From Aurantimonas sp. Leaf443 (lineage in GTDB: Bacteria; Pseudomonadota; Alphaproteobacteria; Rhizobiales; Rhizobiaceae), in contig NZ_LMRD01000006.1 of the NCBI RefSeq assembly GCF_001425575.1, positions 126,513 to 190,512 on the forward strand: a stretch of DNA of 64,000 nt. The letters run 5' to 3'. Positions 1 to 64,000 of this stretch are shown here, one piece after another; position 1 is the stretch's first letter, and each line of letters starts with the position of its first letter. A model generated the notes under the pieces. The model searched no databases and was not told where the DNA came from. It saw only the letters and a program-made list of their open reading frames with translations. A program made the translations under genes and the position numbers.

Positions 1-1075
1 AGCCGCGGTCGAAGAAGCGCTCGGCGATCTCGGCCATGTCGGGCGAAAAGCCGGCATAGGCCTCCAGGATCGTGCGGCGCGCCTCGCCCCAGGAGATGTC
101 GCGGCGCGACTGGTTGGGCAGCGGCGCGTTGCGGTCGTAGTGTTCCAGCCGGTCGAGGCCGAGCCAGCGGGCCTTCATCGCGTAGTAGCGATGCGAGATC
201 GCGGGATAGGCGTCGGCGACGGCCGCCGCCAGCGCATCCACCACGCCGCGCTCGACGCGGTTGGCGAGATGGCGCGAGTCGGCGACGTCCGAGAAGCCGC
301 GCCAGCGGTCGGAGATTTCCTTGTCCTTGGCGAGCGTGTTGGTGATGAGCGTGAACGTGCGCAGGTTCTGCGAGAAGACGTTGCCGAGCGCGACCGCCGC
401 CTTGCGGCGCGTCTCGCGCTCGGGATCCTGCAGGAGGTTCAGCGTGGCCTCCAGCGCCATGTCGTCGCCGTCGACGGTGAAGCGCAGGGCCGTCATCGTC
501 TCGTCGAAGAGGCGGTTCCAGGCCGAGCCCCCGGTCATCGACTTCTCGTGGAACAGTTCCTCGACCCGGTCCTCGAGCTGGTGCGGCTTGTCCTTGCGCA
601 GGTCGACGATCCACGGCCGGTAATGGGCGAGGGCGGGGTCGCGCTCCATGGCGGCGTCCATCGCCGCGTCGTCGACGCGGTTCAGTTCCAGCGGGAAGAA
701 CAGGAGGCGGGCGGAGATGTCGACGATCCTGCCCTGCACGTCGCCGTAGAACTTGGAGCGCACCGGATCGGACGTGTCGCCGGAATAGACGAGGCCGGCA
801 TAGGAGATGATGCGGCCGAGAAGGTCCTCCAGCGCCTCGAACTCCTTCAGCGCCTCGCCGAGCCCGCCCGCCGGAGAGGCCGCGACCCCTGCGAGCGTGC
901 CGCGCCACCTGGCCTGGAAGGCGGCGGCCTCGAGCCCGGCGCGCGACAGGTCCTCGGCGAGCAGCGGACTGTCCATCGACGGGTAGAGATCGTCGAGGTT
1001 CCATTCGGGAAGGGTTTCGGTCAGCCCGCCGGCTGCCTCCAGGGCAGAGCGTAGAATCCGCAGGATCGGGATCAT
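1..1075 (-). CDS. pepF: M3-family oligoendopeptidase F, partial (C-terminus off the window)
   Basis: The reverse strand encodes the N-terminal ~358 residues of an M3-family oligoendopeptidase (zinc-dependent cytosolic peptidase that trims oligopeptides). The protein begins MIPILRILRSAL and then shows the family's usual opening LPEWNLDDLYPSMDSP. It continues with a helical region containing AGLVYSGDTSDPVRSKFYGD, SARLLFFPLELN and EELFHEKSMTGGSAWNRLF, all typical of PepF-like proteins. The HEXXH zinc site should lie beyond position 1, so catalytic residues cannot be checked. ATG at 1075 is the first sensible start. The gene is divergent from the response regulator at 1246, with a 170-bp shared control region. 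Confidence 0.85.
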   Translation of the reverse strand, partial: MIPILRILRSALEAAGGLTETLPEWNLDDLYPSMDSPLLAEDLSRAGLEAAAFQARWRGTLAGVAASPAGGLGEALKEFEALEDLLGRIISYAGLVYSGDTSDPVRSKFYGDVQGRIVDISARLLFFPLELNRVDDAAMDAAMERDPALAHYRPWIVDLRKDKPHQLEDRVEELFHEKSMTGGSAWNRLFDETMTALRFTVDGDDMALEATLNLLQDPERETRRKAAVALGNVFSQNLRTFTLITNTLAKDKEISDRWRGFSDVADSRHLANRVERGVVDALAAAVADAYPAISHRYYAMKARWLGLDRLEHYDRNAPLPNQSRRDISWGEARRTILEAYAGFSPDMAEIAERFFDRG

Positions 1076-1196
1076 GCAATCGGTCTCGTCTGGTTGCGAC
1101 GCCCTTGGGAAAGCGTCTCTCTATGTCTTCGGTCAAAAGATCGGGAGTTTGGAAGATACCGTTGTCCGTGCCGCTTCAGCCGGCCTTCACGCCCTT

Positions 1197-1213
1197 CGTG
1201 CCAGATTGGCACG
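1197..1213 (+). promoter_or_regulatory. 6+5+6 palindrome upstream of the response regulator
   Basis: CGTGCC-AGATT-GGCACG is a perfect inverted repeat 33 bp before the ATG at 1246. Its right half reads TTGGCACG, like a sigma-54 -24 element, but the -12 GC expected 11-12 bases later is not present. An operator, or a degenerate sigma-54 promoter, are both possible. This is a sequence observation only. Confidence 0.3.
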
Positions 1214-1245
1214 TATCGAGATAGCGCAGGGAACAGGCGGCTGGC

Positions 1246-2712
1246 ATGACCGAAATGGTCCTCATCGTCGATGACGATCCTATACAGCGTCGCTTGCTGG
1301 ACGCACAGGTCTCGCGCATGGGGCTGACGCCGCTCGTCTGCTCGGGCGGGGCCGCCGCGCTGACGCTGCTGCGCGCCAAGGCCCAGGAGATCGGGGCGAT
1401 GGTGCTCGATCTCGTGATGCCCGATCTGGGCGGGCTGGAGGTGCTGCGCGAGATGGACGCGGCCGGAATCCAGGTGCCCGTCGTCGTGCAGACCGCCAAG
1501 GGCTCGCTCGAGACGGTGGTGGAGGCGATGCGCGCCGGGGCCTTCGACTTCGTGGTGAAGCCCGCGAGCCCCGAGCGCATGGCGCTCGCCATCGACGCGG
1601 CGGTGCGGCTCAGCCGCGCCGGCGGCCGGGCTCATGCCGCAGGCGCCGCTTCGCAGGCCTTGCCGGACCGCCCGCCGCTCGACATGCCCGATGCCGGCCC
1701 CGCCATGCGCCCGCTCCTCGCCATGGCCGAGCGCGCGGCCGGCTCGTCCATTCCGCTCCTCATCGGCGGCGAGACGGGCGTGGGCAAGGAATGGCTCGCC
1801 CGCGCGATCCATGCTGCGGGCCCGCGCGCGTCACGGCCCTTCGTCGCGGTGAACTGCGGCGCCGTGCCCGCCGATCTCGTGGAGAGCATCCTCTTCGGCC
1901 ATGCCAAGGGCGCCTTCACGGACGCCCGCGAAGCTCAGCCCGGACGCTTCGTGGAAGCCGACGGCGGGACGCTGCTCCTCGACGAGATCGCCGAACTGCC
2001 GCTCGCGGCGCAGGTGAAGCTCCTGCGCGTCCTTCAGGACGGCGCGGTCGATCCGGTCGGCGCCCGGGGCAGCGTCGCGGTCGACGTGCGCGTCGTCTCG
2101 GCCACCAACGGCAACCTCGCCGCGGCGGTGGAGACGGGGACGTTCCGCCAGGATCTCTACTATCGCCTCGCCGTCCTCGAACTGACCGTTCCGCCGCTGC
2201 GCGAGCGGCGGGAAGAGATCGCGCCTCTCGCCCGGTCGATCCTCGCCCGACACGCGCGGGACGGGCGCGGCTTCCATCTCGACGCGCAGGCCGGGGCGCT
2301 CCTGGAAGCCTACGACTGGCCCGGCAATATCCGCCAGCTGCAGAACGTCCTCCACCGCGCCGCGGTGCTGGCGGACGCGCAGGTGCTCACGGTCGAAGAT
2401 TTTCCGCAGGTCCGCGACGCGATCGGCGTGGGCGGGGAGGCGCGCGCGAAACTCCCGCCGGCCGGCCGGCCGGGGGCTGAGGCCGATCGCGAGACGGCCG
2501 TGCCGGCCAGGGGCGCGGGCGGGCTCGTCCTGCCGATCGACCTGTGCGGGCCGGACGGGGAGATCCGCACGCTCGAGGCGGTGGAAGGGGACGTGATCCG
2601 GGCCGCGATCGCCCGCTACCGGGGGCGGATGAGCGAAACCGCGCGCCGGCTCGGCATCGGACGCTCGACATTGTACAGGAAAATGCGCGATCACAAGATC
2701 GACCTCGTCTGA
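1246..2712 (+). CDS. Sigma-54-type response regulator (receiver, AAA+, Fis HTH)
   Basis: A 488-residue NtrC-family protein. Residues 4-120 form a receiver domain with the acidic pocket D9-D11, phosphoacceptor D55, T83 and K105. Residues 150-390 form an AAA+ domain with Walker A GETGVGKE (175-182) and Walker B GTLLLDE (241-247). The last ~35 residues are a Fis-type helix-turn-helix (ETARRLGIGRSTLYRKM). The loop that normally reads GAFTGA and contacts sigma-54 reads GAFTDA (222-227) here. No histidine kinase gene is adjacent, so the signal is unknown. ATG 1246 is used; ATG 1255 would remove three residues. A palindrome sits just upstream. It probably activates, or with the altered loop otherwise regulates, a sigma-54 or sigma-70 regulon. 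Confidence 0.9.
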   Translation: MTEMVLIVDDDPIQRRLLDAQVSRMGLTPLVCSGGAAALTLLRAKAQEIGAMVLDLVMPDLGGLEVLREMDAAGIQVPVVVQTAKGSLETVVEAMRAGAFDFVVKPASPERMALAIDAAVRLSRAGGRAHAAGAASQALPDRPPLDMPDAGPAMRPLLAMAERAAGSSIPLLIGGETGVGKEWLARAIHAAGPRASRPFVAVNCGAVPADLVESILFGHAKGAFTDAREAQPGRFVEADGGTLLLDEIAELPLAAQVKLLRVLQDGAVDPVGARGSVAVDVRVVSATNGNLAAAVETGTFRQDLYYRLAVLELTVPPLRERREEIAPLARSILARHARDGRGFHLDAQAGALLEAYDWPGNIRQLQNVLHRAAVLADAQVLTVEDFPQVRDAIGVGGEARAKLPPAGRPGAEADRETAVPARGAGGLVLPIDLCGPDGEIRTLEAVEGDVIRAAIARYRGRMSETARRLGIGRSTLYRKMRDHKIDLV

Positions 2713-2793
2713 GACGACACCATCTCTCCCGGGACCGACGCCCGGCTCGAACGGGGCGGCGACGTGCTTGCGCTCTGCAAGACTAGGTTAGGC

Positions 2794-2808
2794 TTAATGG
2801 AGGCTTAA
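2794..2808 (+). promoter_or_regulatory. CtrA box (TTAA-N7-TTAA)
   Basis: TTAATGGAGGCTTAA matches the full CtrA consensus TTAA-N7-TTAA, about 150 bp upstream of the DUF882 gene. Two GANTC sites (CcrM methylation targets) follow at 2822-2826 and 2867-2871. This arrangement is typical of cell-cycle-controlled alphaproteobacterial promoters. Function is inferred from the motif. Confidence 0.6.
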
Positions 2809-2960
2809 CGCTTTTCTTGAAGAATCGTGGGACGGCGCTTCGGGTGTCATCATGGTGCCGCAGTCTGATTCAATCTGGACTGTGGCAGGACGGGAACGAT
2901 CTGCGCGTGGCGGTCCGGGGACCTCCCGGCACCGCGCCGCGAAGATGAGGGGGATAGCGC

Positions 2961-4757
2961 ATGTTCGGACGAACCGCTGGCGCGGGCCTTAAGGGCTGGC
3001 GCATCGCGATGGCGACGGCCGCAGCGATCATGGCTCTCGGGGTCATGACGCAGGCGGCGAGCGCCGAGGTCCGGACGCTGCGCTTCTACAACCTTCATAC
3101 CAAGGAGCGCGCGAGCTTCGCCTACAAGAAGAACGGTCGCTACGACCAGGGCGAGTTGAAGCGCATCAACTGGTTCATGCGCGACTGGCGCAAGGCCAAG
3201 GCGACGAGCATGAGCCCGCAGCTCATGGACCTGATCTGGGAAGCCTACCGGCAGTCCGGCTCGCGCGACTACATCAACGTGATCTGCGGCTACCGCTCGC
3301 CCGCCACCAACGCCATGCTGCGCTCGCGCTCCTCGGGCGTCGCCCGCGAGAGCCAGCACACCGCGGGCAAGGCGCTCGACTTCTTCATCCCCGACGTGCC
3401 GCTGTCCAAGATGCGCGCCATCGGCCTGAAGATGCAGGTGGGCGGCGTCGGCTTCTATCCGCGCTCGGGCTCGCCCTTCGTCCATTTCGACGTCGGCAAT
3501 GCCCGCCACTGGCCGCGCATGAACCGGCGCGAGCTGATGGCCGTCTTCCCGAACGGCAACACGATCCACGTGCCCTCGGACGGCAAGCCGCTGCCGGGCT
3601 ACCAGCAGGCGCTGGCCTCCTACAAGCAGCGCCGCGGGGCCGCTTCGCTCGAAGTCGCCAATGCCAGCGCCTCGGGCGGCGGCGGCGGCCGGAGCTTCCT
3701 CGCCATGCTCTTCGGCGGGGGGGCCGACGAGGCGGACGACGAGGCCGAGGCCGTGGCGACCCCGGCGCCGGCCGCGCCGAAGGTGCGCGAGCGCGCCGTC
3801 GAGACGCCCGCGACGGCAGTCGCCGCCGCCAAGCCCGTGCCGCCCGCCAAGCTGCCGAACGGCGCCGCCGTCGGCGTGCCCGATACGTTCGACACGGGCG
3901 CCCCGGCGCCCCGCGCCGTCGAACCCGAGGCCAAGCCCGACACGCAGGCCGAGACCGAGGTCGCGATGCTGACCCGCGTGCCCGTGCCGACCTTCGCGCC
4001 GGTGCGCGCTCTCGAAGCGGCGCCCGCGCCCGTCCAGATGGCGAGCGCCGCGAGCGTCCCGGTGCCGGCCGTGCCGGTGCCCACCGATCCGATCGTCGAA
4101 AAGCGCGTCGATTCCGTCGCGAGCCTCGTCGCCGCGCTGGACAAGCAGGCCAAGGAAACGGTCGCGAGCGGTCAGATGGCCTATGCCGTGCCGATGCCGC
4201 GCGAGCGCCCGCCCTTCGCCAGCGTGATGAAGGAAGCGGCGCTGGAACCGCAGGCGAGCGCCGAAAGCCTCAAGGCGACCGTCGCGGCCATCACGCCGAG
4301 CGAGCGGCCTGTGGCAGCTTCGGCCAAGCCCGCTCTCGCCGTGCCGGCCGCCCGCGTCGCCGCGGCCGCAGTGCCGACGCCCGCCCTTCTCAAGACGGCC
4401 TCGAACGAGGTGCGCAAGCCGGCGCGGGCCGCAGCGCCCGCCGCGAAGGCCGCCCCGAACGGATCCGGCAAGTCGGGCCGCGTCGGTCCCGCCGACAGCC
4501 TCGCCGAGGTCCAGCCGAAGGCGAACGTGATCGATCCGCAGGATGCGATCGCACAGCGCATCGCGCTCGCGGCCATCGTCACCGACCCGCAGGCGCGCGC
4601 GGTCGAGACGATGAAACGGCCGAGCGCCGACCGTCTCGTGGGCGAGAAGCCGGGCACGGTCTTCGTCGGCGGCTTCTCCTCGGAGCCGGCGAGCGGCAAG
4701 AGCGATCGTTTCGCCGGCAAGGCGGTGAATTTCCTGCCCGTGGCCCGGCTCGACTGA
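2961..4757 (+). CDS. Secreted DUF882 (YcbK/M15-like) cell-wall protein
   Basis: A 598-residue exported protein. Residues 1-35 are a signal peptide (predicted cut ASA|EV). Residues ~36-210 are the DUF882 domain, related to D-Ala-D-Ala M15 peptidases. It has the CGYRSPATNAMLR segment, the SQHTAGKALDF motif (H133, D140) and FVHFDVG (H175, D177) as probable metal ligands. The remaining ~390 residues are a low-complexity Ala/Pro/Val-rich tail, probably unfolded or envelope-spanning, much longer than in the short enterobacterial YcbK. A GGGGG Shine-Dalgarno precedes ATG 2961; ATG 3009 is less likely. A perfect CtrA box upstream suggests cell-cycle control. A strong terminator follows. The role in peptidoglycan trimming is inferred from the fold. 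Confidence 0.85.
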   Translation: MFGRTAGAGLKGWRIAMATAAAIMALGVMTQAASAEVRTLRFYNLHTKERASFAYKKNGRYDQGELKRINWFMRDWRKAKATSMSPQLMDLIWEAYRQSGSRDYINVICGYRSPATNAMLRSRSSGVARESQHTAGKALDFFIPDVPLSKMRAIGLKMQVGGVGFYPRSGSPFVHFDVGNARHWPRMNRRELMAVFPNGNTIHVPSDGKPLPGYQQALASYKQRRGAASLEVANASASGGGGGRSFLAMLFGGGADEADDEAEAVATPAPAAPKVRERAVETPATAVAAAKPVPPAKLPNGAAVGVPDTFDTGAPAPRAVEPEAKPDTQAETEVAMLTRVPVPTFAPVRALEAAPAPVQMASAASVPVPAVPVPTDPIVEKRVDSVASLVAALDKQAKETVASGQMAYAVPMPRERPPFASVMKEAALEPQASAESLKATVAAITPSERPVAASAKPALAVPAARVAAAAVPTPALLKTASNEVRKPARAAAPAAKAAPNGSGKSGRVGPADSLAEVQPKANVIDPQDAIAQRIALAAIVTDPQARAVETMKRPSADRLVGEKPGTVFVGGFSSEPASGKSDRFAGKAVNFLPVARLD

Positions 4758-4783
4758 CCGACGCGCCCTCCTGATATTTCAGC

Positions 4784-4818
4784 GGCCCCGCCTCGTTCGA
4801 GGCGGGGCCGTTTCTTTT
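4784..4818 (+). terminator. Rho-independent terminator of the DUF882 gene
   Basis: A 12-bp perfect stem (GGCCCCGCCTCG / CGAGGCGGGGCC) with a minimal loop, followed by GTTTCTTTT, starts 26 bp after the stop codon. Confidence 0.85.
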
Positions 4819-5720
4819 CGGGCCATCTTCGCTTTCGTCGGCGGCCGGAGGTTCTCTCTCGCAGGCGGACTTGCCCGACCAGGGGCGGGATCCGTGCGGG
4901 CCGGTCGCCGACGCCGATGGCGCCTGATGCTGCAACTCGGTCTCCGCCGTCGCGCCAGCGGCTTGGCGCTCCGGCGGCCGAGGCGACGAAGCGGGCCGTC
5001 CCCGCGCATCCGACGGCCATGCACCCCGCAGTCGCCGGGCCGGCGACCCCCTTGCGGCCGGATCAGTATCGTACAATCCAAGGTGGCATAGACCGTCTCT
5101 GGACGTGACGGGTGGATGGCGGTCTCGCTGACCCAGTTCGACCAGCATTCCCTCTCGATCGCTCCCTGCGATCTCGCCAGCCGTTGCAGGACGGGATGAA
5201 ATCTTCCGCCGAGCAACGACGAAGCGAGAGCCATACCGACAATTGTCGAGATCCTCGCAGGCCGATCCCGGATGGGAACCAGCGGTCGCCGCTTGTTTCG
5301 ATATGGCTCGGCGGCCTCGTCGTTTGCTTGGAGCGCTGCCGGAGAGCGGATGCTCCAGACGCGGGAAGGTTGTATATTGTGACAGGCCGGCCTCAATTAT
5401 TGGCAAGAACGACTGAGCATCACGCAGGTTGCGGCAGTCCGCGCCAAGGTTTTGACGTCTCGCCTTCAGTCGTCGAAGGTCAAGCTTTACTGGTATGACC
5501 ACCGTCCGGACGAATGGAGCTAAGGCGGGCGAATGACCGCTTTCGACTTCGCGAGAAGTTGAACAGTATGCGATGTGTTTCGCCTCGCGGGCATCATATT
5601 TCAGGAATGCTTGGCGACTGCCGCGTCCTCCCTGCCGCCGGTTGTGTAACGGCGCGCCGTCGTAGGCGACGCGTCTTGAAGCGCCGCGATCCTTCGCAGT
5701 CCGGATGACCAGTGGAATTG
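4819..5720. other. Gene-poor ~0.9 kb stretch, possibly gene remnants
   Basis: I recognise no intact gene here. Base composition is visibly less G+C-rich than the neighbours from about 5150 on, and reading frames on both strands give no family match. One short plus-strand frame ending at TAA 5520-5522 looks protein-like (LNYWQERLSITQV ... KLYWYDHRPDEWS). It begins after an in-frame TGA near 5370 and has no start codon, so it may be the tail of a decayed gene. AT-rich patches such as TGTATATTGTGA and CAATTATTGG could alternatively be MucR-binding DNA. Long antisense frames here look like overlap artefacts. Confidence 0.4.
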
Positions 5721-5728
5721 TTGCGTCG

Positions 5729-5765
5729 ATACTTGACATCAAGTATTGCCGGGCCAATACAGGTA
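5729..5765 (+). promoter_or_regulatory. mucR promoter with overlapping palindromic operator
   Basis: ATACTTGA-CA-TCAAGTAT (5729-5746) is a perfect 8+2+8 palindrome. It contains a consensus -35 TTGACA at 5733-5738. A weak -10 candidate (AATACA, 5756-5761) lies 17 bp further on. A protein bound to the palindrome would cover the -35. MucR/Ros proteins are known to repress their own genes, so autoregulation is a reasonable inference, but the site differs from the AT-rich Ros box. Confidence 0.5.
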
Positions 5766-5839
5766 CACATATAGCTTGGCGGCGTGCCCGAAAGTGGTAT
5801 GCGAGGCTTACGTAAATGTCATTGATGATTGAGGGACAG

Positions 5840-6265
5840 ATGGAACAGCTTGAATCGGTCGACAACAACGAGATGCTGATGGGTCTGACCGCCGAAGTGG
5901 TGGCCGCCTATGTCAGCAACAATTCGCTACCGGTCTCCGAACTCCCGGCTCTCATCTCGGACGTCTACGGTGCGCTCGGTCGCACGACGGTCGCGCCCGC
6001 AGCCCCGCAGGCGGAGAAGCCGAAGCCGGCAGTTCCGGTGAAGAAGTCCGTGACGGACGACTACATCATCTGCCTGGAAGACGGTAAGAAATTCAAATCT
6101 CTGAAGCGTCACCTGATGACGCATTATAACCTGTCGCCCGAGGATTATCGCGAGAAGTGGGACCTGCCGGCCGACTATCCGATGGTCGCGCCGAACTATG
6201 CGGCCGCCCGCTCGCGCCTCGCCAAGCAGATGGGCCTCGGCCACAAGCGCCGTCGCGGCCGCTGA
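5840..6265 (+). CDS. mucR: MucR/Ros-family zinc-finger transcriptional regulator
   Basis: A 141-residue global regulator that binds AT-rich DNA and, in rhizobia and Brucella, controls exopolysaccharide, motility, virulence and cell-cycle genes. The N-terminal part ([13 protein letters not shown]) is the oligomerisation segment. The zinc finger has C78, D81, H91 and H95 in [18 protein letters not shown], so the second Cys is Asp, as in several MucR proteins. It is followed by [19 protein letters not shown] and a basic tail. I chose ATG 5840 because GAGGGA at 5831-5836 is correctly spaced for it. ATG 5816 would add eight residues and has no clear ribosome-binding site. A palindromic promoter element lies upstream and a terminator downstream. 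Confidence 0.95.
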
Positions 6266-6302
6266 GCGGCCCGATCGGGTCCGAACAGTCCCGCCAGTCC
6301 CG

Positions 6303-6332
6303 CCCCCGGCGCTCCGCGTCGGGGGTTTTTCT
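6303..6332 (+). terminator. Rho-independent terminator of mucR
   Basis: Stem CCCCCG...CGGGGG extended inward with one G-T wobble, then TTTTTCTGTTTT, 38 bp after the mucR stop. Confidence 0.85.
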
Positions 6333-6687
6333 GTTTTGGCGTTCGGGATGGTTCGTCACGGCCGTCGGAAGGGCGTTCCGCGCTTGCGACGCTTTTGCGA
6401 CACCGGCTGATCGGCGCTTTCGAAGTCTCGCTCCGACCGTCGGGACGCCGGTCTGCCCTTCCGTGGCGAAACGTCGCAGGGTCCGGTCCGGTGTCGGTCG
6501 CGGCGCGCGATGGAGGGCCGAAGTGTCGAAAAACGTCCAACCGGGCGTTGTCCGGCCGACGCGCCGCCGGACATGCGGATGAGCGGCTGTCGGACGGGCG
6601 GGCCTTCCCCCTGGACGGTCCGGTCGGGCGGCAGACGTCGGCCGCCCCCTATGACCGCCGTCTTCGTTCGCGCCGCCGCTCGCGGCC
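6333..6687. other. Intergenic region between convergent mucR and gapR
   Basis: About 350 bp between the mucR terminator and the 3' end of gapR. Frames here lack family resemblance or plausible starts, and I see no RNA gene or repeat. Confidence 0.5.
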
Positions 6688-6960
6688 TCAGGCGTCGGAG
6701 AGGCTGGGCGCCATGCCGAGCGCCTGCAGGTAGAGGTCGAGGATCGCCTCCTGTTCCTGCCGCTCGTTCACGTCCTGCTTGCGCAGCGAGATCACCTTGC
6801 GCAGCACCTTGGTGTCGAAACCGTTGCCCTTGGCCTCGGCATAGACGTCCTTGATGTCGTCGGCGATCGTCTTCTTCTCCTCTTCCAGTCTCTCGATGCG
6901 CTCCACGAAGGAGCGGAGCTGGTCCTGGGCGACATCGGTGACGTCGGTGACATCGGACAT
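6688..6960 (-). CDS. gapR: GapR-family nucleoid protein (DUF2312)
   Basis: A 90-residue protein matching DUF2312/UPF0335, the family of Caulobacter GapR. GapR binds overtwisted DNA ahead of replication and transcription and helps type II topoisomerases. The family core is present: [17 protein letters not shown], then [16 protein letters not shown] and [12 protein letters not shown], then the [15 protein letters not shown] helix. The start at 6960 is chosen because GGAGA precedes it by about 8 bases and it gives the usual family length. A longer upstream reading frame exists but is out of character. The DUF1244 gene lies upstream on the same strand. Confidence 0.93.
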
Positions 6961-7104
6961 GGCATGGGTCTCCGCATGAGGGCGTTCGGTCGAAGGACGG
7001 TGCCCTATCAGGTCGAATCGATTCTTTGAATGGTGCGGAGCTTGCGCGTCCCTGGACGGGGCGCGCATTCGCGGCGGGGCCGGCGTCGTGCCGAACGGCC
7101 GACC

Positions 7105-7407
7105 TCAGTGTTCGGAGCGCGCGGCGAAGGCGGTCGCGGCCTCGGGCGTGGCCTCGTTCTGGTGGAGGCGGCGCCATTCCTCGTAGGGCATTCCGTAGAC
7201 GATCTCCCGCGATCCTTCCTTGGACAGGGCCGTCCCGTCCGCTTCCGCCGCCTCGCGGTACCAGTTCGACAGGCAATTGCGGCAGAAGCCCGCAAGGTTC
7301 ATCAGGTCGATGTTCTGCACGTCGTGGCGCTCGCGCAGATGGGCCACGAGGCGGCGGAAGGCGGCGGCCTCGTAGTCTCGGCGCTGGTCTTCTGTGAGGT
7401 CGTCCAT
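7105..7407 (-). CDS. DUF1244 family protein
   Basis: A 100-residue protein of the DUF1244 family, conserved in Proteobacteria, function unknown. Diagnostic stretch: NIDLMNLAGFCRNCLSNWYR with two close cysteines (FCRNC), followed by SREIVYGMPYEEW. AGGAG about 8-9 bases upstream supports ATG 7407. It is probably cotranscribed with gapR, 145 bp downstream, and is divergent from the DMT transporter at 7611. Confidence 0.9.
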   Translation of the reverse strand: MDDLTEDQRRDYEAAAFRRLVAHLRERHDVQNIDLMNLAGFCRNCLSNWYREAAEADGTALSKEGSREIVYGMPYEEWRRLHQNEATPEAATAFAARSEH

Positions 7408-7610
7408 GGCCTCGTCTCCTGTTTTGTCCCGGGTATACGTGCATATCGAGCCTCGACCCGCCCGCATCAAGCGCCGCGTGCCGTTCGCGCCAGCCGCGCA
7501 TCGCGGTCGAATTCGGCGCGGCGATGGTCTAAGGAGGGCGCGCGCCGGGCGCCCGAGCCTCGATCGAGATCCGCCGCGTCTCGCCGCCGTTTCCTCGCGA
7601 GGACAAGCGA

Positions 7611-8597
7611 TTGACCCTGACCGACGACAGTGCCGCCGGAGCTGAGAGACCGCCGGTCGGCGCGCGCGCCGCGGTCGGCGGCGGCCTTGCCGTCGCGGCC
7701 CTCCTCGTCGGGGCGGCCGCGATGGGCCTTTCGCCCGTCTTCGTGCGCAATGCCGAGGTCGGCCCCTTCGCCAGTGCCTTCTGGCGCGTGTTCGGAGCAT
7801 TGCCGCTTCTGGCGCTCTGGGCGGTCTGGGAAGGCCGGCACGGCGCGGCGTCTCCATCCGAGCCGCCGGCTGGCCCGAAGGCGCGGCTGCGCGCACCCGT
7901 TCTCCTTGCCGGACTGTTCTTCTCCGGCGACCTCCTCTTCTGGCACCTCGCCATCCGCGACACGTCGATCGCCAATGCCACGTTCCTCGCCTGTCTCGCG
8001 CCCTTCTGGGTGGCGCTGCTGTCACGGGTGACCATCGCCGAGAGCGTCGCGCCGACGACGCTTCTCGGCCTTCTCGTCTGCCTGCCGGGGGCCGCTCTCC
8101 TCGTCTTCCATTCGGGAAGCCTCGGGCAGGGCGCCATGGGCGACTTCTACGGCCTTCTCACCTCGTTCTTCTTCGGGCTCTTTTTCCTCGCCGTGCGCGA
8201 GGCGCGCCGCACGATGGGGGCGGGCGCCATCACCTTCCGCTCCACCGCCATCACCTCGGCCGTCCTGCTCGTGGCGGCGCTTCTGGCCGGCGAGAGGCTG
8301 CTGCCGCCCGGTGCCTCGGGCGCGGCAAATCTCGCGGCGCTCGCCACCGTCAGCCATGCCGGCGGGCAGGGGCTTCTGGCCTTCGCGCTCGGCGCGCTCT
8401 CGGCCTCCTTCTCCTCGCTGGTCATCTTCGCCGAGGCCGTGGCGGCCGCCCTCTTCGCCTATCTCTTCGCCGGCGAGAGCCTGTCGCTGGCGCAGGGCGC
8501 CGGCGGTCTCCTGATCCTGGCCGGCATCTTCGTGGCGCGGCCGCGGGCGCCCGTCGTCCCGCCGGCCGTCGCCGCGAGCGAGGTTCGCGGCCGATGA
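7611..8597 (+). CDS. DMT-superfamily (EamA) transporter
   Basis: A 328-residue integral membrane protein with about ten hydrophobic segments in two repeated EamA halves, typical of drug/metabolite exporters of the RhaT/YdcZ type. The first helix holds AAAMGLSPVFVRNAEVGPFA and the second half has the family pattern SSLVIFAEAVAAALFAYLFAGESL. The substrate cannot be told from sequence. The start is TTG 7611, supported by GAGGA eight bases upstream; no ATG lies at a sensible position. It is monocistronic by appearance. Confidence 0.88.
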   Translation: MTLTDDSAAGAERPPVGARAAVGGGLAVAALLVGAAAMGLSPVFVRNAEVGPFASAFWRVFGALPLLALWAVWEGRHGAASPSEPPAGPKARLRAPVLLAGLFFSGDLLFWHLAIRDTSIANATFLACLAPFWVALLSRVTIAESVAPTTLLGLLVCLPGAALLVFHSGSLGQGAMGDFYGLLTSFFFGLFFLAVREARRTMGAGAITFRSTAITSAVLLVAALLAGERLLPPGASGAANLAALATVSHAGGQGLLAFALGALSASFSSLVIFAEAVAAALFAYLFAGESLSLAQGAGGLLILAGIFVARPRAPVVPPAVAASEVRGR

Positions 8598-8700
8598 TCG
8601 CCCCCGCCGCGTTGACACGTCCCCTGCCTGTGCGAAGACTGCCGCAGCGCATCAACGCCTCATCCAGACGTCGCCGAATCGCTTCTCAAGGACTGCCGAC

Positions 8701-9162
8701 ATGACATCGCGTTCACGCCGCCGCCTCGGCGTCGGAGCCCTCTCCCTCCTTGCCGGTTGCGGGCTCGCCACCTTCGTCGGGACGGGAACGGCCAAGGCCG
8801 ATTTCCGCGTCTGCAACGGCACGAAGGCGCTGGTGGGCGTTGCCATCGGCTACCGGGCCGAGGCGGGCTGGACCTCGGAAGGCTGGTGGCGCATTCCCGC
8901 CACGACCTGCAAGTCGATCATCGAGGGGCCGCTCGCCTCGCGCTACTACTATCTCTACGCCGAGGACGCCGACGGCGCCGGGCGCTGGGCCGGCCCCGTC
9001 GATCTCTGCATCGCGGAGAACGAGTTCAAGATCGCCGGGGTGAAGGATTGCTTCAAACGGGGCTATCAGAAGATGGGCTTCCGAGAGTATGACACCGGCG
9101 AGCAAGGCAGCTGGATGGTTCAGCTGACCGAGGCTCCGCGCGAGGGTGCGGATACGCAATGA
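8701..9162 (+). CDS. DUF1036 exported protein
   Basis: A 153-residue DUF1036 protein, function unknown. The N-terminus is a signal sequence with a hydrophobic stretch ending near TAKA|DF (residue 33). It also contains a lipobox-like LLAGC (C20), so either signal peptidase could act. The mature part has the family's ADFRVCNGT, GYRAEAGWTSEGWW and ETTC-like Cys (TTCKSIIEG) segments and several cysteines, suggesting disulfides in the periplasm. Its stop overlaps the pyk start (ATGA at 9159-9162), so translation is probably coupled; DUF1036 next to pyk is a common rhizobial arrangement. Confidence 0.9.
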   Translation: MTSRSRRRLGVGALSLLAGCGLATFVGTGTAKADFRVCNGTKALVGVAIGYRAEAGWTSEGWWRIPATTCKSIIEGPLASRYYYLYAEDADGAGRWAGPVDLCIAENEFKIAGVKDCFKRGYQKMGFREYDTGEQGSWMVQLTEAPREGADTQ

Positions 9163-10595
9163 GACGAAATCGTCGCGTCAAGATCCTGGCTACGCTGGGG
9201 CCGGCCTCTTCCTCGGAAGAGATGATCCAGAAGCTGCATCGGGCCGGTGCCGATGTGTTCCGCATCAACATGAGCCATGCCGACCACGACCTGATGCGCG
9301 AGCTCGTCAAGCGCATCCGCAACGTGGAGGAGGCCGTCGGCCGCCCGATCGGCATCCTCGCCGACCTTCAGGGACCGAAGCTGCGCGTCGGCAAGTTCCA
9401 GGACGGCAAGATCGAGCTTTCCGCCGGGGACGAGTTCACGCTGGACGACGATCCCGCGCTCGGCTCGCAGACCCGCGTGAACCTGCCCCATCCCGAGATC
9501 CTCGAGGCGGTGAAGCCCGGCCACCGGCTGCTCATCGACGACGGCCGCCTGGAACTGCGCTGCCTGGAGTCGGACGGCAAGCGGCTGCGCTGCGTCGTCG
9601 TCGCCGGCACCAAGATCTCCGACCGCAAGGGCGTGAGCCTGCCCGACACGACGATCGCCACGGGCGCCCTCACCGAGAAGGACCGCCGCGATCTCGACGC
9701 GGTGCTCGCCGAGAATGTCGACTGGGTGGCGCTCTCCTTCATCCAGCGCCCGGACGATCTGGCCGAGGCGCGCAAGATCGCGCGCGGCCGCGCCTTCCTG
9801 CTCGCCAAGATCGAGAAGCCGCAGGCCGTCGAGCGTCTCGACGAGATCATCGAACTCTCCGACGCCATCATGGTGGCGCGCGGCGATCTCGGCGTCGAGC
9901 TGCCGCTGGAAATGGTGCCCGGCATCCAGAAGCAGATCACCCGCGCCTGCCGCAAGGCCGGCAAGCCGGTGGTCGTCGCCACGCAGATGCTGGAATCAAT
10001 GATCACCGCGCCCGTGCCGACGCGCGCCGAGGTCTCGGACGTCTCCATCGCCGTCTACGAGGGCGCCGACGCGATCATGCTCTCGGCCGAGTCGGCCGCC
10101 GGCGACTATCCGGTCGAGGCGGTGTCGATGATGGACCGCATCGCCCAGCGGGTCGAGAAGGACCCGCTCTATCCCGGCATCATCTTCGCCCAGCGCCCCG
10201 ATCCCGAGCCGACCGGCGCGGACGCGGTCTCGCTGGCGGCGCGCCAGATGGCCGAGACGCTCGGCGTCTCCGTCATCGTCACCTATACGGCGACGGGCAC
10301 GACGGGCCTTCGCACCGCGCGCGAGCGTCCGCAGATTCCGATCCTGGCGCTGACGCCGGTCGTGCGCACGGCCCGCCGGCTGTCGCTGGTCTGGGGCCTG
10401 CATTGCGTGGTGACGGAAGACGCGCAGAATCTCGACGACATGGTCGACCGCGCCTGCCGCATCTCCGTTCAGGAGAATTACGCGCGGGCCGGCGAGCGCC
10501 TGATCGTGACCGCCGGCGTGCCGCTGCGCACGCCCGGCGCCACCAACATGCTGCGCATCGCCTATATCGGTTCGGACGGCCTCTCCGCCGTCTGA
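9159..10595 (+). CDS. pyk: Pyruvate kinase
   Basis: A 478-residue pyruvate kinase, converting phosphoenolpyruvate and ADP to pyruvate and ATP. The order of motifs is standard: RVKILATLGPASSS and FRINMSHA at the N-terminus, DLQGPKLRVG, the Lys-containing FLLAKIEKPQAV, the active-site Mg/K loop MVARGDLGVELPLEMVP, then VVVATQMLESMI. A normal-length C-terminal effector domain (about 345-478) is present. The ATG overlaps the DUF1036 stop by four bases. A strong terminator follows at 10618. Confidence 0.97.
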   Translation: MRRNRRVKILATLGPASSSEEMIQKLHRAGADVFRINMSHADHDLMRELVKRIRNVEEAVGRPIGILADLQGPKLRVGKFQDGKIELSAGDEFTLDDDPALGSQTRVNLPHPEILEAVKPGHRLLIDDGRLELRCLESDGKRLRCVVVAGTKISDRKGVSLPDTTIATGALTEKDRRDLDAVLAENVDWVALSFIQRPDDLAEARKIARGRAFLLAKIEKPQAVERLDEIIELSDAIMVARGDLGVELPLEMVPGIQKQITRACRKAGKPVVVATQMLESMITAPVPTRAEVSDVSIAVYEGADAIMLSAESAAGDYPVEAVSMMDRIAQRVEKDPLYPGIIFAQRPDPEPTGADAVSLAARQMAETLGVSVIVTYTATGTTGLRTARERPQIPILALTPVVRTARRLSLVWGLHCVVTEDAQNLDDMVDRACRISVQENYARAGERLIVTAGVPLRTPGATNMLRIAYIGSDGLSAV

Positions 10596-10617
10596 GATCC
10601 CTTGCGACAAGCCTCCG

Positions 10618-10655
10618 GCCGGCCGCCCGGGAAAACCCGGCGGCCGGCTTTCCTT
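10618..10655 (+). terminator. Terminator of the DUF1036-pyk operon
   Basis: GC-rich stem (left arm 10618-10631 with one bulged C, right arm 10636-10648) with an AAAA loop and a short T-rich tail. Confidence 0.75.
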
Positions 10656-10689
10656 TGCCCTCCGCCGGTTCGCTGCGACCCTTTGCGGC

Positions 10690-11445
10690 CTACAGCGTCG
10701 GCCCCAGCAGCTCGTCGGAGAGGCGGGCGACGGCGTCCTGCGCCGATTTCAGCGTGGGATAGACTGAGAGCGCCCGCGCGTAGGCCTCGAGCGCGCGTTC
10801 CTTGCGGCCCATGCGCTCCAGGATGAGGCCCAGCCCGACCAGCGCTCCGAAATGGCGCGGCTCGCGCGACAGGGTCTGCTCGATGTCGGCGAGCGACTTG
10901 CCCCACTGGTCCGTCGCGAAATTCAGCGTCGCTCGCCGGTTCCAGGCTTCCGCGTAGTCCGGCGCGAGGACGAGGGCCGAATCGATCATGTCGTAGGCGG
11001 CCGCGGTCTGCTTGTGGCCCATGGCCCGCGCCGCCCATTGCATCAGGAGATCGACGGTGGCGCTGCCGCTCTTGCGCCATTCGGCCTCGATGCGCCCGGC
11101 GATCGCCTTGGCCTTCTCGGCATCGGGCTCGCGCGAAAGCTCGGTGAAGAGCCGGTCGAGCCGCGCGCGGGGCGTCTCGTCCGCGCGGGCCGGGGGCTCG
11201 TCCGGCGAGGGCATCGGATCGGCCGCGGGCGGGCTTCCGAAGGCCTCCGGCAGGCTTTCGGGGCCGTCGCCCGTGTCCGGCGGGGGCACGACCATCGGCG
11301 GCGTGCGCTCCTGCAGGCCGGGCGGCGCTGCCGGCGGTTCGCCGGGCAGGGTCTGGGAGGGGGCCCGGTCCTGCGCGCGCGCAGCGGGCGCGGCGGCGAG
11401 GAGGCAGATCAGGGCGAGGGATGTCGAAACGAGAACGGCGCGCAT
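10690..11445 (-). CDS. Exported TPR-repeat protein
   Basis: A 251-residue protein with a signal peptide (about 1-24, ARA|QD), a Pro-rich linker (about 25-95) and a C-terminal tetratricopeptide array. The repeats are visible in AAAYDMIDSALVLAPDYAEA, SLADIEQTLSREPRHFGALV and ERALEAYARALSVYPTL. Such proteins scaffold periplasmic complexes; no partner is evident. It reads convergently toward pyk and sits downstream of the L36 gene on the same strand. Confidence 0.85.
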   Translation of the reverse strand: MRAVLVSTSLALICLLAAAPAARAQDRAPSQTLPGEPPAAPPGLQERTPPMVVPPPDTGDGPESLPEAFGSPPAADPMPSPDEPPARADETPRARLDRLFTELSREPDAEKAKAIAGRIEAEWRKSGSATVDLLMQWAARAMGHKQTAAAYDMIDSALVLAPDYAEAWNRRATLNFATDQWGKSLADIEQTLSREPRHFGALVGLGLILERMGRKERALEAYARALSVYPTLKSAQDAVARLSDELLGPTL

Positions 11446-11548
11446 GGGGGGAGACTATCCCCCGAATGCGCGCCGTCAAACTCACTTTGCATGTGAGGCG
11501 CGCCTTGGCGCCTCTTCAGCCAGCCGTCCGTCCGGACGGCTGCCCGCG

Positions 11549-11674
11549 TCAGCCCTGGCGAGCCTTGTAGCGCGGGGCTTCCTTGTTGATGATGTAGATG
11601 CGGCCCTTGCGGCGGACCAGGCGGTTCGCACGGTGGCGCGCCTTGAGGGACTTGAGCGAATTCTTGATCTTCAT
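11549..11674 (-). CDS. rpmJ: Ribosomal protein bL36 (41 aa, YkgO-like, no zinc cysteines)
   Basis: A 41-residue basic protein beginning [14 protein letters not shown] with [21 protein letters not shown] at the end. This is the C-minus bL36 form, without the C-x2-C...H zinc ligands, standard in alphaproteobacteria. It is a component of the large ribosomal subunit. A GC hairpin (11521-11542) follows the stop, without a T-tract on this strand. Confidence 0.95.
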
Positions 11675-11976
11675 GACAACACCGGATCGCCGATCGCGAC
11701 GACCGGGTTCACTCCGTTCCGCCGCAGGATTGAAGGCGCGTCAGCAACGCACCGAAAGATGGGCGGGACATACCGGGGCGTCACCGCACTGTCAAGAATT
11801 GGACGCGTTCCGAAGCCCGCCGCGCCCTTGCGCGCCGAAGGCGCTGCATGGGGCGGTCGACTCGCACCACGCGGACGCGGGCCGACGACCGTGGCGTCGC
11901 CTCTTGGCGAGCGAGAAAGACGCGTCGGGACGATCCCGAGCCTTCGGATCGGCAGCGGCGGAAAGGGGGCGAAGCG
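11675..11976. other. Intergenic region between bL36 and tRNA-Leu
   Basis: About 300 bp with no supported gene. It should hold promoters for the minus-strand bL36 gene, but I cannot name boxes with confidence. Confidence 0.4.
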
Positions 11977-12061
11977 TGGTGCGGGTGGTCGGGCTCGAAC
12001 CGACACTCCTTGCGGAACCGGATTTTGAGTCCGGCGCGTCTACCAGTTCCACCACACCCGC
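11977..12061 (-). tRNA. tRNA-Leu (anticodon CAA)
   Basis: The reverse strand reads GCGGGTGTGGTGGAACTGG at the 5' end, with the GGTAGACGC D-arm. The anticodon stem-loop is CCGGA-CTCAAAA-TCCGG (anticodon CAA), and a long variable arm is present as expected for Leu. The T-loop is GGTTCGAGCC and the acceptor ACCCGC-A-CCA has CCA encoded. It decodes UUG. Confidence 0.95.
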
Positions 12062-12231
12062 ACGGCGAGGCGGAGCGCCGAAGCGCCCGTCGCGGTGAAC
12101 TATATCGGCGGGGCGGGCAGCGTCAATGCGCGAGAGCCGGGGCGCCATTGCCGAGAGGCGGGCGGCGGGGGTAAGCAGCGAAACGCGCTCCGGATCGCCG
12201 GGGCGCCGCCGCATCTCGTCCGAAGGCTGCC

Positions 12232-12768
12232 ATGGCTCTCCTCCAAGCGTTTCGCCGGCCGACGGGCCTGCGCCAGACCCTCGCCTCCGCCATTCTCCTG
12301 GCGGGCATGGCGGGAACGGTCGGCACCGCGCTCCTCTTCCAGCATGTCGGCGGCTTCATTCCCTGCGCTCTGTGCCTCGGCCAGCGCGTTCCCTATTATG
12401 TGGCGGTGCCCGTCGCGCTCCTGGCGCTCGTGTCCGCGGCCGGGCGCGGCAAGGCGGCGATCACGCGCCTTCTCCTTCTCAGCGTCGGGCTCCTCATGGT
12501 CTGGTCGCTCTATCTCGCCGTCTTCCATGCCGGCGTCGAATGGGGCGCCTGGCCCGGCCCGACCGACTGCGCGAGCGTTCCGGGCGGCGATCTTCTCGGC
12601 GGCGACCTTCTGTCGGCCATCGACGCGGTTCGCCCGCCCTCCTGCGACAAGGCGGCGGGGCGTTTCCTCGGCCTCTCCTTCGCCGGCTGGAACGCCATCG
12701 CCTCGGCGCTCTTCGCGGGGCTGGCGCTGTTCTCCGCCTTCGCCCGCGCCGACCGCTTCACGCGCTGA
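12232..12768 (+). CDS. dsbB: Disulfide bond formation protein B
   Basis: A 178-residue four-TM inner-membrane protein that reoxidises DsbA and passes electrons to quinone. The first periplasmic loop carries the redox pair C45-x2-C48 in IPCALCLGQRVPYY. The second loop carries C113 and C138. The quinone-side Arg follows in the family position (QR at 51-52). Length and topology are normal. No dsbA is nearby. It is convergent with the DUF3095 gene. Confidence 0.93.
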   Translation: MALLQAFRRPTGLRQTLASAILLAGMAGTVGTALLFQHVGGFIPCALCLGQRVPYYVAVPVALLALVSAAGRGKAAITRLLLLSVGLLMVWSLYLAVFHAGVEWGAWPGPTDCASVPGGDLLGGDLLSAIDAVRPPSCDKAAGRFLGLSFAGWNAIASALFAGLALFSAFARADRFTR

Positions 12769-12781
12769 CGCGGCGTCGGGA

Positions 12782-14008
12782 TCAGCCCGCCGCCTTCGCC
12801 TTGACCGCGGCGGCCGCCGCCGAGTAGCCGCCCGTCGCCCCGTCGACGAAATGCACGTGGTCGCTGCGCGAGGCGGAGGGCACGAAGCAGGTCATCAGCG
12901 CCGCGTCCTGGCGGTGCGTGCCCTGCAGCGCGATCCCCTCCCGTTCGGCCTCCGCGAGACGGCGCTCGATGGCGTCGGCGGTGGCGGGCGTGCAGTCGAG
13001 CGTCATGCGCAGGCCGTCGTCGAACTTGCGGAAGTCGGTATTGGCGACGAGCTGGCGCCGGTAGCGCGCGGGATCGAAGGCGCCGACGCGAAGGCCGCTG
13101 ACGAAGAGGATGTGGGCGAAGAGCGTGTGCAGCGCGACGCGCAGCCGGGCGAGCGAGAGCGGGCCGCCGGAGCGCGAGCGCCGGGCGCGCGCCTCCAGCG
13201 TCAGCGCCTGCCAGGAGGGCGGCCAGGTGAGCCGCGGCCCTTCCGCCGGCACGGGACTGCCGGCCTCGGCGCCGTCTCCGGCGAGGCGCAGCACCTCGCC
13301 GATCAGGGCATCGAAGCGCGCCGCCGGCGCGCCGGGCGCCGGCAGGGCGATGACGGAGAGGATCACCCCGCGCTGCGCGGCGATCTCGGCGAAGCGGCAA
13401 TTGAGGCCCGAGAGATCCGGCGGAAGCACGGTGGCCGGCCTGTCCACGGCATAGTCGCCCGCCTTCATCCGCGCCTCGGCGAAGGCGAGACCCCCGCCCG
13501 AGAACATGGCGTAGGCGACGTCCGGCGAGGGCGCGTGGCGGGCGACGCGCACGTCGAATCCGTGGCGCCGGATGGCCGAAACGGGAAGGACCGCGACGCG
13601 CATGACCATGCCGAGATCGCGCGACACCCAGGCCGCGACGGAGGCGAGCACCCCGCGCGCCTCGCCCTCGTAGCGGCCGGGCAGGGCGAAGCTCGCGCCG
13701 TCCCCGGCAAAGACGAAGGGGAAGTCCTCGCCCTTCAGCGCGTTGGACAGCGCCGCGATGACGGCCGCGGCGGCGGTGTTGACGCTCTTGTAGCGACCGG
13801 CTTCGACGGCGCCGGTCGAATCGACGATGTCGGAGACGCCGACGATCCAGTCTGGCGGGAGCGGCGCGTAGGCCGTTTCGTGGCGCAGTTCGGAGAAGTC
13901 GGTATGGGCGGGGAGGCTTTCGTAGAAGGCGAGCGAGGCCTCGTCGTCCCGTTCCCTGTCCAAGCCCGTGCCTCCCGTCTCCGCGCGCCCCGCGAGAGGA
14001 ACGCGCAT
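12782..14008 (-). CDS. DUF3095 family protein (class III cyclase-like motifs)
   Basis: A ~408-residue DUF3095 protein, function unknown. The N-terminal half has WIVGVSDIVDSTGAVEAGRY and FVFAGDGASFALPG. These resemble the metal-binding and GDG signatures of class III nucleotide cyclases, so a divergent cyclase fold is likely. The C-terminal half has NTDFRKFDDGLRMTLDCT and is helical. I place the start at ATG 14008. ATG 14074 has a better-spaced GAGGG, but the extra 22 codons use codons rare in this genome. No TM segments are present. It lies immediately downstream of the HNH nuclease on the same strand. Confidence 0.8.
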   Translation of the reverse strand: MRVPLAGRAETGGTGLDRERDDEASLAFYESLPAHTDFSELRHETAYAPLPPDWIVGVSDIVDSTGAVEAGRYKSVNTAAAAVIAALSNALKGEDFPFVFAGDGASFALPGRYEGEARGVLASVAAWVSRDLGMVMRVAVLPVSAIRRHGFDVRVARHAPSPDVAYAMFSGGGLAFAEARMKAGDYAVDRPATVLPPDLSGLNCRFAEIAAQRGVILSVIALPAPGAPAARFDALIGEVLRLAGDGAEAGSPVPAEGPRLTWPPSWQALTLEARARRSRSGGPLSLARLRVALHTLFAHILFVSGLRVGAFDPARYRRQLVANTDFRKFDDGLRMTLDCTPATADAIERRLAEAEREGIALQGTHRQDAALMTCFVPSASRSDHVHFVDGATGGYSAAAAAVKAKAAG

Positions 14009-14127
14009 CGTCCCTCGCAGAGATAGGGCGCAAACCCTCCATCCGGACAGGGCGGAGAGTGACGTTCGCGTCATCGCGGGACCCTCGGGCGCGATGCGGG
14101 GACGCGCGTTCGGCTTTCCGGCGGCGC

Positions 14128-14688
14128 CTATTCGGGATCGAGCTCGGAATCCCAGTAGAGATAGTCGAGCCAGCTGTCGTGCAGGTAGTTCGGCGGGAAC
14201 AGGCGGCCGTTGTTGTGCAGGTCGTGCACGGTCGGCTGGTAGGGCTTCTGCTGCGGGATCATGCCGGCGGCCTTGGGCATGAGGCCGCCCTTCCTGAGAT
14301 TGCAGGGCGAGCAGGCGGCCACGACGTTCTCCCAGGTCGTCAGGCCGCCGCGCGAGCGGGGGATGACGTGGTCGAAGGTCAGGTCGTGCGGCGAGCCGCA
14401 ATACTGGCATTGGAAGCGGTCGCGCAGGAAGACGTTGAAGCGGGTGAAGGCGGGGTGCCGGGCCGGCTTCACGTAGGATTTCAGGCAGACCACGGAGGGC
14501 AGGCGCATGGAGAAGGTCGGCGAATGCACCGCCCGGTCGTATTCGGCGAGGATCGTCACCCGGTCCAGGAACACCGCCTTGATCGCGTCCTGCCAGGACC
14601 AGAGGGAAAGCGGGTAGTAGCTGAGGGGACGATAGTCTGCGTTCAGGACGAGCGCCGGGGCAAGCTCTTGTGGAACCGCGATCGTCAA
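14128..14688 (-). CDS. HNH endonuclease
   Basis: A 186-residue protein with a classical HNH domain. It has a zinc knuckle C94-x2-C97 (FQCQYCGSP), the catalytic DH (D106-H107 in LTFDHVIPRSRGG), N121 (TTWENVVAACSPCN) and the second zinc pair C126/C129. The N-terminal ~80 residues and the C-terminal PPNYLHDSWLDYLYWD are conserved among alphaproteobacterial relatives, whose cellular role is not established. There is no sign of a toxin system or restriction partner nearby. The start is TTG 14688 with GGAGAG six bases upstream. Confidence 0.9.
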   Translation of the reverse strand: MTIAVPQELAPALVLNADYRPLSYYPLSLWSWQDAIKAVFLDRVTILAEYDRAVHSPTFSMRLPSVVCLKSYVKPARHPAFTRFNVFLRDRFQCQYCGSPHDLTFDHVIPRSRGGLTTWENVVAACSPCNLRKGGLMPKAAGMIPQQKPYQPTVHDLHNNGRLFPPNYLHDSWLDYLYWDSELDPE

Positions 14689-14865
14689 GGACGTCTCTCC
14701 CTACTCACAGCGATGCTCTACTCGTGCATTGGCACTATCGTGCTCCAACGTGTCGCCTTTGTGAAGTCTGTCCATTTGGCGCGCCGCGGCCGAATGGCGC
14801 GGCGGCAAGTGGAGGGGCGGACAGAACTGGCGCGGATCTGCGCACCGGGTGCATGAAACCCGTCG

Positions 14866-15519
14866 TCAAGCCGCAATCCCGGGGGCGGGAGCTGCATCGC
14901 GCCCGCCGGTCGCTGCGTAATAGCGCCAGAACAGCCTTGCCGCGACCGAGCGGTGCGGGGAGAAACCCTCGGCAAGGGCCGCGAGCGCCTTCTCCGTCGG
15001 CCGCGATTCGAGCCCGAAGGCGCGCTGCACCGCGATCTGCAGCGCGAGGTCGCCGGCCGGAAAGAGGTCGGGATGGCCGCAGGCGAAGAGGAGGTGGCAC
15101 TCGGCCGTCCAGCGCCCGATGCCCTTCACCGCAGCGAGTTCGGCGATGGCGGCGGGCGCGGGGAGCGTCTCCAGCCGCGCGAAATCGAGACGGCCCTCGC
15201 GAACGGCCTGCGCCAGCGCCCGCAGCGTGCGCATCTTGGGGCGGGAGAGGCCGGCGGCGCGCAGGCGCTCCTCTCCGGCATCGAGGATCGCCGCGGCGTC
15301 GTGAAGCGGGACGGAAGCCGAGAGTCGCCCGAAGATCGCCTCCGCGCTGGCCTTGGAGACCTGCTGCGCCATGACGATCGCGATCAGCCCCGGCAGGCCG
15401 CCGGCGCTCGCGCGCAGCGGCACCTCGCCCGCGACGGCGGCGACCGCCGCAAGGCGCGGGTCGAGGCGGACCAGGGCCGCAAGACCGGCCTCGATGTCGC
15501 GCTGCGTGGCGATGCGCAT
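14866..15519 (-). CDS. DNA-3-methyladenine glycosylase II family (AlkA-like)
   Basis: A 217-residue helix-hairpin-helix glycosylase of base excision repair. The HhH motif is VKGIGRWTAECHLLF (131-145) and the catalytic aspartate is D157 in FPAGDLALQ. It lacks the N-terminal TATA-like domain of E. coli AlkA, like the shorter Mag1/bacterial forms. It is expected to remove alkylated purines. It is divergent from gluQ at 15609. Confidence 0.9.
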   Translation of the reverse strand: MRIATQRDIEAGLAALVRLDPRLAAVAAVAGEVPLRASAGGLPGLIAIVMAQQVSKASAEAIFGRLSASVPLHDAAAILDAGEERLRAAGLSRPKMRTLRALAQAVREGRLDFARLETLPAPAAIAELAAVKGIGRWTAECHLLFACGHPDLFPAGDLALQIAVQRAFGLESRPTEKALAALAEGFSPHRSVAARLFWRYYAATGGRDAAPAPGIAA

Positions 15520-15608
15520 GGGCGTTCGGGTCTCCTTCGCGCCGTTCGGCGATGGACGGCGTCGCCCGCCGAGACTAGATGCCTCGCCACGACCACGGAA
15601 GGGACATC

Positions 15609-16511
15609 ATGCCGCCGGTCTTCCGCTTCGCGCCCTCGCCGAACGGCCCGCTCCATCTCGGCCATGCGCGCAGCGCGCTCCTCAACGCCCGCGCGGCGCG
15701 GCGCTCAAGGGGGCGGCTTCTCCTGCGGCACGAGGATATCGACACGATCCGCTGCACGCCGGCGCTGATCGAGGGCGTGGAGCGCGATCTCGCACGGCTG
15801 GGCCTCGCCTTCGAGCGTCCGGCGCGGCGCCAGTCGGAGCATTTCCCGGCCTATCGCGCGGCGCTCGGCCGGCTGGTGGACGAGGGCCTCGTCTACCCGT
15901 CCTTCCTCTCGCGCGGCGAGATCCGCGCCCATGTGCGCGCGATGGAAGAGGAGCGCGGCACGCTTTGGCGGGCCGACCCGGACGGAACCCCGCTCGCGCC
16001 GACCTTCGAGCGCGCCATGCCGGCGGCGCGGCGCGAGATGCTGATCGCGGCGGGGATCGCCCATGTCTGGCGGCTCGACATGGACAAGGCGATCGAGCGC
16101 GCCGGGCCGCTGTCCATCCGCAGCGCCGCGACTCCCGAGGGACAGGGCGTCGCCCTGGTGCCCGCCCGTCCGCAGGACTGGGGCGACGTGGTGCTGGCGC
16201 GGCGCGAGACGCCGACGAGCTATCACCTCTCGGTCGTCGTCGACGACGCGTCGCAAGGCGTCAGCCACGTCGTGCGCGGAGCGGATCTCGAAGCGGCGAC
16301 GAGCGTCCACCGCCTCCTGCAGGCGCTGCTCGGCCTGCCCGACCCGGTCTACCACCACCACGCGCTTCTGCTCGGGCCGGACGGGCGCAAGCTCTCCAAG
16401 AGCACCGGGGCGGCGGCGCTGTCCCGCCTGTTCGAGTCGGGACTCGACGCGCGGGCCGTGGCGGCGCTCGCCGGCGTCGGGCCGGAGCCTGGCGAGGCGC
16501 CGTTCCCCTGA
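15609..16511 (+). CDS. gluQ: Glutamyl-Q tRNA(Asp) synthetase, zinc cysteines absent
   Basis: A 300-residue truncated GluRS paralogue that attaches glutamate to queuosine in tRNA-Asp. The HIGH-type motif is HLGHA (16-20), preceded by FRFAPSPNGPL; KLSKS lies in GPDGRKLSKSTGAAAL near the C-terminus. There is no anticodon-binding domain, as expected. The zinc-ligand cysteines found in the E. coli enzyme are replaced (VYPSFLSRGEI at 96-105), so this copy looks zinc-free. ATG 15609 is preceded by GGAAGGGA at the right spacing; an upstream ATG at 15579 is less likely. The function links to the riboswitch-controlled queuosine-precursor transporter at 49520. Confidence 0.9.
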   Translation: MPPVFRFAPSPNGPLHLGHARSALLNARAARRSRGRLLLRHEDIDTIRCTPALIEGVERDLARLGLAFERPARRQSEHFPAYRAALGRLVDEGLVYPSFLSRGEIRAHVRAMEEERGTLWRADPDGTPLAPTFERAMPAARREMLIAAGIAHVWRLDMDKAIERAGPLSIRSAATPEGQGVALVPARPQDWGDVVLARRETPTSYHLSVVVDDASQGVSHVVRGADLEAATSVHRLLQALLGLPDPVYHHHALLLGPDGRKLSKSTGAAALSRLFESGLDARAVAALAGVGPEPGEAPFP

Positions 16512-16517
16512 ACGCCG

Positions 16518-17474
16518 TCAGCCGACGAGCGTCAGCCAGACGCTGAGCGTGACCACCGAGGCGAGGGTGGAGACGAGGATGGAGGTCGAGGCGAGGCGCT
16601 CGCCGGACTTGAAATGGGCCGCCAGCAGATAGGCGTTGACGCCGGCGGGGCAGGCGGCCGTCATCACCGCGCCCTTCAGCCAGTGCGGGGGCAGGGCGAA
16701 CTGGCCGACGCCCCAGACGAGCGCGGGCAGGACGACGAGAGACAGGGCCGAGGTGAGGGCGGCGGCGCGAAGATCGCCGCGCAGACCGTAGCGCGTCAGC
16801 GACATGCCGAGCGAGAAGAGCGCGACGGGCCCGGCCGTGCTGCCGAGAAGCGTCACCACCTCGCCCGCCGGGCCCGAAATGCCGAGACCCGTGAGGCGCC
16901 AGAGAACGCCCGCCACGATGCCGGCGACGATGGCGTTGGTGGAGAGGTTCCGCGCCACGCGCGAGAGCACGGCCTTCATCGAGGGCGAGGCGGCGCCCGT
17001 GCCGGCCTCGCGCGCGTCGAGGCTCGCGGCGCGCTCCATCAGGAGCGTCGAGGCGATCATCATCAGCGGCAGATGGACGGAGATGAGGAGGAGAAGCGGC
17101 TCCAGCCCCGCCTCGCCATAGGCGCGCTGGAGGAGCGGCACGGCCACGAAGACCGTGTTCTTGAAGGCCGAGGAGATGCCGGCGACGACGCCCTTGCGCC
17201 GGTCGGCGGCGAGCAGCCGCCGGGCGATCATCGTGCCTGCGGTCCAGACGAGGGCGACCGAGCCGAAATAGCAGCCCCAGAGCCAGAAGGGGTTGGCGCC
17301 GGCGAAGCTCGCGCCCGCGAGCGAGCGGAAGATGAGGACCGGCACCGCCACCACGAAGACGTAGCGGCTCAGCGCGTCGCCCGTCGCCTCCGAGAGGAGC
17401 TTGAAGCGGGCGACGAGATAGCCCACCGCCATCAGGCCGAAGATCGGGACGACGACGTCGAGGATTTCCTGCAT
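16518..17474 (-). CDS. AEC-family auxin-efflux-type permease
   Basis: A 318-residue membrane protein of the auxin efflux carrier family, with about ten TM segments in two halves joined by a hydrophilic loop (near RAASLDAREAGTGAAS). Family-type segments include VAVPVLIFRSLAG, ISSAFKNTVFVAVPLL and TAACPAGVNAYLLAAHF. Bacterial members export or import dicarboxylates or other small organics; the substrate here is unknown. ATG 17474 gives the conserved short N-terminus MQEILDVVVPIFGLM. It converges on gluQ with only 6 bp between stops and is divergent from the next transporter. Confidence 0.88.
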   Translation of the reverse strand: MQEILDVVVPIFGLMAVGYLVARFKLLSEATGDALSRYVFVVAVPVLIFRSLAGASFAGANPFWLWGCYFGSVALVWTAGTMIARRLLAADRRKGVVAGISSAFKNTVFVAVPLLQRAYGEAGLEPLLLLISVHLPLMMIASTLLMERAASLDAREAGTGAASPSMKAVLSRVARNLSTNAIVAGIVAGVLWRLTGLGISGPAGEVVTLLGSTAGPVALFSLGMSLTRYGLRGDLRAAALTSALSLVVLPALVWGVGQFALPPHWLKGAVMTAACPAGVNAYLLAAHFKSGERLASTSILVSTLASVVTLSVWLTLVG

Positions 17475-17666
17475 GCGTCCCCGTCTCCTGCCGCCGCCGC
17501 TCGCCCCTGCGATATCGGGGCGGGACGTGCGGCGCAATCGACGCGCGCGGCGCGAGCGGGCGGCTTTGCCGGCGGCAAGGCGGGTGCTATGGCCGCCCTC
17601 TCCCTGCGCCGGCCGTCCCCGGCGCCGCTCCGGCCCCGGCGGGCGGACCTTGCGAAGGACCCGTGC

Positions 17667-18563
17667 GTGCAGCGTTTCCTGCCCTTCTTCCCGGCGACCT
17701 TCGTGCTCCTGTGGTCCACCGGCTTCATCGGCGCGCGCTACGCGATGCCCCATGCCGAGCCCTTCACCTTCCTGAGCCTGCGCTACGGGCTGGCGCTGAT
17801 CCTCCTACTGGGCGCCGTCCTCGCGGCGCGGGCGCCCTGGCCGGACCGGCGCACTGCCCTGCACGCGGCGATCGCCGGGGCGCTCATCCACGGCGCCTAT
17901 CTCGGCGGCGTGTTCTACGCCGTGCGACACGGCCTCTCGGCGGGCATCGTCGCGCTGATCGTCGGGCTGCAGCCGGTGCTGACGGGCCTTCTGGCGGCCA
18001 GCGTCCTCGGCGAGCGGGTGGGGCCGCGGCAGGTGGCGGGGCTCGCGCTCGGGCTGCTCGGCGTGGCGCTGGTGATCCTGCCGAAGATCGGCGACGGCGG
18101 ACAGATGAGCCTCGCCACGCTCGCGCCGGCCTTCGTCGCGGTCGCCGCCATCACGCTCGGCACGATCTGGCAGAAGCGGTTCGTCACCGGGGTGGATCTG
18201 CGCACCGGCACGGCGCTGCAATATCTGGGCGCCCTCGCGCCGACCGCGCTCCTCGCCTACGCCACCGAGACGATGGTCGTCGACTGGACGGGCGAGCTCC
18301 TCTTCGCGCTTCTCTGGCTCGTGCTCGTCCTGTCCATCGGCGCGGTGTTCCTGATGCTGGTGCTGATCGAGCGCGGCGCGGTCTCCTCGCTCGCCTCGCT
18401 GATGTATCTCGTGCCGGGCGTGACGGCGGTGCTGGCCTATCTCCTCTTCGGCGAGACGCTGACGCTCCTGCAGCTCGCCGGGCTCGCCATCGCCGGAATC
18501 GGCGTCGCGGCCGCCACGCGGCGCTCCTCGGCGCGGGCGGCGATGGAGACGCCCGCGCCGTGA
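17667..18563 (+). CDS. DMT-superfamily (EamA) transporter
   Basis: A 298-residue EamA-type transporter with ten predicted TM helices. The opening FPATFVLLWSTGFIGARYAMPHAEPFTFLSLRY is characteristic of the branch that includes putative amino-acid and metabolite exporters. The second half has SLASLMYLVPGVTAVLAYLLFGE. I place the start at GTG 17667, because GAAGGA lies eight bases upstream and TM1 begins directly after. ATG 17589 would add 26 Arg/Pro-rich residues without a ribosome-binding site. Substrate unknown. Confidence 0.85.
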   Translation: MQRFLPFFPATFVLLWSTGFIGARYAMPHAEPFTFLSLRYGLALILLLGAVLAARAPWPDRRTALHAAIAGALIHGAYLGGVFYAVRHGLSAGIVALIVGLQPVLTGLLAASVLGERVGPRQVAGLALGLLGVALVILPKIGDGGQMSLATLAPAFVAVAAITLGTIWQKRFVTGVDLRTGTALQYLGALAPTALLAYATETMVVDWTGELLFALLWLVLVLSIGAVFLMLVLIERGAVSSLASLMYLVPGVTAVLAYLLFGETLTLLQLAGLAIAGIGVAAATRRSSARAAMETPAP

Positions 18564-18645
18564 CCGATCGACGCCGCGCGCATGGACGCGCGCCAAGGGC
18601 GCCTATATCGACAGCGCACGCCACCCGACGGAGCCTGCCGACGCC

Positions 18646-18834
18646 ATGTCGAGCTTCCTGACCTATCTCGCCCTCTTCGTGATGATCGCGACCGCGATCG
18701 TCCTTCTGCTCGGGCTCTTCAACATGATGCGCGACGGCGACGCCAACCGCTCGCAGCAGCTCATGCGCGCCCGCGTCATGCTGCAGGGCGTGGCCGTCAT
18801 CATCATCGTCAGCGTCCTGCTCCTGGCGCGCTGA
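18646..18834 (+). CDS. Twin-transmembrane HIG1-domain protein
   Basis: A 62-residue protein with two TM helices separated by a short loop (NMMRDGDANRSQQLMRARVMLQG), matching the HIG1_N/twin-TM family. Eukaryotic HIG1 proteins associate with respiratory supercomplexes; the bacterial role is not settled. It lies 28 bp before the cobalamin adenosyltransferase gene, an arrangement I recall from other Hyphomicrobiales, and is probably cotranscribed with it. Confidence 0.88.
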   Translation: MSSFLTYLALFVMIATAIVLLLGLFNMMRDGDANRSQQLMRARVMLQGVAVIIIVSVLLLAR

Positions 18835-18862
18835 GCGCGCCCGTCTCGAGGAAGAACCCGCC

Positions 18863-19435
18863 ATGGTCCGGCTGAACCGCATCTACACCCGCACCGGCGA
18901 CGGCGGGCAGACCTCGCTCGGCAATGGCGAGCGGCGCCCGAAATTCGACCCGCGCATCGAGGCGATCGGCACGGTGGACGAACTGAATTCCGTCATCGGC
19001 CTCGCCCGGCTCGCCGCAGAGGGCGCGATGGACGAGAGCCTCGCGCGCATCCAGAACGAGCTCTTCGACCTCGGCGCCGATCTCGCCACCCCCGAGACGG
19101 GCGAGCCTCTGCCCTACGAGCGCCTCGCCATCCTGCCCTCGCAGGTCGAGCGGCTGGAGGCCGAGATCGACGCGATGAACGAGCGGCTGGAGCCGCTGAA
19201 ATCCTTCGTGCTGCCGGCGGGCTCGGCGCTCGCCACCCATCTCCATCTCGCGCGCACCGTCGCGCGGCGGGCCGAGCGGCAGATGGTGGAACTGGCCGCC
19301 CGCGAGGGCGAGACCGTCTCCACGGCGGCGCTCACCTATGTGAACCGGCTCTCCGACCATCTCTTCGTGGCCGCGCGCATCGCCAACGACGAGGGCCGGG
19401 CCGACGTCCTCTGGGTGCCCGGCAAGAGCCGCTAG
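18863..19435 (+). CDS. Cob(I)alamin adenosyltransferase, PduO type
   Basis: A 190-residue PduO-family ATP:cob(I)alamin adenosyltransferase, making coenzyme B12. Motifs: TRTGDGGQTSLGNGER at the N-terminus (ATP binding), ELNSVIGLAR, SFVLPAGS, RTVARRAERQM and VNRLSDHLFVAARIAN. Length is normal for a trimeric bacterial enzyme. It belongs with the cobalamin genes cobS and cobT further along the window. It is followed 12 bp later by the rhomboid gene. Confidence 0.93.
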   Translation: MVRLNRIYTRTGDGGQTSLGNGERRPKFDPRIEAIGTVDELNSVIGLARLAAEGAMDESLARIQNELFDLGADLATPETGEPLPYERLAILPSQVERLEAEIDAMNERLEPLKSFVLPAGSALATHLHLARTVARRAERQMVELAAREGETVSTAALTYVNRLSDHLFVAARIANDEGRADVLWVPGKSR

Positions 19436-19447
19436 GACACGCCGGCG

Positions 19448-20176
19448 GTGGTGTTCCTGCCGCTCCACGACGCCAACGGGCTGAGGCGCATCCGCGCGCC
19501 TTTCGCCACGCGCGCGATCCTCGCCGTCAATCTCGGCGTCTTCGCCGTCACCTTCCTGGCGCTGCGCGCGGGCTGGCTGCCCGAGGCCTACGAGATCTCC
19601 TACGGCTACATCCCGGCTGTCGCGAGCGGCCTTGCCGACCTGCCGCCGGCCTACCGCATTCTGCCGCAGCCGCTGACGCTCGTGACCTATTCGGTCCTGC
19701 ATCTCGACCTCTGGCATCTCCTCGGCAATCTCGTCTTCCTGTTCGTCCTCGCCGACAATGTCGAGGACGCGATGGGGCCGTGGCGCTTCGTGCTGTTCTA
19801 TCTCGGCTGCGCGGCGGCAGGCGCGCTCTTCCACGGCGCGTGCCAGCCCGATTCGCAGGCGACGCTCGTCGGCGCCTCCGGCGCGGTGTCGGGCACCGTC
19901 ATGGCCTATCTGATGCTGCATCCGCGTGCCAAGATCTGGATCCTCGCCTTCCTGCGCGTGCCCCTGCGGCTCCCGGCCTTCCTCGTTCTGGCCGCTTTCG
20001 TGCTCACGCAGCTGGTCTTCTTCGTCGCGGGCGCCGGCGACTATTCCTATGCCGCCCATGTCGGCGGGCTGGCGGCGGGCGCGGTGCTGACGCCGGTCCT
20101 ACGCCAGCCGGGCGTTCCGCTCTTCGACTGGTCGCCGCGGCCCGCGAACGCGCCGACCGGCGAGGGTGGGGCTTGA
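19448..20176 (+). CDS. Rhomboid-family intramembrane serine protease
   Basis: A 242-residue six-TM protein. The catalytic serine is S144 in the GASGAVSG motif and the histidine is H204 in [11 protein letters not shown]. The [10 protein letters not shown] stretch (85-94) is the conserved L1/TM2 region. It should cleave single-pass membrane proteins in the membrane; the substrate is unknown. GTG 19448 starts the gene, with AGGA about ten bases upstream overlapping the preceding stop codon region, so it is likely in the adenosyltransferase operon. Confidence 0.92.
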
Positions 20177-20315
20177 AACGCGGCCTGCGAGCCTGTTTGA
20201 AGAGCGGCACGACGTGCCGAAACATTCGACGCGCCGGGTCGCCGCCTCCCAGGGAGGGGCGGGCCGGCACGTCCGGAGGGCGGGCCGGAGACCTGCCATG
20301 GGAGAAGCGTTTTCG

Positions 20316-21065
20316 ATGAAGGTCCTAGTCGCGGTGAAGCGCGTGGTCGACTACAACGTGAAGATCCGGGTGAAGCCGGACGGTACGGGCGTCGACCTCG
20401 CCAACGTGAAGATGAGTATGAATCCGTTCGACGAGATCGCCGTCGAAGAGGCGATCCGCCTGAAGGAGAAGGGCGCCGTGACGGAGATCGTCGCCGTCTC
20501 CATCGGGCCGGCGCAGGCGCAGGAGACCATCCGCACCGCGCTCGCCATGGGCGCCGACCGCGGCATCCTCGTGAAGACCGACGCGGTGGTGGAGCCGCTC
20601 GCCGTCGCCAAGATCCTGAAGGGCGTCGTCGAGGCCGAGGCGCCCGGCCTCGTGCTCCTCGGCAAGCAGGCCATCGACGACGACTGCAACCAGACCGGCC
20701 AGATGCTCGCCGCGCTCCTCGGCTGGGGGCAGGGCACCTTCGCCAACACGGTCGTCATCGAGGGCGAGAGCGCCACGGTGACGCGCGAGGTCGACGGTGG
20801 CCTGCAGACCGTGTCGCTCAAGCTGCCGGCCATCGTGACGACCGATCTTCGCCTCAACGAGCCGCGCTACGCCTCGCTGCCCAACATCATGAAGGCCAAG
20901 AAGAAGCCGCTCGAGGAGAAGAGCCCGGCCGATTTCGGCGTCGACGTCGCGCCGCGCCTGACGGTTCTCTCGACCGTGGAGCCGAAGAAGCGGGCGGGCG
21001 GCGTGAAGGTCGCCTCGGTCGACGAGCTTCTGTCCAAGCTGAAGGAGGAGGCCGGCGTCCTCTGA
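20316..21065 (+). CDS. etfB: Electron transfer flavoprotein beta subunit
   Basis: A 249-residue EtfB, exactly the usual length. It opens [20 protein letters not shown] and holds the AMP-site and conserved [27 protein letters not shown] and [16 protein letters not shown] segments. With EtfA it carries electrons from acyl-CoA and other dehydrogenases to ETF-quinone oxidoreductase. ATG 20316 is chosen over upstream in-frame starts because GGAGAAG precedes it by nine bases. etfA follows after 22 bp. Confidence 0.96.
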
Positions 21066-21087
21066 CGCCGCGCCGGAGATCGAACCC

Positions 21088-22017
21088 ATGACCACGCTCC
21101 TCATCGCAGATCACGACAACCAGAGCCTCTCGCCCGAGACCGCCAAGGCGCTCACGGCGGCCTTGGCCCTCGGCGCCCCGGTCGACATCCTCGTCGCCGG
21201 CGAGAACGCCTCCGCGGCCGCCTCGGCCGCCGCCGCCCTTTCGGGCGTCGCCAAGGTCCTGACCGCCGACGCGCCGCTCTACGGCCATGGCCTCGCCGAA
21301 CCGCTGGCCGACCTCGTCGTCTCGCTCGCCGGCGGCTACGACGCGCTCGTCGCCCCGTCCACTGCCGCCGCCAAGAACGTCATGCCGCGCGTCGCCGCCC
21401 TCCTCGACGTGATGCAGGTGTCGGACGTCGTGGCCGTGGACGGGCCGGACACGTTCCAGCGCCCGATCTATGCCGGCAACGCCATCCAGACCGTGCGCTC
21501 GGCCGATGCCAAGAAGGTGCTGACGGTGCGCACCACCGCCTTCGCGGCTGCGGCTGAAGGCGGCTCGGCCCCGGTCGAGCCGGTCGAGGTGAAGGGCGAT
21601 CCGGGCCTTTCCGCCTTCGTGGAGGACAAGGTCGCGGCCAGCGACCGGCCGGACCTGACCTCGGCGAAGATCATCGTCTCGGGCGGGCGGGCGCTCGGCT
21701 CGAAGGAGAAGTTCGAGGAGGTGCTGCTGCCGATCGCCGACAAGCTGGGCGCGGCCATCGGCGCCAGCCGCGCGGCGGTGGATGCCGGCTACGCGCCGAA
21801 CGACTGGCAGGTGGGCCAGACCGGCAAGGTCGTGGCCCCCGACCTCTACATCGCCTGCGGCATTTCCGGCGCGATCCAGCATCTGGCCGGCATGAAGGAT
21901 TCCAAGGTGATCGTCGCGATCAACAAGGACGAGGAGGCGCCGATCTTCCAGGTCGCCGATTACGGCCTCGTCGGCGACCTCTTCACGCTCCTGCCCGAAC
22001 TGAAGGACAAGCTCTGA
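21088..22017 (+). CDS. etfA: Electron transfer flavoprotein alpha subunit
   Basis: A 309-residue EtfA. The C-terminal FAD domain is intact: [61 protein letters not shown] and [24 protein letters not shown]. The N-terminal domain is the usual nucleotide-binding-like fold. Cotranscribed with etfB. A strong hairpin after the stop would partly separate it from hbd. Confidence 0.96.
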
Positions 22018-22024
22018 CGGTTCG

Positions 22025-22050
22025 GCCGGGCGGCCTTCGGGCCGCCCGGC
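22025..22050 (+). terminator. Hairpin after etfA (UUCG tetraloop)
   Basis: An 11-bp perfect stem GCCGGGCGGCC / GGCCGCCCGGC closed by TTCG, 7 bp after the etfA stop, followed by GCATCTTTGA. The tail is weak, so it may attenuate and stabilise the etf mRNA 3' end instead of fully ending transcription before hbd. Confidence 0.65.
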
Positions 22051-22113
22051 GCATCTTTGACGGGCCGGACGGCATCCGGCTATGCTGCATCGCAGCAAGC
22101 GGGAGGAAATGAC

Positions 22114-22995
22114 ATGGACGGGTCCATCCGGAAGATCGGGATCGTCGGCGCCGGGCAGATGGGCTCGGGCATCGCGCATGTCTGCGCGCTGTCCGGCTAC
22201 GACGTCACGCTCTACGACGTCTCGGACGAGCGCACCGCGGCGGGCCTCGACCGGCTCACGTCGACGCTGGACCGCCAGCTCTCCTCCCAGAAGATCACGC
22301 CCGCCGAGCGCGACGCGGCGCTGGCGCGCGTTGCGACCTCCAGCCAGCCGCAGGCGCTCGGGCAGGCCGATCTCGTGATCGAGGCGGCCACCGAGGACGA
22401 GATCGTCAAGCGCAAGATCTACCGCGAGATCTGCCCGCACCTGAAGCCGTCGGCGATCCTGGCCTCCAACACGTCCTCCATCTCCATCACGCGCCTCGCC
22501 GCCTCCACGGACCGCGCCGAGCGCTTCATGGGCATCCACTTCATGAACCCGGTTCCGGTCATGAAGCTCGTGGAGCTCGTGCGCGGCATCGCCACCGAGG
22601 ATGCGACCTTCGCCGCCGCCCGTGCCTTCGTCGAGACGCTCGACAAGACCATCACGACCTCGGAGGACTTCCCCGCCTTCATCGTCAATCGCATCCTGCT
22701 GCCGATGATCAACGAGGCGATCTACACGCTCTACGAAGGCGTCGGCTCGGTCGAGTCGATCGACACGGCCATGCGGCTCGGCGCCAACCACCCGATGGGC
22801 CCGCTCCAGCTCGCCGACTTCATCGGCCTCGATACCTGCCTCTCCATCATGCAGGTGCTGCATGACGGGCTGGCCGATTCGAAATATCGCCCGTGCCCGC
22901 TCCTGGTGAAATATGTCGAGGCCGGCTGGCTCGGCCGCAAGGTCGGGCGCGGCTTCTACGATTATCGCGGCGAAACGCCGGTTCCCACGCGCTGA
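22114..22995 (+). CDS. hbd: 3-hydroxybutyryl-CoA dehydrogenase
   Basis: A 293-residue NAD-dependent 3-hydroxyacyl-CoA dehydrogenase. The Rossmann motif is GIVGAGQMGSGIAHV (9-23). Further motifs are NTSSISITRLA, FMGIHFMNPVPVMKLVE (catalytic His in GIHFMNP), FPAFIVNRILLPMINEAI and the C-terminal domain PMGPLQLADFIGLDTCL. It oxidises or reduces 3-hydroxybutyryl-CoA in fatty-acid or butanoate metabolism, fitting the etfBA neighbours. ATG 22114 has GGGAGGA six bases upstream; an upstream ATG would add 19 residues. Confidence 0.95.
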   Translation: MDGSIRKIGIVGAGQMGSGIAHVCALSGYDVTLYDVSDERTAAGLDRLTSTLDRQLSSQKITPAERDAALARVATSSQPQALGQADLVIEAATEDEIVKRKIYREICPHLKPSAILASNTSSISITRLAASTDRAERFMGIHFMNPVPVMKLVELVRGIATEDATFAAARAFVETLDKTITTSEDFPAFIVNRILLPMINEAIYTLYEGVGSVESIDTAMRLGANHPMGPLQLADFIGLDTCLSIMQVLHDGLADSKYRPCPLLVKYVEAGWLGRKVGRGFYDYRGETPVPTR

Positions 22996-23156
22996 CGCGT
23001 TTCGGGCAAGGCGCCGGCGCCTTGCCGCCCGGCGGTGCGCCTCTTTCATCGACCGTGCCTCTTCGGCCGAGCGCGAAGTCGAGGCGCGAGTTCCGGCGCC
23101 GGCGGGTCTCAGGCGTTTGAGAATAGCGTCAGATTAACGAGAGCATTCGGTGCGGT

Positions 23157-23171
23157 TTAACGGCCGCATAA
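23157..23171 (+). promoter_or_regulatory. Near-match CtrA box upstream of the chemoreceptor
   Basis: TTAA-CGGCCGC-ATAA matches the CtrA consensus at seven of eight fixed bases, about 50 bp before the GTG start. Chemotaxis genes are frequent CtrA targets, but a single near-match is weak evidence. Confidence 0.25.
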
Positions 23172-23221
23172 GCTGTCCGTGCCACGGTCCGGCATCGTCA
23201 CTCTCGGAACGGACATCTGAC

Positions 23222-25306
23222 GTGCGCCTGACCATCAAGCTTAAGCTTGCCGCCGCCTTCACGGGTCTTCTCGTCCTGATGGGAGGCACGGGCTACTATG
23301 GCTATTCCGGGTTGCGGTCCTCCAACGAGAACATGCAGGCCTTCATAACGCAGCCCTATGCGCAGACGAAGCGGATGGAGGATGCCGCCCGCGGCATGCA
23401 GAATATCGGGCGCAGCGTGAACCGCATGCTGGCCTCCATCGACGACGCCGAGATCGCCAGCGTGCGCGCGGAGATCGAGCGGAGCATCCGCGCGCAGCTC
23501 GAGACGATGGGCACCTACCGGGCCGGCCTGGCGCCCGGCAGCACCGAGGCCCTGGCCGAGACCGACGCCATCGTCGCCGCCATCGGCAGCTGGCAGGCGG
23601 CGGCCGGAAAGGCGATGGACCTACTGCAGCGGAACTCCACGACCCGTGCCAACGAGAGCCTCGCCCGCGAGGCGATGCCGCTCTTCGAGGAGATGTCGGA
23701 GGACTTCGTGAAGATGCGCGCGGATGTCGAGAACATGCGGGGCGCCGAGGGCTTGCGCGATGCCGTCTCGCTCCTGCGCGCCAATCTGCCGACGACGATG
23801 TTCCGCCTGACGGCCGTCATCGCCGAAGCCGAGCCGACCCGCCTCGACGAAGCGAAGGCGGCCTTCGACAAGACCCTCGTCGATTTCGACAGGGCGATGA
23901 CGGCCTATATCGCCTCGGCTCCGGGCACGCCGATGGCCGCCGCCGTCGCCGAACAGGCCGAGGACTGGAGGATGCTGAAGCCCATCGTCGAGAAGATCGC
24001 GGTGCTGGCCGAGACGAACACGTCGCTGACGGCCAACAAGGACTATGCGGCGACGGGACGTCCCGTCCTTCTGCAGATCATCGAGCGGATGGACCGGCTG
24101 ATCGCCATGGAAGGCGCCTCGGCGGAAGCCCTGGCGAGCGCCACGCAGCACGAATACGTGACGACCCGTTCCGTGATGATCGGCCTCGTGGCGTTCGCGC
24201 TCGTGCTGGGCGCGGCGGCCGCCTTCGCCCTCTCGCGCTCCATTTCGCGGGGCCTCGCCCTCGTCACGGACCATGCTCGGCGCATCGGCGCGGGCGATAT
24301 CGCCGCTTCGGCGGCGGTGAAGCGCGACGACGAGATCGGCGATCTCCTCTCGACCATGGACCAGATGCGCCAGAAGCTGAACGCGGTCGTCTCGACGATC
24401 CTGACCTCCTCCTCGCAGGTCGCGTCGGGTTCCACCCAGTCGGCCGCGACCGCCGAACAGCTCTCGTCCGGTTCCACCGAGCAGGCCGCCGCCTCCGAGC
24501 AGGCCTCCGCCGCGGTGGAGGAGATGGCGGCCAATGTGCGCCAGAACGCCGACAATGCCGGCGCGACCGAGAAGATGGCCACGCAGGCCTCGGGCAGCGC
24601 CGAGAAGACGGGCGCAGCCGTCGCGGCCTCGGTGGAGGCCATGCGCACCATCGCCCAGAAGATCTCGGTCATCCAGGAGATCGCCCGCCAGACCGACCTT
24701 CTCGCCCTGAACGCGGCCATCGAGGCCGCACGCGCCGGCAGCCACGGCAAGGGCTTCGCGGTGGTCGCCTCCGAAGTGCGAAAGCTTGCCGAGCGCAGCC
24801 AGCACGCCGCCCAGGAGATCGGCACGCTGTCGTCGGAGACGCTCGTCACCTCCGAGCAGGCGGGCGAGATGCTCGAGGCGCTCGTGCCCAATATCCAGCG
24901 CACCGCCGAGCTCGTCTCGGAAATCTCGGCCGCCTGCCGCGAGCAGTCGATCGGCATCGAGCAGATCAACCAGGCGATCCAGCAGCTCGATCAGGTGACG
25001 CAATCGAATGCGGGCGCTGCCAACGAGATGGCGGCGACGGCCGGGCAGCTCTCCTCGGAGGCCTCGCTCCTCGCCGAGAGCGCCGGCTTCTTCAAGCTCG
25101 ACGCGTCCGCCCGCGGTGCGGCGCCGGCGGCTTCGGCGCCCACCGTCCCGGTCGGCGTGCGCGCGCTCCAGGCGAAGGCGCAGACCTTCGCGCCGAGCCG
25201 CCCGGCGCCGCGCCGTCCCGCGCCCGCGCCGGTCAAGGCCGCCTCGGACGACGGTTTCGATCTCGACCTCGGCGAGAGCGCCGGGTTCGAGCGCCTCAGC
25301 GCCTGA
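23222..25306 (+). CDS. Methyl-accepting chemotaxis protein
   Basis: A ~694-residue transmembrane chemoreceptor. It has a short cytoplasmic start ([12 protein letters not shown]), TM1, a helical periplasmic domain of about 290 residues, TM2 ([20 protein letters not shown]), a HAMP domain ([16 protein letters not shown]), then the signalling coiled coil. The hairpin tip has [21 protein letters not shown] and [16 protein letters not shown], which bind CheA/CheW. The C-terminal ~60 residues are Ala/Pro-rich and there is no CheR-binding pentapeptide. The ligand is unknown. I use GTG 23222, since it gives the canonical N-terminus right before TM1; an in-frame ATG further upstream is implausible. 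No other che genes are nearby. Confidence 0.92.
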
Positions 25307-25354
25307 GGACAGGCGGCCGGCAACGACGGCGCGCGGCGGAACGGCCGCGCCCGC

Positions 25355-26023
25355 TCAGACGGCCGGCGCCGTGCGCACGGCCTCGATGAGGCGCACCGCG
25401 TCCTCGCTCGCCCATTCCGCCGGCCCGTTGATCGCCGCCCGCGCGCAGCCGTCCGGGCCGACGACGAGCGAGACGGGAAGGCCGAGCGCCACGCCCTGGC
25501 GCTTCAGGTCGTTGAAGACGCCCATCGTCTCGTCGCGGTAGAAGGGCAGGGCGGTCAGGCCCGTCTCGGCGTAGAAGGCCTTCGGCTTCTCGTCGCTGCC
25601 CAGTTCCACGTTGATCGGCACGACGGCGAAGTCCTCGCCCCCTTCGGCGGTCTCCAGGGCCTCCAGCGCCGGCATTTCCTGGCGGCAGGGCACGCACCAG
25701 GTGGCCCAGAGATTGACGAGGAGGGTGGAGCCCTTGAACGCTCCGAGCGTCGTGGCGCGGCCGTTCTCGTCCTTGAAGGCGATGGTCGAGGCGTCGAACG
25801 GGCGCTCCAGGACCTGCACGGCCGCCACCTCGCCGCGCGCGCGCTCGTTCAGCGCCGCGCTCAGCGTCGCCGAGAGCGGGCAGGCGCTCGCCGTTTCGTT
25901 GCCAGAGCGCGTTTCGATCACGTATAGGACGGCTCCGCCCGCCACGATCCCGGCGACGAGGGCGGCGATGCCGACGAGGCCGAGCCTTAAGGCGGAGCTT
26001 CTTTCCTTCGCCGTCCCGCTCAT
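25355..26023 (-). CDS. tlpA: TlpA-family membrane-anchored thiol:disulfide oxidoreductase
   Basis: A 222-residue protein with one N-terminal TM anchor (about 12-35) and a periplasmic thioredoxin-like domain. The redox motif is W-C110-V-P-C113 in [18 protein letters not shown]; cis-Pro lies in GLPVSLVV. In rhizobia TlpA reduces copper-chaperone and CcoG/Sco-type substrates during cytochrome oxidase assembly. An extra Cys pair (ASACPL and GPDGCAR) may form a structural disulfide. The start codon lies only 25 bp from that of argH on the other strand. Confidence 0.9.
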
Positions 26024-26048
26024 GTTCCGCGAACCTTTCCGAGTTTCC

Positions 26049-27449
<1,401 letters not shown>

Positions 27450-27571
27450 CGACGGCTCTCAAACCTCTCGCGGACGGGTGATTTTACCGCCGCGACAGGC
27501 TATCAGATCGAACAGGATGTCCCTTCAGGGGACGGGCCGGCTCGTCCGGCGCGGGTGAAGGCCGGCGGTGC

Positions 27572-27868
27572 ATGATCACGGATCTCAGACTTTCCATCGG
27601 ACGGCTCGTCCTCGGCTTCGGCGCGCTCAGCCTGCTGGCCGCCTGCGGCGTGAAGGGCGACCCGATCCCGCCGGGCGCCGACAAGCCCTCGAGCGTCGTC
27701 TCCTCCACCGCCGCCGCGCGCGGCAGCGGCCTTGGCCGCGACAGCGTCTCGGCCGTGCGCGGCAGCCGCATCGCCGGCAACTCCAGCACCACGATCACCA
27801 ATGCCGAGGTGACGCGCAATCTTGGCGCCTCGCGCAAGAGCTTCCTGCTCGATCCGCTCCTGAACTGA
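27572..27868 (+). CDS. lptM: LptM-like small lipoprotein
   Basis: A 98-residue lipoprotein with lipobox LLAAC (C25) followed by GVKGDPIPPG, the hallmark of the YifL/LptM group that helps LptD oxidative maturation in the LPS translocon. The rest is Ser/Ala-rich and probably disordered. It sits between argH and lysA, the usual position of this family, 32 bp before lysA. Gene name by family resemblance only. Confidence 0.8.
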   Translation: MITDLRLSIGRLVLGFGALSLLAACGVKGDPIPPGADKPSSVVSSTAAARGSGLGRDSVSAVRGSRIAGNSSTTITNAEVTRNLGASRKSFLLDPLLN

Positions 27869-27899
27869 CGTCACCTTTCCCCCGCCGGACCCGACGCAA

Positions 27900-29177
27900 A
27901 TGAACCATTTCCAGTACCGGGACGGCATCCTGCACGCCGAGGACGTCGATCTGCGCAGCATCGCGGCGGCGGTCGGCACGCCCTTCTACTGCTATTCGAC
28001 CGCCACGCTGACGCGCCACTACCGCGTCTTCGCGCAGGCCTTCGCCGATATCGACGCGCTCGTCTGCTACGCGATGAAGGCCAATTCCAACCAGGCCGTG
28101 CTGGCGACGCTGGCGCGCCTCGGCTCGGGGGTCGACGTCGTCTCCGGCGGCGAGCTGCGGCGGGGTCTTGCCGCCGGCGTCGCCCCGCAGAAGATCATGT
28201 TCTCCGGCGTCGGCAAGACGGCGGACGAGATGGATCTGGCGCTCGAGGCGGGCATCTTCTGCTTCAACGTCGAATCCGAGCCCGAGCTCGAGCTTCTCTC
28301 GGCCCGCGCCGTCGCCCTCGGCCGCACCGCGCATGTCTCCTTCCGCATCAACCCGGATGTCGACGCGCGCACCCACGCCAAGATCTCCACCGGCAAGAAG
28401 AGCGACAAGTTCGGCATTCCCTACGGCCGCGCCATGGCGGTCTACGGGCGCGCCCGCGACCTGCCGGGGCTGACGGTCTCCGGCATCGACATGCATATCG
28501 GCAGCCAGATCACCGAGCTGCAGCCCTTCGACGAGGCCTTCGCGCGCCTCGCCTCGCTGGTGGCGGACCTTCGCGCGGCGGGCCACGCCATCTCCCATGT
28601 CGATCTCGGCGGCGGGCTCGGCGTGCCCTACAGGCTCGACAACGAGCCGCCCCCGGGGCCGGACGCCTATGCCGAGACCGTGAAGCGGCACGTGCGCGAC
28701 CTCGGCTGCAAGGTCGTCTTCGAGCCGGGACGCCTCATCGCCGCCAATGCGGGCATCCTGGTCGGCTCGGTGCTCTACGTGAAGGAGACGGAGGGCAAGA
28801 CCTTCCTGATCGCCGACACCGCCATGAACGATCTCGTGCGGCCGACGCTCTACGAGGCCTGGCACGACATCCGCCCCGTCGCCGAGCCGGCGCCGGGCGC
28901 CGCGCAAATCGTCGCGGACGTCGTCGGCCCGGTCTGCGAGAGCGGCGACTTCATGGCCAAGGACCGGTCGCTGCCCGCCATGGCAGCGGGCGATCTCTTC
29001 GCCATCGCCTCCGCCGGCGCCTACGGGGCCGTGCAGGCGGGAACCTACAACACGCGGGCCCTGGTGCCCGAAGTGATGGTGAACGGCGAGGACTTCGCCG
29101 TGGTGCGCCCGCGCGTCGACACCGCCGACCTCATCGCCCTCGACCGCCTGCCGTTCTGGCTCGACGCCGCCGCCTGA
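27900..29177 (+). CDS. lysA: Diaminopimelate decarboxylase
   Basis: A 425-residue PLP enzyme converting meso-diaminopimelate to lysine. The Schiff-base lysine is K60 in CYAMKANSNQAVL. Further sites are GSGVDVVSGGELRR, HIGSQITE, HVDLGGGLGVPY (phosphate-binding glycines), FEPGRLIAANAG and the substrate Cys region VGPVCESGDF. A normal full-length LysA. Likely translated from the same message as the lipoprotein and the TIGR02302 gene that follows. Confidence 0.97.
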   Translation: MNHFQYRDGILHAEDVDLRSIAAAVGTPFYCYSTATLTRHYRVFAQAFADIDALVCYAMKANSNQAVLATLARLGSGVDVVSGGELRRGLAAGVAPQKIMFSGVGKTADEMDLALEAGIFCFNVESEPELELLSARAVALGRTAHVSFRINPDVDARTHAKISTGKKSDKFGIPYGRAMAVYGRARDLPGLTVSGIDMHIGSQITELQPFDEAFARLASLVADLRAAGHAISHVDLGGGLGVPYRLDNEPPPGPDAYAETVKRHVRDLGCKVVFEPGRLIAANAGILVGSVLYVKETEGKTFLIADTAMNDLVRPTLYEAWHDIRPVAEPAPGAAQIVADVVGPVCESGDFMAKDRSLPAMAAGDLFAIASAGAYGAVQAGTYNTRALVPEVMVNGEDFAVVRPRVDTADLIALDRLPFWLDAAA

Positions 29178-29280
29178 GGCGCCGGGTCCCGTCCCGGCCC
29201 TGTCACAACGGCGTCAGCGCCTCGCCTTCGCCTCAAAAGCTGTTACTCTTCAACCCGATCGACTTGGGGAAGGCGGCTTG

Positions 29281-31893
29281 ATGGCGGAACGCGACCGGCA
29301 GGACGATGCGCAAGAGCGCGGCCGCTTCGACGCGCCCCGCCGCGCGGCCTTTCTGGCGCTGACGCTGGAAGCGGCGTGGCCGCTGGTTCTGCCGCTGGCC
29401 TGCCTCGCGTCTCTCTTCCTCGTCCTGTCCTGGTTCGGCCTCTTCGCGGCGCTGCCGCCCTTGGCGCGCCTCGTCGTCGTCGGGCTGCTCGGCCTCGCCG
29501 CGCTCGTGGCGATCGTTCGCAACCGCCATATCCGCCTGCCTTCGGCCGAGGCGGTGGACCGGCGCATCGAGGCGCGCAGCCGTCTCGACCATCAGCCGCT
29601 CCGGGCCCAGAGCGACCGGCAGAGCGGCGAGGACCCCTTCGCCGCCGCGCTCTGGCGCGAGCATCAGCGCCGCATGGCGGACCGGCTCTCCGACCTTCGC
29701 GGCGGCGCACCGGACACGCGCAGCGAGCGGCTCGATCCCCTGGCGCTGCGTGCCGTGGTGGCGCTGCTCCTCGTCACCGCCTTCGCCTTCTCCTACGGGC
29801 CGGGCGGCGGGCGCGTGTCGGACGCCTTCGCCGTCCCGCCGGGCCTCGAGATCGCGCGCGCGCGCGTCGATGCCTGGGTGACGCCGCCCGGCTATACGGG
29901 CCGGCCGCCGATCTTCCTCACCGATGCCACGGGTCCGGCCTCGGGGCCGATCGCCGTCCCCGAAGGCTCCGTCCTCTCCGTGCGCCTCTCGGACCGCTCG
30001 GGCGCCGAACTCGCCTTTACGCCGGAGGGCGCGGCCAAGGGCGAGGCCGTAGCCCCCGTCGCCAAGGACGAGGCGCCGGCCGCGACACCGGACGGCGCCG
30101 CCGCGGTGCCGGTCTCCGCACCGGCGACCGGTCCGGTCGAATACGAGTACAGGGTGATGGTGAGCGGCACGGCGCGGCTCGCCTCCGGCTTCTCCGCGCT
30201 CGGCGACTGGACCTTCGCGGTGACGCCCGACGAGGATCCCGCGATCGGTTTCAAGGACGAGCCTTCCACCGCGCGCAACGGCGCGCTGCAGCTGACCTAT
30301 CGGGTCACCGACGACTACGGCGTTCGCCAGGCCAAGGGCGAGATCGCCGTCTCCGGCGCGGACCGGCCGGCGCCGGGCGCCCGTCCTCTCTTTGCAGCGC
30401 CCGACCTGAAGCTCTCGCTGCCGCGCCGCACCAAGGGCACGGCGGAGGGTCGCACCAGCGCGGACCTTACCGAGAGCCCCTATGCGGGCGCCACCGTCGA
30501 CCTGACGCTCGTGGCCACCGACGATGCCGGCCAGACCGGGCGCTCGGCGACGAAGACGATGGTGCTGCCGGAACGGCGCTTCACCAATCCGCTGGCGCGC
30601 GCGGTGATCGAGCAGCGGCGCATCCTGGCGCTCGACGCCAACACCGTGCCGCGCGTCGTCTCCATGCTCGACGCGGTCACGCTGCGCGGCGAGGAGTTCA
30701 TCGAGACCCCGTCCGACTATCTCGCGCTGCGCGCCGCCCGCACCCGCATCGCGACGGCCGCGAACGACGACGCGCTGCGCTCTTCGGTGGACTTCCTCTG
30801 GGAGATCGCCCTCGGGATCGAGGACGGCAACCTGTCGCTGGCCGAGAAGCGCCTGCGCGACGCGCGCGAGAATCTGTCGGAGGCGCTGGAGAACGGCGCG
30901 TCGAGCGAGGAGATCGACAAGCTGATGGCCGAGCTGCGCGAGGCCATGCAGGACTACATGCAGGCCATGGCCGAGGCCATGCGCAACCAGCCCCCGGGCC
31001 AGCAGCCGCCGCAGAACGCGCAGGAGATCCGCCCGCAGGACCTCGACAAGATGCTCGACCGCATCGAGGACCTCGCCAAGTCCGGCTCGAAGGACGCCGC
31101 CCAGCAGCTCCTTTCCGAACTGCAGCAGATGATGGACTCGATGCAGGCGATGCGCCCGGGCCAGCAGCGGCAGCAGCAGGCCGGCGAGAGCCCGATGCAG
31201 GAGCAGATGAACAAGATGGGCGAACTGCTGCAGAAGCAGCAGCAGCTCATGGACCGGACCTTCGATCTCGGCCGCCAGCGCTACCGGCAGGACGAGGGCG
31301 GCGCGCCGCAGGAGGGACAGGAGGGACAGCCGCAGCAGGGCGAGGGCGGCCAGCCGATGACCGAGGAACAGCTGCAGCAGGCGCTGAAGGACCTGCAGCA
31401 GCAGCAGGGCCAGCTGCAGAAGGACCTTGAGGCCATGCAGAAGGGCATGGAAGGCATGGGCATGAAGCCCGGCCAGGGTCTGGGCGAAGCCAAGGACGCG
31501 ATGGGACAGGCCGAGGGCGCGCTCGGGCAGGGCGAGGACGGGCAGGCCGTGGACCAGCAGGGCCGGGCCATGCAGGCGCTGCGCCGCGGCGCGCGCGACA
31601 TGATGCAGCAGATGCAGCAGGCCATGCAGCAGGGCCAGGGCCAGCCCGGCCAGCAGCCCGGCGGCCAGCCGGGCCAGGGCTTCGGCGGCCAGCAGCAGCA
31701 GTCCGGCCGCGATCCGCTCGGCCGGCCGCGCCAGACGCAGGGGCCCGATTTCGGCCAGGATGTCGGCGTGCCCGACGAGATCGACGCCCAGCGCGCGCGC
31801 GCCATTCTCGACGCCATCCGCGAGCGTCTCGGCGATGCGCTGTCGCCGCAGATGGAGCGCGACTATCTGGAGCGGCTGCTGCGCACGCCGTGA
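29281..31893 (+). CDS. TIGR02302 family membrane protein
   Basis: An 870-residue alphaproteobacterial protein. The N-terminus has two TM helices (about 20-60), with a third near ALRAVVALLLVTAFAFSYGPGG. A periplasmic part with beta-rich PPGYTGRPPIFL and YEYRVMVSGTA segments comes next. The C-terminal ~300 residues are extremely Gln/Met/Gly-rich (runs of GQQQQ, LQQALKDLQQQQGQL) and partly coiled coil. Function is unknown; conservation next to lysA suggests an envelope role. ATG 29281 follows GGGGAAGG by seven bases; a TTG directly before it is not needed. Confidence 0.9.
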   Translation: MAERDRQDDAQERGRFDAPRRAAFLALTLEAAWPLVLPLACLASLFLVLSWFGLFAALPPLARLVVVGLLGLAALVAIVRNRHIRLPSAEAVDRRIEARSRLDHQPLRAQSDRQSGEDPFAAALWREHQRRMADRLSDLRGGAPDTRSERLDPLALRAVVALLLVTAFAFSYGPGGGRVSDAFAVPPGLEIARARVDAWVTPPGYTGRPPIFLTDATGPASGPIAVPEGSVLSVRLSDRSGAELAFTPEGAAKGEAVAPVAKDEAPAATPDGAAAVPVSAPATGPVEYEYRVMVSGTARLASGFSALGDWTFAVTPDEDPAIGFKDEPSTARNGALQLTYRVTDDYGVRQAKGEIAVSGADRPAPGARPLFAAPDLKLSLPRRTKGTAEGRTSADLTESPYAGATVDLTLVATDDAGQTGRSATKTMVLPERRFTNPLARAVIEQRRILALDANTVPRVVSMLDAVTLRGEEFIETPSDYLALRAARTRIATAANDDALRSSVDFLWEIALGIEDGNLSLAEKRLRDARENLSEALENGASSEEIDKLMAELREAMQDYMQAMAEAMRNQPPGQQPPQNAQEIRPQDLDKMLDRIEDLAKSGSKDAAQQLLSELQQMMDSMQAMRPGQQRQQQAGESPMQEQMNKMGELLQKQQQLMDRTFDLGRQRYRQDEGGAPQEGQEGQPQQGEGGQPMTEEQLQQALKDLQQQQGQLQKDLEAMQKGMEGMGMKPGQGLGEAKDAMGQAEGALGQGEDGQAVDQQGRAMQALRRGARDMMQQMQQAMQQGQGQPGQQPGGQPGQGFGGQQQQSGRDPLGRPRQTQGPDFGQDVGVPDEIDAQRARAILDAIRERLGDALSPQMERDYLERLLRTP

Positions 31894-32184
31894 GGCGATT
31901 CACGCCGGGCACGCGGGCGGACGGTTCCAAGCCCTCCGCGAGACTTGCAGCACGTCGCCTCGGCTCGTCGGAGGCGCAGCGGGAGGGATGCCGGGTGCCT
32001 CTGCCCCCGCGGCCTTCGCCGCCGGTCCGTGTTTCCGCGCCCAGCCCTCGCCGGGACGTCCCGAGAACCGTTGCCAGGACGAGGTCGCGCGACGTTTCGC
32101 CGGGCTTGCCGAAGGCGCCGACACGCCTGTCGCCGCCTGCCGATGGAGACGCGCGAGCGGTCGTGCCGTCGCGGCTCCGGGCGC

Positions 32185-32604
32185 TCAGCCGTAGAGGCGC
32201 AGGTCCGTCTCGTCCGGCTCCGCCTGGGCCCGCGGGCGGCGGGCGGCAAGGACGCGTCCGACCTCGCGGCGCACGGTGGCGATCGGGAAGGGCTTCTCCA
32301 GGACGCCCTCGATGACGGCGGCGAGATCGGCCGCCGCTTCCTTCTGCTCGGCATAGCCGGTCATCAGCAGGATCGGCAGGTCCGGCCAGACGGCCGCGAT
32401 CTCGTAGGCGATCTCGATGCCGGTGAGGCCGGGCATGCGGATGTCGGACAGGACGAGGTCGAAGGCGCCCTTGCGCTCCACGAGGATCTCGAGGGCCGCG
32501 TCGCCGTCCTCGGCCTCGGTCACGACATGGCCTTCGAGGCGCAGGGCACGCGAAACGAGAAGGCGCACCGCCATCTCATCCTCGGCGAGAAGGATCTCCG
32601 CCAC
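32185..32604 (-). CDS. Single-domain response regulator, CpdR-like
   Basis: A 139-residue stand-alone receiver. The acidic pair is in LLAEDEMAVR, the phosphoacceptor Asp is in LVLSDIRMPG, Thr is in LLMTGYAEQ and Lys is in VLEKPF, so it is a complete receiver with no output domain. Overall pattern and length resemble CpdR, which directs ClpXP proteolysis of CtrA and other cell-cycle proteins; the assignment is tentative. GTG 32604 is preceded by GGAGAG. A near-perfect CtrA box lies about 135 bp upstream (32738-32752). It is convergent with the TIGR02302 gene, the intervening 290 bp having no recognisable feature. Confidence 0.8.
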   Translation of the reverse strand: MAEILLAEDEMAVRLLVSRALRLEGHVVTEAEDGDAALEILVERKGAFDLVLSDIRMPGLTGIEIAYEIAAVWPDLPILLMTGYAEQKEAAADLAAVIEGVLEKPFPIATVRREVGRVLAARRPRAQAEPDETDLRLYG

Positions 32605-32737
32605 CGCACTCTCCCGCTTCGGGGGGTTCAAATCAGTCCCGGACTCCGCGCGTAGCCTTCGAAGCTGGTGCGAAGCTGGGCGAGCCGCCCACGGGCGGCC
32701 CACGGACCTCAATGCGGCGGAAAGACTGAAGGCGGCG

Positions 32738-32752
32738 TTAAGGCTCACGTAA
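32738..32752 (-). promoter_or_regulatory. Near-match CtrA box upstream of the CpdR-like gene
   Basis: On the reverse strand TTAC-GTGAGCC-TTAA matches TTAA-N7-TTAA at seven of eight fixed bases. It fits the idea that the downstream receiver belongs to the CtrA pathway, but one box is not proof. Confidence 0.35.
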
Positions 32753-32787
32753 GTTCGGCGCGGCGGCGCCCGTCTCGCGGCTGGCCG

Positions 32788-33333
32788 TCACGCCTCGTCG
32801 GGCAGCACGTGGCCGACGAAGGGGAGTTCGCGGAAGGCATGGCCGACATCCATCCCGTAGCCGACGACGAAGAGGTCCGGGCAGTCGAAGCCGACATAGT
32901 CGGCCTCGATCGGCGCGACCCGGTGCATCTTCTTGTCGAGGAGGGCGGCGAGTTCGACGCTGGTCGCGCCGCGCGAGAGGAGGAGGTCGCGGGCGAAGGC
33001 GAGCGTGCGGCCCGATTCCAGGATATCGTCCACGAGAAGCACGGCGCGGCCCGCCACGGGGCCCTCGATGTCGCGCACGACGCGCACGTCGCCCCCTTGC
33101 GTGCCCGAACCGTAGCTCGACAGCGAGATGAACTCGACCTCCGGCGCGAGCCCGTTGCGATGCATGGCGCGGATGAGATCGGCCGCGAAGACGAAGGAGC
33201 CCTTCAGCACGGCGACGACGAGGATCTCGCGCGGCGGGCGGGCGGCGATCTCGGTGGCGAGCCGTTCGACGGCGGCCGCGATGGCGGCTTCGTCGAAGAG
33301 CGGTTCGATGCGGCGGCCGCGGATCTCCCTCAC
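32788..33333 (-). CDS. hpt: Hypoxanthine phosphoribosyltransferase
   Basis: A 181-residue purine-salvage enzyme converting hypoxanthine or guanine plus PRPP to IMP or GMP. The PRPP loop is VLLVDDILESGRTL, the PPi loop is VAVLKGSFVFAADLIR, and SSYGSGTQGGDVRV is the flexible loop. The GTG start overlaps the stop of the upstream gene (GTGA at 33330-33333), so translation is coupled. Confidence 0.94.
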   Translation of the reverse strand: MREIRGRRIEPLFDEAAIAAAVERLATEIAARPPREILVVAVLKGSFVFAADLIRAMHRNGLAPEVEFISLSSYGSGTQGGDVRVVRDIEGPVAGRAVLLVDDILESGRTLAFARDLLLSRGATSVELAALLDKKMHRVAPIEADYVGFDCPDLFVVGYGMDVGHAFRELPFVGHVLPDEA

Positions 33334-34106
33334 AGCGATGTCTCCTGCGGCACGAGCTTGATCGAGACGGCGCCCGCGAGCTCGGCCGGCACCGCGATGC
33401 GGGTGGAGAAGGCGAGCGTTTCGCCCGCGGCCAGCCTGTCGCGTGTCGGGCGGAAGGGGCGCTGCAGCGTGCGGCCGGCCTCGTCGGTGAGGGCGATGCG
33501 CATGGTCGGCACGAGGCTGGGGGTCTGCAAGGCATTGCGCAGCGTGCCGGAGACGGTGAGGACGGCGCCCGCGCCGCGGGTCGTGATGGCGCTCGTCGCG
33601 TTCTCCACCGCGATGCCGCCCACGAGGGTCGCCGAGATGTCCGGCGCGGCGAGCGTCGCGGCGACGGGCGCGCCGAGCATCGTGAGGAGAAGGGCCGGTA
33701 CCGAAAGAAGTCCGATGAGGAAGCCGCAGGCGAAGAGCGCGCGGCGGGCGAGCGGGGCGCCGCGCGCGAGCTCGGCGAGCGCGGCCAGCGGCGAGCGGCG
33801 GCGGGGAACGAGGCGCCGCAGCTGCTGGACGCCCTGCGGCTGGAACACGAGATCCACCGGCGGCGCCATCCGGCGGCCGAAGTTCGCCGTGGGTGCCGGT
33901 GCCGCGGGCGCCGCAGGCACTGCCGGCGGGGGCACCTCGTAGACGGGCGACAGGATGCGCTCGGTCGGGCGGGCGCGCGCGGTCGTCACGATCGGGCGGC
34001 TCGACAGGCGCTCGGCGGTCGCATCGATCACCCGCGCCGGGCGTCGGGCGGTGCGGTCTCGCGCGTCCGGCCGGCCGGGGGCGGGCTTTTCCTGCGATGA
34101 CGACAT
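33330..34106 (-). CDS. Single-TM protein between ftsE and hpt (zinc-ribbon-less homologue type)
   Basis: A 258-residue protein. The N-terminal ~130 residues are Arg/Pro/Ala-rich and look disordered. One TM helix follows (ALFACGFLIGLLSVPALLLTML), then a ~90-residue extracytoplasmic beta domain (AVLTVSGTLRNALQTPSLVPTMRIALTDEAG) like the FxLYD/DUF3426-type C-terminal domain. Relatives in this genomic position usually carry an MJ0042 zinc ribbon with CxxC pairs at the N-terminus; none is visible here. ATG 34106 has AGGGAA eight bases upstream. Divergent from ftsE, overlapping hpt by four bases. Function unknown. Confidence 0.75.
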   Translation of the reverse strand: MSSSQEKPAPGRPDARDRTARRPARVIDATAERLSSRPIVTTARARPTERILSPVYEVPPPAVPAAPAAPAPTANFGRRMAPPVDLVFQPQGVQQLRRLVPRRRSPLAALAELARGAPLARRALFACGFLIGLLSVPALLLTMLGAPVAATLAAPDISATLVGGIAVENATSAITTRGAGAVLTVSGTLRNALQTPSLVPTMRIALTDEAGRTLQRPFRPTRDRLAAGETLAFSTRIAVPAELAGAVSIKLVPQETSL

Positions 34107-34302
34107 GGCGGCGTTCCCTGTTCCTCGTTCACCAATCGGTAAGGAACTATGCTTAACAAAGGGTGAAGCGGTGGGCACCGGCCTGCGGGAGCCTTGCCCT
34201 CGAAAACACCACAGTCGCACCGACGATGGAGCGCCTTGCCCCAGACGCCGCGCCGAGGCCGGCGCCCTGCGGGCCGAACCGCGCGAGAAGGATCGCCAAG
34301 CC

Positions 34303-34962
34303 TTGATTCGCTTCGAGAATGTCGGCCTTCGCTACGACATGGGACCGGAAGTGCTGCGCGATCTCTCCTTCGAGCTCCGCAAGCAGTCCTTCCAGTTCCT
34401 CACCGGTCCCTCGGGCGCGGGCAAGACGAGCCTCCTGCGCATGCTGTTCCTGGCGCTCAAGCCGACGCGCGGGCTCATCACCATCCTCGGCAAGGACGCC
34501 GCCAGCCTCTCGCGCCAGGACCTGCCCTCGATCCGCCGGCGCATCGGCGTCGTGTTCCAGGACTTCCGGCTCCTCGACCACATGACCACCTACGAGAACG
34601 TCGCCCTGCCGCTGCGCGTGCGCGGCAAGGAGGAGGCGAGCTATCGGCAGGACGTGGTCGACCTCATCAAGTGGGTGGGGCTCGGCGAGCGCATGAACGC
34701 GCTGCCCGTCGTCCTGTCCGGCGGCGAGAAGCAGCGCGCGGCGATCGCGCGCGCCCTCATCGACCAGCCCGACGTGCTCCTCGCCGACGAGCCGACCGGC
34801 AATGTCGACCCGCCGCTCGCCCGCCGCCTCCTGCGCCTCTTCCTGGAGCTGAACCGCACCGGCACGGCCGTCGTCATCGCCACCCACGACCTCACCCTGA
34901 TGGACCAGGTGGACGCGCGCCGCATGATCCTTTCCGACGGGCGGCTCGAGATCCATGACTGA
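34303..34962 (+). CDS. ftsE: Cell division ATP-binding protein FtsE
   Basis: A 219-residue ABC ATPase that, with FtsX, couples the divisome to peptidoglycan hydrolases. Walker A is GPSGAGKT (35-42), the Q-loop is VFQDFRLLDHMTTYENVALPL, the signature is LSGGEKQR and Walker B is VLLADEPTGNVDP. The start is TTG 34303 (AAGGA ten bases upstream), which gives the typical MIRFENVGLRYDMGPEVL opening; upstream ATGs lie in non-conserved sequence. ftsX overlaps by eight bases. Confidence 0.95.
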   Translation: MIRFENVGLRYDMGPEVLRDLSFELRKQSFQFLTGPSGAGKTSLLRMLFLALKPTRGLITILGKDAASLSRQDLPSIRRRIGVVFQDFRLLDHMTTYENVALPLRVRGKEEASYRQDVVDLIKWVGLGERMNALPVVLSGGEKQRAAIARALIDQPDVLLADEPTGNVDPPLARRLLRLFLELNRTGTAVVIATHDLTLMDQVDARRMILSDGRLEIHD

Positions 34963-35923
34963 CATCGCCCACCGCATCGGCCGCAGCCTGTCGGCCCGGC
35001 GCGCCGAGCGCCAGACGCCGATCGTGCCGCCCGCCAATGTCGCGGGGCGGGCGCTGATGACCGTCATCGCCATCATGACCTTCCTCGCCAGCCTCACGGT
35101 CGGCGCGGTGACGCTCGTCTCCGACACGGCGAGCGCCTGGCAGAGCGACATCTCGCGCGAGATCACCGTGCAGGTGAAGCCGGAGGAGGGGCTCGACATG
35201 GCCGGGGCTCTGGCGAAGGTGCAGGCCATCGCGCTCGGAACGCCGGGGGTCACGAGCGCCGGCGTCCTCGACGACGCGGCGACGGGGCGTCTCCTTCAGC
35301 CCTGGCTCGGCGAGGGGCTCGATCTCGACGAACTGCCGGTGCCGCGCCTCGTCGTCGTCTCGATCGACGAGAACGCCCCGCCGGACTTCGCCGAGATGGG
35401 CCTGCGGCTGAAGAGCGCGGTGCCCTCGGCCGAGCTCGACGACCACCGCGCCTGGGTCTCACGCCTCGTCTCCATGGCGCATGCGACCGTTCTGGTGGGC
35501 GCGGCGATCCTGGCGCTGGTCATGGTCGCGACGGTCCTCACCGTCGTCTTCGCCACGCGCGGGGCGATGTCGGGCAATCGCCAGATCATCGAGGTGCTGC
35601 ATTTCGTCGGGGCGCGCGGCTCCTTCATCGCCGGGCAGTTCCAGAGCCACTTCTTCCGGCTCGGCCTGTTCGGTGCGCTCGCCGGGGGGCTCGCCGCCAC
35701 GCTCGTCTTCGTCGCGATGGGCCTGTGGACGCGCTCCAACCAGGCGACGCCCGAGGCAGACCAGATCAGCGCGCTTTTCGGCGCCTTCGCCATCGGCTGG
35801 ACGGGCTATGCCGGCGTCGGCCTGCTCATCGCAACCGTCGGCGCCTTGACGGCGTTGACATCGCGTTGGACGGTACAGCGTCAGCTCGCGGCGATCGACA
35901 TGATCTCGCCGGTCGAGGCCTGA
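34955..35923 (+). CDS. ftsX: Cell division protein FtsX
   Basis: A 322-residue four-TM protein. TM1 (ALMTVIAIMTFLASLTVGAV) is followed by the large periplasmic loop (about 55-175), where hydrolase activators bind. TM2-4 and the family motif NRQIIEVLHFVGARGSFIAGQFQSHF follow. The overlap with ftsE shows translational coupling. YdcF and PlsC proteins lie downstream on the same strand. Confidence 0.93.
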   Translation: MTDIAHRIGRSLSARRAERQTPIVPPANVAGRALMTVIAIMTFLASLTVGAVTLVSDTASAWQSDISREITVQVKPEEGLDMAGALAKVQAIALGTPGVTSAGVLDDAATGRLLQPWLGEGLDLDELPVPRLVVVSIDENAPPDFAEMGLRLKSAVPSAELDDHRAWVSRLVSMAHATVLVGAAILALVMVATVLTVVFATRGAMSGNRQIIEVLHFVGARGSFIAGQFQSHFFRLGLFGALAGGLAATLVFVAMGLWTRSNQATPEADQISALFGAFAIGWTGYAGVGLLIATVGALTALTSRWTVQRQLAAIDMISPVEA

Positions 35924-35972
35924 CGGAACGAACGGCCGTTGACGAAGCCTTAACGATCCTTGCTGAAACTTC

Positions 35973-36734
35973 GTGCACGATGACGCGACATTCTTCCTCC
36001 CGCCGCGACTGCGGCCCGACAGTGCGGATCCGGCGGTGAGCGCCGCGGCGCGGCTGCCGGCGGCTGTCGGTGCGAGGCGGCGGCGGGCCCGTGTCGCGAC
36101 GCTGAAGAGCGTCGTCCTCGTCATCCTCCTCGTCGCGGTGCTGGCGGCCGGCTACCTCGCCGGCGGGTTCCTGCGCTTCACCGAGGAGGTCAGCCGCTAT
36201 GCGCAGGCGCGCCAGGAACAGCGGGCGGATGCGATCGTCGTCCTCACCGGCGGCTCGGCCCGCATCGACCAGGCGATCGATCTCCTCAAGCAGGGCTGGG
36301 GCGACAGGCTCCTCATCAGCGGCGTCAATCCCGGCACCAGCATCGCCACGCTCGCCCGCATGACGGCGACGGACCGGTCCTGGTTCGACTGCTGCGTGGA
36401 CATCGACTATGCCGCGCTCGACACGATCGGCAATGCCGAGATCGCCGCGCAATGGGCCCGCCGGCGCGGCTTCGACGACCTGATCCTCGTCACCAGCGAC
36501 TACCACATGCCGCGCTCGCTGCTGGAATTCACCCAGCTCTCTGGCCTGCATTCGGTCATCCCCCACGCGGTGCGCCGCAGCGACCTGTGGAAGGGCGAGG
36601 CGGTGCCGAGCGTGCCGGGGCTTCGCGTCCTCCTCGTCGAATATGCCAAGCTCGTGGCGGTGCGCCTTCGGTCCGGCATCGGCCTGCCGGTCGGATCGGC
36701 GACGAGTTCGCAGATCGCCCGCCTCGACCTGTAG
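35973..36734 (+). CDS. YdcF-family (DUF218) membrane protein
   Basis: A 253-residue protein with a cytoplasmic Arg-rich start, one TM helix (VVLVILLVAVLAAGYLAGGFL) and a DUF218 domain. Key stretches are DAIVVLTGGSARIDQAIDLL, LLISGVNPGTS, NAEIAAQWARRRGFDDLILVTSDYHMPRS and VVPSVPG-like PSVPGLRVLLVEYAK. Relatives act in envelope processes such as ElyC-type control of lipid-linked precursors. GTG 35973 is the first available start; the ribosome-binding site is weak. It is 49 bp after ftsX, so probably the same operon. Confidence 0.88.
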   Translation: MHDDATFFLPPRLRPDSADPAVSAAARLPAAVGARRRRARVATLKSVVLVILLVAVLAAGYLAGGFLRFTEEVSRYAQARQEQRADAIVVLTGGSARIDQAIDLLKQGWGDRLLISGVNPGTSIATLARMTATDRSWFDCCVDIDYAALDTIGNAEIAAQWARRRGFDDLILVTSDYHMPRSLLEFTQLSGLHSVIPHAVRRSDLWKGEAVPSVPGLRVLLVEYAKLVAVRLRSGIGLPVGSATSSQIARLDL

Positions 36735-36882
36735 AGCATCGGACGCGGGTTTGCCTTCCCCTCCGCGATGGGGCCGCACGGCGCTTCAAATCGGGGCGCA
36801 CCCGTCGTAAAGCGATGCCGTCCTGCCGGTCGCGGCTCTTCCCGCACCGCCCCCCGCATCGATGCCCGGAGCGCTCCCGACG

Positions 36883-37671
36883 ATGACCTTCCTGCGCTCG
36901 CTCGCCTTCAACGTCCTCTTCTACCTGAACCTCGCCCTGCGCCTCATCGTCCTGGCGCCCATCTTCGTCTTCGTCTCGGAGGCGCGGGGCTGGCGGATCG
37001 TCAAGGCCTGGGCCCGGTCCAGCCTCTGGCTCCTCGACAAGGTGGCGGGCACGCGCTCGCTCCTCACGGGGCAGGAGCACCTGCCGGCCGGCGGCGTCAT
37101 CGTCGCGGCCAAGCACCAGTCCTACTGGGATGTGCTCGTGCTGGTCCCCGAACTCGACCGGCCGACCTTCATCCTGAAGAAGGAGCTGATGGCGGTGCCG
37201 CTCTTCGGCTGGTTCGCCCGGCACATGGGCATGATCCCGATCGACCGTTCCAAGCGCGCCGGCGTCCTGCAGGCGATGACGGGCGCGGCCCACAGGGCCG
37301 TGGAGGAGGGGCGGCAGATCGTGATCTTTCCCGAGGGCACGCGCACCGAGCCCGGCGCGGAGGCGACCTATCGGCAGGGCGTCTTCCGGCTCTACGAGGC
37401 CCTGAACCTTCCGGTCGTGCCGGTGGCGCTCAATTCCGGCCTCTACTGGCCCCGGCGCTCGCTGCTGCGCCGGCCCGGCACGGTGCGCGCGGAGTTCCTG
37501 CCGGCCATCGCGCCGGGCCTTGGCCGGGCGGAGTTCCTGGACGCGCTGCGCAATGCCATCGAGAGCCGCACGGCCGAACTCGTCGCCGAGGCCGTGGTGC
37601 GGGACGGCTACGGCGAGGAGGCGGCCAAGCGCACGGCCGCGCGCCGGCGCGTGGACACGCCCGCCGCCTGA
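36883..37671 (+). CDS. plsC: 1-acyl-sn-glycerol-3-phosphate acyltransferase
   Basis: A 262-residue PlsC-type acyltransferase making phosphatidic acid from lysophosphatidic acid. The HX4D motif is in AAKHQSYWDVLVL, the glycerophosphate-binding motif is FPEGTRTEPGAE, and PTFILKKELMAVPLFGWF and VVPVALNSGLYW are the remaining family blocks. One N-terminal TM helix anchors it. I prefer ATG 36883 (GGAGCG upstream) over ATG 36862. It converges on the ChaC-family gene. Confidence 0.92.
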   Translation: MTFLRSLAFNVLFYLNLALRLIVLAPIFVFVSEARGWRIVKAWARSSLWLLDKVAGTRSLLTGQEHLPAGGVIVAAKHQSYWDVLVLVPELDRPTFILKKELMAVPLFGWFARHMGMIPIDRSKRAGVLQAMTGAAHRAVEEGRQIVIFPEGTRTEPGAEATYRQGVFRLYEALNLPVVPVALNSGLYWPRRSLLRRPGTVRAEFLPAIAPGLGRAEFLDALRNAIESRTAELVAEAVVRDGYGEEAAKRTAARRRVDTPAA

Positions 37672-37683
37672 GACGCGGCCCCC

Positions 37684-38196
37684 TCAGAGCCTCGCCACGA
37701 CGTCCTCGAGCCAGGGGTCGCGAAGGCCGAGCGCGCGGATATGGTCCAGCGCGCTCGTGACGTAGTCGATATTGGCGCCCGACCGGCCATGGGCGGAGGC
37801 GACGATGCGCGCGGCGTCGGCGACCGCGATCCGGCCGGCATATTGCGCGTGGCCCCGATCCACCACATAGGCGAGCGCGTGCACGCTCGTGCCGCCGTCG
37901 AGGCGCACGGCGAGCGCGGTCTCGCGATAGACATTGGTGACGAGTTCGCGCTCGCGGAGATAGGCCGTCACCGCCTCGCGCTCCGCCCCGGCGACGCGGA
38001 AGGCCATGCCGACGCAGGAGCCGCCCCGGTCGAGGCCGAAGACGAGGCCCGGGCGCTCGGGCGTGCCGCGATGGACATGGGAATGGATGCAGAGCGAGCG
38101 ATGATAGCCCCGCGCGCGCGCCTTCGTCGCTTCCAGGAAGGCGAAACCCGGCCGCCACATCAGCGAACCGTAGCCGAAGACCCAGAAATCGTTCAT
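37684..38196 (-). CDS. ChaC-type gamma-glutamylcyclotransferase
   Basis: A 170-residue ChaC-family enzyme, expected to cleave glutathione to 5-oxoproline and Cys-Gly. It begins MNDFWVFGYGSLMWRPGF (the substrate-binding GYGS loop) and has RGYHRSLCIHSHVHRG, GMAFRVAG and YLRERELVTNVY, the latter carrying the catalytic Glu. ATG 38196 is clear. Divergent from the DUF2125 gene. Confidence 0.92.
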   Translation of the reverse strand: MNDFWVFGYGSLMWRPGFAFLEATKARARGYHRSLCIHSHVHRGTPERPGLVFGLDRGGSCVGMAFRVAGAEREAVTAYLRERELVTNVYRETALAVRLDGGTSVHALAYVVDRGHAQYAGRIAVADAARIVASAHGRSGANIDYVTSALDHIRALGLRDPWLEDVVARL

Positions 38197-38280
38197 CGCC
38201 TTCAAATCGCCTCTTGCGCCATGGAGCGCCGGTGCCGAAGTCCGGCCCGGCAGGGTGCAAAGACACGAAGGATGAGCGGC

Positions 38281-39300
38281 ATGGCAAGTGCAAGCGGACG
38301 GGACGGGCGGGCGCAGAGGGCCTTTGTCGTCATCGGCCTCGTGGCGATCCTCCTCGCCGCCCTCCTGTCCGGCGCCTGGTACTATCTGGCGCGCCAGCTC
38401 GACGCGCGCGCGGCGTCCGCGATCGAGGAGGCTGCGGCACGGGGCGTTTCGGTGGATTGCCCGCAGCGCGAGGTCTTCGGCTACCCGTTCCGGCTCGGCC
38501 TGCGCTGCGCCGCCTTCGGCCTCGACGTGCCGGGGGAGACGCTGCGCCTGACGGGCGGGGCGCTGCGCACCGCCGCCCAGATCTATCGTCCGAACCGCGT
38601 CGTCGGGGAGCTCGACGGGCCGGTGGTCGTCACCCGCGCCGACGCGCCGCCCGTGACGCTGACCTGGTCGCTGGCGCAGGCGAGCTCGACCTTCTGGACG
38701 CAAGGGGTCGATCATTTCGCGCTCGTCCTCGACGGCCTGTCGGTCGGTGCGGGGGAGCCGGGCGCGGGCGTCTCGCCGCTCGCCGAAAGCGCGCGGGTGG
38801 AGGCCCATGGCCGTCGCCGGGAGGCCGATCTCGATCTCGCCCTGTCGGCGCTGCAGCTGCGCGCGCTCGTTCCGGCCGCCGCCGGCCTGCCCGCGGCCGA
38901 CACCGCGCTCGACGTGACGATCGCGGGCGCGGCCGACTGGCTCGGCGGCGCGGCCGCCGGGCGCTCCATTCCCGAGCTGATGGCCGGGCGCTCCGGCACG
39001 TTGCGTGCGATGCGCATCGATCTGGGCGCCAGCGACGCCGATCTTTCCGGCCCGTTCGAGGTCTCGCCGGAGGGCGAGATCAGCGGGCGGCTGCAGCTCG
39101 CCGTCACCGATCCGGCGGCCGTGGCCGGGACCGTGGCCGCCGCGGTGCCGGCGCTCGCCGGCGTGGCCAATGCAGTGGCCTCGGCCATCTCGTTCGCGGG
39201 ACGCGAGGTGGACGGGCGCCGCGTCGTCGATCTCACGCTCGACGAAGGGCGGCTTTCGGCGGGCTTCCTGCCGCTCGGCCGCATCCCGCCGCTGCGCTGA
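38281..39300 (+). CDS. DUF2125 family membrane-anchored protein
   Basis: A 339-residue DUF2125 protein, function unknown. One N-terminal TM helix (FVVIGLVAILLAALLSGAWYYLA) anchors a large periplasmic beta-rich domain. Typical segments are DCPQREVFGYPFRLGLRC (two Cys, possible disulfide), DGPVVVTRADA and the C-terminal DLTLDEGRLSAGFLPLGRIPPL. AAGGA eight bases before ATG 38281 favours that start over ATG 38272. Convergent with tyrC, five bases apart. Confidence 0.9.
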   Translation: MASASGRDGRAQRAFVVIGLVAILLAALLSGAWYYLARQLDARAASAIEEAAARGVSVDCPQREVFGYPFRLGLRCAAFGLDVPGETLRLTGGALRTAAQIYRPNRVVGELDGPVVVTRADAPPVTLTWSLAQASSTFWTQGVDHFALVLDGLSVGAGEPGAGVSPLAESARVEAHGRRREADLDLALSALQLRALVPAAAGLPAADTALDVTIAGAADWLGGAAAGRSIPELMAGRSGTLRAMRIDLGASDADLSGPFEVSPEGEISGRLQLAVTDPAAVAGTVAAAVPALAGVANAVASAISFAGREVDGRRVVDLTLDEGRLSAGFLPLGRIPPLR

Positions 39301-39305
39301 GCCGT

Positions 39306-40232
39306 TCAGGCCTTCTTCGGGTGCTCGCGCCCGAAGTCCGGCTGCGCCGTGTCCTGCCCGGCCTGGATGATGCCGCGGCGGATGGCGCGGGTGCGCGTGA
39401 AGAGGTCGAAGAGCGTGTCGCCGTCGCCCCAGCGGATCGCGCGCTGCAGCAGCGCCAGATCCTCCGAGAAACGGGCGAGCATCTCCAGGACCGCGTCCTT
39501 GTTGGTCAGGAAGACGTCGCGCCACATGGTCGGGTCGGAGGCGGCGATGCGGGTGAAGTCGCGGAAGCCGGAGGCGGAGAACTTCACGACTTCCGACTGC
39601 GTGACGGTCTCCAGATCGGCGGCGGTGCCGACGATATTGTAGGCGATGAGATGCGGCACGTGGCTGACGATCGCCAGCACCAGATCGTGGTGCTCCGCCG
39701 TCATCGTCTCGACATTGGCGCCGCAGCCCTGCCAGAAGCGCCGGGTGGTCTCGACGGCCGCGACATCCGTCTCCTCGCCGGGCGTCAGGATGCACCAGCG
39801 GTTGACGAAGAGTTCGGCGAAACCTGCGTCCGGCCCCGAATGCTCGGTGCCGGCCAGCGGATGGGCCGGCACGAAATGCACGCCCGCCGGGATATGCGGC
39901 GCCATGGCCGCGATGACCGCGCCCTTCACCGAGCCGACATCCGAGACGATGGCGCCGGGCTTCAGCGCGCCGGCGAGGCCCGCCGTCACCGCGCCGCAGG
40001 CGCCGACCGGCACGCTGAGGATGACGAGATCGGCATCGCGCACGGCCTCCGCCGCCTCGGCATGGTAGCTGTCGCCGAGGCCGAGCGCTTGCGCCCGCGC
40101 CAGCGTCTCGGCGCTGCGCGTCGAGATGGCGACATGGCGCGCGAGCCCCTTTTCCCGCGCGTTCAGCGCGATCGAGGCGCCGATCAGGCCGATGCCGATC
40201 AGCGCCAGACGCTCGACGACGGGTTCGCTCAT
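39306..40232 (-). CDS. tyrC: Prephenate/arogenate dehydrogenase
   Basis: A 308-residue TyrA-type dehydrogenase for tyrosine synthesis. The NAD motif is [15 protein letters not shown] near the N-terminus. Further sites are [39 protein letters not shown] (substrate and catalytic His region) and [13 protein letters not shown]. There is no fused chorismate mutase. Its ATG overlaps the hisC stop by four bases. hisC-tyrC divergent from metX-metW is a standard rhizobial arrangement. Confidence 0.93.
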
Positions 40233-41326
40233 CGCGCCGCGCCGCCCATGAAGTCGGCGAGCGCGGCCACGACGCCGCGATTGGCCTCGTCGCTGCCGAC
40301 CGTCAGCCGCAGCGCGTCGGGAAAGCCGTAGCCGGCGACCCGGCGCAGGATGAAGCCGCGCGCGGTGAGGAAGGCGTCGGCCGCCGCCGCCGTGCGCCCG
40401 CCCTCGGCCGGGAAATGCACGAGGACGAAGTTCGTCACGCTCGGCGTCACGCGCAGGCCGAGGGCGGAGAGATCCGCCGTCAGGCTCTCCAGCCAGCCGA
40501 GATTGTGCGTCACCGCGGTCTCGACATGGGCGCGGTCGGCGATGGCCGCGGTCGCGGCGGCGATGGCGATCGTGTTGATGTTGAAGGGACCGCGGATGCG
40601 CTCGACCGCGTCGACGATCGTGTCGGGCGCATACATCCAGCCGACGCGCAGCGCCGCGAGGCCATGGATCTTGGAGAAGGTGCGCGTCATCACGACGTTC
40701 TGGGCGCAGGAGACGAGCTCGATGCCCGCCTCGTAGTCGTTGCGGCGCACGTATTCGGCATAGGCCGCGTCGATCACCAGGACGACGCTCTTCGGCAGGC
40801 CCTCCTGCAGGCGCCGGACCTCGTCGAAGGGAATGTAGGTGCCGGTCGGATTGCCGGGATTGGCGATGAAGACGAGCTTCGTGCGCTCCGTGACGGCGGC
40901 GAGGATCGCGTCGACGTCGATGCGCGCGTCCGTCTCGGGCACGCAGACGGCCGAGGCGCCCGTCGCCAGGATCGCCGTGCGGTGCAGGAGGAAGCCGTGG
41001 GCGGTGTGGATGCCCTCGTCGCCGTCGTCGAGATAGGCCTGCGCCAGAAGCGTCAGGAGTTCGTCCGAGCCGTTGCCGCAGACGATGTTGCGCGGGTTGA
41101 GGCCGTAGCGCTCCGAGATCGCCGTCTTCAGCGCGCCCGCCTGTCCGTCGGGATAGAGCTCGAGCCGCTCAACGGCCGCGGCGGCCGCCGCGCGCGCGGC
41201 CGGCGAGGAGCCGAGCGCGCTCTCGTTGGAGGAGAGCTTGTGCAGCGTCACGCCCTCCGGCGCCTGGCTCTTGCCGGGGACATAGGCCTCGATGTCGAGG
41301 ATGCCCTTCTTGGGAACGGGTCTCAT
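40229..41326 (-). CDS. hisC: Histidinol-phosphate aminotransferase
   Basis: A 365-residue class I/II PLP aminotransferase. The PLP lysine is in [18 protein letters not shown]. Other sites are [37 protein letters not shown] and [10 protein letters not shown]. It acts in histidine synthesis, and being coupled to tyrC it may also transaminate aromatic keto acids, as HisC does in several bacteria. ATG 41326 opens the operon; the 224-bp gap to metX contains an 11-bp direct repeat. Confidence 0.93.
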
Positions 41327-41550
41327 GGCTGGCTCGCGACCTTGCTGCTGGCGGGCTGGCGGCGGCGCGCGAGATCGCCGACGGGGCCTTTCGCGCGCGC
41401 TCGCGGGGATGGCGCCCCCTTAGCGCCGCGGCGCCCCCTTGTCGAGGCGCCTGGGGGGCTGCGGCGTTGCGGAGGCCCGCGCCAGAGCCTATCAAGGCCG
41501 CGACAAGGGACGCGGCCGCAGGCGCCCGTCCGCATCGCATTGGTCCCGCC

Positions 41551-42726
41551 ATGACGCTCCATGAGACCCCCGACACGATCGCCGAGGCCGCCGCGCGCGA
41601 GGCGGCGGGCCACGGGCTCGTGGCGCATTTCGGCGAGGGGGAGCCGCTGCTCCTCGACGCCGGCCGCGAGCTCTCGCCCTTCCAGATCGCCTACGAGACC
41701 TACGGCACGCTGAACGCCGGGAAGTCCAACGCCGTCCTCGTCTGCCACGCGCTCACCGGCGACCACCATGCCGCCAGCCCGTCGCCCGTCACCGGCAAGC
41801 CCGGCTGGTGGTCCTCGATCATCGGGCCGGGCAAGCCGATCGACACGGACCGATACTTCGTCGTCTGCTCCAACGTCATCGGCGGCTGCATGGGCTCAAC
41901 GGGCCCGGCCTCGACCAATCCGGCGACGGGCGAGCCCTACGGCATCGACCTGCCGGTTCTGACCATCCGCGACATGGTGCGGGCGCAGGCGATGCTGATC
42001 GACCGGCTGGGGATCGACACGCTGTTCGCCGTCGTCGGCGGCTCGATGGGCGGCATGCAGGTGCTGCAATGGACGGTCAGCTATCCGGAGCGCGTCTTCT
42101 GCGCGCTGCCGATCGCCACCGGCGCGCGCCATTCCTCGCAGAACATCGCCTTCCACGAGGTCGGCCGGCAGGCGGTGATGGCCGACCCCGACTGGCGCGG
42201 CGGGCGCTACCTCGCGCAAGGCACGGTGCCGCGCAAGGGCCTCGCCGTCGCGCGCATGGCCGCGCACGTCACCTATCTCTCGGAGACGGCGCTGCAGCGC
42301 AAGTTCGGCCGCAACCTGCAGGATCGCGATTCGCTCGGCTTCGGATTCGACGCCGAGTTCCAGATCGAGAGCTACCTGCGCTACCAGGGCATGACCTTCG
42401 TCGACCGGTTCGACGCCAATTCCTATCTCTACATGACGCGGGCGATGGACTATTTCGACATCGCGGCCGATTTCGGCGGACGCCTGGCCGACGCCTTCCG
42501 CGGCTCGAGGACCCGTTTCTGCCTCGTCTCCTTCTCGTCCGACTGGCTGTTTCCCACCGAGGAGAACCGCGCCGTGGTGCATGCCCTGAACGCGGTGGCG
42601 GCGGACGTCTCCTTCGTCGAGATCGAGACCGACCGCGGACACGACGCCTTCCTTCTGGACGAGCCGGAATTCCACGCGGCGATCGACGGGTTCCTCTCCT
42701 CGGCGGCACGGGCGCGGGGGCTGTGA
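41551..42726 (+). CDS. metX: Homoserine O-acetyltransferase
   Basis: A 391-residue alpha/beta-hydrolase catalysing acyl transfer to homoserine at the start of methionine synthesis. The triad is S165 ([10 protein letters not shown]), D331 (SFSSDWLFP) and H364 (DRGHDAFLL). The oxyanion region [11 protein letters not shown] and [11 protein letters not shown] are intact. Acetyl versus succinyl preference cannot be settled by eye. metW overlaps the stop. I looked for a SAM-II riboswitch upstream and did not find one. Confidence 0.94.
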
Positions 42727-42731
42727 GCGCG

Positions 42732-43388
42732 ATGGACGCCAGCCCCTCCGTCCGCCCCGCCGTCTCCACCGCCGAGGAGGCCGAGGAGGCCGCGCGCGTC
42801 GATCTGCGAATCGTCTCCGACCTCGTGGCCCGCGGCGCGCGCGTCCTCGACGTCGGCTGCGGCGACGGCTCGCTCCTGGAGATCCTGCGCCGCGAACGGG
42901 GCGTGGACGCGCGCGGCATCGAGATCGGCCAGCCGAACGTGAATGCCTGCGTGGCGCGCGGCCTCTCGGTGATCCAGGGCGATGCGGACCGCGACCTCGT
43001 TCACTATCCCGACGCCGCCTTCGACTACGTGATCCTGTCGCAGACGATCCAGGCGACGCGCGAACCCCACACCGTCCTGTCCGAACTCCTGCGGATCGGC
43101 GAGCGGGCGATCGTCTCCTTCCCGAATTTCGGCCATTGGTCTGTGCGCCTGTCGCTCCTGTTCGGCGGGCGCATGCCCGTGACGAGCAATCTCAGCCAGG
43201 CCTGGTACGAGACGCCGAACATCCACTTCTGCACCATCCGCGATTTCGTGGAACTCGCCGAGGCGCTGGGCGCGACGGTGGAGACGTCCGTCGCCATCAA
43301 TTCCAAGGGCCAGAAGATGGGGATGAAGATGCCCTGGGCCTTCTGGAACCTGTTCGGCCAGCAGGCGGTATTCGTCCTCAAGCGGTAA
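42732..43388 (+). CDS. metW: Methionine biosynthesis protein MetW
   Basis: A 218-residue class I methyltransferase-like protein that works with MetX. The SAM-binding motif is RVLDVGCGDGSLLEIL, followed by GIEIGQPNVNACVARG, DYVILSQTIQATREP and ISFPNFGHW-type SFPNFGHWSVRL. ATG 42732 is used. GTG 42723 in the same frame overlaps the metX stop (GTGA) and would add three residues; either way it is translationally coupled to metX. Convergent with the diguanylate cyclase. Confidence 0.94.
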   Translation: MDASPSVRPAVSTAEEAEEAARVDLRIVSDLVARGARVLDVGCGDGSLLEILRRERGVDARGIEIGQPNVNACVARGLSVIQGDADRDLVHYPDAAFDYVILSQTIQATREPHTVLSELLRIGERAIVSFPNFGHWSVRLSLLFGGRMPVTSNLSQAWYETPNIHFCTIRDFVELAEALGATVETSVAINSKGQKMGMKMPWAFWNLFGQQAVFVLKR

Positions 43389-43396
43389 GGGGCGCC

Positions 43397-44632
43397 TCAG
43401 GCCATGAGCGCGGCGGCCGCGACCGGAAGCGCCGTCGCGCCGCCGGGCCCGCGCGCGACGAACGGCTCGGCCGCCTCCTCCTGCTCGACGCGGTTGCGAC
43501 CGCCGTTCTTGGCCCGGTAGAGCGCCTTGTCGGCGGCCAGGAGAAGGTCTCCCACCGTGCGGATGCCGGCCGGCGAGGCGGCAAGGCCGATGCTGACCGT
43601 CATGCCCGGGCCGCCGGTCGCCGCCAGATCGCGCTCCACGAGGCTGCGGATCCGTTCGGCGAGCCGGGCGGCGGCGGCCTCGTTCGTGCCGGGCACGAGG
43701 CAGACGAATTCCTCGCCGCCGAGACGCGCCACGAGGGGGACGGTGGCCGGACCGTCCGTCGCGAAGCCGGCGATCGCAAGCCGCAGCACGGCGGCGAAGC
43801 GCACCAGCGCCTCGTCGCCCGCCGCGTGGCCGAAGAGATCGTTGATGCGCTTGAAATGGTCGATGTCCAGCACCAGGAGCGTCGCGCCGCCGGCCCGCGC
43901 CATCAGCCGTTCGGATCGCGCCAGGAAGGCGCGGCGGTTGAAGAGGCCGGTCAGGGCGTCGGTCGTCGCGGCCTCGCGCTCGCGATCCGCCTCGTTGCCG
44001 AGTTCGAGCGTCGTCACCGCCATGACGAGCATGACATAGATCACCATGTAGGCCAGCAGCCAGAGCGCGGCCAGGGGATCGGGCTTGCGCAGCGGCGCGA
44101 CCACGTCCTCGTTCAGCGCCGAGTAGACCGCCAGAAGGATCGAGAAACCGGTGAGGAGCAAGAGCGAGACAACCGTCACGATCCGGTTCAGCGAGGCGCG
44201 GGCGCGATGCGGGCGCAGCAGTTCCACGCACATGGCCGCGCAATAGGCTGTGAAGGCGAGCGTCGCCACGGCGTTGCGCACCGGTTCGGCCTCGAAGAAG
44301 GCGGGCACGAGACAGGCGCCGGTCCACAGCGCCGAGCCGATCCAGGTCTCGACGACGGAGCGCGAGCGCGCGTGAACGAGGCGCACGGCCGCCCAGAGAA
44401 AGGCGAAGATCTGTATGATGAAGAGCTGCGCCGCCCAGACGGCGAGCCAGTCGGGCACGACCTCGCGCAGCATGAAGAGGAGGCAGCCGAGGGTGGCGCT
44501 CGTGGCCGAGGCCGCGATCCAGAGATAGACCCGCTGTTCCCGCCGCCCGAGCCAGAGCGCCCAGAAATAAAGTGCCGTGACGAAATCGATCGCCGTGGCG
44601 GCGACGAACAACGTAGCGATGTCGAGCGTCAC
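43397..44632 (-). CDS. Membrane diguanylate cyclase (GGDEF)
   Basis: A ~411-residue protein. The N-terminal ~215 residues contain about six TM helices with no named sensor domain. The C-terminal GGDEF domain (DALTGLFNRRAFLARSE to YRAKNGGRN) has an active GGEEF site in VARLGGEEFVCLVPG, so it should make cyclic di-GMP. The RxxD product-inhibition site upstream of GGEEF is not visible. The start is uncertain. GTG 44632 gives MTLDIATLF, typical of this group, with AAGGG nine bases upstream. GTG 44659 would add nine residues. Confidence 0.9.
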   Translation of the reverse strand: MTLDIATLFVAATAIDFVTALYFWALWLGRREQRVYLWIAASATSATLGCLLFMLREVVPDWLAVWAAQLFIIQIFAFLWAAVRLVHARSRSVVETWIGSALWTGACLVPAFFEAEPVRNAVATLAFTAYCAAMCVELLRPHRARASLNRIVTVVSLLLLTGFSILLAVYSALNEDVVAPLRKPDPLAALWLLAYMVIYVMLVMAVTTLELGNEADREREAATTDALTGLFNRRAFLARSERLMARAGGATLLVLDIDHFKRINDLFGHAAGDEALVRFAAVLRLAIAGFATDGPATVPLVARLGGEEFVCLVPGTNEAAAARLAERIRSLVERDLAATGGPGMTVSIGLAASPAGIRTVGDLLLAADKALYRAKNGGRNRVEQEEAAEPFVARGPGGATALPVAAAALMA

Positions 44633-44775
44633 AATATGCAACCCTTGCCCTAGATGCACTCGCTTATAGATTGCAGCGCTTTACGCATCGATAAGCATGG
44701 TACGAAGTCACAGACCCGTGATCGCGGGCGCCGACATCCGCCGCGCTTGCATGGATCCGCCATGGGGCGCGCTGG

Positions 44776-45534
44776 TCAGAAGCCGCGGATGCGCGCGCCC
44801 GCGCCCGCCGGGGCCAGCACCGGCCGCACGACCCGCTTGCGCCGGCGCGCCTTCGTCGCCACCGGCACGCCGCGATAGACCTGCTTGGTCGCTTCCACCA
44901 CCACGACGCCGGAGAAGACCGGCCAGGCGCTGCGTCCGACGAATTCGCAGAAGCGCACGAAGCCGAGCGCCGAGCGGCGCTTGAAAGGCGGGAAGAACAG
45001 GGCGTCCGCAAAGGCCGAGGGCGTGAAGGCGGCCGCGCGCAGGAGGCTGTTCAGCTGCCCGCGCGACCAGGGCCGGCCGGAGCCGAAGGGCGTGTGCTCG
45101 AACCGGCTCCAGACGCCGCGCCGGTTGGGCACGACGACGACGAGCCGGCCGCCGGGCGCGAGCACGCGCCAGATCTCGGCCAGCATCTCCTCGGGATTCT
45201 CGGCGAATTCCAGCGCGTGCACCATCAGGACGCGGTCGATCGAGGCGTCGACGATCGGCAGGTCGTCGATGCCGACGAGCGCGGTGCGGCAGGGCCTCGG
45301 CCCGTCCGGCCAGCGGATCGCGCCCTGGGGAGCCGGCATCAGCGCGAGCGCGCGTTCCGCGTCGGGCGCGAATCGGTCGAGATAGGGCAGGGCGTAGCCG
45401 AGGCCGACGAGTCGCTCCTCCGGGATCGGCGTCCACAGCGGCGTGAGCGCCGCCGAGATGGCGCGCGAAGCGGCCGATCCCAGCGGCGTGCCGTAGAAGT
45501 CGCGCAGTTCCAGGATGTCGGCATTCGTCGTCAG
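44776..45534 (-). CDS. Class I SAM-dependent methyltransferase with non-canonical start
   Basis: A ~252-residue methyltransferase-like protein of a type found beside gloB in Hyphomicrobiales. Visible parts: RLVGLGYALPYLDRFAPDAE, RVLMVHALEFAENPEEMLAE, RVLAPGGRLVVVVPNRRGVW and EHTPFGSGRPWSRGQL; the classical GxGxG motif is degenerate. The conserved N-terminus (ADILELRDFYGTPLG) lies upstream of the first ATG (45339, in LALMPAPQG). Between it and the in-frame TAG there is no ATG, GTG or TTG. CTG 45534, about ten bases after GAGGAAG, is the best start candidate. Divergent from gloB. Substrate unknown. Confidence 0.75.
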   Translation of the reverse strand: MTTNADILELRDFYGTPLGSAASRAISAALTPLWTPIPEERLVGLGYALPYLDRFAPDAERALALMPAPQGAIRWPDGPRPCRTALVGIDDLPIVDASIDRVLMVHALEFAENPEEMLAEIWRVLAPGGRLVVVVPNRRGVWSRFEHTPFGSGRPWSRGQLNSLLRAAAFTPSAFADALFFPPFKRRSALGFVRFCEFVGRSAWPVFSGVVVVEATKQVYRGVPVATKARRRKRVVRPVLAPAGAGARIRGF

Positions 45535-45696
45535 CGGCGCGCTTCCTCGTTTCGCCAGGGTCCCAGCGATCTATAGTCGCTCGTCCCGCCGAAGCCAGCC
45601 TTGCGGGAAAAAGGCCGTGCGATATCGTGCCGGCGGCGTCCCGCGCCCTACCTCGCAGGGTTCGACACCGCCGTTCCACCCGCGAAAGCGCTTGCC

Positions 45697-46467
45697 ATGC
45701 CCCGCTTCGACATCGCCCTCTTTCCCTGCCGCACCGACAATTTCGGCGCGATCGTCCACGCGCCCGAGACCGGCACCACGATCGCGGTGGACGCGCCGGA
45801 GGAGGGGCCGATCGTGCGGGCGCTGGAGGAGCGAGGCTGGCGCCTGACGCATATCCTGACGACGCACCGTCATGCCGACCACGTGGAGGCGAATGCGGCG
45901 CTGAAGGCGCGCTACGGGGCGACGATCTACGGGCCCGCCAGGGAGCGCGACCAGATTCCGGGCCTCGACCACGCGGTCTCCGGTGGCGACGTCCTCGACG
46001 TGTCGGGCGTGCGCGTGGAGGTGATCGACACGCCCGGCCACACGATCGGCCACGTCTCCTACTACATGCCCGACGTGGTCGCCCTGTTCGCGGCCGACAC
46101 CTTGTTCTCGCTCGGCTGCGGGCGTCTCTTCGAGGGAACCCCCGCGATGATGTGGGACTCGCTCCAGCGCCTGCGCGCGCTGCCGGACGAGACCATGCTC
46201 TATTGCGGCCACGAATATACCGCGACCAACGCCCGCTGCGCCGTCTCGATCGATCCCGGCAATCTCGCTTTGCAGGAGCGGGTCAAGGAGGTCGAGACGC
46301 TGCGGGTGGAGCACCGCGCGACCCTGCCCGTGCCGCTCGGGCAGGAGAAGCGCACCAATCCGTTCCTTCGGGCCGACGATCCGGACCTGATGGAGGCCAT
46401 GGGCATGGCCGGCGCCGACCCGGTGGAGGTCTTCGCCGCCATGCGAAAGAAGAGGGATACCTACTGA
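45697..46467 (+). CDS. gloB: Hydroxyacylglutathione hydrolase (glyoxalase II)
   Basis: A 256-residue metallo-beta-lactamase-fold enzyme hydrolysing S-lactoylglutathione in methylglyoxal detoxification. The metal motif is TTHRHADHVE (H57, H59, D61, H62), then TPGHTIGHVSYY, the bridging Asp in FAADTLFSLGCGRLFEGT and CGHEYTATNARCA. The C-terminal glutathione-binding part includes RTNPFLRADDP. ATG 45697 gives the normal length. The stop overlaps the next start by one base. Confidence 0.95.
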   Translation: MPRFDIALFPCRTDNFGAIVHAPETGTTIAVDAPEEGPIVRALEERGWRLTHILTTHRHADHVEANAALKARYGATIYGPARERDQIPGLDHAVSGGDVLDVSGVRVEVIDTPGHTIGHVSYYMPDVVALFAADTLFSLGCGRLFEGTPAMMWDSLQRLRALPDETMLYCGHEYTATNARCAVSIDPGNLALQERVKEVETLRVEHRATLPVPLGQEKRTNPFLRADDPDLMEAMGMAGADPVEVFAAMRKKRDTY

Positions 46468-46919
46468 TGAGTTCAGCCGCGCTGAAGCTCGTGAAGACGC
46501 TCGACCTCAAGCCGCATCCGGAAGGCGGCTGGTACCGCGAGATGTTCCGTGACGAGGCCGGGCCGGACGGGCGCCCGCGCTCGACGGCGATCTACTACCT
46601 GCTGGAGGCCGGCGAGACGGCCGAGTGGCACCGGGTGAACCATGCCGCCGAGGTCTGGCACTGGTATGCCGGCGCGCCGCTCGTCATCACCGTCTCGCCC
46701 AACGGGCACGACGCCTCGGCCCATCGCGTCGGGCCGGGCATCGGCACGGGCGAGCTGCCGCAGTTCGTGGTGCCGGCCGGCCACTGGCAGACGGCGACCT
46801 CGCTCGGCGAGTACACGCTGGTCGGCTGCACCGTCGCGCCGGGCTTCGACTTCGCCGAGCACGAGATGGCGCCTCCCGGCTGGCGCCCGACCCCGCGCCG
46901 CCCCGACGGGCGCCGCTGA
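46467..46919 (+). CDS. Cupin, DUF985 family
   Basis: A 150-residue DUF985 cupin. Segments KPHPEGGWYREMFRD, TAIYYLLEAGETAEWHRVNHAAEVWHWYAG and LVGCTVAPGFDFAEHEMA match the family. Metal ligands seem partial and the reaction is unknown. The ATG shares a base with the gloB stop (TGATG), with GAGGGA upstream inside gloB, so it is translated with gloB. Confidence 0.92.
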   Translation: MSSAALKLVKTLDLKPHPEGGWYREMFRDEAGPDGRPRSTAIYYLLEAGETAEWHRVNHAAEVWHWYAGAPLVITVSPNGHDASAHRVGPGIGTGELPQFVVPAGHWQTATSLGEYTLVGCTVAPGFDFAEHEMAPPGWRPTPRRPDGRR

Positions 46920-46979
46920 GGCCGGTGCCGAACGGCTCCGAGGGCTGCTCCGATGGGGCGGCCCTCTTTTGCGATGGCG

Positions 46980-47870
46980 TCAGGGCCGGACGCTTCTTCG
47001 GCCGGGTTGCCGCACGAGCCGCGCGAAGAGCGGCAGGGCGGAGAGCGCCGCGCCCGCGGTGACGAAGAGGGCCGCGGCGACGATCGCGCCGGTGAGCACG
47101 GCCTCGCCGGCCAGGATCAGCACGAGGGTCGACAGGAGCGGTGCCGCGTAGCTCGCCGCGCCGATGACCTGGATGTCGCCGTGCTTCACCCCGTAGTCCC
47201 AGACGTAGAAGGCGAGGCCGACGGGGAAGAGGCCGAGAAGGACGACGCAGGTCCATTGCCCCGGCCCCTGCGGCCAGACGGTCGTCTCGAACAGGAGATG
47301 GCAGACGAGGGAGAGGGCGGCCGTCGCCGCGCAGAAGCCCGTCACCACGTCCGTCGGCACGGTGCCGAAGCGTCGCGACAGGAGCGAGTAGGCCGACCAG
47401 AAGAGCGCGCAGAGCGCGGCGAGCCCGTAGCCGAGCGCGTATTGCGGGGAGAAGGCGACCGAGCCGCCGCGCGTGACGATGAGGCCGGCGCCCACGAGCC
47501 CGAGCACGGCCCCCGCCGCGTGGAACCAGCGCAGGCGCTCGCCCGGCAGGAAGGCCGAGCCGAGGACGATCAGGAGCGGCCAGAGATAGGCGATGAGGCT
47601 CGCCTCCGCCGGCGGCGCGTTGCGCAGGGCTGCGAAGTAGAGCGCGTGATAGCCGAAGAGGCCGCCGATGCCGAGCGCCCAGACCGCCGGCAGCTGGCGG
47701 AACACTTTCGGGCTCGCCCCGCGCGCGACGAAGATCACGAGCCCGACCAGCGTGCCGATGCCGAAGGTCAGCGCGTTCATCTGGAACGGCGGCACGGCGC
47801 CGCTGCGAGCGGTCAGAAGCGCCAGCAGCGACCACATGAGCACGGCCGCAAATCCCGATAACGTCCCCAT
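46980..47870 (-). CDS. DMT-superfamily (EamA) transporter
   Basis: A 296-residue ten-TM EamA protein, the third in the window. Family features are FAAVLMWSLLALLTARSGAVPPFQ, PPAEASLIAYLWPLLIVLGSAFLPGE in the first half and GAASYAAPLLSTLVLILAGEAVLTG in the second. It resembles the YddG/aromatic amino-acid exporter branch, but the substrate is not certain. ATG 47870 (GGAAGG four bases upstream) is preferred to ATG 47915. Confidence 0.88.
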   Translation of the reverse strand: MGTLSGFAAVLMWSLLALLTARSGAVPPFQMNALTFGIGTLVGLVIFVARGASPKVFRQLPAVWALGIGGLFGYHALYFAALRNAPPAEASLIAYLWPLLIVLGSAFLPGERLRWFHAAGAVLGLVGAGLIVTRGGSVAFSPQYALGYGLAALCALFWSAYSLLSRRFGTVPTDVVTGFCAATAALSLVCHLLFETTVWPQGPGQWTCVVLLGLFPVGLAFYVWDYGVKHGDIQVIGAASYAAPLLSTLVLILAGEAVLTGAIVAAALFVTAGAALSALPLFARLVRQPGRRSVRP

Positions 47871-47951
47871 CTCGCCTTCCAGCCTCTCGCCCAGGTCCCC
47901 GGTCGGCGGCCACATCGGCCGCCCCGGATGCGTGCGTCAAGCGAGGCGGCG

Positions 47952-48734
47952 CTACTTCACCGCGACGGACGTCGCCGAGAGGGTCAGCGGGCCGACCTGC
48001 GTCGGGATCATGGCGTAGACCGGCACATAGACGTCGGGGCGCGCGATGGGGGCGAACCAGAGCTGGATCGTCTGCCCCTTCAGGTAGTTCAGGCCCTTGG
48101 AGGAGCGGTCGTAGCCGCCGACGGGCTGGATGCGCACGTTGCAGACATGCGCCTCGCCCTCGTAGCCGTTCATCTTGTAGGCCCGCTTGCCCTGCGCGGA
48201 GAGGTTGAGGTCGAGCCGCGACCAGCCGTCGTAGAGGCGCAGGGTGCGCCGGCAGACCGAATCGGGCTTGTCGGCGCGGATCATCAGGCCGCTCAGCGGA
48301 TCGACGACGGAGGCGAGCTGCGCGCGGGCGATCGGCACATAGTCGGGCTTGGGCTTGCCGCGGCGGGGAAAGACATTGGCCGAGACGACCCGGCCGCCGG
48401 AGAACTTGATGTCGCTCGACCACTTCTTCTCGCCGGTCGCGTAGTTCAGCCCGTAGCTGTCCGCCAGGAAGCCGCGCGGGGTGAGTCGGCCCGACACCTT
48501 GCTCGTGCCCCCCGTCTGCGAGACGAGCGCGCCGAGCCCGGCCGAGGAGAGGCTGCCCGAGACCTGGAAACGCGCGCCGTCGATCACGGTGTCGAAGGAG
48601 GCGCGCCCGATGGGCAGGCCGATCACGGACATGCCGTATTGCGTCGTCACCGTCTGCCGCTCGGCCTTCGCGCCCGCGGGCGCAAGGAGAAGGAGGGCGC
48701 CAAGGGCGGGGGCGAGGAGGCGCTTTCGGGCCAT
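47952..48734 (-). CDS. DUF3108 exported protein
   Basis: A 260-residue DUF3108 protein with a signal peptide (about 1-24, AKA|ER). The mature domain is beta-rich, beginning TVTTQYGMSVIGLPIGRASF with GARFQVSGSLSSAGLGALVSQTGG and a pair of cysteines (DSVCRRTLRLYDG, HVCNVRIQPV). Function unknown; probably periplasmic. It lies divergent from rpmB, a conserved rhizobial pairing. Confidence 0.9.
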   Translation of the reverse strand: MARKRLLAPALGALLLLAPAGAKAERQTVTTQYGMSVIGLPIGRASFDTVIDGARFQVSGSLSSAGLGALVSQTGGTSKVSGRLTPRGFLADSYGLNYATGEKKWSSDIKFSGGRVVSANVFPRRGKPKPDYVPIARAQLASVVDPLSGLMIRADKPDSVCRRTLRLYDGWSRLDLNLSAQGKRAYKMNGYEGEAHVCNVRIQPVGGYDRSSKGLNYLKGQTIQLWFAPIARPDVYVPVYAMIPTQVGPLTLSATSVAVK

Positions 48735-48993
48735 GGAGGTGATCCTGCGGAAGGCGAGCGATGGAGCACTCTACCGCAGGTGCGAAGCCCGCCGCGAGCC
48801 TTGCATCGCCCCATCACCGAAAATCGTCCGCGCCTGCGCGCGGCCGGACGCGGCTTTCGCCCGAAGTCTTGACGCTGGCGAGCGCATGCGCTTATAGGAG
48901 CGGCAGTTTCCCGATCATGCCCGACCGCAGTGATCGCGCCGGATTTCGGCGGCGTGTCTCGTCCGGGCGCTTGGTACTTCGAAAGGTGATCCG

Positions 48994-49302
48994 ATGTCGC
49001 GCGCTTGCGAACTCACGGGCAAGGCCGTCCAGTCCGGCAACAATGTCAGCCACGCGAACAACAAGACGCGTCGCCGCTTCCTGCCGAACCTGTGCAACGT
49101 CACGCTCATCTCCGACGCCCTCGGCCAGCGCGTGCGTCTGCGCGTCTCGGCGAACGCGCTACGTTCGGTCGAGCATCGCGGCGGCCTCGACGCCTTCCTG
49201 CTCAAGGCCCGCGAGATCGAGCTTTCGCAGAAGGCCAAGCTCCTGAAGCGCCAGATCGCCAAGAAGGTCGCCGCCGCCGCTCCGACGAGCGAAGCGGCCT
49301 GA
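48994..49302 (+). CDS. rpmB: Ribosomal protein bL28
   Basis: A 102-residue bL28 of the large ribosomal subunit. It opens [29 protein letters not shown] and contains [20 protein letters not shown]. The C-terminal tail (about 70-102) is the longer alphaproteobacterial form. AAGGTG precedes the ATG. A strong terminator lies about 50 bp downstream. Confidence 0.97.
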
Positions 49303-49351
49303 TCCAGCGAAGTCCCGGCCGGTCTCGACCGGCCGACCGACGCGCCATTCC

Positions 49352-49388
49352 GGGATCGGCGGCCTTGCGGCCGGCGGTCCCTTTTCTT
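49352..49388 (+). terminator. Rho-independent terminator of rpmB
   Basis: A 13-bp stem (49352-49364 with 49369-49381, one mismatch and one wobble), TTGC loop, then TTTTCTTT. Confidence 0.85.
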
Positions 49389-49479
49389 TGATGCCGGCGG
49401 CGCCGCGAGGGAGTCGTCCCTGCCGTTCCGGCCCTCACGCCCGACATCCCCGCGCCGCCGCGCGCGGGACGCCCCGACC

Positions 49480-49512
49480 GCTGGTGCCATAACCCAGCCT
49501 AAAAAAATGGAA
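49480..49512 (+). promoter_or_regulatory. preQ1-I riboswitch controlling yhhQ
   Basis: A compact H-type pseudoknot. P1 is GCTGG (49480-49484) with CCAGC (49494-49498). The loop TGCCATAAC ends in the C (49493) expected to read preQ1. An A-rich tail (49501-49507) is followed by TGG. Loop CCAT (49487-49490) can pair with tail ATGG (49507-49510) as P2. The layout parallels the Thermoanaerobacter tengcongensis aptamer (CTGGG...AGTAACCCCAG...AAAACAAGG). P2 takes in G509-G510 of the Shine-Dalgarno GGAA that lies seven bases before the yhhQ ATG, so ligand binding should block translation. The downstream gene is a queuosine-precursor transporter, the expected target. Confidence 0.8.
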
Positions 49513-49519
49513 CGCCCCG

Positions 49520-50221
49520 ATGGCCCGATCCGTCTCGCTTTTCTCCACGCCCCTCCTGCCGGCCACGGCCATGGCGGTCGTGGTGCTGGCCTCCAACATC
49601 CTCGTCCAGTTTCCGGTGCCCTGGAGCGTCGGCCCGCTGGCGCTCGGCGACATCCTCACCTTCGGTGCCTTCACCTATCCCTTCGCCTTCCTGGTGACGG
49701 ATCTGACGAACCGCCTGCACGGGCCGCGCGCGGCGCGCCGGGCGGTCTATGCGGGTTTCGCGGTGGCGGTCGCGACCTCCATCGCCATGCCGCCGCTGCT
49801 CTTTGCGGCCGGGCTCCTGCCCTTCGAGACGACGGGCGAGCGGCTCGCGCGCATCGCCTTGGCCTCGGGCACGGCCTTCCTCTTCGCCCAGCTCCTCGAC
49901 ATTGCCGTCTTCAACCGCCTGCGCGGCCGCGGCTGGTGGAAGGCGCCGGCCTTCGGCTCGGTCTCCGGCTCGCTTCTGGATACGGCGGTGTTCTTCAGCC
50001 TCGCCTTCGCGCCGGCCTTCGTCTTTCTCGGCGCGGGAGACGAGTTCGCGCTGGAGAGCGCGCCGCTCCTCGGCCTGTTCGCCACCGAGGTTCCGCGCTG
50101 GATCTCCTGGGCGCTCGGGGACCTGACGGTGAAGCTCCTGATCGCGGCCTTCGCGCTCGTGCCCTACCGGGTCGTCGTGGAACTGGTGCTGCCGGCCGAC
50201 AGGGCGCGCCTGCGCGCCTGA
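49520..50221 (+). CDS. yhhQ: Queuosine precursor transporter (YhhQ/VUT family)
   Basis: A 233-residue membrane protein of the COG1738/VUT family with about six TM helices, importing preQ0/preQ1 (or related queuosine precursors). Family blocks: ASNILVQFPVPW, GDILTFGAFTYPFAFLVTDLTNRLHGPRAARRAVYAGF and the second half WISWALGDLTVKLLIAAFALVPYR. It is preceded by a preQ1-I aptamer overlapping its Shine-Dalgarno, so it should be shut off when preQ1 is plentiful. Convergent with the phytase-like gene. Confidence 0.93.
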   Translation: MARSVSLFSTPLLPATAMAVVVLASNILVQFPVPWSVGPLALGDILTFGAFTYPFAFLVTDLTNRLHGPRAARRAVYAGFAVAVATSIAMPPLLFAAGLLPFETTGERLARIALASGTAFLFAQLLDIAVFNRLRGRGWWKAPAFGSVSGSLLDTAVFFSLAFAPAFVFLGAGDEFALESAPLLGLFATEVPRWISWALGDLTVKLLIAAFALVPYRVVVELVLPADRARLRA

Positions 50222-50246
50222 GGGCAGCGCGGGTCGGAGGCACGCC

Positions 50247-51308
50247 TCACGGCGCGCGCGGCGCGTCCAGCCCGGCGGCCTTGCCGTCGTCCACGAGGCG
50301 GAATTCCAGGACGATGTTGCGCTGGAGGAAGGAGCCGTTGTCGTCGGAGACGAGCGTCAGGCGCGTCGCGCCCGCATCGTCCGTCCACACGTCGAGCCCT
50401 TCCATGTTGTCGATCTCGTCCGAGAGGTCGGCCTCGAAGATCACCGGTCCGGTGACGACGGCGCCCGGGCGGATCGTCTCGCCGGCGATGCGGCGGATGC
50501 GGCTGCCGAGTCCGCCGAACGGGCCGGTATAGCGCCGCTCCAGGAGCAGGAGGTCGCCGTCCGGCAGGAAGGCGCCGTCCGTCACGTCCCAGTCCGTCTC
50601 GCGCTCCACCGTGAAGGGGCCGTTGCGGCGGCCGCCCAAGAGGCCGGCATAGAGGCGCCCCTGCGTGTCGAGCGAGCGTTCGGACACGGCGACGAGGGCG
50701 CCGGCGAGCGGGCCGTCCTTCGGCGAGGCGGCGATGGTCTCGATGCCGCGATTTGCGCGCAGCTCGCGGCGCGGAATCGGCAGGGGCACCGGACGGCCGG
50801 GCGCCGCGAAGGGGGTGGCGGCACCGCGATAGGACAGGATGCGGTGGTTGCGCTCGAAGCCGACGAAGACCTCGTCGCCGCGAATGGCGAGGGCTTCGGC
50901 GTCGGCCGAGGCCTTGCCGCCCATGTCCTCGCCCTGCGCATCCAGCATCGGCGCCATCACGGCATCCTCGATGCCCTTCAGCCGGCCCGCCTCGTCCCGC
51001 CGGAACGCCCCGGCGAACCAGACGCCGCTGTCGGTGACGGCGAGAAAGCGGCGGCCGCCGTCGCGCAGGCGCATCGACGAGATCCCCTTCAGGCGATTGT
51101 CTCCGGAGCTGAACTGCAGGCCGCCGATAAATTCGAGCGCCCCGTAGCGCGTGCGCCCGGACGTGCGCGAGAAGGCTTCGATACGGCTCGCCGTCACCGC
51201 GATGGGCGACGCGCCGCCGACGACCGGCGCGCGGGCCGAGGAGGGCAGGGGCGCGAGGATCAGAGCCGCCAGAGCGACACCGGCAAGGCGTGTCGACAGA
51301 TGTCTCAC
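50247..51308 (-). CDS. Exported esterase-like phytase-family protein
   Basis: A 353-residue protein with a signal peptide (about 1-26, ARA). The mature part is a beta-propeller-like domain of the esterase-like activity of phytase family. Segments include [66 protein letters not shown] and [24 protein letters not shown] with many acidic residues for metal. Substrate uncertain. Its ATG overlaps the cobT stop (51305-51308), so it is coupled to the cobalamin operon. Confidence 0.88.
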
Positions 51309-53215
51309 CGGGTGCCGGCCGCGCGGATTCGGGCCGGGGCGCGACCGCCGGAGCCTTCCTGCTCGAAGAGGCTGGCGAGCTGCTCGGTCATGGCGCCCGC
51401 CAGTTCCTCGGCATCGACGATGGTGACGGCGCGGCGATAGTAGCGCGTCACGTCATGGCCGATGCCGATGGCGAGAAGCTCGACGGGCGAGCGCGTCTCG
51501 ATCTCCTCGATGACGGCGCGCAGGTGCCGCTCGAGATAGTTGCCGGGATTGACCGAAAGCGTCGAATCGTCCACCGGCGCGCCGTCCGAGATCATCATGA
51601 GGATGCGGCGCTGCTCGGACCGTGCGATCAGCCGGCGGTGCGCCCAGAGCAGCGCCTCGCCGTCGATATTCTCCTTCAGAAGTCCCTCGCGCATCATCAG
51701 GCCGAGATTGCGCCGCGCCCGGCGCCAGGGTGCGTCGGCGGACTTGTAGATGATGTGGCGCAGGTCGTTGAGGCGGCCGGGCTTCTGCGGCTTGCCGGCC
51801 TTCAGCCAGGCCTCGCGCGACTGCCCGCCCTTCCAGGCGCGCGTGGTGAAGCCGAGCACCTCCACCTTCACGCCGCAGCGCTCCAGCGTGCGCGCGAGAA
51901 TGTCGGCGCAGGTCGCCGCGACCGTGATCGGGCGCCCGCGCATCGAGCCGGAATTGTCGATGAGGAGCGTGACGATCGTGTCGCGGAAGTCGGTGTCGCG
52001 CTCCATCTTGTAGGAGAGGGGTTGCATCGGGTCTGTCACGAGGCGTGTGAGGCGGGCCGTGTCGAGATAGCCCTCCTCGAGGTCGAAGTCCCAGGAGCGG
52101 CTCTGCTGCGCCATGAGGCGGCGCTGCAGCCGGTTGGCGAGGCGGCCGACGACGCCCTGGAGCGAGGTCAGCTGCTTGTCGAGGAAGCCGCGCAGGCGCT
52201 CCAGTTCCGCCTCGTCGCACAGGTCCTCGGCGCCGACCGTCTCGTCGAAGGCCATGGTGAAGGGCTTGTAGTCGCTCTCGCCGAGCGCGGAGGGCGGGGC
52301 CTCGCGCGGGCGGCGCGACTCGCCGGGCGTCTCGCTGTCGGGGCTGTCGTCGTCGACGGGGTCATCGGCGGTCACCTCCGAGGATTCGGCTTCGGCGGCG
52401 TCCTGATCCTCGCCCTCGGTCTCCGACTCCTGCGGCTGCGCCTCGTCGGAGCCCGCCTCGCGCTCGGCGCCGCCTTCCTCCTGGTCGCGGGTCTGGCTGT
52501 CGCCCTGTTCCTCGTCCTGCGAGTCCTCGTCGCTCTCGTTCTCCTGGCCGAGCTCCTCGGCCATCTCGAGCGAGACGAGCATGTCGCGCATGGCGCGGGC
52601 GAAGCCCTCCTGGTCCTCGATCGTCTCGGAGAGCTTGTCGAACTTCTCGCCGGCCCGCTCCTCCACGAAATCGCGCCAGAGATCGACGAGCGCGCGCGCG
52701 CTCGGCGGCACGGGGCGGCCCGTCAGCTTCTCGCGCACCATGAGGGCGATGGCGTCCTCCATCGGCGCCTCGGCGCGGTCGTTGACCTCCGAGAGAGAGG
52801 AGCGGAAATACTTGTCCTCCAGCATGGAGGCGAGATTGTCGGCGACGCCCGGCATGGCATTGGCGCCGATCGCCTCGCAGCGCGCCTGCTCCACCGCGTC
52901 GTAGACGGCGCGCGCGCTCTTGCCCTCCGGCGAGAAGGAAGCGTGCAGGCGCGTGTCGTGTCGCGCCTTGCGCAGCGCCATCGCGTCGGCGATGCCGCGG
53001 GTCACGGCGACGTCGTTCTTCGAGGCGCGCTTGGGAAGTTCGGGCAGGCGCGCGCGCTTGCCGGCAAGGCCCGGCCGGTCGGCGGCATAGGTCACTTCCA
53101 GCTCGGCATCGCCCGCGATGGCGCGCAGGCAGCCCGCGACGGCGCGCCGGAAGGGCTCGCGATCGGCCGCGACCTTCGCCTTGCCGCCGCGCTGGTTGTC
53201 GCCGATGCGTGCCAT
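51305..53215 (-). CDS. cobT: Aerobic cobaltochelatase subunit CobT
   Basis: A 636-residue CobT, the MIDAS-bearing partner of CobS in the ATP-dependent CobNST complex that inserts cobalt into hydrogenobyrinic acid diamide. The N-terminal helical region is followed by a very acidic linker (about 220-305, dominated by D/E/S/Q). The C-terminal von Willebrand A domain has the metal-binding [13 protein letters not shown] and [10 protein letters not shown]. Length and linker are typical. An unrecognised gene lies between it and cobS. Confidence 0.95.
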
Positions 53216-53276
53216 CAGTGCCTCGATCTTGTCCGGTAGGGTGTCGTTCGTTCGTTCGCGCTTCGAGCAGGCTGCC

Positions 53277-53747
53277 TCATCGCCAGACCTTCGCGCGCAA
53301 GGGCCGGCCCGACGCGTCGACGACGAGAGGGTGAAGGTTCGGCTCGCCGGCGCCGTCGGTCGCCACGAGCACCCGGATCATGCCCTTGCCCGGCAGCGAC
53401 GGCAACGCGCCGTCGCCGGTGGCAGAGGTGCGGATCGGCCCGTCGACGGACGTCTCGTCCATCACCGCGAAGGCCGCCTGCGGGCAGCGCAGGGTTAGGC
53501 CCGGAAGGGGCGCCGCGTTGGGATTGACGACCCGCAGTTCGGTCAGCTTCAGCTCGCCCTCGAAACGCACCGCCACTCCCTGCACGCTGCAATCGCCGAG
53601 CTTCGTCAGACCCGGAACGGCGACGCTGCGGAACTCGTAGCGCGGCGCCTTGGCGAGCCGGCCGAACAGGCGGTCGATCGCCCAGCTCGCCGCAACGGCG
53701 CCCAGCGCCGCGCCCGCGATCGTCGCGGCGATCGCGGGCACATCCAT
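53277..53747 (-). CDS. Unknown single-TM protein between cobS and cobT
   Basis: A 156-residue protein I do not recognise. Residues 1-25 form a hydrophobic anchor or signal ([20 protein letters not shown]). The remainder is a compact beta-like domain with two cysteines ([14 protein letters not shown] and [15 protein letters not shown]), ending RPLRAKVWR. The stop of the gene is 61 bp from cobT and the start 4 bp from the cobS stop, so it is within the cob operon. In the rhizobial examples I recall, cobS and cobT are adjacent, so this looks like a lineage-specific insertion. Confidence 0.7.
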
Positions 53748-53751
53748 CGCG

Positions 53752-54738
53752 TCAGTCCAGGACCACGTTCGCCGAGCTCTCCGGCAGTTCCTCGCCGAAG
53801 GCACGCTGGTAGAACTCGGCCACCAGCGGGCGTTCGAGATCGTCGCACTTGTTGAGGAAGGTCACGCGGAAGGCGAAGCCGACATCGTGGAAGATCTCGG
53901 CATTCTCGGCCCAGGTGATGACGGTGCGCGGGCTCATCACGGTGGAGAGGTCGCCGTTGATGAAGGCCGAGCGCGTCATGTCGGCGACGCGCACCATCTT
54001 GGAGACGACCTGCCGTCCGTCCTTGGTCGCGTAGCTCTTGGCCTTCGAGAGAACGATGCCGACCTCGTTGTCATGCGGCAGGTAGTTCAGCGTGGTGACG
54101 ATGGACCAGCGGTCCATCTGCGCCTGGTTGATCTGCTGCGTGCCGTGATAGAGACCGGTCGTGTCGCCGAGGCCGACCGTGTTGGCGGTGGCGAAGATGC
54201 GGAAGGCCGGGTGCGGGCGGATGACGCGCGCCTGGTCGAGAAGCGTCAGGCGGCCGGAGGATTCCAGCACGCGCTGGATGACGAACATCACGTCGGGACG
54301 CCCGGCATCGTACTCGTCGAAGACCAGCGCCACGTTGTTCTGGTAGGCCCAGGGCAGGATGCCGTCCCGGAACTCGGTGACCTGCATGCCGTCCTTCACC
54401 GAGATCGCGTCCTTGCCGACGAGATCGATGCGGCTGACATGGCTGTCGAGATTGACGCGCACACAGGGCCAGTTGAGGCGCGCAGCGACCTGCTCGATAT
54501 GGGTGGACTTGCCGGTGCCGTGATAGCCCGAGACCATGACGCGCCGGTTGCGCGCGAAGCCGGCCAGGATCGCCAGCGTCGTCTGCCGGTCGAACAGGTA
54601 GTCCGGGTCGATATCGGGCACATGGGCTTCGGCCGCCGAATAGGCCGGCACGATCAGGTCGCTGTCGAAACCGAAGGTTTCGCGGACGGAGACCGTGGCG
54701 TCCGGCAGGGAGGCCACTTCCTTTTCCGCTGCACTCAT
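53752..54738 (-). CDS. cobS: Aerobic cobaltochelatase subunit CobS
   Basis: A 328-residue MoxR-type AAA+ ATPase of the cobaltochelatase. Walker A is [11 protein letters not shown] (70-80), Walker B is [16 protein letters not shown], and [15 protein letters not shown] and [23 protein letters not shown] are the remaining blocks. ATG 54738 is preferred to GTG 54741 because GGAGG is four bases upstream of the ATG. The J-domain gene lies upstream on the same strand, a common neighbour of cobS in rhizobia. Confidence 0.96.
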
Positions 54739-54874
54739 CACACCTCCAGGGGCACGGCCGCCTTCGGCGTGCCTGTCGTCATCATCGCGTCGCCATCCCG
54801 GCGCATCGTCCCGTCGCGGAACGCGGCGGCGGCGGGCGCCGCAGCGCCTGTCGCCGGGCCCGCGTTCCCCGCGC

Positions 54875-55501
54875 TTAGCAAAACCCGGACTGCTTCAAAA
54901 GCTTGTAGGCCTGGATGACGTCGCGCAGCCGGTCCTCGGTCGAGCGGTCGCCGCCATTGGCGTCTGGATGGAGCTGCTTCACGAGAGCTTTATAGCGGGC
55001 GCGCACGGCTTCGCCAGTCGCACCTTCGGTCAGGCCCAACTGTTCGAAGGCCTTCACCTCGAGCGAGCGCACCTTGCGGCGCGGGGGCGGGGCCATGGGC
55101 TGGCCGTCCGCGCCGAAGAGGTTGAACGGATCCTTCGGGCGCTGGCCGGGCCGGCGCGCGGCGCGTCGGGCGGCCGGCGTCGGGCTGGCGCTCGGATTGG
55201 CCGTGCCGTTGTGCCCCATCGGGAAGGTGGGGCGGTGGCCGGTCATCGCGTCCTTCAGGAAGCGCTGGATGTCCTTGTCGTCGAGGCCCGAGAAGTAGTT
55301 GTAGGCCTTGTTGTACTGGCGCACGTGATCGACGCAGAAGTTGAGGTACTTGCCCTCCTGGTCGCGGCCGAGGGGCGCCTTGTGGCTTCCCGGCTCGTGG
55401 CAGCCTTCCCAGGCGCATTCGGGCGTGCGCGGCGGGGTCGGGCCCCCGCGCTTGCTGCCGCCGACGCGGATCCCGTCGAAAAATTTGGAGTCGAGCTTCA
55501 T
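54875..55501 (-). CDS. J-domain (DnaJ-like) co-chaperone
   Basis: A 208-residue protein. The N-terminal half has a cysteine-bearing region ([18 protein letters not shown] and [18 protein letters not shown]) of unknown fold. The C-terminal ~65 residues are a J domain with HPD (LHPDANGG) and ALVKQLHPD before it, which should stimulate an Hsp70. ATG 55501 gives [13 protein letters not shown]; no clear ribosome-binding site is present. Located upstream of cobS, divergent from bolA. Confidence 0.9.
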
Positions 55502-55629
55502 CACGCCGGATTATGGTGCCCGCGGAAGGGGCGAACAAGAATTGACAGATCGGAAAATGCCGCCGACGAAGCGGCACGCCCCCCGGCCGCGACCGGGCGC
55601 CCTCCATCGACAGGAACTGTGTGCGAAGA

Positions 55630-55932
55630 ATGACGATCCAGAAGACCATCGAGGCCAAGCTTGAGCGGGCCTTCTCGCCCAGCGCGCTGGCCGTCGTCAA
55701 CGAGAGCCATCTGCATGCCGGCCACCACCATTCCGGCAGTGACCATCACGAGGCCTTCGACGGCTCGGGCGAGACGCATTTCCGCGTCCGGATGGAGAGC
55801 CCGGCCTTCGCCGGCCTGTCGCGCCTGGAGCGCCACAGGGCCGTGAACGCCGTGCTCGCCGAGGAACTGGCCGGCGGCGTCCACGCGCTGGCGATCGAGG
55901 CGCGGGCACCCGGCGAGCCGCAGCGCCGGTGA
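55630..55932 (+). CDS. bolA: BolA-family protein
   Basis: A 100-residue BolA-family protein, which partners monothiol glutaredoxins in iron-sulfur handling and stress morphology. Core: IEAKLERAFSPSALAVVNES, then a His-rich loop (HLHAGHHHSGSDHH), THFRVRMES and RLERHRAVNAVLAEEL with the conserved His. ATG 55630 is used; a GTG nine bases upstream is unnecessary. The stop overlaps the following GTG start (GTGA). Confidence 0.93.
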   Translation: MTIQKTIEAKLERAFSPSALAVVNESHLHAGHHHSGSDHHEAFDGSGETHFRVRMESPAFAGLSRLERHRAVNAVLAEELAGGVHALAIEARAPGEPQRR

Positions 55933-56681
55933 GCCCGCAGGAGGGGAGAGGCGCGCGGGAGGCGCGCGCCGGCACGCGCGGCCGCAAGCGGGCGGCGCGG
56001 CGGGCCGTCGGGCTCTCCTTCGTCGCCGCGCTTTCCGCTCTGGCCGGCATGACCGACGCCATCGGCTTCCTCGCCGCCGGCCAGTTCGTCTCCTTCATGA
56101 GCGGCAACACGACGCAGCTCGCCATCGCGCTCGCGGCGGGCGACGGGCGCGTCGTCGCGCTCCTGGCCGCCACGCTCTGCCTCTACGTCCTCGGCAACGC
56201 GTTCGGCATCGTCGCCCTGCGCCTCCTCGGCGGTCGCCAGCCGGCGCTCCTGACCCTTCTCGCGCTGCCGCTGGCGACCGCCGCCCTCCTGCCGGGGCCG
56301 GGCGGGGCGCCGCTCGCGATCTTCTGCGCGGTCCTGTCCATGGGTCTTGTGAACGCCGCCGTCGAGCGGATCGACGGGCATGCCTTCGGCATCACCTACG
56401 TCACCGGCGCGCTGTCGCGCTTCGGGCGCGGCCTCGGGCGCCGCATGCTCGGCGAATCCTCGCGTGCCTTCGTGCTCGATCTCGTGCCCTTCGCGGGCAT
56501 GATGGCCGGCGCCGTGGCGGGCGCGGCCGCCTCCAGCGCCCGCGGGCGCGAGGCGCTGCTCCTGCCGGCGGGTCTGGCGCTCGGTCTGGCCGTCGCCAGC
56601 GCCTTCATTCCCCGCGGCTGGCGGCGTCGCTATGTCGGTCTTCCCCGGCCGCGCCGGACGAAGCGTCCGCCGGCGCGCTGA
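55929..56681 (+). CDS. DUF1275 (YoaK-family) membrane protein
   Basis: A 250-residue protein with six or seven TM helices, matching DUF1275. Diagnostic parts are SALAGMTDAIGFLAAGQFVSFMSGNTTQL, VLSMGLVNAAVERIDG and FGITYVTGALSRFGRGLGRR. Function unknown. GTG 55929 overlaps the bolA stop. The last 77 bases overlap the 3' end of the CorC-like gene on the opposite strand; both C-termini there are hydrophilic and poorly conserved. Confidence 0.9.
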   Translation: MSPQEGRGAREARAGTRGRKRAARRAVGLSFVAALSALAGMTDAIGFLAAGQFVSFMSGNTTQLAIALAAGDGRVVALLAATLCLYVLGNAFGIVALRLLGGRQPALLTLLALPLATAALLPGPGGAPLAIFCAVLSMGLVNAAVERIDGHAFGITYVTGALSRFGRGLGRRMLGESSRAFVLDLVPFAGMMAGAVAGAAASSARGREALLLPAGLALGLAVASAFIPRGWRRRYVGLPRPRRTKRPPAR

Positions 56682-58128
56682 CGGGCGCTTCGTCCGCCTC
56701 GCCCGCGCGCTCCTCCAGAGGCACGAAATCGGCCTCGCCCGCCTCGTGCCAGCCTTCGTCATAGGCCTCGTAGAGCTCTTCGGGCGCCGGCTCGTGCATG
56801 TCGCCGACCGGCACGGGCGCGCCGACGCGCTTGACCGGCACGACGACGCTCGCCGGGCGGATGCGCAAGGTGGCGATGCGGTTCTTGTCGCGTTTCAGGA
56901 CCGTGAAGCGCTTCTGGAAGAAGGTGAAGGCCTGCCGCTCCTCGGGGATCGTCTGCGCCTCGTGGATCACGAGGCCGGCGATCGTCACCGCCTCGTCGTC
57001 GGGCAAGGTCCAGTCGAGGGCGCGGTTGAGGTCGCGGATCGGCACCTGTCCGTCGACGACGACCGAGCCGTCGGCCTCCGTGCGCACGCCCTGCACGTCG
57101 ATATCGTGCTCGTCGGCGATGTCGCCGACGATCTCCTCCAGGATGTCCTCCAGCGTGACGAGGCCCTCCACCTCGCCATACTCGTCGACGACGACGGCGA
57201 AATGCATCTTGCGGCGCAGGAAGGCGTTGAGCTGGTCCTGGAGCGTCGTCGTCTCCGGCACGAACCAAGCGGGCGTCGCCACTTTCAGGATGTCGATCGC
57301 GGCCGGGTCGTTGCCGGCCTCCGCGACGGCGCGCAGCACGTCCTTGGCGTGGACGACGCCGACGATGTTGTCGCTCGCGCCCTTCCAGACGGGCAGGCGC
57401 GTATAGGGACTGTCGAGCACCTGGCGCACGATCTCGGCCGGCGCGTCGCCGGCATTGATCGTGCGCATCGTCGTGCGGTGGACCATCACGTCGAGGACTT
57501 CGAGCTCGTGCAGGTCGAGAAGGCCGCCCAGCCGGTTGCGGTCGGCGTTGACGAGCGCGCCCTCGCGGTGGAGCACCTCCAGCGCGCCGCGCAGCTCCTC
57601 GTGGGCCGAGAGCATGGAGGCGCCGGACTGGAGGCGCGTGCCGAAGGCGCGCAGGAGGAAGCGCACCACCGCGTTCACGCCGGCCGTCGGCGGGGCGAGG
57701 AGGAGGACGGCGAGGCGCACGGGGCGGGCGAGGCGCAGCGCCACGCTTTCGGGCCGCGCGATGGCGACCGAGCGCGGCAGGATCTGCCCGAAGACGACGA
57801 CGAGCGTGCCGGTGAGGAGGATCGCGTAGAGAAGGCCGATCGGCCCGAAGAGTTCGAGGAAGCTGCTGGCGGCCAGCGCGGCGGCGAGGATGTCGACCAG
57901 CGTGCCGCCGATGACGAGCGCGCCGATCAGCCGGTCCTTCTTCTCGGTGAGGCGCAGGAGAAGCGGCGCGCCGACGACGCCCTGCGTGACGAGCGCCTGG
58001 ATGCGCGCGGCCGAGAGGGCGGTCGTGGCCGTGCGCGCCGCCGCGAAGAAGGCCGAGACGGCGACGAGAAGGAGGACGCCGCTCAGCGTCCACCAGAGTT
58101 GAGGGCTTTCGAGCGCGGCCGCCGTCAA
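56605..58128 (-). CDS. CorC/HlyC-type protein (CNNM, CBS pair, CorC_HlyC domains)
   Basis: A 507-residue membrane protein. The N-terminal CNNM domain (about 1-180) has three to four TM helices, including LFGPIGLLYAILLTGTLVVVFGQILPRSVA. A CBS pair follows (about 205-330, with VMVHRTTMRTINAGDAP and FAVVVDEYGEVEGLVTLEDILEEIVGDI). A C-terminal CorC_HlyC domain (about 350-430) and an acidic tail complete it. Such proteins are linked to Mg/Co efflux. The start is TTG 58128 after GAGG, 10 bp beyond the aroB stop, so it belongs to the aroK-aroB operon as usual in rhizobia. The 3' end overlaps DUF1275 antisense. Confidence 0.92.
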   Translation of the reverse strand: MTAAALESPQLWWTLSGVLLLVAVSAFFAAARTATTALSAARIQALVTQGVVGAPLLLRLTEKKDRLIGALVIGGTLVDILAAALAASSFLELFGPIGLLYAILLTGTLVVVFGQILPRSVAIARPESVALRLARPVRLAVLLLAPPTAGVNAVVRFLLRAFGTRLQSGASMLSAHEELRGALEVLHREGALVNADRNRLGGLLDLHELEVLDVMVHRTTMRTINAGDAPAEIVRQVLDSPYTRLPVWKGASDNIVGVVHAKDVLRAVAEAGNDPAAIDILKVATPAWFVPETTTLQDQLNAFLRRKMHFAVVVDEYGEVEGLVTLEDILEEIVGDIADEHDIDVQGVRTEADGSVVVDGQVPIRDLNRALDWTLPDDEAVTIAGLVIHEAQTIPEERQAFTFFQKRFTVLKRDKNRIATLRIRPASVVVPVKRVGAPVPVGDMHEPAPEELYEAYDEGWHEAGEADFVPLEERAGEADEAPVSAPADASSGAAGEDRHSDAASRGE

Positions 58129-58138
58129 CGCGCCCGCC

Positions 58139-59290
58139 TCACGCGGTGAGCTCCGCGCGCAGGAAGCGCTCGAGCGCGGCGGGCTCGATGTCGCGCGCCA
58201 CGAAGGCCTCGCCGAGAGCGCGCACCAGGATGAAGGTCAGCCGGCCGCGCGCCACTTTCTTGTCCTGCTGGATCGCGGCCATCAGGCCCTCGACGGTGAA
58301 GGGCTCGCCCGGAACGTCGGCGATGCGCGTCGGCAGTCCCGCGGCGGCAAGATGGCGTGCGACGCGGCCGGCGAGCGCGGGATCGCACAGGCCGAGCTCG
58401 GCCGAGAAGCGGTGCGCGAGGCACAGGCCGATCGACACGCCCTCGCCATGGACGAGACGGGCGGGATCGTAGCGCACGCCCGCCTCCAGCGCGTGGCCGA
58501 ACGTGTGGCCGAGATTGAGAAGCGCGCGGTTGCCGTGCTCCTCCTCGTCGCCGGCGACGACGGCGGCCTTGGCCGCGCAGCTCTCGGCGATCGCCCGGCC
58601 CCGCTCGGGCCCGCCGGCGAAGATCGCCTCGCGCGCCCCTTCGAGCCAGGCGAAGAAGTCCGGCCGGTCGATCAGCCCGTATTTGACGACCTCGGCATAG
58701 CCGGCGGCGAATTCGCGCGGGCTCAGCGTGTCGAGAAGATCGGTGTCGGCCAGCACCAGGACCGGCTGGTGGAAGGCGCCGATCAGGTTCTTGCCGCGCG
58801 GCGAGTTGATGCCCGTCTTGCCGCCGACGGAGGAATCGACCTGCGAGAGGAGGGTCGTCGGCACCTGCACGAGCTTCATGCCGCGCCGCACGATGGCGCT
58901 GGCGAACCCCGCCAGATCCCCGATCACGCCGCCGCCGAGCGCGACGACCGCATCGCCACGCTCAAGTCGCGCGGCGATGACGGCGTCGACGACGCGTTCC
59001 AGATGCGCGAAGCTCTTCGTCGTCTCGCCGGCCGGCAGGACGATTTCCGTGTGGTCGATGCCCGCCCGCGTCAGCGAGGCCTGCAGGGCCGGGAGGTGAT
59101 GGCCCGCGACCGTCTCGTCGGTGACGACGGCGACGCGCGCGCCGGGCAGCCGGTCCGCGATGCGCGCGCCGGCCGTGGCGAGGAGGTCGGCCCCGATGAG
59201 GATGTCGTAGGAGCGGGGCCCGAGGTCGACAGGCACGCGGGCGGGCTCGCCCGCCTGCGGCGCCGCGTCCCGGCGGATCGGTTCGCCCAT
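58139..59290 (-). CDS. aroB: 3-dehydroquinate synthase
   Basis: A 383-residue AroB, the second shikimate-pathway enzyme (DAHP to 3-dehydroquinate, NAD- and metal-dependent). Motifs: VVALGGGVIGDLAGFASA (NAD), QVPTTLLSQVDSSVGGKTGINSP, EFAAGYAEVVKYGLI and RALLNLGHTFGHALEA (metal His). Metal and substrate residues appear intact. The ATG shares a base with the aroK stop (TGATG). Confidence 0.97.
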   Translation of the reverse strand: MGEPIRRDAAPQAGEPARVPVDLGPRSYDILIGADLLATAGARIADRLPGARVAVVTDETVAGHHLPALQASLTRAGIDHTEIVLPAGETTKSFAHLERVVDAVIAARLERGDAVVALGGGVIGDLAGFASAIVRRGMKLVQVPTTLLSQVDSSVGGKTGINSPRGKNLIGAFHQPVLVLADTDLLDTLSPREFAAGYAEVVKYGLIDRPDFFAWLEGAREAIFAGGPERGRAIAESCAAKAAVVAGDEEEHGNRALLNLGHTFGHALEAGVRYDPARLVHGEGVSIGLCLAHRFSAELGLCDPALAGRVARHLAAAGLPTRIADVPGEPFTVEGLMAAIQQDKKVARGRLTFILVRALGEAFVARDIEPAALERFLRAELTA

Positions 59291-59868
59291 CAGGCCGTCT
59301 CCTTCGCAAGTTGCAGCGCGAGCGTCTCGGCGATCTCCAGCGCGATCGTCTCGCGCTTCACATTGCGGCTGACGATCGTCACGTCCGCCAGCGCGTAGAC
59401 CGGGTAGCGCCTGGCCATGAGGTCGGCCATCACGCCGCGCGGATCGGCGCTCCTCAGGAGCGGGCGGTTGCCGCGCCGGCCGACCCTGTCCATCAGCGTG
59501 TCGAGATCGGCCTTCAGCCAGACGGTGATCGTGTTCTCCTTCAGGACGGCCCGCGTGCCCTCGTCCATGAAGGCGCCGCCGCCGGTCGCGATGACCTGCG
59601 GCCCGTCCTGCGAGAGGCGCCGCACGACGCGGGCCTCCAGCGCCCGGAACTCGGGCTCGCCATAGGCGGCGAAGAGTTCGGGCACGCTCATGCGCGAGAT
59701 CGTCTCGATCTCGACGTCGCTGTCCTTGAAGGGGAGGCCGAGAATCTGCGCCAGCCGGCGTCCGACCGTCGTCTTGCCCGCGCCCATCAGCCCGATCAGC
59801 GTGACCGACCGAGGGCCGAGGCGGCTGACGATGGCCGCCCGTGCTTCGGGTGTGAGGTCGCAGATCAT
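59290..59868 (-). CDS. aroK: Shikimate kinase
   Basis: A 192-residue P-loop kinase phosphorylating shikimate. Walker A is GLMGAGKTT (26-34). The DSDVEIE segment, the GEPEFRALE motif (shikimate-binding Arg), VIATGGGAF and RRGNRPLLR (lid) are all present. It opens the aroK-aroB-corC-like operon and is divergent from the small membrane gene before xerD. Confidence 0.96.
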
Positions 59869-60047
59869 GGGGCCTTTCGCGGCGAAACGGGTCTGATCTC
59901 AGGTTTCGAGGGGCAAACAGGAATTCGCCCGTTGCGTCAAGCCGCGCTCCGCCCGCCTCCGAGCCGCGCTTGCAACGCCCTTCGTATGAGCTAGAACGAC
60001 GCGTCCGCGAGGGGACGCCTTTTGCCGAAAGTGAGACACCGCGAACG

Positions 60048-60266
60048 ATGCCGACCCTCGTCCGCCTCCTGACGATTCTCGCCCTCGTCGCAGGGTTCGT
60101 CCTCGCCGTCATGGCCGCGCTCGTGACCTTCGTGGAGCCGACGCGCCGCGAGACGATCGTGGACGTGCCGCTGCCGCGCTTCGAGCCGGCGCCGGAGGTG
60201 GAGGCCGCGCCCGAGGCGGTCGCGCCGGTCGAGGACGCGCCGGCGAGCCCACCGGCGCCGCAATGA
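60048..60266 (+). CDS. Small single-TM protein upstream of xerD
   Basis: A 72-residue protein with one TM helix ([26 protein letters not shown]), an [17 protein letters not shown] segment and a Pro/Ala/Glu tail. Not recognised beyond being a small inner-membrane protein. Its stop overlaps the xerD start (ATGA at 60263-60266), so the two are translationally coupled. An upstream in-frame ATG (59970) would add 26 polar residues and is less likely. Confidence 0.7.
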
Positions 60267-61213
60267 GCGCCGGCGCGCGGGACGGCGCGACGATCGAGGC
60301 CTTCCTGGAGATGATGGCCGTGGAGCGGGGCGCGGCCGAGAACACGCTTCAGGCCTATCGGCGCGATCTCGAGGACGCGGCCGGCTTCCTGGCCGGGCGC
60401 GGCGCCACGCTCGCCGGCGCCGACACGGACGGGCTGAGGGCCTATGTGGCGCGCCTCAACGACCAGGGATTCGCCGAGACCAGCCAGTCGCGGCGCCTCT
60501 CGTCGCTGCGCCAGTTCTACCAGTTCCTCTATGCCGAGGGGCGGCGCGGCGACGACCCGACCGGGCCGCTCGAAAGCGTGCGGCGCGTGCGGGCGATTCC
60601 GAAGATCATGAGCGAGGACGAGGTCGACCGGCTTCTGGCCCGTTCGGCGCTGGAAGCTGCGGCGGCGGGCCTTTCGCCCGGCGAGGCGGCGCGGGCGGCG
60701 CGCATGAACGCGCTGGTCGAACTCCTCTACGCCACGGGCCTGCGCGTCTCCGAACTCGTCTCGCTGCCCAAAGCGGTGCTGCGGGCGCGAAGCCGCGTCA
60801 TCGTCGTGCGGGGCAAGGGCGACAAGGAGCGCATGGTGCCGATCGGCCTCGCCGCGCAGGAGGCGCTGGCGGCCTTTTCCGAGGCGATGCGGGTCGCCGG
60901 GCTCGGGCAGGAGAGCGAATGGCTCTTTCCCGCCCTTTCCGAGAGCGGCCACCTCACGCGCCAGGCCTTCGCGCGCGATCTCAAGGCGCTGGCGGCGCGC
61001 GCGGGCATCCCGGCCGCGCGCATCTCGCCGCATGTGCTGCGCCACGCCTTCGCCAGTCACCTCCTGCAGAACGGCGCCGACCTCCGTTCGGTCCAGGCGC
61101 TGCTCGGCCATGCCGACATCTCGACGACGCAGATCTACACGCATGTGCTGGAGGAGCGCCTGATCCGGCTCGTGACCGACCATCACCCGCTGTCGGACCT
61201 GGCGGGCGACTGA
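60263..61213 (+). CDS. xerD: Site-specific tyrosine recombinase XerD
   Basis: A 316-residue tyrosine recombinase resolving chromosome dimers at dif with XerC and FtsK. The N-terminal SAM-like core-binding domain (about 5-105) and the catalytic domain are complete. Catalytic residues are R161 (ATGLRVSEL), K185 (RGKGDKER), H257 and R260 ([10 protein letters not shown]), H283 (LGHADIST) and Y292 (QIYTHV). The core position, absence of phage genes and sequence support XerD, not an integrase. Confidence 0.94.
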
Positions 61214-61531
61214 GGGCGCTCGATCAACGGGCAGGGCGCCGCGTCGTCCGCAGCGCGAGCGCGGCGAAGAGGAGGGCGGCCGGCCCGAGGAGGAGCCCGG
61301 CGCGCAAGGGCGCCTCGGCGGCATCCGCTGCTTCCGCGGCGCAGTCCATCGCGTGCCGCGCGGGCCGCGCGCTTAGTTTCTTGACAAGCGCAGGGCGCGT
61401 CGCCAGTTTCCCGCCGGAACTCGAACCGCCCGGCCACGCTGCTGCCGCGACCGGCTCCCGGCCGGACGGTCCGTCCGGACGCCCGCAAAGAGGCGTCCCG
61501 GCCGCGGGGCGGCCGAAACCCCACGGACCGC
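61214..61531. other. Intergenic region between xerD and accA
   Basis: About 318 bp. It includes TTGACA at about 61380-61385, a possible accA -35 without a clear -10, and a candidate 41-codon minus-strand frame (61224-61349) listed separately. I see no RNA gene. Confidence 0.4.
61224..61349 (-). CDS. Candidate 41-aa membrane microprotein
   Basis: ATG 61349 opens a 41-residue frame, MDCAAEAADAAEAPLR then a hydrophobic GLLLGPAALLFAALAL and an RTTRRPAR end, giving one possible TM helix with a positive C-terminus. There is no Shine-Dalgarno and no known family, so it may be chance in GC-rich DNA. Confidence 0.2.
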   Translation of the reverse strand: MDCAAEAADAAEAPLRAGLLLGPAALLFAALALRTTRRPAR

Positions 61532-62488
61532 ATGCACAACTATCTCGAATTCGAAAAACCGGTCGCCGATCTCGACGGCCAGATCGTCGCCCTGAAGAAG
61601 CTGGGAACGGGCGAGGACGGCGGCGTCGACGTCGCCGACGAGATTCAGCGGCTGGAGAAGCGCTCCCGCGACGCGCTCGCCGATCTCTACAGGAAGCTGA
61701 CGCCCTGGCAGAAGACGATGGTGGCCCGCCATCCCGACCGGCCGCACTGCCTCGACTACCTCTCCGCGCTCATCACCGACTTCACGCCGCTCGCCGGCGA
61801 CCGTTCCTATGCCGAGGACCACGCGATCGTCGCCGGATTCGGGCGCTTCGACGGTGTCTCCGTCGCCGTGATCGGCCAGGAGAAGGGCAACGACACGCAG
61901 ACGCGCCTCAAGCACAATTTCGGCATGGCCCGGCCCGAGGGCTACCGCAAGGCCGTGCGCATCATGGAACTCGCCGAGCGCTTCGCGATTCCCGTCCTGA
62001 CGCTCGTCGACACGGCCGGCGCCTATCCGGGCATCGGCGCCGAGGAGCGCGGCCAGGCCGAGGCCATCGCCCGCTCCACCGAGACCTGCCTCAACCTGAA
62101 GGTTCCGCTCGTTTCGCTGGTGATCGGGGAGGGCGGCTCGGGCGGCGCCATCGCCATCGCCGCGGCCAACCGCGTCCTCATGCTGGAGCACGCGATCTAT
62201 TCGGTGATCTCGCCGGAGGCCGGTGCCTCGATCCTGTGGCGCGACGCGACGCGCGCCCGCGACGTGGCGCAGGCGATGAAGATCACCGCGCAGGACCTCA
62301 AGGAGTTCGGCATCATCGACGAGATCGTCGACGAGCCGCTGGGCGGCGCCCACCGCTCGCCCGAAGAGGCCATCGCCAACGCGGCCGGCGCGATCCGGAA
62401 CGCCTTCGCGGGCCTGTCCGGTCTCGACGGTGAGTCCCTGCGGCGACAGCGGCGCGAAAAGTTCCTCGCCATCGGGCGGAATATCTAG
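61532..62488 (+). CDS. accA: Acetyl-CoA carboxylase carboxyltransferase alpha subunit
   Basis: A 318-residue AccA, forming with AccD the carboxyltransferase that makes malonyl-CoA for fatty-acid synthesis. Motifs: YLEFEKPVADLDGQI at the start, ARHPDRPHCLDYL, VIGQEKGNDTQTRLKHNFGM, RPEGYRKAVRIM, LVDTAGAYPGIGAEERGQ and GEGGSGGAIAI. Length is normal. The L,D-transpeptidase gene follows after a 280-bp gap. Confidence 0.97.
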   Translation: MHNYLEFEKPVADLDGQIVALKKLGTGEDGGVDVADEIQRLEKRSRDALADLYRKLTPWQKTMVARHPDRPHCLDYLSALITDFTPLAGDRSYAEDHAIVAGFGRFDGVSVAVIGQEKGNDTQTRLKHNFGMARPEGYRKAVRIMELAERFAIPVLTLVDTAGAYPGIGAEERGQAEAIARSTETCLNLKVPLVSLVIGEGGSGGAIAIAAANRVLMLEHAIYSVISPEAGASILWRDATRARDVAQAMKITAQDLKEFGIIDEIVDEPLGGAHRSPEEAIANAAGAIRNAFAGLSGLDGESLRRQRREKFLAIGRNI

Positions 62489-62767
62489 AGCGTTGCCGGC
62501 CGGCCACAGGTCGCCGGCCGAATCCGTCTCGCCGCAGGCCCTGCATTGCGGCGGTTCCCGTGCGCCGGTAAACCCTTGGTGAAGGTGAGCTGCGTATCCC
62601 CGCACATTAAGGGTTACGCAACCATTCCGGGGTCTAAGGGGGAAGCGTCCTCCGTCGTCGCTGCGCTCACGCGCGAGGCGGGAGGCGCGAACGGTCCCGG
62701 TTCGGCCGCCTTCGGGGCGCCGCGTCCGGGAATGGCGGTCCGCCGCCAGTGCGAGGGGACATTGGAT

Positions 62768-63775
62768 ATGATCGTTCGACGCCTTCTCACCGCCGCGGCC
62801 CTGACCGCCGGGCTCTTCGCTGTGACCTCCTGCAAATACGACGATCTCCTGCCCTCGCAGGCGCCGATGTCGGCCGCCCTCGCCAAGACGATCGCGGCCA
62901 AGAACATGGGGCAGAACGCGCCGATCCTGGTGCGCCTGTTCAAGGAGGAGTCCGATCTGGAGGTCTGGAAGCAGACGACGGACGGGACCTACGAGCTCCT
63001 GAAGACCTACGACATCTGCGCCTGGTCGGGGAAGCTCGGGCCGAAGAAGGCCGAGGGCGACCGCCAGGCCCCCGAGGGCTTCTACACGGTGACGCCCGCG
63101 CAGCTGAACCCGAACTCGAACTATCACCTCGCCGTCAACATGGGCTATCCCAACGCCTACGACCGGGCGAACGGGCGCACCGGCAGCCACCTGATGGTGC
63201 ACGGCTCGTGCAATTCGTCCGGCTGCTACGCGATGGACGACGCGCAGATCCAGGAAATCTACACGCTGGCGCGCTACGCCTTCCAGGGCGGGCAGCGGGC
63301 CTTCCAGATCCAGGCCTATCCGTTCCGCATGACGCCCAAGAACATGGCGCGCCACCGCAAGTCCGAGCACTACGCCTTCTGGAAGATGCTGAAGACGGGC
63401 TCGGACTATTTCGAGGCGACGCACAAGCTGCCGAATGTCGGCGTGTGCGAGAAGCGTTACATCTTCGACCAGACGGCCGAGACCGTCGCCGGCCTGACCC
63501 CGAACGGCCCGTGCCCGGAAATCCCGGTGGCGCAGACCGTCGCCGCCAAGCAGGCCGCCGACGAGGCGGAGGAGCTGAAGATCGCCTCCTCGCTGAGCCC
63601 GAGCGACTTCGCCCAGACCTCGACCTTCACCTATCGCACCGGCCAGCCCATCACCGCCGAGGCCTATGCCGCCGAGCAGCACCGGCGCGAGGGCTACGAC
63701 CGCACCGGCCAGCGCATCCCCGGCACGCCCCGCGCCCCGGCAGGCGGCAGCGTGTTCTCGACATTCCTGGACTGA
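62768..63775 (+). CDS. YafK-type murein L,D-transpeptidase lipoprotein
   Basis: A 335-residue exported protein. Lipobox VTSC places the lipidated Cys at 22. The YkuD catalytic domain covers about 50-270, with the nucleophile motif HGSCNSSGCYAM (H145, C153). Upstream in the domain are LVRLFKEESDLEVW and APEGFYTVTPAQLNPNSNY, typical of the YafK branch. It should cross-link or trim peptidoglycan in the periplasm. ATG 62768 has GAGGGG about nine bases upstream and gives the intact signal. Earlier in-frame starts are not plausible. Confidence 0.9.
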   Translation: MIVRRLLTAAALTAGLFAVTSCKYDDLLPSQAPMSAALAKTIAAKNMGQNAPILVRLFKEESDLEVWKQTTDGTYELLKTYDICAWSGKLGPKKAEGDRQAPEGFYTVTPAQLNPNSNYHLAVNMGYPNAYDRANGRTGSHLMVHGSCNSSGCYAMDDAQIQEIYTLARYAFQGGQRAFQIQAYPFRMTPKNMARHRKSEHYAFWKMLKTGSDYFEATHKLPNVGVCEKRYIFDQTAETVAGLTPNGPCPEIPVAQTVAAKQAADEAEELKIASSLSPSDFAQTSTFTYRTGQPITAEAYAAEQHRREGYDRTGQRIPGTPRAPAGGSVFSTFLD

Positions 63776-63814
63776 GCGGGCTTCGCAGCCCCGACGCAGT
63801 CACGCCGCATGTCG

Positions 63815-63840
63815 CGCCCGCCGGAGAGATCCGGCGGGCG
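63815..63840 (+). terminator. Hairpin after the L,D-transpeptidase gene
   Basis: Perfect 11-bp stem CGCCCGCCGGA / TCCGGCGGGCG with a GAGA tetraloop, followed by TCGTCGTTCG. The tail is T-poor, so termination strength is uncertain. The remaining bases to 64000 hold no supported gene. Confidence 0.6.
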
Positions 63841-64000
63841 TCGTCGTTCGCGGGGCAGGGGAAAAGGCGGCACGGATGAGATGCCTTGCGAAGACCTGTG
63901 GATGGCGCGCCGCGAACGCCCGAAGCGACGCCGCGACGCCACCTTTCCCCGTCAGAGGATTTCGATCGCAACGCATCGAAGGTGTCCCTTGATCAGATCC

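Follow-up and report, generated by a model that had tools for sequence, protein, structure and literature searches.

The gene yhhQ is controlled by various classes of preQ1 riboswitch in different bacteria (PMC5372724). The closest described system to the locus examined here is the class I (preQ1-I) type III aptamer in the yhhQ leader of E. coli, for which a preQ1-bound structure has been solved (PMC10622847); a type III structure is cited as PDB 8fza in a review (PMC11625349). As described in PMC10622847, this aptamer has a P1 helix of 5 to 6 bp and a P2 helix made of the pairs U11-A28, C10-G29 and C9-G30, the ceiling of the pocket is formed by U11-A28 with C8, base triples of U7 and C8 belong to the pocket, and preQ1 is read by A27 and C14 (C15 in wild-type numbering); the review adds U6 as a class I contact (PMC11625349). 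The structural report also describes it as the smallest natural aptamer, with a preference for preQ1 of about 138-fold, states that the E. coli YhhQ protein prefers preQ0, and describes type III as almost exclusively gamma-proteobacterial (PMC10622847). The loop of the T. tengcongensis aptamer, as deduced from the numbering in PMC10622847 together with general knowledge of that RNA, comprises 10 nt.

Results

Layout of the yhhQ leader in Aurantimonas sp. Leaf443

The sequence analyzed, hereafter called the window, is a stretch of 64,000 nucleotides from Aurantimonas sp. Leaf443 (contig NZ_LMRD01000006.1), whose named relatives Aureimonas, Jiella, Mesorhizobium, Rhizobium and Agrobacterium suggest that its family is the Rhizobiaceae in the broad sense. 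An original prediction, made from the letters alone, placed in front of yhhQ a compact preQ1-I riboswitch with a pseudoknot masking the Shine-Dalgarno sequence. Direct reading confirmed all of the elements and coordinates claimed, and the downstream gene was confirmed as VUT/YhhQ by its match to PF02592 (Vut_1/YhhQ, E 7.1e-27). The features are as follows.

49480-49484, + strand: 5' strand of P1, GCUGG (direct reading)
49485-49493, + strand: nine-base loop TGCCATAAC (RNA UGCCAUAAC), ending in C49493 (direct reading)
49485 and 49487-49490, + strand: U49485, equivalent of U6, and C49487-U49490, 5' strand of P2 (by comparison with the E. coli structure in PMC10622847)
49492 and 49493, + strand: A49492, equivalent of A13, and C49493, equivalent of the specificity C (by the same comparison, PMC10622847)
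49494-49498, + strand: 3' strand of P1, CCAGC (direct reading)
49499-49506, + strand: L3, CU (CT at 49499-49500) followed by the A-run (direct reading)
49506, + strand: A49506, presumed counterpart of E. coli A27, which contacts preQ1 there (by comparison with PMC10622847)
49507-49510, + strand: 3' strand of P2, AUGG, its AUG being out of the yhhQ frame in the window
49509-49512, + strand: probable Shine-Dalgarno sequence GGA(A) of yhhQ, 8-11 nt 5' of the ATG at 49520 and half within P2
49520-50221, + strand: yhhQ, VUT/COG1738 queuosine-precursor transporter, 233 aa (PF02592, 95.1 bits)

Positions 49480-49510 read GCTGG-TGCCATAAC-CCAGC-CTAAAAAA-ATGG, followed by AA-CGCCCCG and the ATG at 49520. 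ATGG at 49507-49510 is complementary to CCAT at 49487-49490, and the final A of the A7 run at 49501-49507 doubles as the first base of ATGG. The span from the first base of P1 to the last base of P2 is 31 nt in the window, 29 nt in the common form of the family and 35 nt in E. coli; L161, a type III leader with an imperfect P1, also spans 29 nt.

The open reading frame 5' of the element (48994-49302) encodes ribosomal protein L28. GC-rich inverted repeats followed by CCCTTTTCTTT, at 49310-49392 and 3' of the L28 gene, look terminator-like by eye; a scan of 49250-49540 for promoter and terminator consensus sequences reported nothing. An overlapping open reading frame of 341 aa (49507-50532) opens at the out-of-frame pseudoknot AUG, and a gene caller could consequently pick the wrong start or frame.

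Detection of the element by Rfam and by purpose-built models

No Rfam family was matched in the window at the gathering score except one tRNA elsewhere, and no relevant match appeared there at E 10. RF00522 (PreQ1), nominally the preQ1-I family, had no match over the whole genome at E 10; at the gathering score no match was obtained in 20 relatives, and at E 10 none of relevance in a further leader (L049). The yhhQ leader of E. coli K-12, in which a preQ1-I type III riboswitch is proven, served as a control and was likewise without an Rfam match at E 10. The original prediction had named the lack of a covariance-model hit as a refutation; since RF00522 matches neither the window nor the proven E. 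coli leader, its silence is no argument against an aptamer, and Rfam was dropped as an uninformative arbiter.

Thermodynamic (minimum-free-energy) folding of the hairpin alone was unremarkable (z -0.83) and does not stand out, so that the support for the element is comparative. The pattern CTGGTNNCATNNCCCAGNNTAAAAAAATG, composed after the sequences of the relatives were known and allowing up to 3 mismatches, occurred once in the window and in none of 100 dinucleotide shuffles; the exact pattern was absent from viral contigs. A model built from 35 leaders (R2), excluding the window, every CCAGC-type and every UGCC-loop sequence, matched the window at 49479-49512 with 36.5 bits (E 6.1e-8 in 101,500 bases searched), and also matched leaders L304 (26.6 bits) and L002 (17.7 bits, E 0.011). 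A second model (R1) was built from 56 leaders, the window's own included. The flanks at 49453-49475 and 49511-49519 are conserved at 0.02-0.29 bits.

Distribution of the element in the family and beyond

At E 0.01, R1 matched 358 of 394 genomes of the family, belonging to 101 of its 109 genera, nearly always with one match each; among the R1 matches listed, at least 3 of the 358 are weak (E 0.007-0.008) and at least 3 genomes have two matches. The element is present in 206 of 223 related yhhQ leaders, and conservation of the pseudoknot among relatives, the absence of which had been named as refuting the riboswitch, was thus found. The 223 leaders come from two collections in which some species occur twice, amounting to 180 distinct 46-nt leaders, and the 17 without the motif were left out of the motif counts. 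Nine of these 17 belong to a sample of 143 genomes (L014, L217, L257, L285, L286, L301, L307, L308 and L311), and eight are from Pseudovibrio, Pannonibacter, Roseibium or Faunimonas (L051, L053, L056, L061, L064, L070, L075 and L095).

We found yhhQ in 143 of 151 sampled genomes of the family, and on inspection of each leader the element was located at yhhQ in 134 of the 143 (29 of 30 loci, with the variant L002 counted, and 105 of 113). The eight sampled genomes lacking yhhQ had no R1 match, save two weak ones (E 0.007-0.008). Small genomes (1.1-2.6 Mb) account for six of the nine that have yhhQ but no element, and L301 has no element at its leader, yet its genome (G005) has an R1 match at E 1.9e-5. 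Apparent degenerate remnants were noticed in L311 (about 144-180) and L307 (about 161-185), from two small genomes of genus g7 with no QueF match, suggesting a switch that is decaying along with the pathway; the R2 scores of the two remnants were at chance level (E 1.5 and 3.1).

Beyond the family, matches were few and weak. Ten of 385 genomes matched in the sample of the class, namely the window's own and nine weak ones (22-27 bits), and seven of 199 in the sample of the order, namely six of the window's family and one weak one (23.1 bits); the genus-level sample consisted of the window's own genome (1/1). Inspection of the ten weak outside matches showed that nine lacked the loop. The tenth (L116), a hairpin CUGG-UGGCAUUAC-CCAG in an unrelated genome, lacked the A-run and was taken as chance.

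Conservation and covariation

Since the search expression imposed CUGG, CCAG, the G-C closing pair and the A-run, their conservation is partly forced. The search left the loop free at the equivalents of U49485, C49488, A49489, U49490 and C49493, and these were identical in all 200 nine-base loops, including the U after the 5' strand of P1 and the C before its 3' strand that are hallmarks of class I; the remaining 6 of the 206 loops have ten bases. The closing G-C pair and the A-run, also class I hallmarks, are present as imposed by the search expression, and the complementarity of P1 and P2 is consistent with a predicted H-type pseudoknot with an A-rich tail. As to the gene context, the element stands at yhhQ (PF02592), a queuosine-associated gene, at the frequency given above.

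The 3' strand of P1 is CCAGG in 200 of the 206 leaders (CCAGGA in 179 of the 206) and CCAGC in six, and all six CCAGC-type leaders have the fifth P1 pair equivalent to G49480-C49498. In the CCAGG type, CUGG is preceded by A in 102 leaders, G in 87, T in 10 and C in 1, and a Watson-Crick pair is possible at the fifth position in 1 of 200 and a U-G pair in 10 of 200.

The P2 core CAU:AUG is present in 56 of 56 aligned leaders, an invariance which alone proves little because AUG is needed for coding too; the fourth pair is G-C in 12 of these, C-G in 9 and unpaired in 35. Over the whole set, the base after AUG depends on the loop class. It is A in 51, C in 28, U in 16 and G in 3 leaders with UUCCAU loops (98 of 206), as compared with C in 91 of 91 leaders with UGGCAU loops and G in 17 of 17 with UGCCAU loops. 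The fourth P2 pair (equivalents of 49487-49510) can therefore form in 108 of 108 loops with G at position 7 and in 3 of 98 with U at that position; the fourth pair accompanies the loss of U7. The loop class changed at least 12 times on a larger FastTree tree and 5 times on a smaller one. On well-supported branches there were only three contrasts; of 200 pairings, 197 had all three in the predicted direction, with a median p of 0.25 in the sign test, and with so few contrasts lineage effects may contribute to the coupling.

Just 5' of P1, at the equivalents of 49475-49478, a partly conserved CUCC (0.3-0.6 bits) was observed mainly in UGGCAU leaders; it could pair with the AGGA Shine-Dalgarno sequence in the free state, or mark the transcription start.

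Comparison with the aptamers of E. coli and T. tengcongensis

The E. coli yhhQ leader reads UUGGG-UUCCCUCAC-CCCAA-UGGUUAAUCAA-AAAGG, with a loop of 9 nt, and the UUCC form of the family reads CUGG-UUCCAUCAC-CCAG-GAUAAAAA-AAUG. In the P2 core of the family, C10 is replaced by A and G29 by U, which amounts to one compensatory pair and turns AAGG into AAUG. The element resembles the E. coli aptamer in its gene, its nine-base loop, the equivalents of U6 and C14, the U11-A28 ceiling pair and the A-rich tail, as well as in the three-pair P2 of the UUCC class and a translational platform within P2. A type III loop is pyrimidine-rich, opens with UU and has AC before the 3' strand of P1; UUCC occurs in 98 of the 206 leaders, and the window has UGCC and AAC. 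Unlike type III, P2 has AAUG in place of AAGG, and in most of the family an AUG is paired instead of the Shine-Dalgarno sequence; four Watson-Crick pairs make up P1 in most relatives, in contrast to E. coli. Two of the three loop classes, including that of the window, replace U7 and one of them also C8, and these U7-less classes gain a fourth pair in P2, formed with the base that follows AUG. We therefore class the element with preQ1-I, as a variant whose nearest kin is type III, and not as type III proper, since AAGG is absent from P2 and the window has AAUGGA.

For comparison, we examined 30 leaders, that of E. coli and those of 29 Pseudomonadota from classes other than the window's, chosen as the top matches of E. 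coli YhhQ in a phylum sample of 249 genomes. The type III form was found in 27 of the 30, with all five P1 positions pairable in 18 of the 27; L171, L172 and L181 lacked it.

The L3 of the window is probably equal in length to that of the T. tengcongensis aptamer. The window shares with the type II aptamers of T. tengcongensis and B. subtilis an AC before the 3' strand of P1, as described for them in PMC11625349, an A-rich L3 and an H-type pseudoknot; it differs in a U-A ceiling pair versus G11-C30 in T. tengcongensis (PMC10622847). The original prediction had regarded the loop as shorter than that of T. tengcongensis and the aptamer as a minimal variant. The loop has 9 nt versus the 10 nt deduced for T. 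tengcongensis, but the loop is equally short, at 9 nt, in the type III aptamer proven in E. coli, and thus no new minimum is reached.

Presumed start codon and Shine-Dalgarno sequence of yhhQ

We found that the AUG on the 3' strand of P2 is in frame with yhhQ, with no intervening stop, in 203 of the 206 leaders. In most relatives, seven bases separate this AUG from an AGGA that overlaps P1. These data suggest that in most relatives the P2 AUG is most likely the yhhQ start codon and AGGA its Shine-Dalgarno sequence, and the signal usually masked would then most likely be the start codon. CUGG is preceded by A or G in 189 of the 200 CCAGG leaders, so that the G after CCAG has no standard partner; this looks like selection keeping the Shine-Dalgarno sequence out of P1.

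The three exceptions to the in-frame AUG, namely the window (L001), L002 and L304, are all of the CCAGC type. In these leaders AGGA is absent, the equivalent of G49480-C49498 adds a pair to P1, and 3' of AUGGA or AUGGAU there is an AUG at +13 that shares the yhhQ frame (in L304 also at +7). The other three CCAGC leaders (L012, L031 and L032) have the P2 AUG in frame and, 15 nt further on, an ATG or GTG that is also in frame. On a tree of YhhQ, the CCAGC state changes at least 3 times and the frame at least 2 times. In the window, GGA at 49509-49511 within the pseudoknot probably serves the start 13 nt downstream of the P2 AUG. The exceptions are most simply read as leaders in which masking was rewired from the start codon to the Shine-Dalgarno sequence. 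The masking of the Shine-Dalgarno sequence, as originally predicted, thus remains plausible for the window, with GGA at 49509-49511 and ATG at 49520, but the in-frame AUG in 203 of 206 leaders points to the start codon for the family at large.

Queuosine genes

QueF and TGT are both encoded in the window's genome, where preQ1 is therefore probably synthesized and consumed, in keeping with feedback on a precursor importer. QueF was found above the cut-off in 84 of the 151 sampled genomes, one of these (G090) by a short low-scoring match resembling FolE, and no match above the cut-off was found in 67. A link between QueF and the motif had been hinted at by 26 hand-picked genomes and was not upheld in the 151-genome sample, in which, as tallied by hand, QueF occurred in 74 of 134 motif-bearing and 3 of 9 motif-less yhhQ genomes. 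Since QueF does not track the motif, many relatives may obtain their preQ1 by salvage.

Discussion

We regard the element as very probably a preQ1-I riboswitch with type III as its nearest counterpart, in a version that Rfam misses. Overall, we give a probability of roughly 0.85 to a class I preQ1 riboswitch near type III acting as a translational off-switch of yhhQ. The original assignment to preQ1-I is upheld by the comparison with the E. coli type III leader and by the family-wide conservation, and stands without an Rfam match. Whereas the sequence, its conservation, the reading frame, the compensatory changes and the gene context are observed directly, preQ1 binding, the direction of switching and the start used are inferred. 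P1 (GCUGG/CCAGC) and the short P2 (CCAU with AUGG) would enclose preQ1, with C49493 recognizing the ligand, U49485 and A49506 contacting it and the A-run lying along P1. When preQ1 is abundant, the closed pseudoknot would hide the initiation signals of yhhQ, which would lower the import of queuosine precursors. For the majority of the family, what is hidden would be the AUG in P2 plus the AGGA overlapping P1; in the window, the fifth P1 pair would replace AGGA, the P2 AUG being out of frame, and GGA at 49509-49511 would act as the Shine-Dalgarno sequence for the +13 start.

It is conceivable, though rather unlikely, that the preQ1-I-like fold has a shifted ligand, such as preQ0 or another 7-deazapurine imported by YhhQ. 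The preference of E. coli YhhQ for preQ0 (PMC10622847) would be in keeping with this, as would the two loop classes lacking U7, and in one case C8, of the E. coli pocket, and the 67 of 151 genomes with no QueF match above the cut-off, which may take precursors from outside. However, the equivalents of U6 and C14/15 are invariant in all 200 nine-base loops, an adenine equivalent to A27 is present (within an A-run imposed by the search expression), and E. coli type III still favors preQ1 about 138-fold (PMC10622847). Considerably less probable is a conserved ribosome-binding site that acts free of ligand, either as an A-rich enhancer with a hairpin fixing the translation level of yhhQ or as the target of an sRNA or RNA-binding protein. 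The overlap of the element with the presumed Shine-Dalgarno sequence and start codon and the unremarkable simple folding would agree with such a site, and our literature search found no experiment on a copy from the window's family; yet it would account neither for the close similarity to the E. coli aptamer solved with preQ1 nor for the loop bases that never vary, the compensatory replacement of C10/G29 by A10/U29, or the dependence of the base following AUG on loop base 8, which holds in 108 of 108 G7 loops. Chance complementarity in a GC-rich leader can be dismissed: three- and four-base complementarities are common and the hairpin alone, without the A-run, also occurs in the unrelated L116, but the comparative data refute it, with 0 of 100 shuffles matching and 206 of 223 relatives conserving the element between poorly conserved flanks.

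For the preQ1-I riboswitch that we favor, the proposed capture of the start codon and its rewiring in the window's lineage are the most interesting part, and were missing from the original prediction. We consider it slightly better than an even bet that the Rhizobiaceae in the broad sense possess a distinct preQ1-I subtype of about 29 nt, in which aptamer, Shine-Dalgarno sequence and initiation codon are one RNA, the P2 strand supplies the start codon, codon 2 opens with a base that covaries with the loop, and Shine-Dalgarno masking arose by rewiring in two lineages or more (the window with L002, and L304) through the loss of AGGA and a 13-nt shift of the start. A partial parallel is the S. 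meliloti metA SAM-II leader with AUG1/AUG2 described in PMC9373788, also a rhizobial leader in which the start used lies 3' of the AUG nearest to the aptamer; it differs in ligand and class, and its start is 74 nt downstream versus 13. Our literature search found no paper that describes this element for Rhizobiaceae or places a start codon within the P2 of a preQ1-I riboswitch; the alignments of the taxonomy of McCown et al. 2014 may include some of the sequences. If this reading is correct, preQ1-I sensing, invisible to Rfam, reaches most of a large soil- and plant-associated bacterial family, and includes a natural riboswitch that sequesters the initiation codon itself. Since close relatives seem to use either kind of masking with a near-identical aptamer, the two modes of translational control become directly comparable.

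A further element was noticed in family f25, presumably Rhodobacteraceae, in which all nine leaders (L189-L197, from the same 249-genome sample) pair a loop CCG with a tail CGG. It is preQ1-I-like, of the form (C/A)AAG-UN..CCG..C-CUU(G/U)-..AAAA-CGG(A/G), with a probable Shine-Dalgarno sequence within P2; Rfam gave no relevant match to the f25 leaders at E 10. Three lineages (type III, the window's family and f25) thus preserve the pairing with three different sequences, which amounts to few evolutionary events however many genomes are counted, and the f25 leaders are possibly a second unannotated alphaproteobacterial preQ1-I lineage.
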